Shown here: positions 1-64,000 of the stretch, one piece after another
Layout: each line of letters starts with the position of its first letter
How positions within the stretch are numbered: position 1 is the first letter of the stretch
From: Pyrenophora tritici-repentis
Taxonomy: Eukaryota; Ascomycota; Dothideomycetes; Pleosporales; Pleosporaceae
DNA: 64,000 nucleotides
Direction: 5' to 3'
Assembly: GCF_003171515.1 (NCBI RefSeq)
Contig: NC_089390.1
Location: 6,634,001 to 6,698,000, forward strand
Notes under the pieces: generated by a model
What the model saw: the letters and a program-made list of their open reading frames with translations, nothing else
What the model was told of the DNA's origin: nothing
Database searches by the model: none
Made by a program: the position numbers and the translations under genes

Positions 1-1202
1 GACTCGTTTACCATATATCCCTTTGGCTCCGCTTGATTGTATCATTATCCTTTTTCTTATATTACAAAAGCTTACGCGCATTGGCACAGTCATATCATAA
101 CATGTCTATGCCTTGCGGATTGCCAACGACAAGTCTGTTGTTCGGATTTTTACGGACATGAACACTTGCAGCACTTTTCAGGTCATCTCAATAGACCTCA
201 AGGATCATAGTAACTAGGGCCATGGGTTCTGAAGATCGCCACTTTACTCCAACGGGAGATCGTTCGACACCAAGAGAAAGCTTGTCGGAGGCCCCGGTTC
301 GAAAGATCTCGATTCAACTACCTGTGATCAATCTATTCTCGGCGGCTTCTATGGAACTTCTGAGTCCTTTCCATTGTCTAAACCTCTTTGAGACGTTTTG
401 ATCAACCTTGTACTCAGACGACACACAATTGCCTAGCAAAAAATGGCGACTATCCATCCTATACTCTACATCTAAGCTCTGATCCTGCATAATACGCGCT
501 ATGATAGTCACTAGTAAGTCGCTATTAATAATGTGTCAGACACTCCTGACTCTGCAAGGCCTTCCTTTCACAGATACGGGCTGAAGTAAAGCCACCCAGG
601 AGCAACTGACATCTGAACACGGGCCGGGATCCCCAACGGTTTCCAGCCCAGACTTGAAAGAGATACATGTTGATGCTACAATAGATTGGAAAAATGAAGA
701 GGAAGAAATGTTCAACAGGCTCACAAAAAACTCAATAGCGGTGTTGCCTTCCTCCACTATGCCATCGAAGATGGCGTTGTGAACTCAGTGTTTCTTGAAC
801 GGCCTGAGAAAGAATCTTTCAGCCTTCAGAAATCAGGTCTCCGACAACACTCAGAATCATAAAGGACTCTGTGCTCAAGGGCATATACTTCTTTAGGACG
901 GGTGGTGGTCGTGGTCCCCATTTACGATACGAGTCTGAACGACATAAGTAGATTCTAGCGGCTGTTGTTTGATGTCCGTTGATCGGAATAGGAAGCCGGA
1001 AACCCTTTTGAGCTTGGGTAAACGGTAACCTACATGAAACACGATGATGACGCCAGCAACTGGAATGCTATTGAGGTCAGACGCTAACGTGTGTAGCGAG
1101 TCTCGTCGGTAGGCGAAGCCGACGGATGCAAGGACCTACGGTCGCGTCAACAGCGACATTTCCAACCTGTGATTATTGATTCGACTTAGACAAGCGTCCG
1201 TA
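1..1202. other. Gene-poor left flank, no supported gene
   Basis: Only short open frames (73 codons or fewer) occur, in several frames and on both strands, with no recognisable domain. The flank ends in the TA that is duplicated around the Tc1-type element beginning at 1203. It is probably decayed intergenic or repeat-derived DNA. A degenerate gene fragment around 640-840 cannot be excluded, but I could not identify one. Confidence 0.5.
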
Positions 1203-1229
1203 CAGAGGTGCCTTTCAAAAGTTCTTGCT
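1203..1229 (+). repeat. Left 27-bp terminal inverted repeat of the Tc1 element
   Basis: These 27 bases are the exact reverse complement of 2897-2923. The identity stops at the next inner base (1230 versus 2896), so the repeat is 27 bp. TA lies immediately outside. Confidence 0.95.
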
Positions 1230-1248
1230 GACAGGGATGTCTTGACTA

Positions 1249-2784
1249 CTACCGAAGTAATGCCGAAACCTCGACAGATCTGTCCCTCCTACCCTCCTTA
1301 TACTCATTGCCACCATCAAGTTTGATTATTTCTTGAATATGAAATGGAATCCTCTCTATCCAAGCTTGTATTTGTGGTTGTGCGAGATCTCTCCAAGCCT
1401 CCTGCCATATCTTTGATGCCTCTGCTCTGTTTTTTGGAGCACCTTTCCTTGTTGTTCTCCTTTTCAACTATGACCAGGCTGGCTCAATAGCGTTAAGATC
1501 TGGTGAATTGCCACACCAGAGGAGCTTCTCCACGCTCTCCCTTTCGTATACTAGACGTTGGGCATAGTGAGCATGTGAAGGAGCCTTGTCTTCTTGAACA
1601 AGAGTACCTGGTCTCTCTCTCTGGCACTCCTTAGCAAAGGGGAGAAGCTTTGGGATAAGAACTTGAGTCTGGTAACGCCACCAGTCAATCCACTACTACC
1701 GCCATCACGAGTCAGCTTGCCAGTCTCTTTTATCCATCTCCATTGAGGAGATCTGCCAGGCTTATTTCTTAATCCTATCCTCTTTACGCCTGTTATAAGC
1801 TCTCACTCCTCTCTCATAATTAGCTCTAAGACCTCATTCATCTTTGTAATCTGAAGAGCTACCTCTCTCTTCTTGTCAGATAATAGCACTGTTGAAGATG
1901 AGAGCGTACAGACGCCAGGTCTGACTAGTGCGACCCAGCATCTGTGAGAGCCAATCGGATCACAGGAAGGCTTGGCACCCCCTAGGTGAGCCCACAACCG
2001 TAGACAGAACAACAACACAATCAATCATCACTACCCATCATCATTATTACCAATTTTTATCAGTATTCCAGATAAGAGTGAATATCTGACACTTCTCCTA
2101 AGCTGTCTCAGGTCTCCAGACATAACAGGGGCCCTTATGATCATAAGAAAAACAGCCCCAGAACATAAACTCAGAGTACCCTTTCCACCTCTCCCGAATT
2201 ACAGATTTTGTAAATGCCTCATCTGCTTTTCTCCAGACGCGATAGCCACTACGACGGTGATTAAGCACAACAGAGGTCTCGTCAGACCAGATAACGTTCT
2301 TCCAATCATCTAGAGTCTAGTCTCTGTGGGCAAGACACTGATTAAGCCTCTCCTGCTTCATCTTCTTCGTCGACCCAGGCTTCCTTGTTGGCTTCGTCTT
2401 CTTGTAACCGGCTGCTTTGAGGACTCGCCACACTGTAGTGGAGGACACGTTGTAGCCGTGAACACTAAGATCACCAGCTATATCAGCACAGCTCTTCTCT
2501 CGTCCATACCTATCGCGGCGTACTTTCTCAATGGCAGCTTTGTGGACAGCTTCTTGCTTTCGAGGGCGACCAGCACGAGGAGCGTCTTCAAGGTGCTCTG
2601 AGAGGAGCTTAATCATAGGTGCATTTGGCTCAAAGCCTCGCTGGCAGGCTCTACCATAGATTGCGTCAATTGTACGTGGTGAAATTTCTGTAATTGCGCT
2701 GATTTGGGTGGTTGATTTGCCACCAAAAGGTGACTTTAAAGTGACAATTAAGGCACGAGTAGAGAGCTCTGTGTTTGGAGCCAT
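1249..2784 (-). pseudogene. Tc1/mariner transposase, broken by stops and a frameshift
   Basis: The frame starts at an ATG (2784-2782) and runs 155 codons with an HTH region and a basic linker ending in LAHRD. It then meets TAG (2319-2317) where related transposases normally have Trp. Downstream the same family continues: WSDETSV (first catalytic Asp), VQEDKAPSH (second Asp), SPDLNAIEPAW (third acidic site) and a C-terminal piece ending at 1249. Further stops lie at LIMREE-TGA-ELIT (about 1800) and PAWS-TAG-LKRR (about 1470), again at expected Trp positions. A one-base shift sits near 1695. Three Trp-to-stop changes are G-to-A on the coding strand, as expected from RIP. The call rests on motif recognition and the expected Trp positions come from memory of the family. 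Confidence 0.85.
1875..2090. mobile_element. Possible 216-bp nested insertion (MITE-like) in the transposase
   Basis: Between the transposase segments reading RPETA and DKKREVALQ there are about 200 extra bases that do not resemble the family. The segment is bounded by 8-bp inverted repeats, GTCAGATA at 1875-1882 and TATCTGAC at 2083-2090. No clear target duplication is visible, so it could also be divergent transposase sequence rather than a true MITE. Confidence 0.4.
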
Positions 2785-2896
2785 GATATATCTAGAAACA
2801 CCAAGAGAACGAGTATACTGGCCATCTCCAGCTTAAAAAAAAATCCGATTCTTGCCAAGAAAGTCGGGCCAATAGACCAGCTGCCAGCGTGGCGCT

Positions 2897-2923
2897 AGCA
2901 AGAACTTTTGAAAGGCACCTCTG
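2897..2923 (-). repeat. Right 27-bp terminal inverted repeat of the Tc1 element
   Basis: Exact reverse complement of 1203-1229, followed by TA at 2924-2925. The two intact ends contrast with the broken coding region between them. Confidence 0.95.
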
Positions 2924-2925
2924 TA

Positions 2926-5247
2926 CCGCTACCTTATCTACTATGGTTAAGCTTTCGGCTTCCTCGGGCCGAATCTCTCGGTATGCGTTGATGGAACAGG
3001 AATACGAATATGCCGGTCCGTCAACAACAAGTTAGTGGGCCACCGCGTTCCGAAGCTGACAGGACCTTTTTGAGGGAAATCAACCGGATAACACTAAAAC
3101 ATTGGCCTCACCGTACGCAAAATGTACTTGTCAACGTTCCGGGTGCAATATTCGGTGCAGCATCACCCCTGTGTACACTAGGGATCATCCGACCTTGGAA
3201 AACTCGCGCTGTACGATCGTCGAGAGAACTAATTGGCCGATTGGTTTGTCCTTATATCTATCTCACACCGGAAAATAGTTGATGCACCACTGTCGGCGCT
3301 GCTGCATTACCACGGACGTTATCCTGATGCGGCGAATGCGCTGTTGATTGCACTAGAACACTGAAATATGTGATCCAACAATCATGTGTCTGAGCATGTC
3401 GGGAACGTTGCCGGTAGTTGGGATTACTCCATGGGATTCAACATCGCCACAGTTCAAGTTGCACCCACTCTTCTCGTAGTAGTCCAACAAGAGTCTCACA
3501 CCAAGACGCACCGTGCCGCATCTTGCAAGGAGTCCTAGCGGATACTGATAGAGCAGGTGATACACGGGAGTTCCAGATTGAAGAGGCTGATCGGTCCTAT
3601 TCGTGCCCTCATTCACCCACGCACCGTCTTTCCGGCTTACACATCCCCACAAAGCTTGACGACGTCCTTGTCATCTGACCACACCAAGCCATCTTGTCAG
3701 CCATTTGCCGGCTAATATAACGAATCGCCGTATATGGGACATTCTGCTAGTCTCGCCATGCTCACACCAAAGACGTTTTCAGCCCGACGTCGCTTGTGTG
3801 TATTTCGGCGCGCAGCCAAGCATGTGGCACACCCTCAAACCGGAAGACTCTTGGAGACTCTTGGTGATATCCGTCTTTGCCGTCTGGTCTTTTTCCATCG
3901 GCTTTGCTTCAGAACACCATTGATGCAGTATGGCAAGGGCATGATGATATGAGTACCAACACTGAGATCGCTACGAGATTAGAAAAGGCGGAAGGTCTTG
4001 CGACAATTTGTGGCCTAGCGTCTACAGCCCCACTAGACGACTCCTTTCCGCGCGTATCCATATTAACTTAAACCCCGAACATCCGCGCATACCGAGATCG
4101 GTATTGCCTTTGTCTAAGGATCTATATCTCTGAAGATTTTCAGTTGAAATGCTGCCCTCAAGAGAAAGAAAGTACTGTACCGACCTCACGCTGGTGGCAG
4201 CTGTCAGCACTCAAACCTGCTGCCAAGTCGGTTGAACGCATCAACCTCGTGTGGCGATCGTCGCTTGTCTATCACGCCCCTCGCGGGCATTCGGACTCGT
4301 ATTGAACATCGCTTACATCTTCTAGACGCTCGTCGATGCCGAAATCCAGTCCAGGTTCGATGTTGCTGATGGCGCCTATTGGTGCTTGCGTCACCAGGTG
4401 TCAGGTCCGGAATACAGGCCCATTTATCCAACTTGGCATCTGGTAGCATCGTAAAAGGTTAAACTACTGCAAGTCTGGGTTGCGGTTGGTCCTCCGAATG
4501 ACTGAACACGAAGTCGAGGCATACCTGGTGCAAAAGAAGATCACCCGCGGGACGAGTCGCCTGTTATGGGAAAAGACCAAGGAGAAACGAATCCGAACCA
4601 AACTACAGGACGTACCAGCCTTATGAACAGGCTCGGTGGGACAGCGACCAATGAATTGTTGTGAGCCGCCCTTTGCTGGGACGGTCTTCTTCTGTGTTTT
4701 CTTCTGCGGCAGTAATGTACGTGGGCGCCGTCTAACCAATCAGACGTTTGCGAGCTTATGTCTCAACATAAACCGGTCGCCTTGCTTAGGCATGATGCTA
4801 CTCTCGAAATATTCGACTTTGGAGTCTACTCATCTTCAGCTTGCACATGGAGAATCTCCCAGAATTCAGGGCAGTCTTGGTACACGATGAGCTCCAGGAT
4901 TTAGAGTGAGACATGCCTCAGTGGACCCGTGCGAGCTTCTGGAAGAATGCCACGACTGCCCCATGGGGATATCAGTGGTCGAAGTATCAGCTTTGACCAC
5001 CAACCGCTAGTGCTGATAATGCAGGAGATTACCGTCTAGCACATGCAACTCCAGCGGTGCTTCGGGCCTTGTGCCAACGGGCGGCTTGGTGGAGAAATCC
5101 AACCACGATTTTACTGGTGCTTTTCACACCCGCTCTCCGACGTGGGTCCTGCACGTCGCTGCACCCATGTCTGTCGAGTTGTCCGGGGTATGATGGCCGT
5201 TCTGATGTGCTTGATACTTAGTGCCGCATCTAACAAAGTGGGTTGAG
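2926..5247. other. 2.3-kb stretch without a supported gene
   Basis: No open frame exceeds about 100 codons and none carries a domain I recognise. Several adjacent short frames (for example 3010-3282 plus, 3353-3652 minus, 4464-4739 minus) have protein-like composition, so this may be a decayed gene or old repeat. I could not chain them into one family. It borders the Tc1 element on the left and the sugar-transporter promoter on the right. Confidence 0.45.
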
Positions 5248-5255
5248 TATAAATA
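5248..5255 (+). promoter_or_regulatory. TATA box of the sugar transporter gene
   Basis: TATAAATA lies 123 bases before the start codon at 5378, a usual distance for filamentous ascomycete promoters. No stronger TATA-like match lies between it and the ATG. Confidence 0.6.
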
Positions 5256-5377
5256 CAGGGCGCCGGGCGTGCATTGTTCCAAGACCACACGTTCATTGTC
5301 AGTTCGTGCGAAACTGACCGTCGCCGCTACCCGGTCGATCCAAGTCCTACTTTGTTTGAACCTGCCTATCATTCGAC

Positions 5378-7180
5378 ATGGTTGGTATGGCTGTCGGTGC
5401 CCCCAAGGGCAACAACGCTGTCCGCGATGACGCGCCCGAGTTTGAGAAGGTCATCTGGTACAGGGACCCCAACATGCGCAAGCTGTTTTGGCACTCCTGT
5501 GTCCTGTGTATCGCCTCTGCCACTACTGGTTACGATGGGTAGGTGACTACATCCTGACAGCGGTAGAAGATGCTGATGATTGTGTAGTATGATGATGAAC
5601 TCGTCGCAGCAAATGGCTCGGTGGGAGAACTACTTCGACAAGCCTACCGGGGGTCGCCTCGGTATCATGAACAACATGTACAACATTGGTTCCATTGTCA
5701 GCTTCTTCTTGGTCCCCTTCTACACCCAATGGCTCGGACGCAAGATTCCCATTGCAACTGGATGTCTAATTATGATCGCCGGTGCTCTCGTTTCGACCTT
5801 TTCTACCGAATGGAAACTTTACATGGTCGGTCGTTTTATCCTCGGTTTCGGTAACTCATTTGCACAAATGTGTTCGCCAATTTTGCTCACTGAGATCTGC
5901 CATCCGCAACATCGTGCCATGTTTACAGCCGTATACAATTGTCTCTGGAATTTGGGAGCTGTCTTTGTGGCATGGGTGGCATGGGGCACGTCTCAGGCCG
6001 ACAACGAGTGGTCTTGGAGGTCCATCACCCTCATGCAGGGACTGCCATCTTTTCTCCAGCTGATATTTATCTTCTGGGTCCCTGAAAGTGAGTAACCTCA
6101 AAACAATTGCCGAGCCTTTAAATTGATAAGAAATTTAGGTCCACGTTGGTTGATTTCCAAGGAACGCTACGAGGAGGCTTTGGAAACTCTCGCTTATTAC
6201 CATGCCGGTGGAGACCGAAACAACGTTACGGTTCAGTTCGAATTTACAGAGATGAGGGACACGATCCGTCTGGAAGTCGATGCCAACACCAACAGCAGCT
6301 ACATGGACTTCTTCAGGACCAAGGGTAATCGATGGCGATTGGCCATCCTCATCTCCCTCGGTATCATCTCGCAGTACTCTGGCAATGCGCTCTTCTCCAA
6401 CTACATCAACTTGGTCTACACCGGCGCCGGCATCACAAGTCAAGACCAGAAGATGGCTGTAAGATACCAGTCCGTATTTCTCATAGAACATTGCTAACAT
6501 TACGAATAGCTCTCTGGCGGTGAACGCCTGTTGTACCTCATCGTATCCGTCTACGCAGCCACCCTGATCGACAAAGTCGGTCGTCGTCCACTCTTCCTCG
6601 GCGCCACCATCGGCATGCTCGTCTCATTCGTGTGCTGGACCATCACCTGCGCCATCTACGAGAACTCCAACAACACAAACTCCTCTGCAGGTTACGCCCA
6701 GATCCCCTTTGTCTGGCTCTTCGGTGTCTGTTATGCCCTAGCCTGGTCTGGTCTTCTCGTCGCCTACGCCATTGAGATTCTACCATATGCTCTCCGTGCA
6801 AAGGGTCTCATGATCATGAACATCACCGTCCAGGCTGCCCTCGCCGTCGGCTCCCAGACCAACCCCATTGCATGGGAGAACCTGCCCAAGCACTGGAACT
6901 TGGCTCTCTTCTACACCCTCTGGGTCGCTGTCGAGCTCGTCTTTGTCTACTTTGTCTACCCTGAGACTATGGTACGTAAACATGCACAGAGTACACTTAT
7001 GTATCCGCTAACCTTTTTTGCTTCCAGGGACCCACACTCGAGGAGATCTCGCGTATCTTTGACGGCGATGATGCTGTTGCGCATGTCGATGTGCACGCTA
7101 TTGAGAAAGGTATCATCGAGGACCGCCTTGACAACTTTGGCGACGACAAGGGTCCGCGCGTGGAGAGGACTGAGGTTTAA
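5378..7180 (+). CDS. MFS sugar transporter (hexose/lactose permease-like)
   Basis: A 531-residue sugar porter assembled from five exons: 5378-5538, 5588-6087, 6139-6458, 6510-6971 and 7028-7180. All introns are GT..AG and 49-56 nt. Sugar-porter signatures are in order: YDGMMMNSSQQMARW after helix 1, QWLGRK in the loop between helices 2 and 3, GRFILGFG, PESPRWLIS at the exon 2/3 junction, then DKVGRRPLF and YPETMGPTLEEI at the end of helix 12. About twelve hydrophobic helices are visible, so it should sit in the plasma membrane and import a hexose or disaccharide. The substrate cannot be read from sequence. The ATG at 5378 is the first in frame and places a normal cytosolic N-terminus before helix 1. 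It is the only intact host gene between the two transposon regions. Confidence 0.93.
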
Positions 7181-7720
7181 GCTATATATGTATACCCTAG
7201 CTCTTATTCGCTGTCTGGTAGACTCCAAATCAGATATTTATTGTGGTAGATAAAAGACGCATTAATTTAGAGAGATCTATTCACGCCGAGTGATGATTCG
7301 AGTTGCGATCATCCTTTTTATGGAATCCATTTGGGCATAACACCCACTGTGTTGTAGCGTTTTCTACGCCCCAACAACACACTTGAACATTCTTTTGTGT
7401 CAGCCGTGCACCCAAGATTCATAGTATATCGCGTGTGTTATGGTACAACCCATGACTTTAGCTCTGAGCGAACGCTTACATGACAGAAGGAAGTAGCCGC
7501 CCCACTTATCCGTTACTTTTCTCGTGTACTCACTCACCGTCTTTGTTTCAACAGATAGTAAAAAAACACATTAGGAAACTGTTGACACGGCAAAGGTGTC
7601 GAATATCACTGTCGTTGTAACGAACAAAGTATATGATATTTGATTAGTAGTGAGCAAGAGCTGGGTGGAGAGATCTTCCTATGTACGGGTGCGAGCTGAG
7701 CGGGAAGCTTGGTCTAACTA
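7181..7720. other. 3' flank of the sugar transporter, no gene
   Basis: Short frames only, moderately AT-rich, containing the presumed 3' UTR and polyadenylation region of the transporter. Near 7721 a GC-rich ACGTGCCCGTGCGCGG preceded by TA could be the terminal repeat of the pogo-type element. No matching inverted copy was found at the other end. Confidence 0.5.
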
Positions 7721-7910
7721 ACGTGCCCGTGCGCGGAACGATCGGATTCGCGCAACGATCGCCGAACACCATATCCACTACTTCAAAATTAAGGCTATTA
7801 AGCCACGTACAATAGCTATTATTGTGAGACACTGCAGAAGAGTAGTAATTAGATGCTTGCGATTAATCTGTACTACTTATATTTACTCGGAAGCTTAACG
7901 TTACGGCCTC

Positions 7911-7927
7911 GTGAGGTGAACTTTGGT
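7911..7927. repeat. Target-site copy 1 (left of the LINE)
   Basis: GTGAGGTGAACTTTGGT, the genuine continuation of the pogo gene. On the minus strand it encodes the KFTS codons that lead into SRGRNVKLPSKYK. Identical to 13961-13977. Confidence 0.85.
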
Positions 7928-8226
7928 TGTTGATGTTGTTGATGTTGATTATGGTTTAACGCCCTATCTGTAACCTCCCATAGGGTATTCGGGCGGGTCC
8001 CGCCGTGGTCTTATAGTGCTGTCGCACTTGCCTCGTGGAACCTATTCCTAGGTGTTTTGTATCTAAGGGGAGTGATGTCCTGCCTATATACATGTTCGTG
8101 AAAAGGACTCCCGCCATTTGAAGCCGTTTTCCTACAATATTCTAGTATTTCGTGGCTTGCGCCTTTGATCGATGCAGTACAATAACTGCTTTTTAGAGAG
8201 AGAAACGAAAAAGTAACAAGAGGCAA
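7928..8226 (-). repeat. LINE 3' end, copy A (part of the full-length LINE)
   Basis: This 299-bp segment is nearly identical to copy B at 13978-14270. I see only three substitutions, all transitions, plus a length difference in the tail. On the minus strand it ends with two potential hairpins (7992-8004 and 7962-7985) followed by the repetitive ATCAAC tail. Confidence 0.92.
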
Positions 8227-8355
8227 TTTAAGATACAATGAAAGTTTTAAAAGAGAGCGTGTGGGTTGTGGCATCTATGCGGCGTTTTGCCGCGAATCCT
8301 ACACTGAATAATGCCAAGGAATTCAGCGGGTCTTTGTGAAATTCAAAAATAGAAA

Positions 8356-11300
8356 TCACTCGTTATAGAAGGAGTTCGTTACCTTAACGAAGGTCTCGAA
8401 CTCTTGTGGCTGGTCTATTAATTGCGCGAGGTACGCTAGGCCTTCCTGTCTTGTGCGAGGGGGCACGATGGGGCGTAGAGGCCACTTCTTGAAGTGTGTT
8501 GTGGCTCTCTTGCAGAACACTAGGTGTTCTGGCGTCTTGGGCCTGCCGCATAGGCATTTCGAGGTATCCTCGTGGTTGAATTTTCGGTGGTACCATTCAA
8601 AGTCGCCATGCGTTGAGCGTATCATAAGGACTTTCGCGAGTATCCTTCGGGGTAGCCATAGCGCTGCGGGCGTGCGCCTAGTATCGTATGGCAGCTGCCA
8701 TTGCGTGTACCATGCTGATAGCCTACTGCTCTTATCCTGCCACCAAGTGTCCCTTGTATGTTCGAGGAGGCGGCGGCCTACTGTTCGTATACCGGATCTT
8801 GTGGGGGAGGCGGCCATGCCGTATGGCTGGTGCGGGTCTTTGGCCTCGCTGTCAGCCAGCTGGTCGGCGAGCTCGTTTCCAACAATCTTCATGTGTCCCG
8901 GCGCCCACCGCGTTTTCACGTTGTAGGCCTCCATAGCTCCATGGATTTGGAGGAACGCCCATTGGGAGGAGGTAGGGGCGGTTCCGCGTATGCCCCATAT
9001 TACCGAAGTGCTGTCTATGCAAAGTACGATCTCCCTCTGGCTAGGCAGTGAGAGTTGTAGTGCGTGTTTGAGTCCTCTGCACGCGCCTATAGCCTCCGCA
9101 TCGAAGACGTGGCTAAGGGCATTTAGTGAGCCTTGTCCAGTCGCCACGGCGGCCTGGCCCTGGTATATAGCGTACCCGTAAGTGACCACCCTTGTACCGT
9201 TGATTTGTTGTTCAGACCCGTCTGAGAAGACAGTGATTGTCTCTTGTCCAAGAGACTCCCACCAGATGGTGAAATTCTGGGCAGCAATGTCCTTTCCTTG
9301 CCCTTGCGTTGGATCCTGCCTCGACCCGTCTGAAAAGTGAGGGCTGGCTAGGACGTTTCGGGGTGTGGCGGGTAGCAGTTGTGCTACGCGCTGAACCTTC
9401 GATCTTGGTATCCGTCGGTTGCCCGCTGCGCGTCCTCGTATGACTAGTGGCAGTGTAGTTCTATTAGTAAGTGGGTGCTTGTCGTCTATTGTGCGTAGGT
9501 GAACTGCAAAGCGGAGCTTGGCCTCCTCTAGCGCCACCTGTGCCGACGGCATCGCAGCTTCTCTTAGCAGTACTGCGTTTGGTGTTGTCCTCCACGCAGG
9601 GAGGATTGCCTTCGTGGCTGCTATTAGTGCCTGATCTATCGTGGTTAGGTGCCAGCCTACCCTAGTGCTGACCGTGGGTTTACGGGAAACCCTTGCAATT
9701 CGTGGGTTCTTCGTCCTGCCCTCGTACCATGTTTCGGCTCCGTATAGTAGTATGGGCAGGATACATGTTATGGCTGCCTTGCGTAGCGATCCTGCTGGAG
9801 GGCCGTGGGCTGTGTTGGCGAGGCTCCGGAGATGGTTCGCTACTTTCCTAGCTTGCGCCGCCCTTTCTGCGACGTGCTTCTTGAAAGTTAGTCCCCTATC
9901 AAACCACACCCCAAGCCAGCGCAGCGCTGTCTGGCTTCCCCCCTGCGCAGGGGCTATAGGGTGAATTGTTTGATCTTCCAATTGGATTGGCGGCGCATGT
10001 AGTCCTTTCTGGCGCGTGAGGTGGATCAGCTCCCGTTTCTCTGGTGCAAACGTGATCTTGTTCGCAGCTCCCCATTCATTGATAGATTTGAGGTCCTCTG
10101 CTAGCAGTGCGACGTTCTCGTCTAAAGAGTGGGAGACCCGGTATAGGTTGATGTCGTCGGCATACCCGAACCGGAGTTTTCGGTCCTGGTTGAGTAGTTC
10201 AGCTAGGTATAGGGTGTATAGGACCGGTGATAGCGGCGATCCCTGCGGGGTGCCGCAGGCCACTCGATGTACAGGTGTAGTGACATTGCCTAGGCGTACT
10301 CGCACCCTCCTTTCCGACAGGAAGTTCTGGATAAATTTCCGGAGTAGGGGTGGCCACCCTTGTTGCCGCATTCGGTGTAGTAGCCTGTTTTTCAGTAGCG
10401 CGTCAAACGCCCCTTGGACGTCTAACGTGAGCATAGAGACATGCTCGTGTCTTGACCAAGCCATCTCCACGTCGTGTGTGAATGCGGTCGCCAGGTCCAT
10501 CGCAGAGCGTTTTGGCAGCGCTCCACCGTGCTGTGGGCTTAGGATGTCAAAAGCCATAGCTGTGTGTGCTATGCGCCTTGCTATGATACGCTCGAGTCCC
10601 TTCCCTAGACAGGACGATAGGGCAATTGGTCTCATTGATCTGGGTGAGGACTTATCCTTCTTCCCGACTTTGGGTATCATGGCCACTTCTACCGTCTTCC
10701 AGGCGGCTGGGTAGTGGCCTTGTTCCATGCACGCCCGGTAGATGCCTAGCACTAGGTGTCTAATGTGTTCCCAGCATGCCTTTAGGAGTCGGACGGTCAC
10801 CTGATCGGGTCCTGGGGAGGTGCTAGATACTCCAATCACGTAGCGTTCAGTCTCCTCCATCGATATGTATGTGTCCCATGGTAGTGGCGTGGTTTGCGGG
10901 TCGTTGTCAAGAGGCGGTGGTTCTAGGAGGTCGTCCTCCGCCGAAAAACGGTCGAGGATTGCCTCTCTAAGTGCCTCAGCTTTCTCGAGTGGTGCTGTGA
11001 TTGTCCTACCTTCGATTACAAGTGGGGTGTCCCGTTGGTCGAATGATAGTTTATGCCAGCCTACTAGCTTGTATAGATCTTTGTCGTTATTACAGCCGTC
11101 TATGCGCTGCTGCCAGTACGTTCTCTTGGCTTTTCGTACCGTAGCTAGGAACGCACGGGTGGCTTCTGAGGGGGATTGGCCATAGTCCGACTTTTCCTGG
11201 ATATGCCGCTTATACGCCACTCTACAGTCCTCTGTCCACCATGGGGCGGAGTGGCCTTTTTCTCTATTTGGTGTTCCCGCCGCGTGCATTGCATCTCCTA

Positions 11301-12162
11301 TAGCTTGGGTGATTCTAGCTATGCTTGCGTCGATTACGTCCGCTGGGGCGCTATTGCTAATTGGCTGTACGCCTACTGTGTAGAGTTGAACTAGCCCGGC
11401 AAACCTATCTATGTTTCTCTCGTGGACCCGGTAGTGATGCTGTTCTAGCACCGCTCTCCCTCGGCTTGGAAGGACAGTCACTAGGGTGAAATGGTCTGAC
11501 CCTGTATACATATCTTCGCGGACTGTCGTTCTAGCGAAGGGTATATTTGAGAAGGATACGTCTAGCACGTGTCCCGCCCGATGTGTTGGGTTACCTGCCT
11601 CGCCGATGTAGGGTATGTCGTTCTGAGTGGCCCAGCGGGCGATCTCTGCCCCCCTATTGGCCGACGTGGAGCCGGGCTCAAAAAGTTCATGGCGGGCGTT
11701 TAAGTCACCCCCTATAAGGCAGTTACGGGGTGGCGTTAAAGCTGTGAGGTATTGAAATGTCGAGTCATTCTGTGGCTGCCTATAAACATTCAATATGCGG
11801 TAGCCGTTGGCCTCGATCCATAGCACATCCCGGCTGATGCGTGGGTGTATAAGAGTAGCCCTTATATTTGGGCTCTTACGGGTATAGGTGAGCACCCGTG
11901 GTCGGTCAGTTCCCCACGTTGTGGGGTTGTTCCAGCTTATCACTGGCGATATCATATGGAATCCTGGGTGTGTAGAGGTCCGGGTTCCAGTGAGAGTAAA
12001 GGGTTCTTGGATGCATACTATGTCTATGTCTGCTTCCCATGCACGTTCTAAGGCTGTAATGTGGCAAGGCGAGCTTCTGGCCACATTCACCCAGCATACC
12101 TGCATTTGTCTGTGTCGGTGTGGCGTGGTTTCGCCGGGTGAATTTGCGGGTTGTGCCCTCAT
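8356..12162 (-). CDS. LINE ORF2: endonuclease, reverse transcriptase, RNase H
   Basis: An uninterrupted 1,268-residue polyprotein. An AP-type endonuclease occupies about residues 20-230 (QEPF 52-55, GGDLNARH 151-158, SDHF 222-225). The reverse transcriptase lies at about 440-720 with YADDIN at about 666-671 and GTPQGSPLSP before it. RNase H follows at about 970-1105 (FSDGSEQ, CIDSTSV, WAPGHMKIVGNELAD). A Cys/His cluster, CLCGRPKTPEHLVFC, sits near residue 1200. These supply target nicking, target-primed cDNA synthesis and RNA removal. The start ATG overlaps the ORF1 stop as TAATG, suggesting termination-reinitiation. No inactivating change was seen, so it may still be functional in trans. Confidence 0.93.
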   Translation of the reverse strand: MRAQPANSPGETTPHRHRQMQVCWVNVARSSPCHITALERAWEADIDIVCIQEPFTLTGTRTSTHPGFHMISPVISWNNPTTWGTDRPRVLTYTRKSPNIRATLIHPRISRDVLWIEANGYRILNVYRQPQNDSTFQYLTALTPPRNCLIGGDLNARHELFEPGSTSANRGAEIARWATQNDIPYIGEAGNPTHRAGHVLDVSFSNIPFARTTVREDMYTGSDHFTLVTVLPSRGRAVLEQHHYRVHERNIDRFAGLVQLYTVGVQPISNSAPADVIDASIARITQAIGDAMHAAGTPNREKGHSAPWWTEDCRVAYKRHIQEKSDYGQSPSEATRAFLATVRKAKRTYWQQRIDGCNNDKDLYKLVGWHKLSFDQRDTPLVIEGRTITAPLEKAEALREAILDRFSAEDDLLEPPPLDNDPQTTPLPWDTYISMEETERYVIGVSSTSPGPDQVTVRLLKACWEHIRHLVLGIYRACMEQGHYPAAWKTVEVAMIPKVGKKDKSSPRSMRPIALSSCLGKGLERIIARRIAHTAMAFDILSPQHGGALPKRSAMDLATAFTHDVEMAWSRHEHVSMLTLDVQGAFDALLKNRLLHRMRQQGWPPLLRKFIQNFLSERRVRVRLGNVTTPVHRVACGTPQGSPLSPVLYTLYLAELLNQDRKLRFGYADDINLYRVSHSLDENVALLAEDLKSINEWGAANKITFAPEKRELIHLTRQKGLHAPPIQLEDQTIHPIAPAQGGSQTALRWLGVWFDRGLTFKKHVAERAAQARKVANHLRSLANTAHGPPAGSLRKAAITCILPILLYGAETWYEGRTKNPRIARVSRKPTVSTRVGWHLTTIDQALIAATKAILPAWRTTPNAVLLREAAMPSAQVALEEAKLRFAVHLRTIDDKHPLTNRTTLPLVIRGRAAGNRRIPRSKVQRVAQLLPATPRNVLASPHFSDGSRQDPTQGQGKDIAAQNFTIWWESLGQETITVFSDGSEQQINGTRVVTYGYAIYQGQAAVATGQGSLNALSHVFDAEAIGACRGLKHALQLSLPSQREIVLCIDSTSVIWGIRGTAPTSSQWAFLQIHGAMEAYNVKTRWAPGHMKIVGNELADQLADSEAKDPHQPYGMAASPTRSGIRTVGRRLLEHTRDTWWQDKSSRLSAWYTQWQLPYDTRRTPAALWLPRRILAKVLMIRSTHGDFEWYHRKFNHEDTSKCLCGRPKTPEHLVFCKRATTHFKKWPLRPIVPPRTRQEGLAYLAQLIDQPQEFETFVKVTNSFYNE

Positions 12163-13831
12163 TACGCACTAGATCCGAGGCTCATTTCAGTGTCAGCGTG
12201 CTCAGACGATGACGTATTAGGGTCTTGGTCAGCGGTGCTAGGCTGCACGCTTCTAGCAGACATTCGCGCTAGGTTGAGGTCTTGCGTAGTTGCAGCTGTT
12301 CTCTTAGACCTCCTAGTCCCTAGGGTGGTTGCGGGCTCTCTAACAGTGGCTGTGTTTAGGTTGTTTACGTCTTGTCGGCTTCTTTTACTTGCGTCCGTAG
12401 GTGTTCCCACAGGCTCAGTAGTATTAGCTATGTCGCCGTCCGTGATTTCAATGGAGGTTTCGACCGTGCTGCCTGTCTGTCTTCCTCTAGCTGGCTGCAT
12501 TGCCTCAGAAGCACGGTCACCCGCCTCCCTAATGACTTTTAGTTCCCCCTTTGTGGGTTGGATGAGTCGGCCGTTCGCCCTCGTTGGGGCTGCTGGGCAC
12601 TTGTCGTGGGTTGCTGGAAATGGGCCGTGGCAGTTGGCGCACTTTGGTGTGTCTTTGCATTGTTCTCCGTGTGGTCCCTGGTGAGTTGCCGTTGTTTTGC
12701 TGCATGTCGTGCAGCGGGCTGGCCTTGTGCAGCGGCTGGTTTTGCAGTACCCTAGGCAGCCTGGGTCGTGCAGCATTGCAGGTGAGTTCTTCTTTATCTC
12801 GTGCGCGTAGTCGCCCGTCCCAAATAGGCGAAACGATCGTACGGGTCTGGTGAAAGATATAATCCAGGTTGTCCTTCCCTCCGTGGGTCCATGTCTGGAG
12901 GGCCGGCAGCTCGCCGGTTCGATCCCTGTCTGGGACAGAGCTTCGCTGACTATATCGTCTATTGTGGTGGGTATACTTTCCCCTGTGATAGTGCGGTATG
13001 AGCTTTCTACGCCCTGGACTGCATAGTTCACCCATCGTTCAGGTAGTCTTGCGCTCTCGCCCTCTACCGCTCGGATCATGAGTTCGCGATTCTCCTGCCC
13101 CATAAGCAGGGCCTTGATTTTGTCGTTGCGGGGCGTAATCGCCCAGCCAGTCTTGATATGTTTTGCCGTAGGTATGTCGGAGGGGGTAATTTCCTTAATC
13201 GCCTTTACAATAGCCATGCGGGCCGCAAATGGTGATGCCCGTTGGAGCCGAGCCTCCGCTCCAACCGCTATAAGGATACGGTTGTCAGTGTTTAGAGGTC
13301 GCCTAGGAGTTTGAGCTAGCTGCTTTGGGGCAGCCGTGGCCGCTTTCGTCGTAGCGGCCCCCCTTGCTGGGGGGTTGGATTTTTCAGGGTCCTAGCTACG
13401 TCCGCCCAGGAGCGGTGCGTAGTGTCAGAGTCGCTCCCTGAGTTTGGGGGCGTGATTAGGGGCGTGATTAGGGAGGTGTTAATAGCCCTTAGCACCTTCT
13501 GTTGAAGGTCCTTAGCCACACGGGCTCCGTCTGGGTCGGTGTACTTCCCAAGGCATCTGTCGACAGCTGTCGCTAGATCCGTTATGATGGAGTGGTGGAG
13601 GTTTGTAGCTTTTTGGGCTGCCTGAATCCGCTGGCGGACCGCTTCAGAGACAGCTTGATTGTAGGAGGTGGGCGCAGTGCTACCGATAGAAGGTTCAGCA
13701 CGAGTATGTGCTCGCTGCCTCCTCTTGTTGCCGCGCAGGTCAGTATTAATAGGGCTCTCAGGCTCCTCTGATCGTGTATGGGGGGGTTGGGCACTCCGTG
13801 GCGCCCTCTCTGGAGTTTCTACATTAGCCAT
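12162..13831 (-). pseudogene. LINE ORF1 (gag-like, zinc knuckles) with an apparent frameshift
   Basis: The nucleic-acid-binding protein of the LINE. The first part starts at ATG 13831 and is polar and helix-rich. A second frame continues, without a start codon of its own, as APKQLAQTPRRPLNTDNR and then a conserved fold beginning ILIAVGAEARLQRASPF. It ends with Cys-rich knuckles (CTRPARCTTC, CKDTPKCANCHGP..HDKC) near 12770-12590. The two frames join if one base is added, or the ribosome slips by -1, in the homopolymers at 13358-13374, where a C6 run and a G6 run lie five bases apart. Joined length would be about 556 residues. The stop codon TAA (12164-12162) overlaps the ORF2 ATG. The frameshift may be a mutation, a sequencing error or programmed. 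Confidence 0.8.
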
Positions 13832-13960
13832 TCTAACCACCTCCGCGAGAGCAGAAAGCGGTTATTTAGCTGAGGTAGTTACAGGCCGCCGTGCCGTTAA
13901 AATGATGTAAAAATCGTATAATTTTATAAGGGTCCCAAATTCCTTAAAAGTTGGTGTTCG

Positions 13961-13977
13961 GTGAGGTGAACTTTGGT
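13961..13977. repeat. Target-site copy 2 (between LINE and copy B)
   Basis: An identical 17-bp copy of 7911-7927 lying exactly between the 5' end of the full-length LINE and the tail of the truncated copy B. Confidence 0.85.
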
Positions 13978-14270
13978 TGATGTTGATGTTGATTGTGGTT
14001 TAACGCCCTATCTGTAACCTCCCATAGGGTATTCGGGCGGGTCCCGCCGTGGTCTTATAGTGTTGTCGCACTTGCCTCGTGGAACCTATTCCTAGGTGTT
14101 TTGTATCTAAGGGGAGTGATGTCCTGCCTATATACATGTTCGTGAAAAGGACTCCCGCCATTTGAAGCCGTTTTCCTACAATATTCTAGTATTTCGTGGC
14201 TTGCGCCTTTGATCGATGCAGTACAGTAACTGCTTTTTAGAGAGAGAAACGAAAAAGTAACAAGAGGCAA
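13978..14270 (-). repeat. LINE 3' end, copy B (5'-truncated insertion or SINE-like)
   Basis: A 293-bp duplicate of the LINE 3' terminus in the same orientation, with its own ATCAAC-type tail. It is flanked by the 13-bp repeat GGTGAACTTTGGT at 13965-13977 and 14271-14283. The structure is that of a 5'-truncated LINE insertion into the pogo coding region. A SINE borrowing the LINE 3' end would look the same. Confidence 0.85.
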
Positions 14271-14283
14271 GGTGAACTTTGGT
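14271..14283. repeat. Target-site copy 3 (right of copy B)
   Basis: GGTGAACTTTGGT, 13 bp shared with copies 1 and 2, at the last uninterrupted pogo codons (PPKFT on the minus strand). Confidence 0.85.
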
Positions 14284-16009
14284 GGAGCAGCTAATGGCTC
14301 CTCACGAGGCTGAGCACCAGCTGGCTCATTCAAATCTCTTTTTGACGCTTGATACTTGATGAGGCTCCTTGCGAGGCTCTCTTTTTTTTTTCCCTTTTGG
14401 GATGATTGTAGAGCTTTAGCACGGTCTCTCTCATCCTTCTGGCGTTGGCGTTCAGCTGCCTTCTCGGCTCTCTCCTTCTCCCTTACCTCCTTGAGTCTCT
14501 CTCTCTCCACACGCTTCTGCTCGAGCTCAACTTGACGCTGCAGTTGAGCCTCCTCACGCTGCTTCTTGGCATGTGCTTTTTGGAGTTTCTCCTCTATCTC
14601 ATCTCGCTCCCGTACTGCTTCTCTAGCTCGAGCCTCACGCAACTTGCGAGACCAGAAGACAGAGCCACCGTGATACTCCTGGCGCTGCTGAAGGTCAAGG
14701 ACTTTACTCTTCTTCTTATGCTTCTGCTTGTGCTGAAGAGCCTCCTTTAAGCCCTCATTCTTATGCTTTAAAAGCTCATTCTGTACAGAGAGATGGTGAA
14801 CGCTTAAACGCAGCTTTTTAAACTCCGTTTGTTGGGTATCCTTCACAGCAGCTCGGACTAACTGATTAAGCTTTCTCCAATCATTGTTAGAGAGCCCTGA
14901 TAATGAGCTTCTCTCAGCTTCTGGTGTGCTGGTAAATCTACGAAGGATAACGTTAGCATCTATTGGCCAGATCCTAGTAGCTTCGAAGGCCTTCAATATA
15001 AGGTTATCCACGAAGGAGGATCTCCAGGCGCTCCAGAAGAGCGGGAAAAAGTCTCCTTTCTTAATTGGAACGAGGCCTTGAGCCTTATGTAGATAGTTGG
15101 TGAGCTCGTTAGAGTAGGCTTGAGAGAGTGGCTTGAACAGCACTACATCTAGCGGCTGGAGCGTATGAGTCGAATGGGGAGGAAGGATTATAAGGAAGAT
15201 CCTATGGCGATCGCAGTACTTAATAAACTCCATCGTGAGGTGAGATCCATGGCCATTAAGGATAAGCAATCTCTATCTACCTAATCGTTGCTTTGTACAG
15301 CGATCAAACACCTGCTCAAGCTAAGCTAGGCCTACGTTATCGTTTGACTAGCCTGTTAGAGATGATGAGATAAAGACCTTATGCTCTCCTACCTTAATAT
15401 CCTCTACCTAACTTGATCGTATAGCTCCTTTTGCAGCTGCGTAGATGATGGCTGGAGGTAATGAGCTCTCATCGGTGCAGCAGCAGGCCAGGAGTGTCAG
15501 AAACTCGCGTGATCTATCCTGGAGAGATGCTCTAACCTCTTTCTTATCCCATTAGCGTTTGCTAAAGATCCTCTTGCTTCTACCTATTAAGCCAATTAAG
15601 AAGCCCTTCTCATCCATATTGTATATATCTCGAGCCTCAAGGTGGTATTCAGTGATCTTTCGATGCAGTAGCTCGAAGTAGAGACGGTATTTCGACTCAG
15701 AATCAGCCAGGTGGCGCGTACGATCTATGGCGGTGGTCTACTTTGAGATAAGATGGATCTCGTGTCGGTTGATGAAGCGAGTAACCCAGCTCTCGCTGAG
15801 CTGCTGATGGGCTACTTCAGATGAGAAATTCTTAATCATCTGTAGTCCTGCTAAGTAGATACTGGATAGTGTATACAAGAGTGAGTAAAGAAGGGAGGGG
15901 GGTTAGTTTTGGGTAAGATGGTAATCTAGTTATATCATCATACCAAAAACGGCTTCCTACACCGATTCAAAGAATCCTACATGCCACAAATGCCCCCAAA
16001 CATAGCAGC

Positions 16010-17257
16010 TTAAACATCCTCCTTAGAGACCGCTAACTTCCTCATCTTCTCCACCAACCCACCCTCATCATCATCCCTATTCCCCTTCCCATCCCCATCA
16101 ACCTCCTCCTCCTCAACCACCCCACCATAAAATCCCACGCTCCTACACCCTCCCTCCTCATCAAACCGCACCCCCGCCACCTCTCCCGCAACCCACACTG
16201 CAGTCCTCGCATGCAGACTCATCTCCACCCTCTCCGCACCCCTATATCCGCCATCCACCCTACTCTCCCCCTTGGCCAGCGCCTGAAAAACGACTAATTG
16301 GTCTCTCATCCACTCATCCGCACAGCCGCCATGTTCGATTTCCGCGAGTAGGTCCGACGAGACTTTTGCTATCATGGCGGGGATGTGTGAGAAGGAGGAG
16401 GAAGAGGGGACGCGACGGTCATACAACCAGTCGCGGCCTAGTTTTATGCCAGAGGACATTTTGGCTACGAGGAGAATATAGAAACGTTTCTCGTGGTGGG
16501 AGTCTTGGAAGGATATTTCGATATTTGGGGTTTGTTCAGTGTCGAAGAAATGGGATCCACGCTTCTCGAACATGAGGCCTAGTTCATCGCGGAAATTCTG
16601 TTCGCTGGATGCTGGAGCGAGTATCGTTGCTTTTATGGAGATGATGGCGCCGCGGGTGGTGAGGTCGAAGGCAGGGAGAGGGGCTTGGAGGGGGGTGATG
16701 GTGAAGGTCACGCTGCCGAGTACGGGGGCACCTTGGGACCAGCCGCGGGAGTGGAGCTGGGTTGAGATGGGTGGAATGCCAATGAGTTTGAGCATGGGAA
16801 GCAGGACTTGGGTTGTGTAGTCTATGGACGGCGAATTTGAGACGTTTGTGCCGCCGGTTATTGTGATGTAGACTGGGGAGGAGTGGTAGGAGGAGAAGAG
16901 GATATAGGGGAGAATGGCTTGTAAGATGAGGGTTATGCTTCCGGGAGTGGTTTGAGGAATTTGGATGTGTGCTTGAGATTGTGCATTGGGGGTGTGGAGG
17001 GCATTGGGGGTGAAAGTTAATTCCTTGCTCTTTAGTTCTGCGCCAATAGTTTGCGCGTTGCTGGCTAAACTGAGCCACTGGACGCTGGTTAGGTGTTGGG
17101 CTTTGAGGCCGCCGCCGCCGTGACGCTTGCCGCGGATGGACGTGATGGCGATGGCCTTTTTAGTGAGGGCTGAGAGACCGATGGCTATGCGGAGGAGTTG
17201 GCCGCCACCTTCGAGCGTGGTCCCATCCAGATGGATTGGGGAGGGGGCTGATGACAT
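16010..17257 (-). CDS. RTCA: RNA 3'-terminal phosphate cyclase
   Basis: A 415-residue single-exon RtcA-family enzyme that converts an RNA 3'-phosphate to a 2',3'-cyclic phosphate using ATP. The diagnostic start is LDGTTLEGGGQLLR, then GLKAQHLTSVQWL, the insert region, and near the C-terminus GGCADEWMRDQLVVFQALA and SLHARTAV. The His in the last motif matches the nucleotidylated catalytic His, so this is an active cyclase rather than the inactive Rcl1 ribosome factor. I chose the ATG at 17257 because conservation begins just after it. An upstream in-frame ATG at 17314 would add 19 residues with a mildly presequence-like character. A Glu/Asp-rich tail (EEEEVDGDGKG) follows. It is divergently paired with the ABC transporter at 17908. 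Confidence 0.92.
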   Translation of the reverse strand: MSSAPSPIHLDGTTLEGGGQLLRIAIGLSALTKKAIAITSIRGKRHGGGGLKAQHLTSVQWLSLASNAQTIGAELKSKELTFTPNALHTPNAQSQAHIQIPQTTPGSITLILQAILPYILFSSYHSSPVYITITGGTNVSNSPSIDYTTQVLLPMLKLIGIPPISTQLHSRGWSQGAPVLGSVTFTITPLQAPLPAFDLTTRGAIISIKATILAPASSEQNFRDELGLMFEKRGSHFFDTEQTPNIEISFQDSHHEKRFYILLVAKMSSGIKLGRDWLYDRRVPSSSSFSHIPAMIAKVSSDLLAEIEHGGCADEWMRDQLVVFQALAKGESRVDGGYRGAERVEMSLHARTAVWVAGEVAGVRFDEEGGCRSVGFYGGVVEEEEVDGDGKGNRDDDEGGLVEKMRKLAVSKEDV

Positions 17258-17907
17258 GGTAGTAAATAGTCCTACGGTCCTATAATAGATGGTTGGTAGT
17301 ATTTCCCGAAACATGCGCAAAACTACAGCTCTTGTAAATAAAACGCAGGACAAGTGCGATGACTCCAATCGCGTGAGTAAGGATGACTCAATCGCATACC
17401 CGTCATCGCTGTGGCTGTGTTGGATATCGCATACTGTCTGACTCTATTCCGAAAAATTGATCTATATGGAATGGCATGGCATATAACAGTTGTTTGTCTA
17501 TTGCATGTGTTGTGTCGTATTAACTAGTGCATTGGTCAGAGAGGGGAAACAAGTGTCGGCACCGCAAGAGCAATGTGCTGCGGCAACCCCCGAATTGATG
17601 ACGTCGTGCATTGCAAACATAACCAAACACAAACGACGTTTGACAGTAATTGACACCGCGCAAGGCTCAAAGCGTGTTGAAGTTACGCCTTCTCCGGAGT
17701 ATCCTAAGGTGTCGGAATTGCCGCGGCACGTGTCGGCGCCAGATTAACGCGGCGTTTCTGTCGTCATCAGCGAAGCCGAACTTTTGATCACATCTCCGAC
17801 GTCGTCTTCTCTCGCGCCAACCCACCTCTCGCCATGTCGAATGACTCAATAACGGCCCAATCGACCCTTGGAACCCGGTAGCCGTCGTCGTCTACCTTTT
17901 TTAAGCC
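17258..17907. promoter_or_regulatory. Divergent promoter region, cyclase and MDL1-type transporter
   Basis: 650 bp between the start codons of two divergent genes, with no credible gene of its own. It carries a palindromic E-box CACGTG at 17727-17732 and a CRE-like TGACGTC at 17599-17605. Either could serve both directions. No strong TATA box was noticed on either side. Confidence 0.45.
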
Positions 17908-20311
17908 ATGCGCACGCCGCTGGCTTTCTCCGGAAAGGCCTGGCATGGGCCGGGAAACGGAGCTCTGTTTTCCCAAATACTGTCGCGCATCTCGACGATT
18001 ACTCCAGCGACATCGAGATCGTTCGCTTCAAGTCCGATATCCAAGCCCTCGTTATATAGAGGGTCGCCAAATACCGCCGCAGCATATATTTTCCCCCCGC
18101 CGTCAATACTCGGATCCGCAACTGCGGGCACTATCCGCCACCATGGCATACAACAATCAATTCGAATGTTCACCGTGTCGCGGTTATTGGCCGAGGTTAC
18201 TAGCAATACAAAACCTTTAAGACAGCGCAAGTCTTACAGGGATGAGATCAAGGAAAAGGGCATTGTGGACGTGGAAGAGCACGATGGCGAGGCCGAGGCC
18301 GAGGAACAAGGCTTCGCAAAGTCGGAAAAGGCAACACAAGCAAAACAAGTCAACCTAAGTGCGAAGCTCAGTAAGGATGGCTCGGGCTCGGGAGGCACAC
18401 CGGGTGGTATGAAGGAAATTTGGAGGTTGATCAAGATCGCCCGTCCCGAATTGGGGACGCTCTCTTGGGCATTCCTATTCTTGATTATCGGATCTGGTAT
18501 CTCTCTATCTGTACCCTTCTCAATTGGTAAAATCCTGGACGCCGCAACTTCGACCGAGAATACCGACGGACTGCTCTTCGGAATGACCCCCGCTGTCTTC
18601 TACTTCGCTCTAGCCGGTGTCCTGACAACAGGCGCTGCTTTCAACTTTGGTCGTATCATCATTTTACGAATCGTCGGAGAGCGTATCGTTGCACGTCTAC
18701 GATCGCAGCTGTACCGCAAAACCTTTGTCCAAAACGCCGAGTTCTTTGACGCAAACAGGGTTGGAGACCTCATCTCCCGCCTTGGTTCCGATACTATTAT
18801 TGTTGGAAAGAGCATTACACAGAACTTGTCGGATGGGCTGCGTGCGCTAGTCAGCGGTGCAGCTGGTTTCGCCATGATGGGTTTCGTCAGTCTCAAGCTT
18901 ACCGGTATTCTCGCTTTGATCGCTCCACCTGTAGCACTCGTCGCCTTCTTCTCGGGTCGATCTTTACGGAACCTCAGTCGAAAGATTCAAAAGAACCTGG
19001 GAACCCTGACCAAGATCGCTGAAGAGCGATTGGGCAACGTCAGGACCAGTCAAGCCTTTGCTGGTGAGGTTCAAGAAGCGTCGCGTTATAATCGTCAGAT
19101 CAAGAGGATATTCGCCCTAGGAAAGAAAGAAGCTGTAGTAGCTGCCACTTTCTACGGCAGTACAGGACTCATGGGTAACTTGACAATCATTTCTATCCTT
19201 TACGTTGGTAGCAACATGGTTAAGAACGGTGTCATCTCTATTGGTGAGCTTTCATCGTTCTTGATGTACACCGTTTACGCCGGTTCAAGTATGGTTGGTT
19301 TGTCTGGTTTCTACGGTGAAATGATGAAGGGCGTCGGAGCTGCCAGTCGTCTCTTTGAGCTTCAAGATCGCAATCCGACTATCTCGCCGACCAAGGGTCT
19401 ACCAGTCAAGTCGGCACGCGGCCCAATTGAGTTCAAGAACGTATCCTTCAGCTATCCCACCAGACCAGCTGTTACGATTTTCAAGGACCTGAACTTCAAG
19501 ATCGAACAGGGTACCAATGTCGCTATTGTAGCCCCTAGCGGAGCTGGAAAGTCTACAGTCGCCAGCCTGCTTTTGCGCTTCTACGTTCCGAACACAGGTA
19601 CCATTACGATTGATGGGAGAGATATTACCACCTTGAACGCGAAGCAATTGAGGAGAAAGATCGGTTATGTCGGTCAGGAGCCTGTGTTGTTCTCCGGAAC
19701 CATCGCAGAAAACATCGCATATGGTGTACCCAACGCCACTCGCGCCGAGATAGTGGCTGCTGCGCGAAAGGCTAACTGCCAGTTCATCAGCGACTTCGTA
19801 AGTATCAGCTTCTGTATAGGTAGTATGTCGCTAACGAGTGTAGCCCGACGGCCTTGAGACCCACGCTGGTGCACGGGGTACACAACTCTCCGGTGGACAA
19901 AAGCAACGCATTGCTATTGCACGAGCACTGATCAAAAAGCCCGATATTCTCATCCTCGACGAAGCTACCAGTGCCCTTGACGCAGAGTCCGAGACTCTTG
20001 TCAACCAAGCTCTGAATAAGCTTCTCCAGGAAAACAACACTACTATTAGCATTGCCCATCGTCTGTCGACCATCAAGCGCTCCGATCGCATCATTTGCAT
20101 CGACTCTGATGGCAGAGTAGCCGAGGAAGGCACCTACGAGCAGCTCAGCTCCAACCCAGAGGGCGCCTTCAACAAGCTTATGGAGTGGCAAATGAGCGGA
20201 GGCGATGTTCCTGCAAAGGATGTCAAGGCGCCGCAGCCCACTGATGAGGAGGACATCCAACGAGAGCTCGATGAAGAGAAGGACGAGGTTGCGGCCCGCA
20301 ATCGTGGCTAG
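17908..20311 (+). CDS. MDL1: Mitochondrial half-size ABC transporter, MDL1/ABCB10 type
   Basis: 785 residues from two exons, 17908-19797 and 19844-20311 (46-nt intron). The N-terminus is Arg/Ser-rich with few acids ([27 protein letters not shown]), a likely mitochondrial presequence. A six-helix membrane domain spans about 170-480 and the nucleotide-binding domain about 505-760: Walker A at 542-550, [12 protein letters not shown]-loop, LSGGQKQR signature, [12 protein letters not shown]alker B and IAHRLST H-loop. Family members sit in the inner membrane; yeast Mdl1 exports peptides from the matrix. The first Walker A residue is Ala (APSGAGKST) instead of the usual Gly. The tail is acidic. An MDL2-like assignment is possible. 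Confidence 0.92.
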
Positions 20312-20932
20312 ATAAACGCCGATATTTTTTACTTGTTATACCAGAAAAGTCGTATTGGCGATATAGGGCGGGCTTCCGTGCCTTAACGAACGGAGCTACT
20401 GGATACTGTGTATGCAACCCCACTGTTACCAGATAGCGGCTGAGTCCAGCATATGTTTGGTATAGAACCATGCTGCGTTTCCAAACCAGCAATATCTCAT
20501 GTTAGAATGGATGTGTGGTGGCATGGAATGTTCATAGAACAATCCGCTGAAGGTATGAGCTTGAACTCTCAGTCGGCTTGCCGTAGCTAGTTACGGCATC
20601 ACACAGCATTGAAACTCTGTATTTTATCCAAGGGTCAGGCGCTTTGCAAGCGTTTAACACCCATAATCGAATGTTCTTCCCCCCTCAACAATGTTCTTTG
20701 TCCCAATTATACAAGATGGAAGCCACGCCATACGTAGTGGTTACAATCATGACATAATGACAACTAAGCCTAAACAACACATGCAAAGCATCGCGATGAA
20801 CGCGATGGTGACGTCATGCGTCTAGAACCTCACGCACTCTATGCTGACGCTGCATAGCATAACAAGCAAACCTCATATCTATATTACCTTCCCCGCTCCC
20901 CAAAAGCCTACAGCTGATTCATAAAATACTCA
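20312..20932. other. Intergenic: MDL1 3' end and cupin promoter
   Basis: No gene seen. It holds the transporter 3' UTR and the region upstream of the cupin gene, including a perfect CRE palindrome at 20809-20816. Confidence 0.5.
20809..20816. promoter_or_regulatory. CRE-type bZIP site upstream of the cupin gene
   Basis: TGACGTCA is a perfect 8-bp palindrome 117 bases before the cupin ATG. CRE/ATF sites are bound by bZIP stress regulators in fungi. One chance match is expected in a window of this size, so position is the main support. Confidence 0.35.
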
Positions 20933-21607
20933 ATGCTTAAAACCATATCTTGCCTCCTGCAATTGAGCTCCAAACGCCTAGCATTTCCACTCCGCAGCTT
21001 CAGCAGCAGCACTGGTAGATTAGCAGCAGCAAACCCGAAAATGGACGCGTACAAGAAAGTCGGAAACAGGGAAGATGCACCACCAAAGCACGAAATGGTA
21101 CACTTCGCAGGTCTCCTGAGTGAAAAGAGGAGTTTTGGAGATTTCAGAACAGTCCTACACACCGGGCTATACAGTGCGTTGCCCTCCATCCCCTTCCCTT
21201 TCCCTTACGACTCTAACACCCACCCCCCAGGCCAGCTCGTAGCCATGGAAATCCCACCTCACGGCGAAATCGGCGACGAAGTCCACACGGTCGATCAAAT
21301 CCTGCTCTTCACATCGGGCCGCGGCCTGGCCACCGTCGCGGGAAAAAACCAACAAGTAAAAGCCGGCGACGTTGTTGTTGTGCCGGCGGGGACGCAGCAC
21401 CAATTTGTGACTCAGGGCGAGGAGCCGCTCGAGTTGATTACCGTGTATAGCCCCGCGGAGCATCTGCCGAGTAGCGTGCATAAGACTAAGGAGGAGGGGG
21501 ATAAGGCTGAGGAAGATGGGGTTGATGAGGCGCCTGAGTGGGCGGGGAGGGGGAAGAGTGAGAATGAGAAGGATGGTTTGGTTAAGGAGAGTGGAAAGTA
21601 TGAATGA
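20933..21607 (+). CDS. Small cupin-domain protein
   Basis: A probable 205-residue protein from exons 20933-21173 and 21231-21607. The 57-nt intron has a GTGCGT donor, a CTAAC branch element and a CCCCAG acceptor. It keeps frame and has no stop, so an unspliced reading gives 224 residues with a Pro-rich insert just before the cupin strands. The cupin motifs are GEIGDEVHTVDQILLFTSGRG and GDVVVVPAGTQHQFV, with metal-ligand-like His and Glu. The N-terminus (LLQLSSKRLAFPLRSFSSS) resembles a mitochondrial presequence, and the C-terminus is a charged disordered tail. Proteins of this type are often annotated as mannose-6-phosphate-isomerase-like, but the substrate cannot be inferred. Confidence 0.85.
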   Translation: MLKTISCLLQLSSKRLAFPLRSFSSSTGRLAAANPKMDAYKKVGNREDAPPKHEMVHFAGLLSEKRSFGDFRTVLHTGLYSALPSIPFPFPYDSNTHPPGQLVAMEIPPHGEIGDEVHTVDQILLFTSGRGLATVAGKNQQVKAGDVVVVPAGTQHQFVTQGEEPLELITVYSPAEHLPSSVHKTKEEGDKAEEDGVDEAPEWAGRGKSENEKDGLVKESGKYE

Positions 21608-21943
21608 GCAGAGTTGGGTTGATGTCGGGTTTGGATGGAAGTGATGTCAGTGAAGTGGTTGAAATAGTTTCAGACAATCCGATACGTGTGACCCGAAGCT
21701 TTTGTTCTTCTTAGGGTATCAAGGACGAGTACGGGACTTTACGTGTGGTTTTACCTTTTGATATATACTGTCAAGATAGATACTTGCAATTACTCCATGA
21801 CGCCAGCTCTATGTAAGTTCAATGCCATGAATTTAATGTACTAGGCTTGGTTCGATACGCATGAGAAACCGTAGTTTGTCATATTTCCTTCCGTGGACCA
21901 TGTCAACATGGAAACCCCCTCTATCTACAAAGCCAGTCACTTT
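21608..21943. other. Convergent 3' ends, no gene
   Basis: 336 bp between the stop codons of the cupin gene (plus) and the ABCG transporter (minus). AT-rich with no coding signal, presumably the two 3' UTRs and polyadenylation sites. Confidence 0.5.
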
Positions 21944-24900
21944 TTACATCTCAATTGGATTCTTCTTCTTCCGCCACCCTCCACATTTCTTCCACGCCTT
22001 CCCAACCCACCGCTCCTTAACCATCTTCAAAACAACATACGCCAAAAACCTATACACGACTGCGCATATACCAAGCGCCATGAGATTCATCTCCGGGTTC
22101 TTGTCCAAGTTGTACAGATCAAGCACTTGCTCCCCGGTCTGTATGGGACACTGTCCATTGATCCTCTGCCAGTCCTCGCATGTGAATTTCAAACCACGCA
22201 GCGTAAACGGCGCCATATTGCCAATCGCCCACCTCACAGGCGAGAGATGGTTCCACGCCTGCAAGAACGGGGGTACATCGAGCGACAAGACACCGCCCAT
22301 GATCTGCGCGACGCTGAGGAAGACGGCCATGCAGTTTACGGAAAATCCGGTATGCGTGAAGAAGGTGTTGAATGCAATACCGAGACTTTCACCGCAGCTG
22401 GTGATGCAGAAGGCGTTGAAGCTGATGATGAAATACGTTTGTACATTGCGTTCTAGGCCGACGGCGAAGACAGCGAGTACGGAGAAGATGAGGCAGCTTA
22501 TTATTTCAAAGGGCGTGGTGAGGGAGATGTAGGTGAGGAAGAAAGCGTCGACGCCGTAGATACCGTCATCATAGTCGCGGTAGAAGACGTCGCGGTCGAT
22601 GGGGTAGATAGAGACATTGTTAAGCACTGTTTCGAGTCAGTCAGTACATCTGGAAATAACACGTCTTCAGGCATAAACTTACTGCCAACAAAGTACAAAG
22701 GCGCGATTTCTACCAAGAAACCCATCCTGTTCTGGATGGAGAAATAATCCGTCTTGAGCGGTGAAAAGTAGAGTGCGAGAACGAGTCCTAAGCCTACTAC
22801 TTGCATAATACGCGCAATGAGGATCTCGGGCTGGCGGAACATGTTCTTGATCGCACGCCGGATTAGGATGGAATAAGCTGTAGCAAAGGACGATGGTTCG
22901 CGTGCCATACTTCCTAGCTCTGCAGGCGTAGTAATTGAGCCAGTGCGCGCGATGGGGAACCGATCCGCATTCCATGACTCAATTAGACTGCGGACTTTTT
23001 GTCTACTGATCCTCTCGCGGGCTGCATGCTGGAGATCAACGGTGATGAGGTCGAGGGCGAAGTCAGCGGGGTTAACGTGTCGTGGACATTCGTGGCCCAG
23101 ACTGGCGAAATGGGGTAGCATGTCCTTGGCTGGGCCGGCGTAGACGGGGTGGCCGCCGCGAGCGAGAAGTAGAATGTTGCCAAAGTGACTGAAGAGGTCG
23201 CTTCGTGGCTGGTGGATTGTGATGATGAGCGTGCGGCCTTCTTGTGCTAAACCGCGCAGCACATCCATTATAGACAGCGCTGTGAAGGCATCGAGTCCTG
23301 ACAGCGGCTCGTCGAGGAGGAGTACGCGTGGTTCGGTGAGGATCTGGACGGCGATGGTGACGCGACGTTTCTCGCCACCGCTGATGCCCTTGATGATATC
23401 GTTTCCGATGAGATTGTCTGCACAGTCTTTGAGACCCATCTTCAGGAGAACCTCCTCAGCTTTCTGGGTCTTCTGTTCCTTCGTCATCCATTTTGGTAGA
23501 CGTAGGCCGGCTGCGTAGCGGAGCGTTTCGCGTACTGTTAGGGATGCGAGAAGGGCGTCATCATCTTGAGTAACATAACAAGAAATTGAATGTACGACTT
23601 CTCGCGCGGGTATCAACCCGTTGTAGGTCATAGAACCAAATAGCTTGTACCGCGTCCATGTGTCGTCTTTGAGCCGCATTGCCATGCTGTTGAGCAGTGA
23701 TGTTTTTCCAGAACCCGAAGGCCCCATGATTACATTCAAGGATCCAGGTTGGAAGTCCGCAGTGAGCGGCTTGAGGATAGGCTTCGTCCATCGTTTCCGC
23801 AACGACCGCTTTTCCACGTCCATCGCATACCCATTCAAGCGAATGTCGATGGTCCTAACGTTTTCGGCAGGTCGCTCGCTCATCTTCTCCTTGCCAGCAG
23901 AAGCGTCCACAGTCGATGGCCTGGCACGCGCCATTGCGATTTCTGCGTTCCAGAATTTCAGCAGCAGACCAGCGCCAATGTAGAAGGTAATGGCGAAACC
24001 GAGAAGCGCCATAATGGGCCTCCAGATCCAATTCTTCGGGAAGCCCAGAGACTGCATGATGAAATCTCCATCGTACTCTTTGCAAGCAAGGTTTGATCGT
24101 CCACCCTCGTACGGACAGTCGTAGAACGCACCAGTGAACTCATTGGCACAAAGAGCCCCGAAAGCGTAAAAGACGTACGCAATCCACTTGGTCCATCTAA
24201 CGTAAATTGGTATTGTGTTCGACTGGATGAAGTAGCCACAAGCCATCGACTGCAGGGTATACCCCAGATTAGCAACCAGACTGGCGCCGGCAAAGTTTCT
24301 TGAGACTGCAACGCATAGCATAGCATAGGCAACAGCGATATAATGATGCAACAATATGATGCTGAAGAAAGTGAGAAACTGGGCTCCGTCTGCACGAAAG
24401 CCACAGAAGAAATAGTAGATTAGTGAGAAAACCAGAGGGACTGGGATATCTTCAATGAGGATTCGAGCCAGTCTCCTGGAGATGAGAAATGCTGGTATGC
24501 TGACAACACCCTGTCGCGCTTCTTCGTCAAAAAGTTGGATGTCGGTGGTCAGTCGGTATGTCTCGTAGAGAAGGATCAGGTAGCCTTGGAGCGCAGCTGC
24601 GTTGTACAGTGCTCCTTGTCGGGATCGTATGCCAGAGAGTGAGCCGTCGAGCTGTAGGAAGATCCATCCTGTGATAACTGCCATGCTAACGGCCTCAAAA
24701 AGACTACCAAACATGCCTGATGTGGTCAGTATCTAGTTCAACTACGGTCGTATTTGTCTTACCCATAGGATCGCGAATCGTCACAGTCCAAGTTCGCACA
24801 GTGAGCACCCGGGTCTGCTGTATGAATGAGGTATGGTTGGCCCGCCTTTCCTTTCTTTGGGACTTGGTGAGAGCGGTACTCGGAGCCCTTGAACCATCCT

Positions 24901-26017
24901 TCTCATTGAAGCCGCTTTGGGGATTTGCTCTCCAAGCTTCGATCACCCGACCGACGCGTTGTTGAGCAGCCATTTCTGCCTCCGCACTCCGATTGTCGAC
25001 ACTGACGACGTCGATTAAGTACTCTGCTGGATTTGTGAAGGGCGGCATCTCATGCCCGAGTTTTGCGAAGTATGGCAGGCACTCTTTCGCGTTACCGGCA
25101 TACGCGGGCTTTCCTCTCGATAGGAGAATGACATTGTCAAAAAGGTCCCAAATCTCCGAGCGTGGCTGGTGAATTGTGACTATGATTGTTCTCCCTTGCC
25201 TAGCTAGGGTTTGCAATGTTTTAACCACCTGGAAGGCACTCGTAGAGTCCAGACCACTAGTTGGTTCGTCCAGCCAAAGGAGAGAAGGGTTCGACAGCAA
25301 TTGGACGCCAATACTCGTTCTCCGCTTCTCTCCTCCAGAACACCCTTTATGCTCGTTGTTTCCGATCCTCGTGTCTGCTGCCTCTTTCAACCCCAATTCC
25401 AAGATGACGTCTTCAACCAACTGCTTCTTCTCCTTCGCGCTGACAGTTGATGGAAGTCGGAGTTGCGCAGCATATGTCAAAGTTTCTCTAACAGTGAGAG
25501 TGTGCAACAGGATATCCTGTTGTATAACATACGCGGTTCGCACTTGTGATCCATCTTCGCTTCCATTGAACAATGTCCGACCCGATGTGATGAGCCGATT
25601 GTTGCTTTGGATGCGACCGCTCATAGAATTCAGCAAGGATGTTTTCCCACTGCCACTTCCTCCTATGATGGCGGTAAGACTCCCGGCTGGCATATCTGCA
25701 CATATGTCATTGAGTATAGTTTTGACATGGCTGTGGCTGGGTGGCGTTTTTTGCTTTGAGAATATCCGCGATAGCGCATTTGGCGATTCATCAACAGATA
25801 CTGAGAGATGTTCGAGTCGGACAGCCACAGGGTCTACTTCGCGTAGGGAAAGGCCGTGATCGTCGTTTGTTGATATGTTCGTGGAGCCGCGGTGGAGTGG
25901 CGCTGCACGTGTCGCCTCCTCTTCTCTAGGTTCCGGGTTGGGCGACGCCTCCACTTGCAATTCCTCATTCTTACTCGGGTCTTTTACATCCGTCTCACTC
26001 TTTGCTAGCGGCCCCAT
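21944..26017 (-). CDS. Full-size ABCG transporter (NBD-TMD-NBD-TMD)
   Basis: 1,323 residues from three minus-strand exons: 26017-24763, 24716-22683 and 22626-21944. The introns are 46 and 56 nt and GT..AG. Domain 1 has GGSGSGKTSLLN, CSGGEKRRTSIG and LLWLDEPTSGLD. Membrane domain 1 begins right after the first intron (FGSLFEAVSMAVITGWIFLQ). Domain 2 has GPSGSGKTSLLNSM, ISGGEKRRVTIA and VLLLDEPLSGLD, followed by the second membrane domain (YFVG/MLNNVSIYP across intron 2). All catalytic motifs are present in both halves. Each half looks like an ABCG/White-type unit, so the protein resembles two fused half-transporters rather than a classical PDR pump. Expected in the plasma membrane exporting lipids, drugs or metabolites; substrate unknown. 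The start follows a 6.8-kb gene-free region. Confidence 0.92.
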
Positions 26018-29000
26018 GGTGAGCGTCTGCAGCTTCAACCTTAACAGCACATAATCAACAAGGAAAGCGCGAAGCAGTAAGAGACGGAAAGTTACCCACC
26101 AGCTGAACGCGCCTAGATCCTTTCACCCGCCACCGCAGGATATTCGGCTAGTACTAATATGTCGATGTTTAAAACAAGCAATCACTATACAGGGTGACCT
26201 AGTCTTTGTTGGACTATCGAACATGTACATTGCTTATCTTTTCATCTTTTAAAGTTTATGATTTCAGCGGTTTTAGAGACAAAAAGAATATGGTAGCTTT
26301 CTTTTACTGATCTCGAGTGTCAATCTGCTATTAGGCTATGGTTATATTAGCTCTATGGACGACACGGACTGCAACCCAGTAACTGCTTGCCTCGGTTGCG
26401 AACCGAAGTGCATGTGGGGCTTGGCCAGGTGCCCGAATCGTGCAAGTCTCAAGTTGGTGTAGACACTGGCATCCCAACAAAAGATCAGAAAGACGTCTGG
26501 ACTCTAATGAAACTGCAGTTCACATGATACTACGCAGTTTACTTTAGCAGCCTTGTAGTGGCTTCAACTCAATTAAACCGTTGAATGCCGTTGAAAATCC
26601 AAACTTTCTGGCAGTGGAACAGGAAGCACGTTCCAGCCACACCATGTACGTTCTGCCCATTCGGGATAGCGCGCACTCCTGCGCAATATCCTGTGCAGCA
26701 GACCAGACTCTTTTTCCCATGGCGCACTGTTTCTGAGGCTTTAGTTGTATCAACCCCGGATTGAACGATTCATGAAGTCCGGAAGGGACCGAAACGACAA
26801 GAGAAGGTGAAGACAAAGGGTCCAATGTGTCAAAAGCTAGGCATTGGTGATGCATTAGTAATCCGGTGAACAAAGCCTGACACTACCACCTGGGTGTCAT
26901 AACATACTTGACAGTGTTGGTAAGCGCCTAGTAGGCATGCCTGGCGACTACAGTGGCCTTTTTACACTAGTATGTTTAGTATCTTACGACACCCGGGTGC
27001 TACTGTACCTACGGTACCCATCGATGAAGCAACGCAATGAATGAGTGGAGCGATACCGTGCCGCAAACTTGCATCGGGAAGGGGAGTATCCGAAGTCTGC
27101 TCGAGCAGCAAGAAGGACATGTGCGACATGATAAGGGCGTCTAAGTACCCGCAAGCAAATTTTACACTGGAGACTCGAAGCAGGCATCTATCAAGTTTCT
27201 CCCGAAAAATGTAGGTAATTCCAGCAGCAGGAGAGTAGCTTCATCCACAAGCGCGCATGCGCCTCCATCATGTTGCATCACTAGCGCATGCGCCGCATGG
27301 ATGCAAGCGAACACAGCCCACCAGCCAGTTCAACTAGCGGGCCCCCCATCTTTCATAAGACACTCCCGTACCATTCTCTGGGCCAGGCCTTCCCTACGAG
27401 TATTTCTCGGAACGCACGAACACGCAAGCCATCCCACTTAAGCTTTCGATCATGCACCAACGACATCCGGGCCCCCCCACATGGCTTCCGAGATCTTGTG
27501 GCCCTTCCTGGAACGACAACAGTGGGGCGCAACATGGTTTGCCGTCATTCGTTAAGGGAAACCATGGCGGCAGCGGGAGGATTCCAACAAGGTTTTCTCT
27601 TGCCTTGATGGGTGGTAATATCCACAATCCACCTCACGCCAAACAGCCTCGGCAGATTTCTTTGGTTTTTGATCGATAAACGGCTGGCTGACTGGCGGCC
27701 TCGTCTGGCTTGGCCTATCCCCATCCCCCTGCATTTCAAAAGTCAAGGCGTGCCCCATTTCACCCTTTTCTCCGTGACATTTCATCTCATTGGGTGGGAG
27801 ATTCATTCCGCTCTCCAGTCAAGGTGATAGCAACGGACATAATAGAGTCCAGTATTTTCACATTGACAACCCAGGTCCCACCAGGTCGATGATTCGCAGC
27901 CGGGGAAATTTCCCGATTTTGCGTCCCTCTTGGTTGACGACACGACATAATAAAAGGGCCGAAGAGTACCTGGTCGACGTGTCCCCAGTTTCCTAATCCC
28001 GCGACGTTCGTATTTGCGGGTGGAAGGGAGGGACAAACCACGCGGGATGATGTACCGCTGCAGAGGTGACATTCATCCCACCTCGTTGGCCCAATTCGCC
28101 ACGGCACCAGGAGCCGAACGGAAACGGTTCTAGAAGAGAAAAAAAGATTAAGTTCCCATGGTAGGCTAAACATGTGCATGTTGAAATGCCATGCTGTCTC
28201 AAAAGCCACAAGTACCAGCCGCATCTGCGCTGCCTTGGCCGTGCATGACCGATAGTAGATTTTATGCCAACCAGGTATAGGGCCAGGCACACCGGTATCT
28301 TGGGGAAGGATCAATATCGTTTCGGCTGCTGGCCTTTGCGCAAGAAGGAGACCCCGAGTTTTGGGTGTGGATGATTGAGAGGGGTCTTGCGGGTCCGATT
28401 TCCAGCCTGTCAATGCGATTTCTGACCCCCCTCTCTCCGCCTCCACTTTACGATTGCAATACAGACGAGACTTGAAAGCATAGTTTGATGTGTATAATTC
28501 TCAAGGGGTAATGTCTCCGCCTTGGGGGGGGGGTTGTGGCAGTGGGGCTGGTGATGGTCGCACAGTTCCTGTTTTGCGGCTCCTGCTTTTTCTCAATCTT
28601 TGCCGGTCAGATATCTCGCACCCATGTCATGATCGGGGTTTGGCGATTCTTGGATTCTCAGGCCCGGGTATCATCCTATACGTGGGTTTTGCACGGCCGA
28701 CAGGTAATGTACGATATCTTACGCGATTGCAGTTAATTGTCCGCGACAAACTTATCCACACCATGCGTTCCGCCAGCCTCGCTCGCTTGCAGCCAAGCAC
28801 GCCGGTCAACGAAGGCGCGTCTGAACAAGTGTCACCTGAGCTGGAGGATTGTGTCAGCCCTACACCCTCTTTTCACCGTTGAACAACGGCCAAGCATCGC
28901 GTACGGAGACCCCAACCGAAAGCCACGCGACTGCCTAATGCATGGAATGCTGACAGCCGACCATTCATCGTTGTCTTCCATGGGTAATTGATAGCTTGAT

Positions 29001-32000
29001 CACCACATGTTGTGTCATCCACCTGTCAGCTGCAGGTGCGCCCCAATATGCCCTCCAGACCCTGGCCTACAGCCAACCACAAGCAGAACCATAATCGCTC
29101 GCATCTAGTTCGCATGGAGAATCAATCACGTTTTCCCACACCGACCACCTAGATGGCCATGGCAAGACGCAAGACGCAAGCAATCGAGGCTTGCGTACGT
29201 AGATATGGCCACGCGTTGCCCTGTCCATGGGTTGCCTCGCGGTCTGGATGTGTGAGTTTTGTGGCAACCCTTTTTCACCCAGCAGCCCTGCTTACACCGA
29301 TGTGAGACACATTTTTCAATAATCCATATCCAAACTTCACGAGCCAATGGGACCCTTTCCATGGCCATTTTCTCATCCTGCGCTTACGCCATCTACTACC
29401 TTTATTCATTTCTCAACTACTCGCCTTTGCTTAAAACCGAAATGCCAATATGCTAGCCCTGTCACAAAACCCTATCGTGCATCCTGCTCACAGCATCACA
29501 ACGCCCGCAGCAAGATCGTGACGAAAAGACCTGGCCTGCCGTACCTACCTATTCATGCTCTTCATGCACGTATGCATGTATGCAGGCACCGTGCGTCCGA
29601 GCCCCCAGTCCATGATCGCGGGCTCAGAGGTCTCGACTCTGCGCTGCTTTGCAACGTCTGCACCATAGATCTTATCCCGTGGTATACCGTATGTCCCTCA
29701 CCATCGGCGCACACAAATAGCCTCATCCAGCCCCCGCGCCACCAAAGCATCTCCCGTCTCGCCCTCAACCTTGGGTATCTCCAGGCTTAGATTGCGGCAT
29801 ACCCACCCCCGTATCGAGCACGCAGTCCCCGCCACGGGCAATAATACGCGATTCGTGGGGCTGAGAAGTGTGAGGAAGGTGTATCGCTCTTTTTTCTGAA
29901 ATCAAGGGGACAGGGGTCTGTGTGTAACGTTGATAGGTTAGTTTGTGGCTTGCCAAGCGGGAATAAGAAGATTTTGACCCTTTGGAGCGGCCGAGATTGA
30001 TCAGTAATACACGATTCTTTTTTTAATCTTGTTCACATCGGCAAGGCGTGCTCTCGTTACGACTGCCCATGTGAGAGAACGTGATGGCATGATACCGCAT
30101 CGGGAGGCTTGGTCCGGGGGAAATCGAGATTGGGGGAAGGAATATTAAGACGGCGCTGCGTTGTGGGGGACGGAACTGGGAAAACTGGGTCACGCGTCGG
30201 GGCATTAAATGATTTTTTGTATTCGCCTTGCGGTGATGCTTTCACAATATCTTGACGTCGTTCGTCGTTCGGCATCATCTCTCGTTCGTGGTCGCCGGAA
30301 TCACCACAGATGGCTTAACGTCAACTCTCGCGCGACTAATTTTCCCTGATTCTACTTTCCTTTCCTGGGTGATATTCGATGCGCAGCATGGGTCTTGTCT
30401 ACTTACCTATATTGCATGCTGTGTTATGTCACAACGGCTACAGGGTATGTGCAAGGTTCATTAACGGATCGAGATTTCTTTTTCCTTTTCATAAAAGGAA
30501 ATGCTTGTTATGTGTGACACAGGTAGGGTCTGTCACATCACAGGCCCCTCGAAAAATCTTTAACAAGAAAAAAAGTCTCCGAGATGGTCGTGGCGCTCGA
30601 TACCCGGGGACATAGTGAATGTTGCGAAGATGATAACAACAAGGATTAATTTTTTTTTCTAGGGGAAAGAAGGAAGGGGGGTCCAATAGTTACACAACGT
30701 TTGGAGATCTTTTAGTGCCAGGTACCTGAACGGTCGGCAAAAGCAAATAAAAGATAAGAATGAAGTATCGGGAGCGATGAATCGCTTAACCCGAGTCGCT
30801 AAAGGAAAGGATCCTTTGATGTGTAAGATTAAGAAATGTTCCCTGAATAGCAAAGCCAAACAACAACTGAACAAAATGCCCATACCCACCGGATCAAGAC
30901 CGAACCCCCTCTGTCATAAATCCCATATCCTCCCTTTCAAGTAACACGCGTGGGGGGGTAGAAAAAACGGCCGACATACACACATATCACAGACACATGC
31001 AAAGCAAAGATGATCACATACGCGCAAAAGGCCCGACTTAAACGCCCGTTGCCAATCTGCTCTTTCACGTATCATCGCATAGCGGGGGAGAGGTGCGATT
31101 CGGGCACCCGGGACACACACAGCCGGCTTCGTCATCTCGCTCTTCTGTCCAGGGAAAGTATACCGGACGCAATCGGATGCGACGGACAAGGTTACCCGCA
31201 ACCACAAGAAAAGCGGCGCCCCATGTTGTCGTTGGTTCGTTCGCTCGCATGCCCCCTCCCTTGCAGCTTTTGCGCCTTACCCCCCTGCTCTGCTCCGCCT
31301 GCACTGAGTCGTGTGTTGTGGTTGGAACGCGCAGCAACACAATCGTCACAACATCCCACGCCAATGCCGATGATGGACCCTAGTTCCCTGGGCAGATCTG
31401 CCTTGTGCGCCCTTGTGCGGCCTCTTTCTCGCGTGCGGTGCATTTCTGATTCGAGTGAGCGAGAACAAACGACCAACAAAAAGACGCTCGTGGCTAAGAG
31501 TAAAACGTGCGCAAGACGTTGGGAAGAAAGGGACTGGGACATTTCCGCCCCGACTTTCCTGCGGCGTCGCTCAACGGGATTGATTGACTGGAGGGCAGGA
31601 GCCTTGATCGCCGGGACAGTCGAGCCGGGTAAATGCACGCTGCTTGTTTGAGCGGTGGCTGCATGTTTTTGTTGTTGTCTGTTTTGCTGTAAGACGCCGT
31701 GTTCGTCCTTGCCCACGGTTGTTGCTATCTGCGAGAACAACCAAATTTAAAAACATGTTTCCTTGCTTTACGGCAAGCGGGACAGAGCTGCATTTCCACG
31801 CGAACACGCACGCCGCTTTTGATCGGATTGGAGGAACAATACTTGTCGTACAGAGTCTAGACGCTGTCGTGTGGCACAGTGCGTAACGGGGGTTCGTATA
31901 ATAAACAACAGTAAACAGTAAGCGTAAACTGTGCCTCAGCCGCTATCAGACCGAGGTACTGTCCCAGTACTGTTACCTATCGTGGTTGATTGCGTGCAAT

Positions 32001-32856
32001 TGCGGAGCCGTTCAGAATTAAGTGAACAAGAGTGGAGACGGACATGCCTTCAGGCTTGCATTTCCCGCGCCGCCGTGAACCCTCCCCCCTGCTATGCATA
32101 CATACGTGTCGTCATCGCAGCCGAAAGAAAAACTATGCCTGCCCGCAGTCGGTCCTAATTCAACAAGTGCTGGGAGGCCATGTGTACGACGATTATGCCT
32201 CACCCATCACCCTCGTAGATGCAGGGTTGAGATGCGTAACCTTGCACCGACGCGCATTGTGTCCCCAGAAAAGCCCAGTTGCTTGCCAGCCCATTGCAAG
32301 AATAAACCACCTGCAATGACAACATGAGACGAAAAAAAATATACAAGCCCTAGTAAACAAAAACACTAAAGTGAAGAACAAGCCAGAGATGAATAGCACC
32401 CTTTTCCAGTAACCATAACTTCCCATAATCCTAACCCAACACAATAACTGTGTTATAGGGGAAAGCTCCCCAACCGAAATATTGTAGCCTGATCATAAGG
32501 CCGTAGTGCGTCGTTGCCGGTCCGAGCCTTAGATCCATCCGCCGACCCACCAAAGATTCATGACTCCTTTTTGCGCCCGTTATAACACTGTTTGAATAAG
32601 TAGCCTTAATGCCGAGTGTAATGCCGAAGTGGTGCGTTGCGCACTTTCAGCCTCTTGCCGACAGTTTGTACTCGTCATAAGAGCTGTGCACCCAAGACAA
32701 GACCCTCTTTGCCGCGACCCCTACCCCGACCCTGATGTGCTCGGCGGCGTCCGACGTGATGACAGGGCGCCCCATACTCAGGCCCAAACGCGAAGGTATT
32801 TCGCCATCGTTCTGACTGAGTAATGGAAAGATATCCGAGAAGGTGAGACCATTACA
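26018..32856. other. 6.8-kb stretch with no convincing gene
   Basis: Between the ABCG start and the 3' end of the Zn2Cys6 gene I find no domain-bearing frame. The longest frames (27787-28446 minus, 219 codons; 31010-31651 plus, 213 codons) have unconvincing composition and overlap open frames on the other strand. The region is rich in homopolymers (G10 near 28508, T and A runs near 30010 and 30650) and pyrimidine-rich tracts, typical of long untranslated leaders and promoters. A doubled GCGCATGCGC palindrome occurs at about 27252 and 27284. It could hold a non-coding RNA, a small-exon gene or long regulatory DNA. Confidence 0.5.
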
Positions 32857-34676
32857 TCATGTGGCCAGGAAGTCCCATCCACGCGCATTGATAATTTTTT
32901 CCCAATCCCACGAGTCGGGGTCGTTGTTATTCATCTTGACCCATACTTCGTCAACCACCTCTTTTGCGAAGCCGATGTTGCCTAGACCGGTGCAGGCAAT
33001 GAGACCGCTGAATGCGCGATTGATCTCGACGCGCTGCTCTTCCTCAAATGCGGCGCACCCAATAAGAAACAAGGGTAGTAAAACGTTACTTTGCACCCAG
33101 CCTTCTGCGGGTAATTCGTTGATGTATCGAATGCCGTCATCGACTGCACTCTTGATGAAAGGGTGGGGCTTCGAGTCCTTGGTCGTTCGGTAAAGGTAGA
33201 CCCACGTCGCTTGGCGGTAGAGCATCGAGATTGTGTATAGAGGGGATCCAGGTGTGTGAGGGCATACCCATCCGCGAAGACCAGTGTCGATGGCATGAGC
33301 AGAAAGCAAGGCCTCGTAGTCCATGATCGGTTCCTGCTTTTCATCAATACGAGAGCGTATCTTGCGTCGCAGGTTGCTGATCTTCGAGATGAAACCAAAG
33401 AGGCCGTCCGATATGCCGATTAGTCCGGCCGTCTCCGGGCTGATCTTAAAAGGAAGGTTGAAGTCATCCATCATGGGAACCTCTGTGCCATCCAGGGAAG
33501 TGATCTGACTTGCTATCCAGTGGTAGTAGAAAAATTCGTCAAAGAGGGTCTGGAACTCTGGATTGGATGACTTTTGGTTCATCGCGATCTGCTTTGCGGC
33601 GATCATGTGCATACGATACTCGCCCGAAGTGTTGCCGTCGCATATTGAATGCAGAAGATGCAGTAGTATCTGAGCCACGTTAGAGTCCTCATAGACCATT
33701 ACACCTCCCTCGCCGGCCTTTTGTCGCTCGAGATCGTGCTTGAGAAGCTGTAGTGCTTTGCCTCGGTGGAAGGCCTGTCTGTCCTCGTATTCCTGTGAGG
33801 GGCTGACAGAATACATGTGCGAAGCTGACAGGCACAGTACTGAATGCATTAGACCTTCGTGCTGGAGTGCCATGGGTAGCAAAATCTTGGTAAATGGGTT
33901 GGTTGCTTTGTCGCCGTGTAAGCTGAGGACGGCGCTGGCTCGGCTAACAAAGTGCTGAAGGAGGTCACGGTCGAGGTCGTTCTCTACGCCTTCCATGAGC
34001 GGCGGAAGCTCGAACTTGACGTCGAGACTTCGCTTCCGGGCTGTTGGATTGTTAGCTTGGCCCACATACAAAAAAGCAAACTGGCGGAGCAGAACCACAC
34101 ACCTTCTGCGGCCCGTTCCTTTCCACTCTTCCATATCTCAACGGGCTTGTAACCCTCGCAGTGGATGTTGTTCTTTTGACATGACAAGCCTGATCACCGT
34201 TAGCTCTTACTTGATGCGGACAGACGGGGGGCAGAATTACAGAATGGCTTGGTTTCGTCACACTTCTTCTTCCGTTTCCGACATGTCGTGCACCCCGTTT
34301 TCGATCGCGCCTTGGCCTGCTTTGCAAGAGTAGTGGGCGAGCGAGGAGGGTGTATCCTGGGCCTGCCACGGGCACGACGTATCCGCACGGGTTCGGTGGG
34401 GGAGATGGGCGTATCTTCCGGGGAGGGCTCCTCTTTCACATCGGCCAATTGAAGTTCGGTCTCTTCAAGCTTGGGCACGACCTCGAGCGAAGCCGTCCGT
34501 CTCTCTGTCCGCTCTTCAGATTGTGTGTCGGAGGGGTTGAATATGCTGGAGTCGAAGTTGGGAGTGGTAAATGGGGAGTCGCTAGCGGACGACATGGAGG
34601 GCTGTGGCGATGAGCTTGTGCTCAAGCGGGTGTGCGCGCCTGGCGGCGAAGGGCCGAAAGAAACGGGCGAGACCAT
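32857..34676 (-). CDS. Zn2Cys6 transcription factor with an AT-hook
   Basis: 568 residues from three exons: 34676-34241, 34189-34103 and 34040-32857. The introns of 51 and 62 nt split the zinc cluster and the linker. Cysteines 129, 132, 139, 146, 149 and 156 have the exact C-x2-C-x6-C-x6-C-x2-C-x6-C spacing, and the fourth Cys codon is rebuilt only by splicing. An AT-hook core RGRPR (103-107) lies 21 residues before the cluster. The rest fits the Fungal_trans_2 regulatory domain (HRGKALQLLKHDLERQ, ILLHLLHSICDGNTSGEYR). The N-terminal 100 residues are Ser/Pro-rich and probably disordered. It should bind DNA in the nucleus; the target pathway is unknown and no cluster genes surround it. Confidence 0.9.
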
Positions 34677-37600
34677 TCGGTCCAGAGTGTGTTTTGTTGT
34701 GGAGGACTATTGGAAGGGAGAGGCGCGCATTGAACGAAGTTTCGAGTGTTCAGCGCTTGATGGTGGTACGAAAGAGGTATGCTCCTTTGGCTGTGTCTGA
34801 GCTCGGCACGGTCTAATGCAGGAAGTGGCAAGCAGGGGCTATCTTGTACTCCCGCCTGTCAATGCTAAGCAGGACGTGCAAGATGTGGGACGACGCGGAA
34901 GCCGTTCCAGCGAAAGTCTTCGAGCGTGTCGCAGAAGGGTCCAAGCGGTCCGCTCCTGATGGCTCGAGTGATCGCACGGTAGGTTGCGTGAGAGCGGGGG
35001 AATGCGTCGTTAGCGAGTCGTGGGCGCTGCGGGACGTCCAATAAGATTCGGATCGAACTAACGGCAAAACTGCGTGGTTCCGAGATGAACGGCTGAGCTG
35101 AACACAGACACCGCGGAGGCAGGGATAGGCGAAACGACCTGTTTGGTGTGCTGGGTGTTGATGGTGGACAGTGAGTGTGGGAGAGAGAGCCAGTGGATGT
35201 CGATGTCAAAAAAAGGCCAAGCAGGAGATGGGCAGCCTAGGGGTGCGGAGAGGGCGATGAAAGGTGTGCGAAGGGATCTGCTCCAACGGGTGGGATTTAT
35301 CGACTAGGTATTAAAGTGCAGGCCGGGTAGCTTCGCAGCAAGGTTGCGGAGCCAGGTAGAGGCGAGAGGATATAGTGAGTTAAAGTAGCGTTGCAGCAGC
35401 AGCACCAATTCGCCTCTAATACTGGTAATGGAGGATAATCCTAGAAGTAATCCACTGGTCCCGCTGTAACCATTATTCTGGGCCGCCGACGACTGAATCC
35501 AGTGAGTAGACCGAACGAGGTTGTCGAGCACCGGGCATGCAGAGAACAGTGTTGACGACAGCTTCAGACGTAGCGAGCGCTGCAAGTGGCTTCATTAACA
35601 GGAGCCGATGGGGGCGCTAGTTGGTCGGGAGATGGTAAACTTCATGGAGCATTGAAACGTGATGTTGCTAGTGTGTGTGTCGAATGGTGCATGAATCGCT
35701 TTCGAGCGGCTTCATATCTTGGGACGCCTGCTAGCCGCTCCGTGCTTCTCGTTGGCTGCCCCGATGGCAGCGTCGAAGCTGGTAGTGGTGATGCAGGTTT
35801 TACGGCGGGGAATGCTGCAGGCTGTGCTTGAAGGCTGTATTCTTGCCTCTCTTGTTGCAAGCATCACCCAAACTGTCTTGCCTACACGATTCGCCATGCT
35901 TTTGGCCTCCCCGATCTGCTGCTTATGGTCACCATACAAGCTTGAAAACGCCATCAATTCACGGCCGCGCACACAAGTGGTTAGTGAGTATGCGACACTT
36001 GAGGCGTCCCTAGTCGACAATCAGCCCCACTTTCAGACGCCCAGGACATGGTGCTACATGTCCGCTATGTCTTGGGTGTGTGACCTGACGACACTACTTC
36101 TCCACACTTGCAGTCCGCTCGAATCAGACGCGATAGCGGCCGCTCTAGAGCGTTCTTGAGGGCAACCTGAAAAAGCCGATCATAACATGCCGCGAACCCG
36201 ACCAGCAAAAGCCACACAAGACAGGGATGGTGAGCCATGGCGATGCTCACCTTGTCAGCCGCCCTGGTAGGTTGAGTGAGCAACGGGCAGACAAAGTTTG
36301 TTGTAAGCTCGCATGCACACTCCCCGCAATTTCTACGCCTGTCAGCACGAGGCCAGGGAAACATGACTGTACAGTCAGTAAACTATCCACTGTTTCGGGC
36401 TGGTTGGCGAACCATGTACCTGCCTCTACCGATACGCAGGTCCGTCAGGCATAGCGTTTGATTTTGTACTTTTATGCTTTTGTCATTTTCAAGATTGTCA
36501 AGCTGGCGCGATGCAATGCCCGTTCCCTGCGTGCTGGAAGATCTGTGGTTACTTTGCGGCCGGAGCGGGACGACGGCGACGGGCACAAAATGGCACGCTC
36601 TCAGCACTGGCTCCATACGGGTTTCTGCAGTACCCTGACCTCGGACCCAGCCGAGAGCATTGACAGAGCTTGAGCTTGAGCTGAGCGCGATCACGTCCCG
36701 ACTCTCCTTGCGCAAACCTTTTGCATTGTGTGTGTGATTAGGCTCATCCTCTAGCAGTCGACGGACACTCGGGCATCATCCCATGCCTCGTTGATGGTGG
36801 GAGGAATTTTTGAAGCGTCCGGACCGATTCATATCCGTGAATCAGGCCCAGAAGGCCAATTGCCCAGCATGATTCGGCATACGGTATCATGTCTAGGTTC
36901 CGCCGTGTCATCGCGTTGTGGAGCCTGGCGGCCCACAGCAGCGCGATCTTGCCGTTTCCAATTTGAAATAAGTCGTTGTTTTGGGCGCGGGTGACGAGTA
37001 GCATGACGTATCATCCCTACCGCAAAGTATTGTGACCGTCCCCAGCATGATCAGATGAAGCTGGGCCAAGGAGACAATCGTGTGTCCCTGCGTATTGATA
37101 GCGGCGACGAGCACGGCCGACGCGTATTAGACTGTTCTTGCAGAGCTGGGTAAGGAAAAAGGACGGCCACATGCATCCGAAGGGGGACGATACGAATGAC
37201 TTGCAGCAACTAGCGGGCTTGTCTTAGCTGCGGGGTCACCTTGGATCGCCAAGGTGTCTCATTCGCCAGCTGTGGCGACGCAGACGAGAGCTGCATATGG
37301 CTGCAAATGGCTGCATTGGTAGTAGTCGACGAGCTATCGTTGCTCCAGAGACTTCTGGCGTCTGGCGCAGGGCTGGCTGCAAAGCTAGCATCTGGCAACG
37401 TTGTCTCAGGGCGAACCACTGGCGGGCCTAAGAGCCGTCATGACGTCGTTGTCGTGTCTACTACTCAAGTTGCTAACAACTAGTTAATAGGAACTAGTTA
37501 ATACCAAGTGGGAACTGGGTATATCAGAGCGTGCTGCTGCACGGCCGGGGATGAGGTTTGTTGAATGCGTTGTGCGAGTGCTACATGTTTGCAGCGGGTT

Positions 37601-38291
37601 GGGTACTTGTGCAGCCGGCCATGTTCCGACGACCCGCCTTGGATGCCAACACCTCATTGTCCCTCGACTGCTGCATGCGACGAAACTGTTCAAGGGTGGT
37701 TTTGCCTGGAACAACGTCGTGTGATAGGCACGTCTGGGAGGACCATGCAATCCACCGGCTGTGTTGTTGGCCGTCGATCCCTGTTGTTGTCCGTGGATTG
37801 CGAAAGCCGTCGTGCTCTAGCTTTCCCACCAGATGCACGCGCGGATGATCGACTACCTAGGTAAAGAGAAGACATGGCATTGTTGCTGTCATCACACAAT
37901 CCCAGTAATCAACGTCAGTAATCTGCCTGTGGTGGATTTCGCGACATGTGCTGTCTTCTCCGTGCTGGACGGCTGCGTATGTCCGATGCAGCACCGCGAT
38001 ACTTTACGACTAACTTTATATTACCAAAAAGCCCGAACAAAGAAGATCCGTGAAGCGAGACGATGATCTCTCTAATCACTTTCGGACTGCGGGCTTTTGT
38101 TGTGTGCGGCGCTCCGGTGGACTTTTAGGGAGTTAGTGAAGGTATCGGACTAACCTTTCTCCGGCCGAGGTCGCGCTTTGACGCGTCAGGTCACGCTTCC
38201 GCATGTTGAGCATCAAAGAAGATGAACACCAAGTAATCAGTATGCACTCCGAGGGTAAGAGTCACCTACACCACAACTAGCAACTGTCGCA
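34677..38291. promoter_or_regulatory. 3.6-kb divergent intergenic region, regulator and CFT2
   Basis: No frame with a recognisable domain; the longest is 35719-36159 (plus, 146 codons). It lies between the divergent starts of the Zn2Cys6 gene and CFT2, so it holds both promoters and probably a long leader for the regulator. Such length is unusual next to a housekeeping gene. A direct pair of AACTAGTTAATA-like elements occurs at about 37480-37503. Confidence 0.4.
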
Positions 38292-41266
38292 ATGTTCAAC
38301 TTCACACCTCTTCTGGGCGCGCAGAGCTCCTCGCCCGCGTCGCAGTCACTATTGGAGTTCGATGGTGGCATACAGATCCTCATAGATGTCGGGTGGGATG
38401 AGCAGTTCAACGTAGAGAAACTAAAGGAGATTGAGAGGTAGGTCTTAGTTTGGGCATGGACAATATTGGCTCTTCGCTTTACATGCGCATGCATGATCCT
38501 CCGTAGAAGCACTTTATACGTAGAATACAACTAATCCTCACCTCCAGACATGTCCCCACCATCTCCTTCATCCTGCTCACCCACGCAACAACTGCGCATC
38601 TCGGCGCCTACGTCCACTGCTGCAAGAACTTTCCTTTATTCACGCGAATACCCGTATACGCTACAAACCCCGTCATATCGCTCGGCCGAACGCTCCTACA
38701 GGACCTCTACGAATCCACGCCTCTTGCATCTTCGATAATACCAACTGAAGCTCTCAATGAGTCTGCATACTCATTCTCTTCAGCTCTCAAAGGTGGGAAT
38801 AACCCAAACATTCTTCTGCAGGCGCCGACATCGCAAGAGATCGCCGACTACTTCGCCCGTATAAACCCTCTGCGGTACTCACAACCACACGAGCCTATTC
38901 CATCGCCACACTCGCCTCCTCTCAACGGCCTTACCATTACTGCATACAGTGCTGGACATACATTGGGGGGCTCAATATGGCATATACAACATGGCATGGA
39001 GTCGGTCGTCTACGCCGTCGACTGGAACCAAGCTAGAGAGCATGTCCTTTCTGGTGCTGCTTGGCTTGGAGGTCCTGGTACCGGTGGCTCGGAGGTTCTG
39101 GAACAGTTGCGCCACCCAACTGCCTTGATCTGCAGTACTAAAAACACAGGTATGGTCAAGAAAGCTAGGTCGCCCAACGAGCGAGACGAGGCTCTTCTTG
39201 AGATGATACGAAATACGATCAGCAATGGAGGAACTGTTTTGATTCCTTCGGACTCAAGTGCCCGTATCTTGGAATTGGCATACCTTCTCGAAGATACTTG
39301 GGAGCGCGAAGTAACTGAAGGGGATGGTAGCGGTCCACTGAGTACCACAAAACTTTACCTTGCTAGTCGGACAGGAGGAGCGACAATGCGATATGTACGA
39401 AGTATGTTGGAGTGGATGGAGGAGGGCATCGTGAAAGAGTTCGAGGCCAGTGCAGCCGACCAGGACCGACGAACCAAAGAAGGGCAAGAGGAGGAGCGAG
39501 TAGCCAAGGTCCCGTTCGATTTCCGACACATAACACTTCTGGAGCGCAAGACACGAGTAGCTCGTATGCTTGCGGGTGCTGGACCGCGTGTGATCCTTGC
39601 AAGCGACGCAACACTTGAGTGGGGTTTCTCAAAGGATGCTATCCGAAGCTTAGCATCTGACGAGAAGAACCTGGTTATCCTTACAGAGCGATCAGGCGAA
39701 CTGGGCTCTCAGAAGAAGGGACTTGGCAGGTATCTTTGGGATCTATGGAATCAGCGCAATGCATCGCCGGGAGAAGACGCGCCTTCTACTACCGTGATTG
39801 ATGCGTCTGGCAACCAGGCTCCGTTAGACACGGTACGAACTGTCGCCCTTCAAGGTGATGAGGTCCCACTCTACCAGCAATTTCTCGCAAGTCAGAGGCA
39901 ACGGCAGACTACCATGGGCGGTGACAATGCAGCAATGCTTGAAACCTCTGCGGATGTTGTTGACGACCGGTCGTCTACCGAATCAGAGAGTTCGGAGGGT
40001 TCAGGGGACGGATATCGAGGCAAAGCTTTGAACGCAACTGTTGCCCTCCAACATGCCCGCAATAAGCTTGGTATGACGGATGCAGAGCTGGGCGTCAATG
40101 TGCTCATTCGCCGCAAAAATGTTTACGACTACGAAGTACAGGGGAAGAAGGGCAAGGAGAGGATGTTCCCATTCCAGGCGAAGAAGCGCCGTACAGATGA
40201 CTTTGGTGATCTTATTCGCCCAGAAGACTTTGCGCGCGCTGAGGAACGGGACAATGCAGCAGGTGAGGCTCTTCGTGGTGATGGCACTAAGAAGGAGAAT
40301 GCCGTCGGTCTCAAGAGAAGATGGGACGACCTCGTCAACACTGCCGACAACACCAAGGCGACTGCCAACCAAAAAAGGCGAAAAGACCACGAAGGGGGAG
40401 AAGGCGAGGAGAGTGAGTCAGACAGCGAACCGGAAGACGGCCCAGACAAGGTCGAAGGCCCAGCCAAAGTCATCATCGAATCTTCAACCCTGGAAATCCG
40501 GTGCCGAATCGCTTTTGTCGACTTCTCCGGCCTCCACGACCGCCGCACCATTCAATCACTAATCCCACTCATCCGTCCACGCAAGCTCATCTTCATCGGC
40601 GGCGAAGCCAGCGAAACACTCGAGCTGGCAGAAATCAGCCGTCTAGCACTCAACGCAAACAACGACTCGGCCAACGCCATCGACATCTTCACACCCACCA
40701 TCGGCACCCTTGTAGACGCCAGCGTCGACACAAACGCCTGGACCGTCAAGCTCAGCCGCAACATGGTCCGCAACCTCCGCTGGCAAAACGTCCGTGGCAT
40801 GGGCGTTGTAGCCATCACCGGCCGTCTTGCAGCCGCAAGACTAGAACCCCACTCCTCCTCCACCACCACGGAAGAGGCTGACACGCCCGCGAAAAAGAAG
40901 GCTAGACTAGACGCTCCGGCCATACCCGTCTCCAGCGATAAAAACGACAACACCCCTGTTTTGGATGTCGTGCCTACTAATATGGCTACGGCGGTACGAT
41001 CAGTGGCTCAGCCGTTTCACGTTGGTGATCTCAGGCTTGCAGATTTGAGACGCCTGATGACGGCGAATGGAATGCAAGCGGAGTATCGGGGTGATGGTAT
41101 TCTAGTTATCAATGGCAGTGTTGCCGTACGCAAGACAGCGACGGGCCAGATTGAGATTGATGGTGGGGCGTATGGAAACTTGGATCCGAGGAATAATGAT
41201 GCTGCTACTTTTTTGAGGGTCAGGAGACAGATTTATGAGGGCTTGGCTGTGGTGGCTGGGGGTTAG
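38292..41266 (+). CDS. CFT2: Cleavage and polyadenylation factor subunit Cft2 (CPSF100)
   Basis: 954 residues from exons 38292-38437 and 38548-41266 (110-nt intron). The start MFNFTPLLGAQSSSPASQSL and LEFDGGIQILIDVGWDEQF match the metallo-beta-lactamase fold of CPSF100. The HxHxDH zinc motif of the nuclease CPSF73 is replaced by LLTHATTAHLGAY, as expected for this inactive subunit. SAGHTLGGSIWHI and the beta-CASP region follow. A charged, Glu/Lys-rich linker lies around residues 550-690 before the C-terminal domain. It works in the nuclear cleavage/polyadenylation complex with CPSF73. The short first exon carrying the start is supported by perfect continuity of the fold across the junction (EIER/HVPTISF). 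Confidence 0.93.
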
Positions 41267-41854
41267 GTGTGTGGTATGGGTGTAGGAGGGGTTTTCCTGT
41301 CTAATCAAGGAATATGATCATTTGATTTGATGTCCCCTTCCAACTTCCCATGAGCTCTTGTGAAATGACAATACTTGATAGTGCCCAGATGAGAATTCTA
41401 TGGTTGTATGTGAGATGGCTGGCGCATACCACGAGTCGATAGTAAGAAAGACCGAACTAGAACCGTGTATGTATCCGTCAACCGTCACAAGAGGGTGATA
41501 CAAACAAAACCAAACCAAACTGTCGGACGTCAAACACATTTACCATACCAACCAAATACCAAGAGCTCAAGCTAAGGAGTCAGCCTGTGCCAATGTCATC
41601 CATACTGTGTACGACTACCATAGCCAGAAGATCTTGGTCCAGACGCCACCACCATTCACCATGTGTTTTTTATGCTTAGTTGTCATTATTCCATGATTGA
41701 GAAATCACAATGTTATGTTCTTCTCATTGGGCTATCTGAAACTACCTAGGTATGATACAAGACCACGAGGATATCATCCCGTCCCATAGAGTCCTACCTA
41801 CCTGTGCACCCACGACCCTCCCCCCCCCCGCTTTTCCTATGGTATACATAGAGC
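41267..41854. other. Convergent 3' region of CFT2 and the orphan gene
   Basis: 588 bp between two stop codons. Contains a run of 11 C at 41820-41830 and AT-rich segments, no coding signal. Presumed 3' UTRs. Confidence 0.45.
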
Positions 41855-43148
41855 TCAAAAAAAAGGTTTCGAGGCTGCCTTCATCCGCTCTCGGAAAGTA
41901 AACCACGCCTTATCTTTGTTTTCATCGTCCCATTCTTTCACGAACTGAGACTTCCTCCGATCGTCACCAAACCGCGGGTTCAAGAGCCATGCGGTCAAGG
42001 TGTTGTATGTGAAGCTCATACCGTTGTATGGTTTGCTTGGATCGAAGGCGAACGTGCGACCTGCAGGATTGTAGGGTGTGCCGCATCTCGAAAGATGATT
42101 TCCGTATTGCTTGATCCAAGACCCGAGGTTCGCGTCGGAAATCTGATTACCCAGAGCAATTCTCCGATGAAGTCGAACAAGGCACCAGAGAAAGACCGAT
42201 GTGACTTTCTCTCCTGGGCTGAACTGACAGCCTCTTATGAGTTCGACGATCTCGTCCGTACCGTAACTATAAAGTATGTAAGCTACTGTATTATCTTGGC
42301 GTATGATAGAGAAAGTGGTAACTTACGTTTTCCATAGATCATCCCACATTCGGCGAAAGGTTGGATTCTGTGATGTCGTTTCCAAGCTATACCAATCTGC
42401 GATTTTGAGGTATGATTCTCGACCCTTCGTGGTCTCATGCCGAGGTAGACACCCTAATATCAGGGGGTTCGCAAGTACCTTGTTCGCCAGTAGACCATCG
42501 CGTATAGACCGGTGGTCGATTATGCGTATCGTAAATGCGACCCCAACCGATGCCATCCGCACGGACAAGGGGACACACGGTAATCATGCTGAAGGGCCTC
42601 TCAAGACCCCATCTAGCTACCATAGATGCAGCCCACTCATTTTGAAAGATCGCTGTGTCCCTATCGGCGGGCTGATGAAGAACGTATGATGATTCGTGTT
42701 TGTAGATACTACTATCCTTCAAACCCTCGTATATCTGTTCGAGCTTGGCTGCTGTTGTCTTGATACCCTTGCTGACCAGAGCCTCCGCCAGTGCCGGTGC
42801 CCAGCCATTTTTATGGTAATTCCATCGGACTTGCCCCGCTTCATAAGTCCACGGTGGATGGAAGAACCCAGTTGCGCGTACACAAGGGAAGCTCGGCTCA
42901 GGGTTGAACTTTTGGTCCGGATTGGCGTTCATGCGAGTATGTGAGCATGGGTGGAGGTCGCTCATACCACCCTGGTTGGTGGTGACAGACTCGTCCGCGT
43001 TATAGAACATTCCCTGTCTCCCCGGGAGGCGTCTCATATAATAACCGCTTGGAGGCGGCCCATGCGCTCGATAGGCTTTAATGTGGGCTTGGGTGGGAAG
43101 CCGAAAAGCCAAAGGCTGGGGGTTGTCGGTGGGGACATATGAAGACAT
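41855..43148 (-). CDS. Hypothetical protein, three exons, family not recognised
   Basis: 390 residues from 43148-42479, 42417-42327 and 42266-41855. Introns of 61 and 60 nt have GTACTT..GAG and GTAAGT..TAG ends. Without the first splice the frame ends within 15 codons. With it, WSTGEQ/ESYLKIADWY and DLWKT/YGTDEIVELIR read smoothly to a stop, which supports a real gene. The protein is soluble, without a signal peptide or membrane helix, and rich in aromatic residues. Segments include GYYMRRLPGRQGMFYNADES, SYVLHQPADRDTAIFQNEW and GWGRIYDTHNRPPVYTRW. The composition suggests a folded enzyme or binding protein, but I recognise no motif and assign no function. The first splice is the weakest part of the model. 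Confidence 0.7.
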
Positions 43149-44133
43149 GGTTGGTATAGTATTGGTAGTGGTTATGTTGATGGATGTACTGATAGAGATA
43201 CTAGTAGATAAGTCAATAGGGAGATCAGCAAGCAGGCTTATATATCAGCAGATATTTGAATAAATGCGACATATGAATAGATCCAGTATTAGATTCGCAG
43301 ATATAGCAGATGAGCTAGTAGATAGGTTTACGTATAAGAGGGTTAGCAGGTGAGTTAGTAGATACAGTTCGTATGCAAGAAAGGCTGGCAGGTAAATCGT
43401 TGAGTATTTTGCGCGCATAGGGGGTTAGTAGGTGAGCTGGTGGGTGTGGTGAATGGATGAGTTGACGAGTAAGTCTCTGTATGTGAATGGATGCGGTTTG
43501 CTTGTCAGTCGGGTCAAGTTTGTTGTTCACGGCGTGGGCCCAACACCAAACAACATTCCCCTGCGTCCAATTTGATGAATTGCAACACGTATGCTATCTT
43601 TCAAAACAGGGTATCAATACAGTCCGCGCGAAGCGGAGAGAGGCAACATCCAAATGCAGTTCGCTTGCTTCATGGGCTTTGACAGCTTCATCAAAGATCA
43701 TGAAACGAATGAATTGATGCACCGTGATATGAACTGATAGATAGGTACTCCTGTGCTGCCTCGCTCGCCCGCATGTCGGGCTATAAGCCCGAGCCCGAAG
43801 GTAGTAGACAAATGCTCTTCTTTTTTTGGGTTGTTTGTATATTTTTTCGTGTTGAGGTTAAGATATCTGGTTGCCAAACACCATGGTTCCCAGGTAAGAG
43901 ATATAAGACTAGAACTGTGCATGTATTCTACATCCTGACTAGTGAGAGAGATACACGCAAGGCTGGACCTAACTGTCGGGTACCAAAGACCAGGAATTCA
44001 AGATAGAAAGCAAAATAAAAAAGTACATGTATCCAACAAACACGAAAAGAGAAAAAGGAAAACGTAAGTGAGACCGGACTGTCGGAAGTCACACTATCAT
44101 ACAGCCAAACACCCAAACGCCCAAATACCCCAT
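43149..44133. other. Intergenic with degenerate purine-rich repeats
   Basis: The stretch at about 43170-43480 is low complexity, with imperfect reiterations of AGTAGATA, GTTAGCAGGTGAGTTAGTAG and GGTTAGTAGGTGAGCTGG. No coding frame of interest lies up to the stop of the next gene. Confidence 0.5.
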
Positions 44134-45207
44134 CTAAACCCTATGCCCCCAGAGATGGAGCGTGTTTCCACCACTCCTGTTCCTCGTATTATCCCACCCA
44201 GCATCCTTCATTGTCAGCACCCTAGAAACCGCATCGTTATACTTAAATGTCTGCCCCTTCTCCCAGAGCCCGCTCCCCAACTCAATGCACTCCGTCACCG
44301 CGCAATTTTCCAACTCATCCTCAGAAACACCGTCATTACAGATCTGAATCACTCGATTCAGACCGGTAGCACTCCCGGCAGCAAGAGGCTCAAACGCGAG
44401 CGTCGTACCAGGAGACAACCACGGACAGATATTGCCCGTGATGCGGATGAAGATGGTGTGCTCGGCAGACTCGCAGAGCATGACTCCAGGCGGTATGCCC
44501 CCAGGAATCTGACCCACATCTTCTTGAGCGGGCTGGGCTGGGTACCCACGGTTGCCATCGTGGAACATGGGAGCAGGGCGGAAGTGTTGGTGTTCACCTC
44601 CAAAACCCATCATACCCATACCTCCCATACCCACACCCCCCATCATCCCGGGCACAACACCCATACCAACACCCACACCCCCAACAGCAGGCACATTTCC
44701 AAATGCCAAACCACCACCAGCCCATAGCGGCGCCGCAGGAGCAAATGGCGGCACGATACCCGCGATAGCGCCCGGCGGCGGCGGTGGGAAGGGAATCCCG
44801 GCGTTGTGTATACCGAACCCTATCCCAGCGTGAGCTCCTGGTAGAAAACTGCCAGCGCGGATCGGAGCCAAAGGACCACCCCCGGGACCTGCGCCGACGA
44901 AGCCGGGAAACAGAAAAGGGTCCATCATGCCGATGGGGTGCTGGGGGAAGGGTGGGAACACACCTAATCCCATGCCCGGGGCAACACCGAAGCCGGGTCC
45001 ACCGATGCCGATTTGAAGGGGAGGCCCGTAAATCGGGGCTTGCTGCTGCTCGACGATTACTTGAGCGCCGCCGGCAGCTGCGGCGGCGGGAGGTGCTACT
45101 TGAGGAGCGGGAGCACCGATGGGGGGAGGAGGGGGCTCGCGGTTGATGTTGGGATTGTTCCCGACATTGACGTTCCAGGGGTTGCCTAGGGGAGGACCGG
45201 CAGCCAT
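44134..45207 (-). CDS. Pro/Gly-rich protein with a short folded C-terminus
   Basis: 357 residues, single exon, from the ATG at 45207 (upstream in-frame codons lack an ATG). The N-terminal ~230 residues are extremely rich in Gly, Pro, Ala and Met (PPPPPIGAPAPQVAPP, GMMGGVGMGGMGMMGFGG), so probably disordered or scaffold-like. The last ~125 residues look folded and contain four Cys: GVMLCESAEHTIFIRITGNI, NICPWLSPGT, NRVIQICNDGVSEDELENC and GQTFKYNDAVSRVLTMKDAGW. No signal peptide is evident. The C-terminal domain resembles none I can name. The low-complexity half would complicate similarity searches, which should use the C-terminus only. Confidence 0.75.
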   Translation of the reverse strand: MAAGPPLGNPWNVNVGNNPNINREPPPPPIGAPAPQVAPPAAAAAGGAQVIVEQQQAPIYGPPLQIGIGGPGFGVAPGMGLGVFPPFPQHPIGMMDPFLFPGFVGAGPGGGPLAPIRAGSFLPGAHAGIGFGIHNAGIPFPPPPPGAIAGIVPPFAPAAPLWAGGGLAFGNVPAVGGVGVGMGVVPGMMGGVGMGGMGMMGFGGEHQHFRPAPMFHDGNRGYPAQPAQEDVGQIPGGIPPGVMLCESAEHTIFIRITGNICPWLSPGTTLAFEPLAAGSATGLNRVIQICNDGVSEDELENCAVTECIELGSGLWEKGQTFKYNDAVSRVLTMKDAGWDNTRNRSGGNTLHLWGHRV

Positions 45208-46340
45208 TGGAGCGGGGGAGGGGGGTGAATTTAGGAAGGGAGAGAGGGAGAGGGGAGAGGGAAAAGGAAGGGGGGGGTTGAAAAGATAGGGGTAGGTAGA
45301 CTGGTAGAGAGGCACTGGGGGGAAGTAGAGGCTATGGAAAGTTGTCTTGATAGCCGGATGCAGTGAGAATGGAAGATGTGTGTAAGATAATTATTAGCAG
45401 AGGGGGTGCTGGGGCAGCCATTTATATGTGTGAGCCGCTGCTGAGGATGGCGATGGACAACGAGATGATCCGTGAAGATGGGCGTGATGAACAAGCGACA
45501 TGTTTGACAAGTGAACACGTCAACCACCGCTGCATGTATCGTTTTTGCGCAAACAGTGCTTGATCGTTGACTTGTCATCAAAGTTTCGGTGGGTATTCAC
45601 GACTGCGCACTCGATGAGTTGCAGTCGTTCTTCTTTGACGCCGGCCGTGGGCTTAAGGCACGCGTGTTTCAAGCGTTCAATCAGTCGAGGGAGCGCGTAT
45701 GAGTCTGTGAAAGGACGAATGGCTATGCCGTTTGCTAGCGCTGGACCGCTAAGCGTTGGGATAACCTCGCTGGGCTCCATGATGGTGAATGTTGTGGATG
45801 AAGCAGCAGCGATCATCAGAAGGAGAAGATACCTTACTTCCCAACGACTCACACGACCCCCAAAATCACCGCTCCCAGACGATACCTACCAAACGATGAT
45901 AGGGAACGATTTTGATATCGTCACCTAACAGAGCTTCACGACTGTGCGCATGGTGAAGAACTGCTGTCGGTATCAACAAACAGTGAGGTAGCGAGTGGAC
46001 GAAGTGAGCGGAAAAAAGTGGTGAAAAATGCAGTAATGGATGGTTGGATGCGACTGAGTCGTTTGACTGGTGGAAATTCACAAGCGAGTGTATCTGCTGC
46101 CTCAGGTCACAACGAGAGCAGATCAAAGCAAAAAAGTGAGAGGACGAAAAAGCTCATAGTAGGATATGAAAATGGTATGTAATTCAGCTCAATGATCTGA
46201 AGGGGAATGATCTATATACATCGAAGTGAAACAAAGCCACAGGCTTCGCAGTCCAACAAGCTGCGGTTGACAAGGAGCTCAGTGTCGACACTGACCTCGG
46301 GAGGTTCTTGTCAACCACTATACTTGAGCTCAAAGCGCAC
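45208..46340. other. Intergenic, no supported gene
   Basis: Holds the promoter and leader of the Pro/Gly-rich gene and the 3' region of the AA9 gene. A minus-strand frame 45816-45520 (98 codons from ATG) is the only candidate small gene. It has three Cys but no clear signal peptide or domain, so I do not call it. Confidence 0.4.
45419..45426 (-). promoter_or_regulatory. TATA-like element upstream of the Pro/Gly-rich gene
   Basis: On the minus strand the element reads TATAAATG, 212 bases before the ATG at 45207, leaving room for a leader of well over 100 nt. Confidence 0.35.
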
Positions 46341-47283
46341 CTAGTAGGTGGCGACCTTGGGTCCTGGCACAGTGTAGCTGTTGAAGTTGCTGTAGATGTT
46401 GGCAGTGTAGCCGGGGTCGGTGGCCTTGATATGCCCGGGAATTTTTACGACCTGCGAGGGCTTGCCAGAGCCACTGCCAGTGACCTTGACCTGTGCGCAC
46501 GAGATGTAGAACTGTGGTGTCGACCCAGGATTGTGGATAGCGAGCTGCTCGATGCGGAGGAGGTACTCTCCAGCGGGGAGCTGGGAAGGGATGGTGGCGG
46601 AGTAGGTGGCTGTGATCATGTTAGTGATAATTCAGATCGAATCCAAGTGCTCGACTTACTCGAAAGATCCCAGGTGGCCTGGCCTCCGGAGAAAGTAGGT
46701 CCAATCTCCTTGATCTTGAACCAGTCGCTTGAACCGTCTGCGGAAGCTGCGGAATTGACCTTGGTCATGTAGAAGGATGTGGGTCCCCTAAACGAAGAAA
46801 GATGATGTTAGTATCAGCTCTACATCTTAATAGCACGGAGGATATCATAGGAAACCTGACGCCCGGCTGCCCTCGATTTTGCGCTATTGTGGCCCGTGCG
46901 CGAACAGTATCAGGTTTCTACGACAACAGGAACAATGAGAGGGGGAACCGACTGATGATATACCGCCTGGTCTGCCGTGAAAGAGACGGAAGATCCAGCA
47001 GCTACTGATACTGTGGTGGTACTGCTGCCGCTGCCTCCGCCTACATTGCAGCGGAGGTCGTTGCTAGAGAGGCTTGTAACGGGGCTGTTGTTTGGGACAG
47101 GCCTAATGTTCTGGAACAGACCACCCTTAGCACCGTTGGCAGTAAGGTACTGGAAGATATCTTGAGTATGTCAGCATTTTCATCGCAATTTTTGGATTTC
47201 TTTTGGAGGTGGAGCCTACAATGAGCTGAGGCGACCTCGGTGAGAGCCGCGAGAGCAACGGTGGCAACGGCAAAGCACTTCAT
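46341..47283 (-). CDS. AA9 lytic polysaccharide monooxygenase (formerly GH61)
   Basis: 222 residues from four exons: 47283-47220, 47160-46953, 46787-46660 and 46609-46341. A 20-residue signal peptide ([20 protein letters not shown]) is followed directly by His21, which after cleavage becomes the N-terminal copper-binding histidine. The second ligand is in AVYHQGPTSFYM, rebuilt across intron 2, and [13 protein letters not shown] supplies the Gln and axial Tyr. No carbohydrate-binding module follows. The enzyme is secreted and oxidatively cleaves cellulose or related glucans. Intron 2 is long (165 nt) with an unusual GTCGGT donor, and introns 1 and 3 are 59 and 50 nt. A TATA box lies about 100 bases upstream. 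Confidence 0.92.
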
Positions 47284-47381
47284 GTCTGTAGATTGTTGAA
47301 TGAGAGACTGATTGTAGTTGGCAGATGATAATGAGAGAAGCCGATGAGTGTTGTGAGGTTACCAGAGAATCTCCTCTTGAC

Positions 47382-47389
47382 CTTATATA
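47382..47389 (-). promoter_or_regulatory. TATA box of the AA9 gene
   Basis: TATATAAG on the minus strand, 99 bases before the start codon at 47283, which suits an inducible secreted-enzyme gene. Confidence 0.6.
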
Positions 47390-48971
47390 TTCCTCTACAA
47401 GGAACCAAGGACTCAGGCGGCTCCCAATTCCATATTGCGTCGTTCTTGACATCCCGCACTAGAGCATTCAGTTCTATAGTGCTCCGTCCTGATTTCCACG
47501 TTTGGGTAGACGCCCAGTCGTGATTGGGTCAAGTGTGAAACTCGAAATGAAGAAGCGTCACAGGACTGGTACTCCGGGGTACAGTGTGTCTGCAACGAAC
47601 CCGGATCATGAGTCGATATGCAGACTGTGCATACTTGTTTCCGGTGGCTGTTCATTAAATCTCCTCCTAGAGGCGTCGCCTTATGACAAAGCAAGCAAGG
47701 CTATGTGCGATGGTATGGCAGGTAATATCGCATAGGAAGTGTCTGCCGTCCACTACTGTCGGCTCTGGGTCTTGCATGCAGCAAAGCAAAATCTCGAGCG
47801 AATGAGAAGGGTGGAGGCGAGAGTCGTTTGTGGATCTACCGGGTTGCAGGATTGGATTGGCCCGCACGATGGATCAGTACAACGCTGGACGCTTAGAATT
47901 GATTAATATGGGCGGTAATATGTTTATATTGACGTGGGCCAAGCTAGGGCGTAAGTCTAAGCGATCGATGATAAAAAGGAAAGATGGACCGATTGTCAAA
48001 TCCACCAGAGCCTTGGTTGCGCATGTACTACAATAGAACATGAGGCTTGTCGCGAGTGTTCCAGAAGGTGGTGGTCACTGGTTGAGGAGCCGCCGCGGAG
48101 TGGGTGTTTCAGGCCGAGTCATGCGCTCGAACAACCATGTACAAAGGGATGTGAAAGTCTGTGTTGATTGTACCCACGAAGATGCTCATTACTTAAAGTT
48201 GTAGGATCCTGCAATTCCCATGAGGCTCCACGACTCAAAACATATGACTCTCTTCACCGTTGCACTGTGTCCTGACAAATTCTCCATTGTTTCATGCTCA
48301 TCATCATCTTCCTTTCATCCTTTTCATATTGTTCTACTGGGCAGTTGTCCTTGGTTGACTCTCTCGTGCTCCAGAATGACGGTGGTGGATGTCCTAGATA
48401 ACCCGGAAGTGCGACGATGGTCGATTGACCGAACACTATGATCAGTTCGGACCAGTGTATGCGACATAGCAATGAATCCGGGTCTTTCTACCTGCTCATC
48501 ACAACTGCAAAGGCTGACTAATGCGGCCAAAATGCGCGACTTTTCTCAGAATTGGACGGCGATTCTGTTGCGGAGCATCATAGCGCGCAAATCTCCATGA
48601 GTGTCAAACATCGTGGGTCGCCCAGGTGTCATCGATAAGCGATAGGCTTTTGAATGTTTTACGTTTTGCTATGTTGTCGTAGACGTAGCTTCGGTTGATT
48701 GAGGAGCGCGAGCGGATCATCCGACCCCCCGTTACCATCCAGGTAGGCTTTCGATACTGGCGCGGTACCCTAAGAATAAGTAAGTTGCATTGTTGTCAAG
48801 TTGTGATTGTAAAGTATGGTGAAGTAAGTTTTTACCTACACAAAGTGGTGCTACTGAAAACCAGACAGTCGTTGTACAATCATCATCTTCGCATCGCGTG
48901 TAGAAAAGCCTTTGGTCGATGAAGATTGCGAGCATGTACACGAACAGCACGTGGAGGCGTTGGCAGCTCGC

Positions 48972-49032
48972 CACGTGAACCCCACTTGGTATCCCAGCCG
49001 CAAGCGCACTGGAGAGCGGGGTAGCTCACGTG
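48972..49032. promoter_or_regulatory. Paired CACGTG boxes upstream of the amine oxidase
   Basis: Two identical CACGTG hexamers spaced 55 bp (start to start) about 300-360 bases before the start codon. This motif is bound by fungal bHLH factors. The pairing is suggestive only. Confidence 0.35.
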
Positions 49033-49197
49033 ACATAGTCCCACTTCGCGTCAGACCTGTGGACCGTCTCCAAATATCTAGCACCAACTCAGTAGGTCCA
49101 TGCGAATATCCGTATCCGAAGATATGCCAGATCCACTTCTTATCACAAAGAATGCTGTATTAGGTTGGAGCGCTGGGGCGTCACAGCATCGTAGCAG

Positions 49198-49203
49198 TAT
49201 AAA
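49198..49203 (+). promoter_or_regulatory. TATA box of the amine oxidase gene
   Basis: TATAAA, 127 bases before the ATG at 49330, downstream of the paired CACGTG boxes. Confidence 0.55.
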
Positions 49204-49329
49204 TGATTTCTGATAAGCTTTGCTCTTCTTAAGCTTGTCAACCTTCAGAACAGAATACGCTCCGTTCTGCGCATCTCGGTGATATCCATATCTACACCAA
49301 TCGCAACCAATCCAGTGCCGCGGAACCAA

Positions 49330-51426
49330 ATGTCTGCATCTTCGCACCCTCTCGCCCCGCTGTCGGCATCAGAGATAAAAAATGCGGCGGCGATCATCAA
49401 GGCTTCATGGCCAGCTCACACAGAACTGTACTATAAAGCCATCACGCTACAAGAACCACCGAAGACCGAGGTGCTGAAGTATCTGGAGGCAGAACATAAT
49501 GGCAAACCATTGCCTGCTATCTCACGCAAGGCTTTCATCAACTACTACATTCGGAACACTGTACGTCAAAATTCAGCAGTGCTTGGAATGATATCCGGCT
49601 AATGCGCTCAGAACAAATTCCACGAGGCCATCGTAGATCTGACCTCTGGGCGCGTGGACCGCAATGTTCTTCTGGGACCTTTCATACATGCAAACGGAGA
49701 TGGTGAAGAAATCATAGCTATCGAAAAAGTTGCTCTCGAAGACGAAAAGGTGAAAGCAGAAATTGCCAAGCTTGAACTTCCCAAAGGTACAGTAGTCATC
49801 AGCGACCCATGGATCTATGGATCAGATGGCATTGGAGACGAAGAAAGGCTATACCAGTGCTTCCTGTACCTCAGGGACCCAATGAACCCCTCAGAAGCCG
49901 ACTCAAACCACTACGCCATGCCACTGCCAATTTCTCCAGTTGTAAGCACCGCGACCATGAAGGTCATCCGTGTCGATATACTACCGACTGGCGCCGACAA
50001 CACTATCAAACCGGTTGGAAAGTACAAGATCCAGCCTCCCAACGAATACATACCCGAGGCACAAAAGCTACGAACCGATCTTAAGCCATTGAACGTAGTT
50101 CAGCCGGAAGGTGCCAGCTTCCAAGTTCAACAACAGGGTACATCGAACGTTATCTCATGGCAAAAGTGGACTTTCCGGGTCGGTTTCAACCAACGTGAGG
50201 GTATGGTGTTGTACGATGTCAGATACGACAACCGTAATCTATTCTACCGACTGAGCTTGAGCGATATGAACATTCCGTATGCGGACCCGCGTCATCCATA
50301 CTTCAAGAAAAGCGCCTTCGACTTGGGCGATGCTGGTGCCGGTATCATGGCGAACAATCTCAAATTGGGATGCGACTGCCTGGGCTCCATCTACTATCTT
50401 AGCTCTGTGCTATCCGACGATAAGGGTGGAGTACTGGATATGCCCAACGTTGTATGCATCCACGAGCAGGATGCTGGCATCGGGTTCAAGCACACCAACT
50501 ACCGCACGGGCCGCGCAGTAGTCGCGCGCAGCCGGGAACTGGTCCTTCAAAGCATCATCACCGTGAGCAACTACGAATACATTCTGGCTTTCATCTTCAA
50601 CCAGGCAGGAGAGCTGGAATATGAAATCAGGGCCACCGGCATATTGTCGACGCAGCCCATTGATGAAGGTGTTGAGGTACCCTTCGGCACGGTCGTTCAT
50701 CCCGGCACACTTGCGCCGCATCATCAGCACATCTTCTCGCTAAGAATCGACCCCATGATCGACGGCTACGATAACCGCCTTGTATACGACGAGGCATTTG
50801 CCATGCCACGATCAGAGTGGAACCCACATGGTACCGGCTACTACGTCAAAGAGACTGTTGTTGAGAAATCAGGTGGTTATGATATTGACTACGACAACAA
50901 CCGCTCATTCAAGATTTGCAACCCTAACAGTCGAAACCCCGTCAACGGCAAGGCAGTCGCCTACAAGATCCAAGCTCCACCCTTCCAGAAGATCCTGTCA
51001 GACAAGGACAGCTTCAACTACAAACGAGCTGAATTCTCTGACCACAACATCTACGTCGTCAAGCACAAGGATGGAGAGCTGTACGCAGGTGGTTTGTACA
51101 CGAACCAATCACGTGGCGGAACTGGTGTCCGATCATGGGCGGAGCGGAACGAGAATGTCAAGGACACGGATCTGGTCGTGTATGTGCAAGCCGGCATCAA
51201 CCACATTCCCAGGGTCGAGGACTTCCCGGTTATGCCCTGTGAGGTGCTTAGTATTCATCTGAAGCCAGTCAACTTCTTCGATAAGAACCCCGCTCTCGAT
51301 GTCCCACCCAGCGAACAAGCATTTAACAAGAGCAACCTGCTGAGCGAGCAGCACCAACAGCCCAGCGTTACTGCAACTGTTGGTGAGAATGGTCAGTGTT
51401 GTGCACCGAAGACGGCGAAGCTGTAA
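49330..51426 (+). CDS. Copper amine oxidase, peroxisomal
   Basis: 681 residues from exons 49330-49560 and 49612-51426 (51-nt intron). It oxidises primary amines to aldehydes with release of ammonia and hydrogen peroxide, letting the fungus use amines as nitrogen source. Family marks: AFDLGDAGAG (catalytic Asp), TVSNYEYI with Tyr398 as the topaquinone precursor, HHQHIF (two copper His) and NHIPRVEDFPVMP (third His). The protein ends in AKL, a type-1 peroxisomal targeting tripeptide, which would confine the peroxide to peroxisomes with catalase. There is no signal peptide. The ATG at 49330 is the first in frame after a plausible TATA box. All key residues are intact. Confidence 0.95.
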
Positions 51427-51980
51427 GCACGTATTGGATATGTAAGCGATATATAGAGCAAGACTCTTGATTGAAGTACGAATTTTGTATAAACAGAAAT
51501 ACAAGATAAATATGAACACATAGGTAGAAGATAATCAGACAGTGTGTAAAACGGATCAATGCTCCTTCTGAATCTCCACCATGTCACTCAAACCTACTCA
51601 AGTTCTACATCATTACCAACTACGTGGGCGCCGGGTGCTGCTGCGACGGTTGTTGCACATATTGACGTTCCAGTGTAAAAAGGTCACTATAGTCGCCAAA
51701 CATGCCTAACAAATCGAACCAGTTCAAATCTTGGGTATGCTTTGACAAGTCAACAATTCTGAGTCTGGTGTACTGTGGTGAATGTTGGTAGAAGTTCCCG
51801 AAATGGCAAGGGCGTACCGGTAGTGCACGCGCCCGGACCCTCCGCGCTAACTTACCAGCTAAGGTAGGAAGCATCGACGCATTGAAGAAACACTCAAAGA
51901 TCACTCTCCTCCAACTCTCGAACATTAGAGCAACGTTCACACCAAATCCAGACGCTTCTATCTTCGACACTCACAACGCC
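51427..51980. other. Intergenic, amine oxidase to RNA15 homologue
   Basis: 554 bp with the amine-oxidase 3' UTR (AT-rich to about 51540) and the promoter of the next gene. No coding signal. Confidence 0.5.
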
Positions 51981-52962
51981 ATGGCACCCAACGATAAAGC
52001 GGGCCGGGTGGTATTCATAGGCAATATTCCCTATGGTAGGCTGTCCCCATGTCTCACGCGTGGCCGCATTGCTAACAAAGCAAACAGGCGGTACAGAGGA
52101 ACTTATTATCGAGACACTCGGGCGCGTCGGACAGGTCAACAACTTCCGCTTGGTCTATGATAAGGAAACAGGTCGACCAAAGGGTTTTGGCTTTGCAGAG
52201 TTCGCCGACGCCGACGCGGCAGCATCAGCCGTGCGCAACCTCAACGACTACGATCTCATGGGAAGGAAGCTGAGGGTGGACTGGTCCAACGAGAGCGGCT
52301 CTGGCGACAACGCGCCTTCGAATCGCGACCAGGGCGCGCCGCCAGCCATGAACGGACAACAGGCAGCACCAGCAGCGGCGCAACCTTCAAGCGCACTCGG
52401 CCCTCTCCCACCGGGCGTTGAGCTGCCACCGAACCTCACCTGCCCCGATGCCATCTCGCGCACCCTCTCTACACTGCCTCCCGATCAGCTACTCGACATC
52501 CTCTCGCAGATGAAGGGCCTCGTCATGACGGACCCGGCCAAGGCGACGGAGCTACTGCGGCAGGCGCCTCAGCTAGCCTATGCCATCTTCCAGTCGCTTC
52601 TTCTGCTGCAGTTGGTTGATCCGGCAATTTTGACGTCGCTCGTCGAGACTTCGGCTGCGCCAGCTCCAGTCGCGCCCGCCCCACCAGTTCAGCAAGTCCA
52701 GCAGCCTCCACCACAAGTTACGCGACCACCGATGCCCTACGCTGGGTACCCACCACAAGTCGCGCCTACTCCCCCACAACCTCAAGCCCCCCAGCCATAC
52801 ACGCAGCCTCCACAACAACAACAAGCACCTGCCATGGAACAACAAGCTATATATGCTCAAGTCATGGCCTTGACGCAGCAGCAAATCGACGCATTGACCC
52901 CAGAGTACCGCAATCAGATCATTGCCATTCGGCAAGCGATTATGGCAGGTGGCCGGCCCTAG
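51981..52962 (+). CDS. RNA15: CstF-64/Rna15-type cleavage stimulation factor
   Basis: 309 residues from exons 51981-52035 and 52088-52962 (52-nt intron inside the RRM). RRM at residues ~8-85: RNP2 VVFIGNIPY, RNP1 GRPKGFGFAEF, ending RKLRVDWSNE. The hinge follows (PDAISRTLSTLPPDQLLDIL...LLRQAPQLAYAIFQSLLLLQL), the surface that binds the CstF-77/Rna14 partner. A Pro/Gln-rich linker leads to the C-terminal helical domain (LTQQQIDALTPEYRNQIIAI). The product binds GU/U-rich RNA downstream of the cleavage site in the nucleus. It acts in the same pathway as CFT2, 11 kb away. Confidence 0.93.
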
Positions 52963-54233
52963 TTGAGCCCCCAAATAACTATGTTCTTCTCATTCTTGGA
53001 AAGTTAGGAAGCATAGTTGTGAGAGCACATAATTTCGGTATTGAGTATGCAGAAATTACTCTGTAAGTTGTTCTAGGCGGGAAAGAACATTGTACATTTC
53101 GACCTTGTCATTGGGAGCATTCTGCAGGTTATGCAACACAAGGATCAAGAGCGTCAAGGCTCGAATTGGGATTAACTATTCAGTTGTTTCAGTAAATTCG
53201 GGGTTGCGTTCCCAGGGCCCCTTATATTTGGCGACTGTTCGGAGGAAGACTTGGGGAAAAATCAGGTGGACAAACGGATTGAAGGCATCCTTCCGACGAG
53301 GTCCGAAGAAAGAGTGGGGAGTAGTCTCCACCGACGGGCTAGGAATAGTGCTAATGGATAGGTGAGCCATAGACAGATAGGGTTTTACTACCGCACAAGT
53401 GTTGAATTATGAAAATGTGCATCATCGAGTCGCCTAGTTATTTTTGTGATGTGAGCACCTTTGTTGGATGCAGTAGGTATTCTTCACGGTGGGTCAAACA
53501 ACTAGGATTATTTATTTTGAATGTCATCGTGCAAGGAACAGGGTCGGCGAAATTCCGTGGGCTTAGCGCACACACACTCACAACCATGATAATGCACGAG
53601 ATGCATGTGATGGACAGAAATCAATCTTTGCATATGTATGGCGGCCAAAGAGGACATTGTGCGACGATCGCTTGGCACATTTCTCTGTGCAGGTCATCGT
53701 ACCGTAGCTAGGTGGCCTGTTGCTAGAGGGTAAGCTAGCTAGCTTACACCAAAGACTCCACGCCATGAACGACGAGACGAACAGAAGGACAGTGCATGGA
53801 TGTGGGTGCAAAAGGGCCCCAGTAGATCCGCCCGATGGAGCATTTGCTCATAGCCTACCATTGGACCAGCCTCGTTTCTAGGCCTTGTGCACCGAGCTAA
53901 CCCTTGCCGCCAGCTCATTCGGCTGCTGGGGCTTACGCTCAAGCCGAGCACCTCAGCTGCCCTCCACCACACCATCGTTCGCGATTCAGTCGGCGAGAGG
54001 CTGCCTTTTATTGTTTGTTGGCATTGAGCGCATGCGTGTCTGGCTTCTCAGCATCGGGTTTCTGTATTATATCATCACGACATGACGATTTAAACGATTC
54101 TCTATCACTTGCCAGCGGCTACAGCGATATACCCAGCATACCTCGACCACATTGGCCTCATTTGCGCCCAACCCATTGCCAGCAGTGCACCCTAATTCCA
54201 ACGCACCACCACCGCTGCGATTGATTCTTCATC
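52963..54233. other. Intergenic, promoter of the giant leashin-like gene
   Basis: 1.27 kb without a domain-bearing frame. Contains the RNA15-homologue 3' end and the upstream region of the giant gene. Nothing else was seen. Confidence 0.45.
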
Positions 54234-57200
54234 ATGTGGAGCAGGTTAACGGGCAGTTCTGCTGCCTCCAACAGCTCCAAGGACGAAGAAAGTCGCCGCC
54301 GCCGCACTAGCGACTCCACGCGTTCGAAGCGCGATCGGGAGACGGGTGAGGCTAGGTCTGTAGTTTCCTCCACGTCGACCCGCAAGCCTCCTAGCACACG
54401 ACGCGAAACGGCGGGTTCATCGATAGTGTCGTTTGCGACAGCTTTTGATGAGATGCCGCGCTCACGGGCAACAACAAACACGAACCCAAACACAAACACG
54501 AACAGCGACCTCTACGACGACCCAGAGAACTATGACCGACGTCGCGACGACCGCCGAAGCAGCTACGCCGAATCCACCACCTCGACCATGCGCGGCGACG
54601 ACAAAGACCGAAAGAAGGCCAAGGACAGGAAGGTGGAGAAGCGACGCTCAACGACGCGCTCCGAACGCTCCGGCAGCCTGTCGCAGTCGAGCAGTTACAG
54701 GGGCGACACTGGTGACAGCCCCCGCTCGGGCACCCAACGCAGCTTCAGCGGCCAGACTGGCAGCGACGGCTTCTCGCAGTTTCCTGGCCAGGCAGGAGCG
54801 CCCATGATGTCTGGCGCTCTGCCAGTGGGAAGCAGCGTCCCACACCATACCGAAGGAATGTCGAGCCACGTGCAGAGCCAATTCCCTGGCCAGGACCCGG
54901 TGCACTATGCGTCTGGTGCTCTACCGGGTGGCCAGCCATATGGAGAGGCTTCCGACTACTATAGAGACCAAGGCCAGTCTGTGCATGACCAGCCTGGTAT
55001 TAGACCCCAGCAAGGTCCTCTTATAAACCACAATACTCCCCATCTCATCGCCGCCTCTGCGCATGCCAATCCTGTCCCCGACACTGGATCTGGCGCTGCA
55101 GCAGACTTCTACACCTCCAGCATGGACCCTCCTTCATCCAGGCCCCCACGACCCTCAAGCTCATCCATGCCTGGCGCCTTTGTCGACGACACGGCTGCGC
55201 CCCAGAAGCCACCGCGACCTGCATCCTCCTCGAGGCCTAACAAGTCTAGCACCTATGGCTCTGCTGCTTCCATGGCTGGCGGGGCCGCCTTTGGATATGC
55301 TATGGGCCACAGCTCTTCTAATCATGAACACTCTACCAGCTATAGCAGCACGTCGAATGTTCGCCCTTCTACCTCATACTCATCACACCCTAATAATACC
55401 CCGGCTGGTCCTACATCATCTTACAGCATGTACGGGCAAGGTCATAATGCTTCTAATACTGCTACAAACGGTAGCGCCCAATTCCCTCCCTACGTCGAGC
55501 CTCCTTATGGCGACGACGACGTGCCTCCACCTAAGCCACCTCGGCCAGGCAAGCCCGAGAAGCACTCGTCTGGCAGCGCTGCCGGGCTGTATGCTGCTGG
55601 TGCTGCCGGACTGGCGGCCTATGGCTTACATCACCATAACTCCCACTCCCACTCCCAGTCGCACTCACATTCCCATGTGCACAGTACGTCGCACAACCAC
55701 TCTTCGGCAAATGGAACCATACCTGGGCAACACAACGGTCTTACGCCAAGCCCGTACATCTCAGGCGGCATGGCCCAGCATCATCAACACACTGGCCCTG
55801 TCTCCAAATTTGTCGATTGGTGGAAGGACTACGAGGATGTGCAAAAGATGGAGGAGTACACAGAGTACATTGGAGTCTGCAGGGGCTGTTTTGACCCTCG
55901 TTCCTCTGTGCTTGATGCTCCGCGAAAGCACCACTACTACAAGAGGCGTTCCAACGAGCACATGCGTCTCTCGGGCGGCATCGAGAAACAATCTCGTTAC
56001 AACCTGAAAGAGAAGAAGTCTTACAATTCTATCTCCTCGGGTGAGGAGAGACGCAAGAAGAACTCCACCAGTGCGGCAGGATGGGTAGCTGCTGGCCTTG
56101 GGGGCATCGGCCTCGCAAAGGTTGGTAAGGCCGTGCTAACCGCGGGCCGTGACGATTTCGATGACACGTACAGCATCAAGTCTGGACGTTCTCGCGTATC
56201 GCGCCGCAGCCGCAGCCGATCAGCCGAACGCAAGAGCTATAGCTATGGCCAAGCTGCGATCCGTCATCGAAGTCGCTCTGCCGATCGCATGTCCCAAATG
56301 TCCGTCGGTATTACAAATGACAAGAAGGACCGCCGGGACCACAAGGTTCGTCGCCGACATTCGCGATCAAACTCCAGCTCCAGCTCTAACTCAGGGCACG
56401 GGAAGTCTGGCTTGATTGGTGCTGCTATCGGTGCAGGCCTGGCGAGTGCTGCTTTCGGAGCGGCCACGAAGAAGCAACCGAGCCGCTCCAAGTCCCCCAA
56501 GAGAGTCCAAGTGCTTCACCCCCGCCGAGATAGCAGTGATGATGAGCGCAAGAGGAGAAGGTCCCAGCAACTCCGACGCAAAGTATCACGCAGCTCGACT
56601 TCTGGCGCCTCCGTCATCGAGATTGGCGATACTCACGAATCTCAAGGTGGCTTCCTGGGAGGCTTCTTCGCCGCGCCTCCCCCGAAAGAGAAGCGCTCCA
56701 AGGAAAACAGCCTCAAGAAGAAGAAGAAGGGGTTCTTCAACTTCGGCAATGGCTCAGCGTCCTCGTCTGACTCTGAGATGGCGTTCGGCACTGGTTATGT
56801 CAGGAGGCGCAGGCGATCATCAGTCAAGAGACGCAACTCTGATGACCGCTTGAAGGCTTCGCTCATTGGGCTTGGCGCCACTGCAGCAGCTATCACCGCA
56901 GCCAAAGCTGGCAAGAGCAAACGCAACGAGGTGGTTACAGTCAAGGAGAACCGCCTCAGCCGCAAGGGTAGCGTTTCTTCTCGGCCTGGTTCGCGATTCG
57001 GCGACGATGAGTGGGAGGACCTGCCCGACGATGGTACCTCCGATTCCGCCAGCGATGGCGGTCTTGTGTACGGTGACTACACCTTGAAGAAGACCAAGAG
57101 CCAAGAGTCAATTGCGTCTGATGACTCGGGTACGAAGAAGTGGGGATGGCGTTGGGGTTTCGGCAATAAGAAGAGGAGGTCTTCCAACAATCTCTACGAC

Positions 57201-60200
57201 AACATTGCCAGTACCTCTCTCATCGGACCCACTGCAGCTGGTGCCGCAGGTGCATTGACAAGCGCGACAGTTGTAACTAGTACGAGCCATACACACCATG
57301 ACAGCGAGTCGAGCAGCGCCCAGACGTTGCAATCAGTCTATCCTGTCGCACCCATCGATCCTAATGCATCATTCGATGCACGACGCACAAGCTCAATCTC
57401 GACTTCGCAGCCTCTGGCGACCTCAGGGCCCGCTCCCATCAGCATCCAGCAGCCGCAGCCAATGCATCAGATTCCCGGAACTATCTACTCCACGCAAGCA
57501 CCCCCTCAAACAGGCTATACCGCCCCAGCAGGTCCACCTGTCTTCTCTACATCGCCTTTCCCACCTCCCTATCCAGCACAATCCCAAGTCCAGAACATCA
57601 TCATCCAAAGTCCTCAACACCCCACATTTCGCCGAGCTAATTCTTCGCCCATTCAAACAACATCTTGGAAACGAGATGCGGCTCTCGCTGGCCTTGCCGC
57701 AACTGCTGGTGCCGCAGCAGTCTCCGCACTCAAGCACGCTGATCGTCCGCCTAGCCGTCCGCCTAGCGCATCGAGCAATGTACGCTTCAATTTAACTCAG
57801 GAGCAAGCTGAAAAAGAGCTACGCGAGCGACGCAAGGAGCAAGATAGGCTCGAAGAAGAAGCCAACCGTCGCCGCGAGCAGCAGCGAAGAGAGGATGAGG
57901 CACGACGAGAGGAGGATGAACGCATCCGACGAGAACAGCAACGACGCGATGAAGAGGCACGTCGAGAAGACGCTCTGCGACGAGAAGAACTGACTCGACG
58001 AGAAGAGGCGTTGCGACGTGAAGAGCTGGCACGGCGAGAAGAAGCTGTCCGACGGGAGGAAGAAGAGCGTCTGCGAATCGAGCAGCAACTTCGAGAGGAG
58101 GAGGCCCGCAAGGTTGAAGAAGACCGTCGTCTAACTCTCCTTCGCCTCGAAGACACGGCACGCGAGGAAGACGAGCGACGACGCCGTGAACTGCAACGTC
58201 AACAAGAAGAGGCACGCAAGTTTATGGAGATCGAACGCCTAGCTAAGCTTGAACAAGAGCGTCGTCGTGAACAGAATGACTTACATGGGCGTGCAGCTCG
58301 AGAAGCCGAAGAGCGGGAGCGTCAAAGGCGCGCGGAACATCTGGCACACCTGGAGCACCAGCGTCAGCTTGCCATTGAGGCATCTGAGGCGGAGCGAAAG
58401 CGGAGAGAACGTCGCGAATCTCAGCAACAAGAGGCTGAGCTCGCCGAGGCCGCGAGGCGCGAGGCCGAGATCCAAGAGGACCTGGAGCGTCGACGCCGGG
58501 AACATGAAGCACAGGAGTATTCCAGCAGATACGAAAGCGACCGAGCACGGAAGCTTGAATCACAACCCACTGGAAGCTCAATCGCCTCGACTGCCACCGT
58601 CGTGCAGCGTAAGGAGCAGGAATTGCAGGAGCGCGAACGGGAGGTCTTCCAACCAGACACCAAGAAGTCTTCTATCGCTGGTGCTGTAGCTGCCGGTGCC
58701 GCTGCTGCTATCGCGACAGCAGCCATCTCTTCCTACAAAGACAAGGAGAAGGAGAGGAAAGAGAAGGAAAAGGAGAAGGAGCGTGAACGGAAGCGCGAGA
58801 AAGAACGTGAGCGTGGCTGGAAGCGCGAATCGTCATCTTCAAAGAGTAGTTCCTCAAAGGCCAGCTCTTCCAAGACGAGCTCTTCAAAGACAAGCGGATC
58901 CAAGTCTGCAAAGAAGCTCGAGGCGGCCAATGTGAAGACCATCGAGCCCAGCAAGGTCGAACAAGACATATTCGATGACGACATTTTCAACCCCGACATG
59001 TTCAAGGAACCACCTCGCGAGGCTGTAAATGAAGTATTACGCGACTGGGAGGATAGATACTCCGCAAAGCCAATCTCTCAGGCCGAGTTCTTTGCACCAG
59101 CCGAACTACTACACAACGACAACTTGCCCAAAGTTCACGCTCCGAATCCCAACGAGGGAGCTCCGGACCTACACACCTACTATGCGCACGAAGACTACCC
59201 TACGAGCCAGCCCATAGTCCCGCCATATCCACCTTCATATGCCTTCACTGCTACAAAAGACGGTCGGTCTGCCAGACAACAACCGCCCCCTGTACCGACA
59301 TTGAACCTCATCATGCCCACGCCTCCAGGTAGCCGTGCGCCATCTGTGCGCAGTGCGTCTGTCTCCCCAGCACCACCTATTCAGCGTATCCGAGAGACTG
59401 AAGAAGAGCCTGACTTCAATCGCGCCAGGTCTCGGGTGAGCTGGGGTGAGAACCAGTTTCATCACTTCGATGTGCCAACTCCTGAGTCTTATCGCGAACA
59501 ATTTGTCTCGGATGGCGATCTCAGGCGTGCAGAGTCCAATTACTCGCCTGACGTAGCCACTATCCAACGTGAACCACCCAAGTCCGAACAAGCACCACCT
59601 ACGTACATGCCTTACCCCCCGGAGGCGCCTACAGCTCCTCAGCCAAAGGAAATCGCCCCGAGCACGCAGTACATCCGCGAAGAGGATGATTCGACATGGG
59701 ACAGTGTCGCAGGTGCCGCATCAAAGAAGAGCAGCAAGAAGGAGAAGAGGAAGCAGGAGAAGGCCGCCGCCGCAGCGGCCACTGCAGCAGCAGCTACTGC
59801 AGCCGCGGCTTTGACCTCTGCAGCTGTTCTTTCGCGAGAGAAGCCTGATGAAGCTGACTACAGGCATGGTGATCCTATTACTCCCTCTACTCTTAGCAAC
59901 CCGTTCTCCGACACCAACAAGGCGCCTTCCACAATTGCCGCATCAACCATTTCTGCCGCGCCATCAACCAACAGTGTCCAGACTGCCTACTCTGCTGCAC
60001 CATCGTCTAGCAGTGTCCAAACTGCCTACTACCAGCCTGAGCCTGCGCGCTCAGTAAGCAGCGTGCAGACGGCATATTATCAGCCTGGACCAGTACACGA
60101 GATGTGGAGGATACCAGAGCAAAGCGCAGTCGGACCTGGCTTTATTGAAGGCGAGCTTGAGGAGGATTTGCCAATGCACATCCCCGGTAGCTTTGATGAC

Positions 60201-63200
60201 GAGCCAATATCTGAGCTGCCTGCTGAAGAGGCCTCAGCTTCTTCAGCGGCGAAGGAGCAGAAGGGTAAGGAGAAGGCAAAGGGTACTAACGAGACTGTAG
60301 TCACACGACGGGGCGAGCCGGAACCTGCCGTAGTTTCAGAGAGGGGCAAGGAGAAGAGCAGGGAGTCTGAGTCCGAGCTCAAGGTCAGCAAGAGGGAGAA
60401 AAAGGACAAGAAGAAGAAGAAGTCGTCATCCTCCAAGTCAAAGCGAGCTAGTGTGGATACCTGGGAGATGAGCGACATCAGCCCACCTCACAGCCCCATC
60501 ATCGAGCGCGATCCCCGAGACATTGAGCCATCACGAGCTATCGAACGTGACCCCAGGGACATTGAACCATCGCGATCCATCGAACGCGACCCGAGAGACA
60601 TTGAACCGTCGCGGTCCATCGAACGCGATCCCAGGGATATCGAACTACCTCGACCGAGTGAGCCTTCACGAAATGGTGAGCCGTCGCGCTTTGCCGAACT
60701 TCAACGCTCTCCTGAGTCCACTCGCTGGTCTGATTCGCAGCGCTCCCCGGAGTCATCTCGCTATTCCGATATGCAACGATCTCCTGAATCAACTCGTTAC
60801 TCCGACTCTCAGCGCTCCCCCGAATCGACTCGTTCCACCGACGCATCTCGTTCTACTCAACCTTCCCGCTCTGCAGAACCCACTCGTGTCCCAGATCCTT
60901 CACGATACGCCGAGCCAAGCCGGTCTTCTGAGCCTTCGCGATCTGTAGATCAAGCTCGGGACCACACCCCGGCAAGAAGCACATCACAAGACAAGGAAAG
61001 CAGTGCTATTAAGGCCGTCACTGCCGCCATGACAGGTGGATTTGCTGCACTAATGGGCACCACGATGAGCCAGGACCAAGCCAGGATGACTTCTGACCTC
61101 GAACGTGCTAGACAGAATCTGGCGTCTGTAGAGAAGCCTGCCCCTCCCCCAGCCAATGGCTCTCGCGCACTCAAAGAGCACGAGAAGAACGTGACAATCC
61201 CTAGCTATGCATTCGAGGGTATTGAGGAGTTGGCCGACAAGACACCTAGACCGAAGAACCAGAAGAGGCATAGCAGTGGCAAATGGTCTCCAACGATTGG
61301 ATCTCCCCTCAGGACCGAGGTGAAATCCGATGACTACATGAACGCTCGTACCACTCGTTCGCAATCTGATGCTTCCACCTATCAGCCATTCGTCGAAGCC
61401 CCGAAGGTGCCTACTGCGTCTCCGTTCACGACCGTTCCTCCGTTCACAACCTCCGAGCTTACCGCCTCTCGCAGCATAGCCGATTCTGGCTATTACGCTC
61501 CTGACGACATTGCACGCAAGGATGCCTCTGAGAAAGACTCGGATGGATCTCACTCAGCAGGCTCAGACGAAAGGACCCGACCACGCGATTCAAACACCCG
61601 CGCCAAAGACGACTCCTATGTCCGAAGCAAATCCGACGACGAGCAGGACTACATTATGCGCAGCATTGCTGATGACGACGACGTAGGCTCAATCGCTTCC
61701 TTGAGCTTCAAATACGACGACCCTGACCGCGAGGAGCGACGTCGCAGACGCCGAGAAGCCAGATCTGAGACCCGTGAGAAGAGCCATGACCGCGGTTATG
61801 GCGAAGAGGGCGGCGAACGTAGGCGAAGACATCGTCGCCATGAAGACGAGGACGCTGGGGATGACTGGGACACGCGATCTACATACTCTGAAGCTCGCTC
61901 TGACGCTAACGGTGAGCGCCGGCGTAAACACAGAAGACGAGAGAGCGAGAGGGATGCTTCGCCGTCAGAGAAGAAGCACAGGTCCCGCTCATCTGCAGCA
62001 TCTGAACATGGTGATGGCTATGACGAGCACAAGCATTCTCGGAGACGTTCGAAGCACGATATTGACGACAACAAGTCCGTAGTATCCTCAATCGCAGGTT
62101 ACGACGAGGAGCGCAGTCCAAAGAAAGAGAAGGAGAGGGAGAAGCGACCAAGTGGTTTGCTGGGTCTCTTCAGCAGCAAGTCAAGGGAAAACCTGGCTGA
62201 GGCAGCCAGCAAGTCATCGAAATCGAGGGACGACGACGATGAGGAACGCAAACATCGTAGACGGAAGCATCGGTCAGATCGCGCTTCTACGTACGGCTCA
62301 GACGATGATGATATGCGCTCCACGATCTCTAGCAGTAGTCGACGCGAGAAGAGGAGTAGTCGCAGTCGCAGTGAAAGAGGAGATGGAGACAGGGAGGATG
62401 CGTATGATGACAAGGTACATCGCTCTTCCTATGTGCGATAGCATCGTTGTTCGCAATGTAATTAGAATGAATGTTGATGTTGTGTATTAGGATCGTTCAA
62501 ACGCTCGAACCCCGCCCTCGCATGCCGATGAACAACTAGAACAAGACCAACCGTCTTTTTTAGACGATCGGGCAGTGGCCGCAGCCGCTCCAAGTCCACT
62601 GCCCGCAAGTGAGCCTGTCCTTGAGGCTCAAAAGGGTAGTGGCATCATCCCGGGAGGTCGGCCCGAATCCCCGCTTACGACATCCGACAACACCCGCGTC
62701 ACCGCCTCCGCTGAGGCCTCCGCTGACGCTGACCGGCCCAAGACACCTGAGTTGTCTTTCGAAGACAGCCGCGCGCTACTGACTCGTCTCACAGGTCTAC
62801 AGCCTTGGCTGTTAGAAGCCTTCCCGGATGAGCTTCCACCTCTACCGTTGTCACGGCCAAGCTCTCCAACCCGATCACCCGAATTCAGTCGCCCTATAGC
62901 AGACTTGGCCAAAAGAAGACTGTCATCCACTGCTGTCCCCATTCGCTTTCGAAAACCCAGTGGTCCCTCTGTCAGCCAGCGCGACTTCTCCGGCGAGGCT
63001 CCTCAAGTGACAAGCCCTATTCCCGTCCCATCACCGACACGTGCTCATCGGCATGCAAAGTCTCACTCCACCGAATTCAAGTCGTCGCGTGAGTTTCGAC
63101 CATTGTATCTTGTGGAACGCAACCGCAAGTCCGGAGATTTTCAGGAAGCGCTACCGCCTCTACCACCCAGCACCACTCCATCAGTGGCATCGGGCACTGA

Positions 63201-64000
63201 GTCAGATGGAGAGTTTGAGTCTGCCCAGGAATCGCCCGATGAGCGACCTGACCCCTTCTCCAATGAGCAACATCTCGATCCTTTGAGTGTCGTATCAGAC
63301 CTCATCTCACCCCGATATGGACCGGAGCTTCAACACCCCGAACTCGCCAACCGCGAAATCCAAGAAATCGAGGAATCTGGTCAAGCTACACCAAAGGCGT
63401 CTGATTATTTTGCGGGTGCACCGCAAACGCAGAAAGTCGGTCCAAACTATGACTCTCTCACTGCCGCCTTGGAAACCGCCAGAGCTGAGCAGTATGAGTC
63501 CTCCACTGACGACTTCATGTCAACATTAACGTCTCCGCAAAATTCAACGCCTTTGGAGACCAGTGCTCCTCTTGATGACAGCATGATGCGGGATATCAGT
63601 ACGCCTCGCCGTGGAGACTCTCCCCCGTCGAGTTCGTCGAGACTTCAGGACGCTGCTCTTGGTGCAGTGGTTGGCGGATTGACTGCTGCCGCTGCTACTG
63701 TTCTTCTATCACGCCCCTCTTCGCCTCCACGCAAGTCTAGGGATGTTGTTAAGGAGGTTCGACCGGCTGTTGAGGAGAAACAGCCTGAGTCTGTGCCAGA
63801 GCCAACCATCCAGGAGAAGCAGCCTGCACCCGAGCCTATTGAAATCGCAGCTGAGGCTGAGCCTGTACCTGAGCCAAAGGGCAAGGGCAAGGGTAAGACC
63901 AAGAAGAACAAGAAGAGCAGGAAGACTAGCATCTCCGGGACTCTGGCATCTTCTCTAGTTGAAGAGGAGGCAGTGCCTGTCCAAAGTTCTCCAACCTTGA
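54234..64000 (+). CDS. lah: Giant leashin-like (involucrin-repeat) protein, 3' partial
   Basis: Exon 1 is 54234-62414 (2,727 codons). A 76-nt intron (62415-62490) joins exon 2, which is open to the window end, giving about 3,230 residues without a stop. Without the splice the frame would end eight codons later. The protein is mostly disordered: Ser/Pro-rich N-terminus, a conserved-looking block at about 523-600 (KFVDWWKDYEDVQKMEEY, CRGCFDPRSS), and a Glu/Arg coiled coil at about 1190-1440. Tandem repeats at about 2090-2200 and several Gly/Ala-rich hydrophobic stretches follow. Fungal proteins annotated as involucrin repeat include Lah/leashin, which tethers Woronin bodies to the septal pore. 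The assignment rests on architecture and general resemblance. No other gene starts before 64000. Confidence 0.75.
60501..60656 (+). repeat. Four tandem 39-bp repeats in the leashin-like gene
   Basis: Units start at 60501, 60540, 60579 and 60618 and encode IERDPRDIEPSR(A/S) four times, the last unit diverging to ELPR. Synonymous differences between units suggest the array is not brand new. Confidence 0.9.
60705..60848 (+). repeat. Four tandem 36-bp repeats in the leashin-like gene
   Basis: Units start at 60705, 60741, 60777 and 60813 and encode variants of RSPESTRYSDSQ. They are followed by a looser series of Ser-Arg-Pro-Glu motifs to about 60950. Confidence 0.85.

Follow-up and report, generated by a model that had tools for sequence, protein, structure and literature searches.

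The window analysed here, a stretch of 64,000 nucleotides of the Pyrenophora tritici-repentis genome, carries on its minus strand the remains of a pogo-type transposase gene (DDE_1, 14284..15761) interrupted by two copies of a LINE. Along that strand, the pogo coding sequence is followed in turn by target, 293-bp LINE 3' end, target, 6.0-kb LINE, target and pogo remainder. The short copy (13978..14270, 293 bp) is 5'-truncated and corresponds to element positions 5735-6027. The full-length copy occupies 7928..13963 (the 5' end near 13963 is approximate), starts with CAC followed by CGAACACC, and ends in an ATCAAC-type 3' tail (7928-7950). The target is present on the 3' side of the full-length LINE (copy 1, 7914..7927), inside the joint of the two LINE copies (copy 2, 13964..13977) and on the 5' side of the short LINE (copy 3, 14271..14283). 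The last pogo codons, the stop codon and the 3' terminal repeat are found at 7719..7913, ending in ...CACGTTA as other pogo copies do. All of these features lie on the minus strand. On the plus strand of the window, an open frame spans as many as 2735 codons (54234-62441).

An earlier note on this DNA had placed the 13-bp sequence GGTGAACTTTGGT at 7915-7927, 13965-13977 and 14271-14283, with LINE segments of 293 bp and 6.0 kb in between, and the sequence confirmed this. Shuffles led us to expect 0.09 occurrences, and no further copy was found elsewhere in the window with one mismatch allowed. It was also correct that the pogo frame stops at copy 3 and resumes at copy 1: reading from the letters, the frame continues over the insertions as ...AAPPKFT, then SRGRNVKLPSKYK, then the stop. 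However, this gene was already broken, with six in-frame stops in its own frame (a seventh apparent stop was an alignment-gap artefact and was excluded). Aligned over 1476 bases, the remains share 87% DNA identity with a pogo gene whose frame is open. The stops are RIP-like, five of the six being TGG to TAG changes relative to the open relative. RIP-like decay was seen along 14284-15761, where, in comparison with an open relative, TpA results from 47 of the 96 C>T and G>A changes.

ORF2 of the full-length LINE (8356..12168, minus strand, 1270 open codons) encodes an APE-type endonuclease, a reverse transcriptase and an RNase H (Exo_endo_phos_2, 7e-12; RVT_1, 1.5e-24; RNase_H, 6e-6), and its reverse transcriptase stretch matches chains of LINE-1 ORF2 and R2. 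Endonuclease and reverse transcriptase in ORF2 identify the element as a non-LTR retrotransposon, and the hallmarks of LINEs (5' truncations, a simple 3' tail, target-site duplication) are present; at two LINE places, C8:2267993 and C10:4078881, there was no matching duplication. The element does not belong to the restriction-like-endonuclease class (R2, CRE, MoTeR, FoTeR), as ORF2 carries the APE-type domain. The ORF1 region (12162..13861, minus strand) is split in the window into frames 13316-13861 and 12162-13391 by a one-base frame shift, and ORF1 was open for 566 codons in two (L039, L045) of the eight long copies compared. The target gene (L040) encodes DDE_1 (1.5e-27) and HTH_Tnp_Tc5 (6.8e-7) domains and is of the pogo/Fot-like type. 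Pogo copies, which were delimited on the 3' side only, share the 3' end ...CGTTA (CACGTTA in subtypes A and C), followed by differing flanks.

The 40.9-Mb assembly containing the window was searched for further copies. The 20-base word ACAGATAGGGCGTTAAACCA, located just before the tail, identified 64 LINE 3' ends, all of them exact matches although three mismatches were allowed; 28 LINE 5' ends were found. The LINE family looks young, judging from the identity of all 64 words. Since the 3' ends agree over these 20 bases and the window pogo shows RIP-like decay, the LINE probably arrived after this pogo copy had decayed.

Thirty-six of the 64 3' ends were located at the homologous base of pogo transposase genes, 15 lay elsewhere, one was anomalous and 12 were not placed. 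The pogo insertions lie 17-21 codons ahead of the pogo stop, in pogo sense. The 3' flank was read for 45 of the 64 (44 genome ends and the window's full copy). Sixteen of these flanks pass directly into the pogo end, all from the homologous base, and continue with A[C/T]C, a subtype-specific stretch and then the codons of RGRNVNLP or variants of it. In 14 flanks a target copy is followed by further LINE sequence (13 with the pogo target, including the window, and one at a site on C7), 12 represent single insertions outside pogo, and two belong to a pair of C7-cluster copies whose tails point towards one another. Among the 19 unread ends, seven adjoin a pogo end by position. The anomalous end, C8:2267993 (L005, C8:2267317-2268200), has a pogo 5' flank, but its 3' end is separated from a pogo end by about 170 bp of other DNA.

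The 15 ends outside pogo comprise the 12 single insertions and three at the repeatedly hit C7 site. Distantly pogo-like sequences (33-34% identity) occur about 0.5-0.8 kb away from two of the 12 single insertions, C6:2161409 and C2:770406, neither of which is at the target site. The element thus shares with target-specific non-LTR retrotransposons the use of the same position in a repeated target, but its specificity is not strict. The C7 region (C7:1633-1640k; L019, L020) contains several LINE copies at a second repeatedly hit site, ACCCAACTCGAATG, outside recognised pogo genes; the cluster includes an inverted, tail-to-tail LINE pair whose target copies are mutually inverted. At C2:408-414k (L045, L047) two LINE copies in inverted orientation are broken at the identical element position, 1621. 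They flank a segment of about 6.4 kb, both ends of which begin with CAGGGCTCCC.

Viewed from the pogo side, a 23-base pogo-end motif was found at 110 places (three with the reversed control). Among the 100 listed of these 110 pogo ends, 24 had a LINE on the same strand within 300 bp upstream (0.02 expected), and in 23 of the 24 the nearest copy was 32-47 bp away. At three stacked places, where several LINE copies follow one another, the nearest copies were at 32-35 bp. No LINE was detected on the other strand or downstream of the 100 listed ends. Selection alone might be invoked for such a distribution: insertions would occur anywhere, and those near the end of pogo would do little harm and mostly survive. 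In its favour, the catalytic part is left untouched by insertion at this site, and one subtype B gene has an open frame of 604 codons that reaches the LINE. Selection, however, cannot choose one base and one strand, as in the 24 same-strand upstream copies versus none on the other strand or downstream among the 100 listed ends, and we consider this explanation exceedingly unlikely.

Six pogo subtypes (A-E and x, labels of this analysis) were hit, and in all six the LINE runs in pogo sense, ends in a tail of ATCAAC units and is flanked by a duplication of 13-14 bp. Occupancy differed between subtypes. Intact empty sites of subtype A numbered 26 exact matches, whereas a search of the genome for subtype B, with up to three mismatches allowed, yielded no intact site; the exact subtype B motif occurred at four places among the listed pogo ends, all occupied by the LINE. 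The consensus of the nick site across subtypes is CT[C/G]C^A[C/T]C, the exception being one copy with CTCT. Because about 20,000 chance occurrences of such a 7-mer are expected, more than the local motif must be read. Between the nick and the RGRNVNLP codons there are 16 bases in subtypes A and C but 28 in B and E, which makes site choice by a fixed downstream ruler unlikely.

LINE-bearing pogo copies lie in differing genomic flanks beyond the 3' repeat (L032, L033, L039), as would be seen if one or a few LINE insertions had been copied around as passengers of moving pogo elements. Passengers would, however, share one junction, while the outermost 5' junctions differed, in element start or in the junction itself, at 15 of 15 readable pogo places. 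These insertions are therefore independent. Moreover, at least six pogo subtypes carry the LINE, so that passenger spread is very improbable. The earlier note had suggested a target preference from the two insertions in the window; the preference was substantiated, but it is stronger and of another kind, the same base being used in many pogo genes, mostly by single hits.

The length of the duplication was re-evaluated by comparing 5' ends. All 12 readable full-length 5' ends have CAC before CGAACACC, at times with additional AC repeats. The target bases at this position, which could be compared for 11 of the 12, are different in eight cases (in T1, one of the stacks listed below, by a single base) and are also CAC in three, including the window. 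Since the targets differ in eight of 12, CAC probably belongs to the LINE, and the 17-bp second duplication proposed before (target copy 1 taken from 7911) is most simply explained, and probably, as 14 bp plus CAC. For the first duplication, a length of 13-15 bp is preferred to the 13 bp given originally, because the adjoining bases fit target and LINE alike. On this basis, duplications at pogo sites are about 13-14 bp long.

Stacked copies were found at ten places, T1 to T10 (in this order C1:38-45k, C1:1720-1730k, C1:2569-2574k, C1:5960-5968k, the window, C1:9824-9835k, C2:414-424k, C2:2208-2210k, C7:1633-1640k and C3:1063k), nine of them at pogo sites. In eight cases out of 28, a full-length 5' end immediately follows another copy (0.0015 such cases expected by chance). 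According to the earlier note, random targets and a lack of tandems among other copies would have spoken against its reading; instead, tandems were frequent and targets non-random. As the pattern recurs at ten places with differing truncations, an assembly artefact is unlikely to be the source of the stacks, all of which come from one assembly of one isolate.

Within the stacks the copies are arranged head to tail in the same orientation, as would also result from template jumping or another form of tandem synthesis in a single event, an alternative raised in the earlier note. Against this, a target copy of 13-14 bp was present in 14 of 14 tandem joints. Stack partners differed on average by 2.4 per 262 bases (11 pairs), compared with 1.9 in random pairs (820); this comparison used 41 of the 45 rows, leaving out three copies of 54-58 bp and C2:770406. 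In ten of the 11 stack pairs both partners had closer relatives elsewhere, as did one partner in the eleventh. Synthesis of the stacks in one event is thus extremely improbable. The two copies in the window, with two differences in 262 bases, are each identical in this region to some copy elsewhere. They derive from different source variants, in agreement with the original view of two separate insertions at one base. Local duplication was likewise considered as the origin of the stacks, and was ruled out by the target copies in the joints and by the closer relatives of the partners elsewhere.

Hand counts gave 27 pogo places with about 40 hits (18 single, five double and four triple). Under a uniform Poisson distribution of the 40 hand-counted hits over 112 sites, 0.65 places with three or more hits are expected. 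Outside subtype B, which alone took 11 hits on five places, two triple-hit places were observed versus 0.29 expected. Repeated targeting accounts for most of the stacking, and there may be some extra attraction, of modest size. The earlier note had proposed, as one possibility, that the RNA tail of the second copy pairs with the ATCAAC tail left by the first, which would thereby supply the new site. The modest excess of triple hits would be compatible with this, and the re-used nick adjoins the old tail if newcomers arrive on the 3' side. On the other hand, 18 pogo places have a single hit, with no tail there beforehand: first hits pick the same base without an earlier tail, which makes tail pairing superfluous as the cause of re-use. 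The order of arrival, for which the evidence is weak, also points away from the tail. At the 5' junctions of T1, T2 and T7 there is a one-base extra identical to the neighbour's next base, and no extra base was found in seven solitary truncated copies with matching duplication (the count left out C8:2267993 and C10:4078881, both without one). These extras would be consistent with insertion of newcomers 5' of older copies; T8 has two extra bases, which fit neither insertion order. On balance, a contribution of tail pairing is improbable.

Some stacks showed peculiarities. At C1:37.7-38.9k (L031), two adjacent 611-bp copies have an identical truncation point and differ at about 2% of positions, which may be due to chance re-use, gene conversion or an old duplication; the T1 pair with the common truncation point may therefore not represent two independent events. 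In three stacks (L035, L037, L050) the last copy is a tiny LINE fragment of 54-58 bp, and the truncation points of these fragments nearly coincide (element positions 5964-5969).

Taken together, the element is very probably an APE-type non-LTR retrotransposon with a strong, though not absolute, preference for one base in pogo transposase genes, and the stacks are repeated hits on a regenerated target. We infer a first nick by the endonuclease at GGT^GG, on the strand complementary to pogo sense; the freed end would then prime copying of the RNA from its tail by target-primed reverse transcription, and the second strand would be cut 13-14 bp away. The resulting duplication would restore the target beside the new copy, so that later copies can strike the same base again and stacks build up. 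The predicted outcome is a head-to-tail array with a single target copy per joint. The window represents one two-hit instance of targeting that occurs throughout the genome, with one mobile element parasitising another.

The Tad1-like and I-superfamily LINEs of Ascomycota are likely relatives of this LINE. The accessible part of PMC3538342 describes Tad1-like elements and inefficient RIP in P. tritici-repentis and, together with fungal relatives of the LINE, among them some of 60-72% identity, suggests placement in the Tad1 clade; the corresponding part of another paper on this species, PMC9594970, does not mention Tad1 or a non-LTR element. I-1_CH and I-2_CH of Cochliobolus heterostrophus have, as far as PMC4112212 could be consulted, two ORFs with APE, RT and RNase H as in our LINE, but end in AAT repeats instead of ATCAAC. 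A target preference is not described for these LINEs in the accessible parts of PMC3538342 and PMC4112212.

Target-specific LINEs are few; in the part of PMC4640811 available, their targets include transposons, and the majority of the reported families are assigned to the early-branched, Tx1 or R1 groups. A wider reading, which we offer tentatively and hold to be possible rather than probable, is that the LINE is a specialised hyperparasite using a DNA transposon family as genomic safe harbour. It would read more than the local motif (flanks, or tethering to pogo chromatin or transposase), with one subtype filled and stacks growing on the 5' side, and would probably be a Tad1-clade element whose target choice arose outside the three groups of PMC4640811, as given in that part. 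The genome offers a compact system for studying how an APE-type endonuclease gains a target, with about 110 natural pogo ends that differ in how readily they are hit (no intact site found in subtype B versus 26 exact empty sites in subtype A) and off-target insertions as controls. It also illustrates how target duplication converts target choice into tandem stacks.

Among insect LINEs, R1 and R2 are specific for rDNA, and TRAS1 and SART1 for telomeric repeats. They insert by target priming, as proposed for the LINE described here, and like it at one position of a repeated target; their targets are rRNA genes or telomere repeats whereas here it is a transposon gene, and the R2 endonuclease is of another type. 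MoTeR is reportedly a target-specific LINE of a plant-associated fungus, MoTeR1 having a restriction-enzyme-like endonuclease and residing in telomeres. It differs from our element, with its APE-type endonuclease and pogo target, in both respects. FoTeR (PMC12857005, accessible part) is likewise target-specific and from a plant-associated fungus, but is telomeric and has a restriction-enzyme-like endonuclease in place of the APE type. Target-specific insect LINEs are treated in the parts of PMC4640811 and PMC5035012 that were available.

No report of a fungal LINE targeting pogo or another fungal DNA transposon was found among the papers listed from the open-licence PMC literature, which is no proof of absence. 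A LINE that targets a DNA transposon nevertheless has a precedent in Tx1L of Xenopus laevis, which is said to insert in the DNA transposon Tx1D and whose endonuclease is called target-specific in the titles of cited papers. Both elements are of the APE type and both target a DNA transposon. Tx1L reportedly belongs to another clade and host, and in the present case the target is the end of the pogo transposase gene, the specificity is partial and the hits are stacked.
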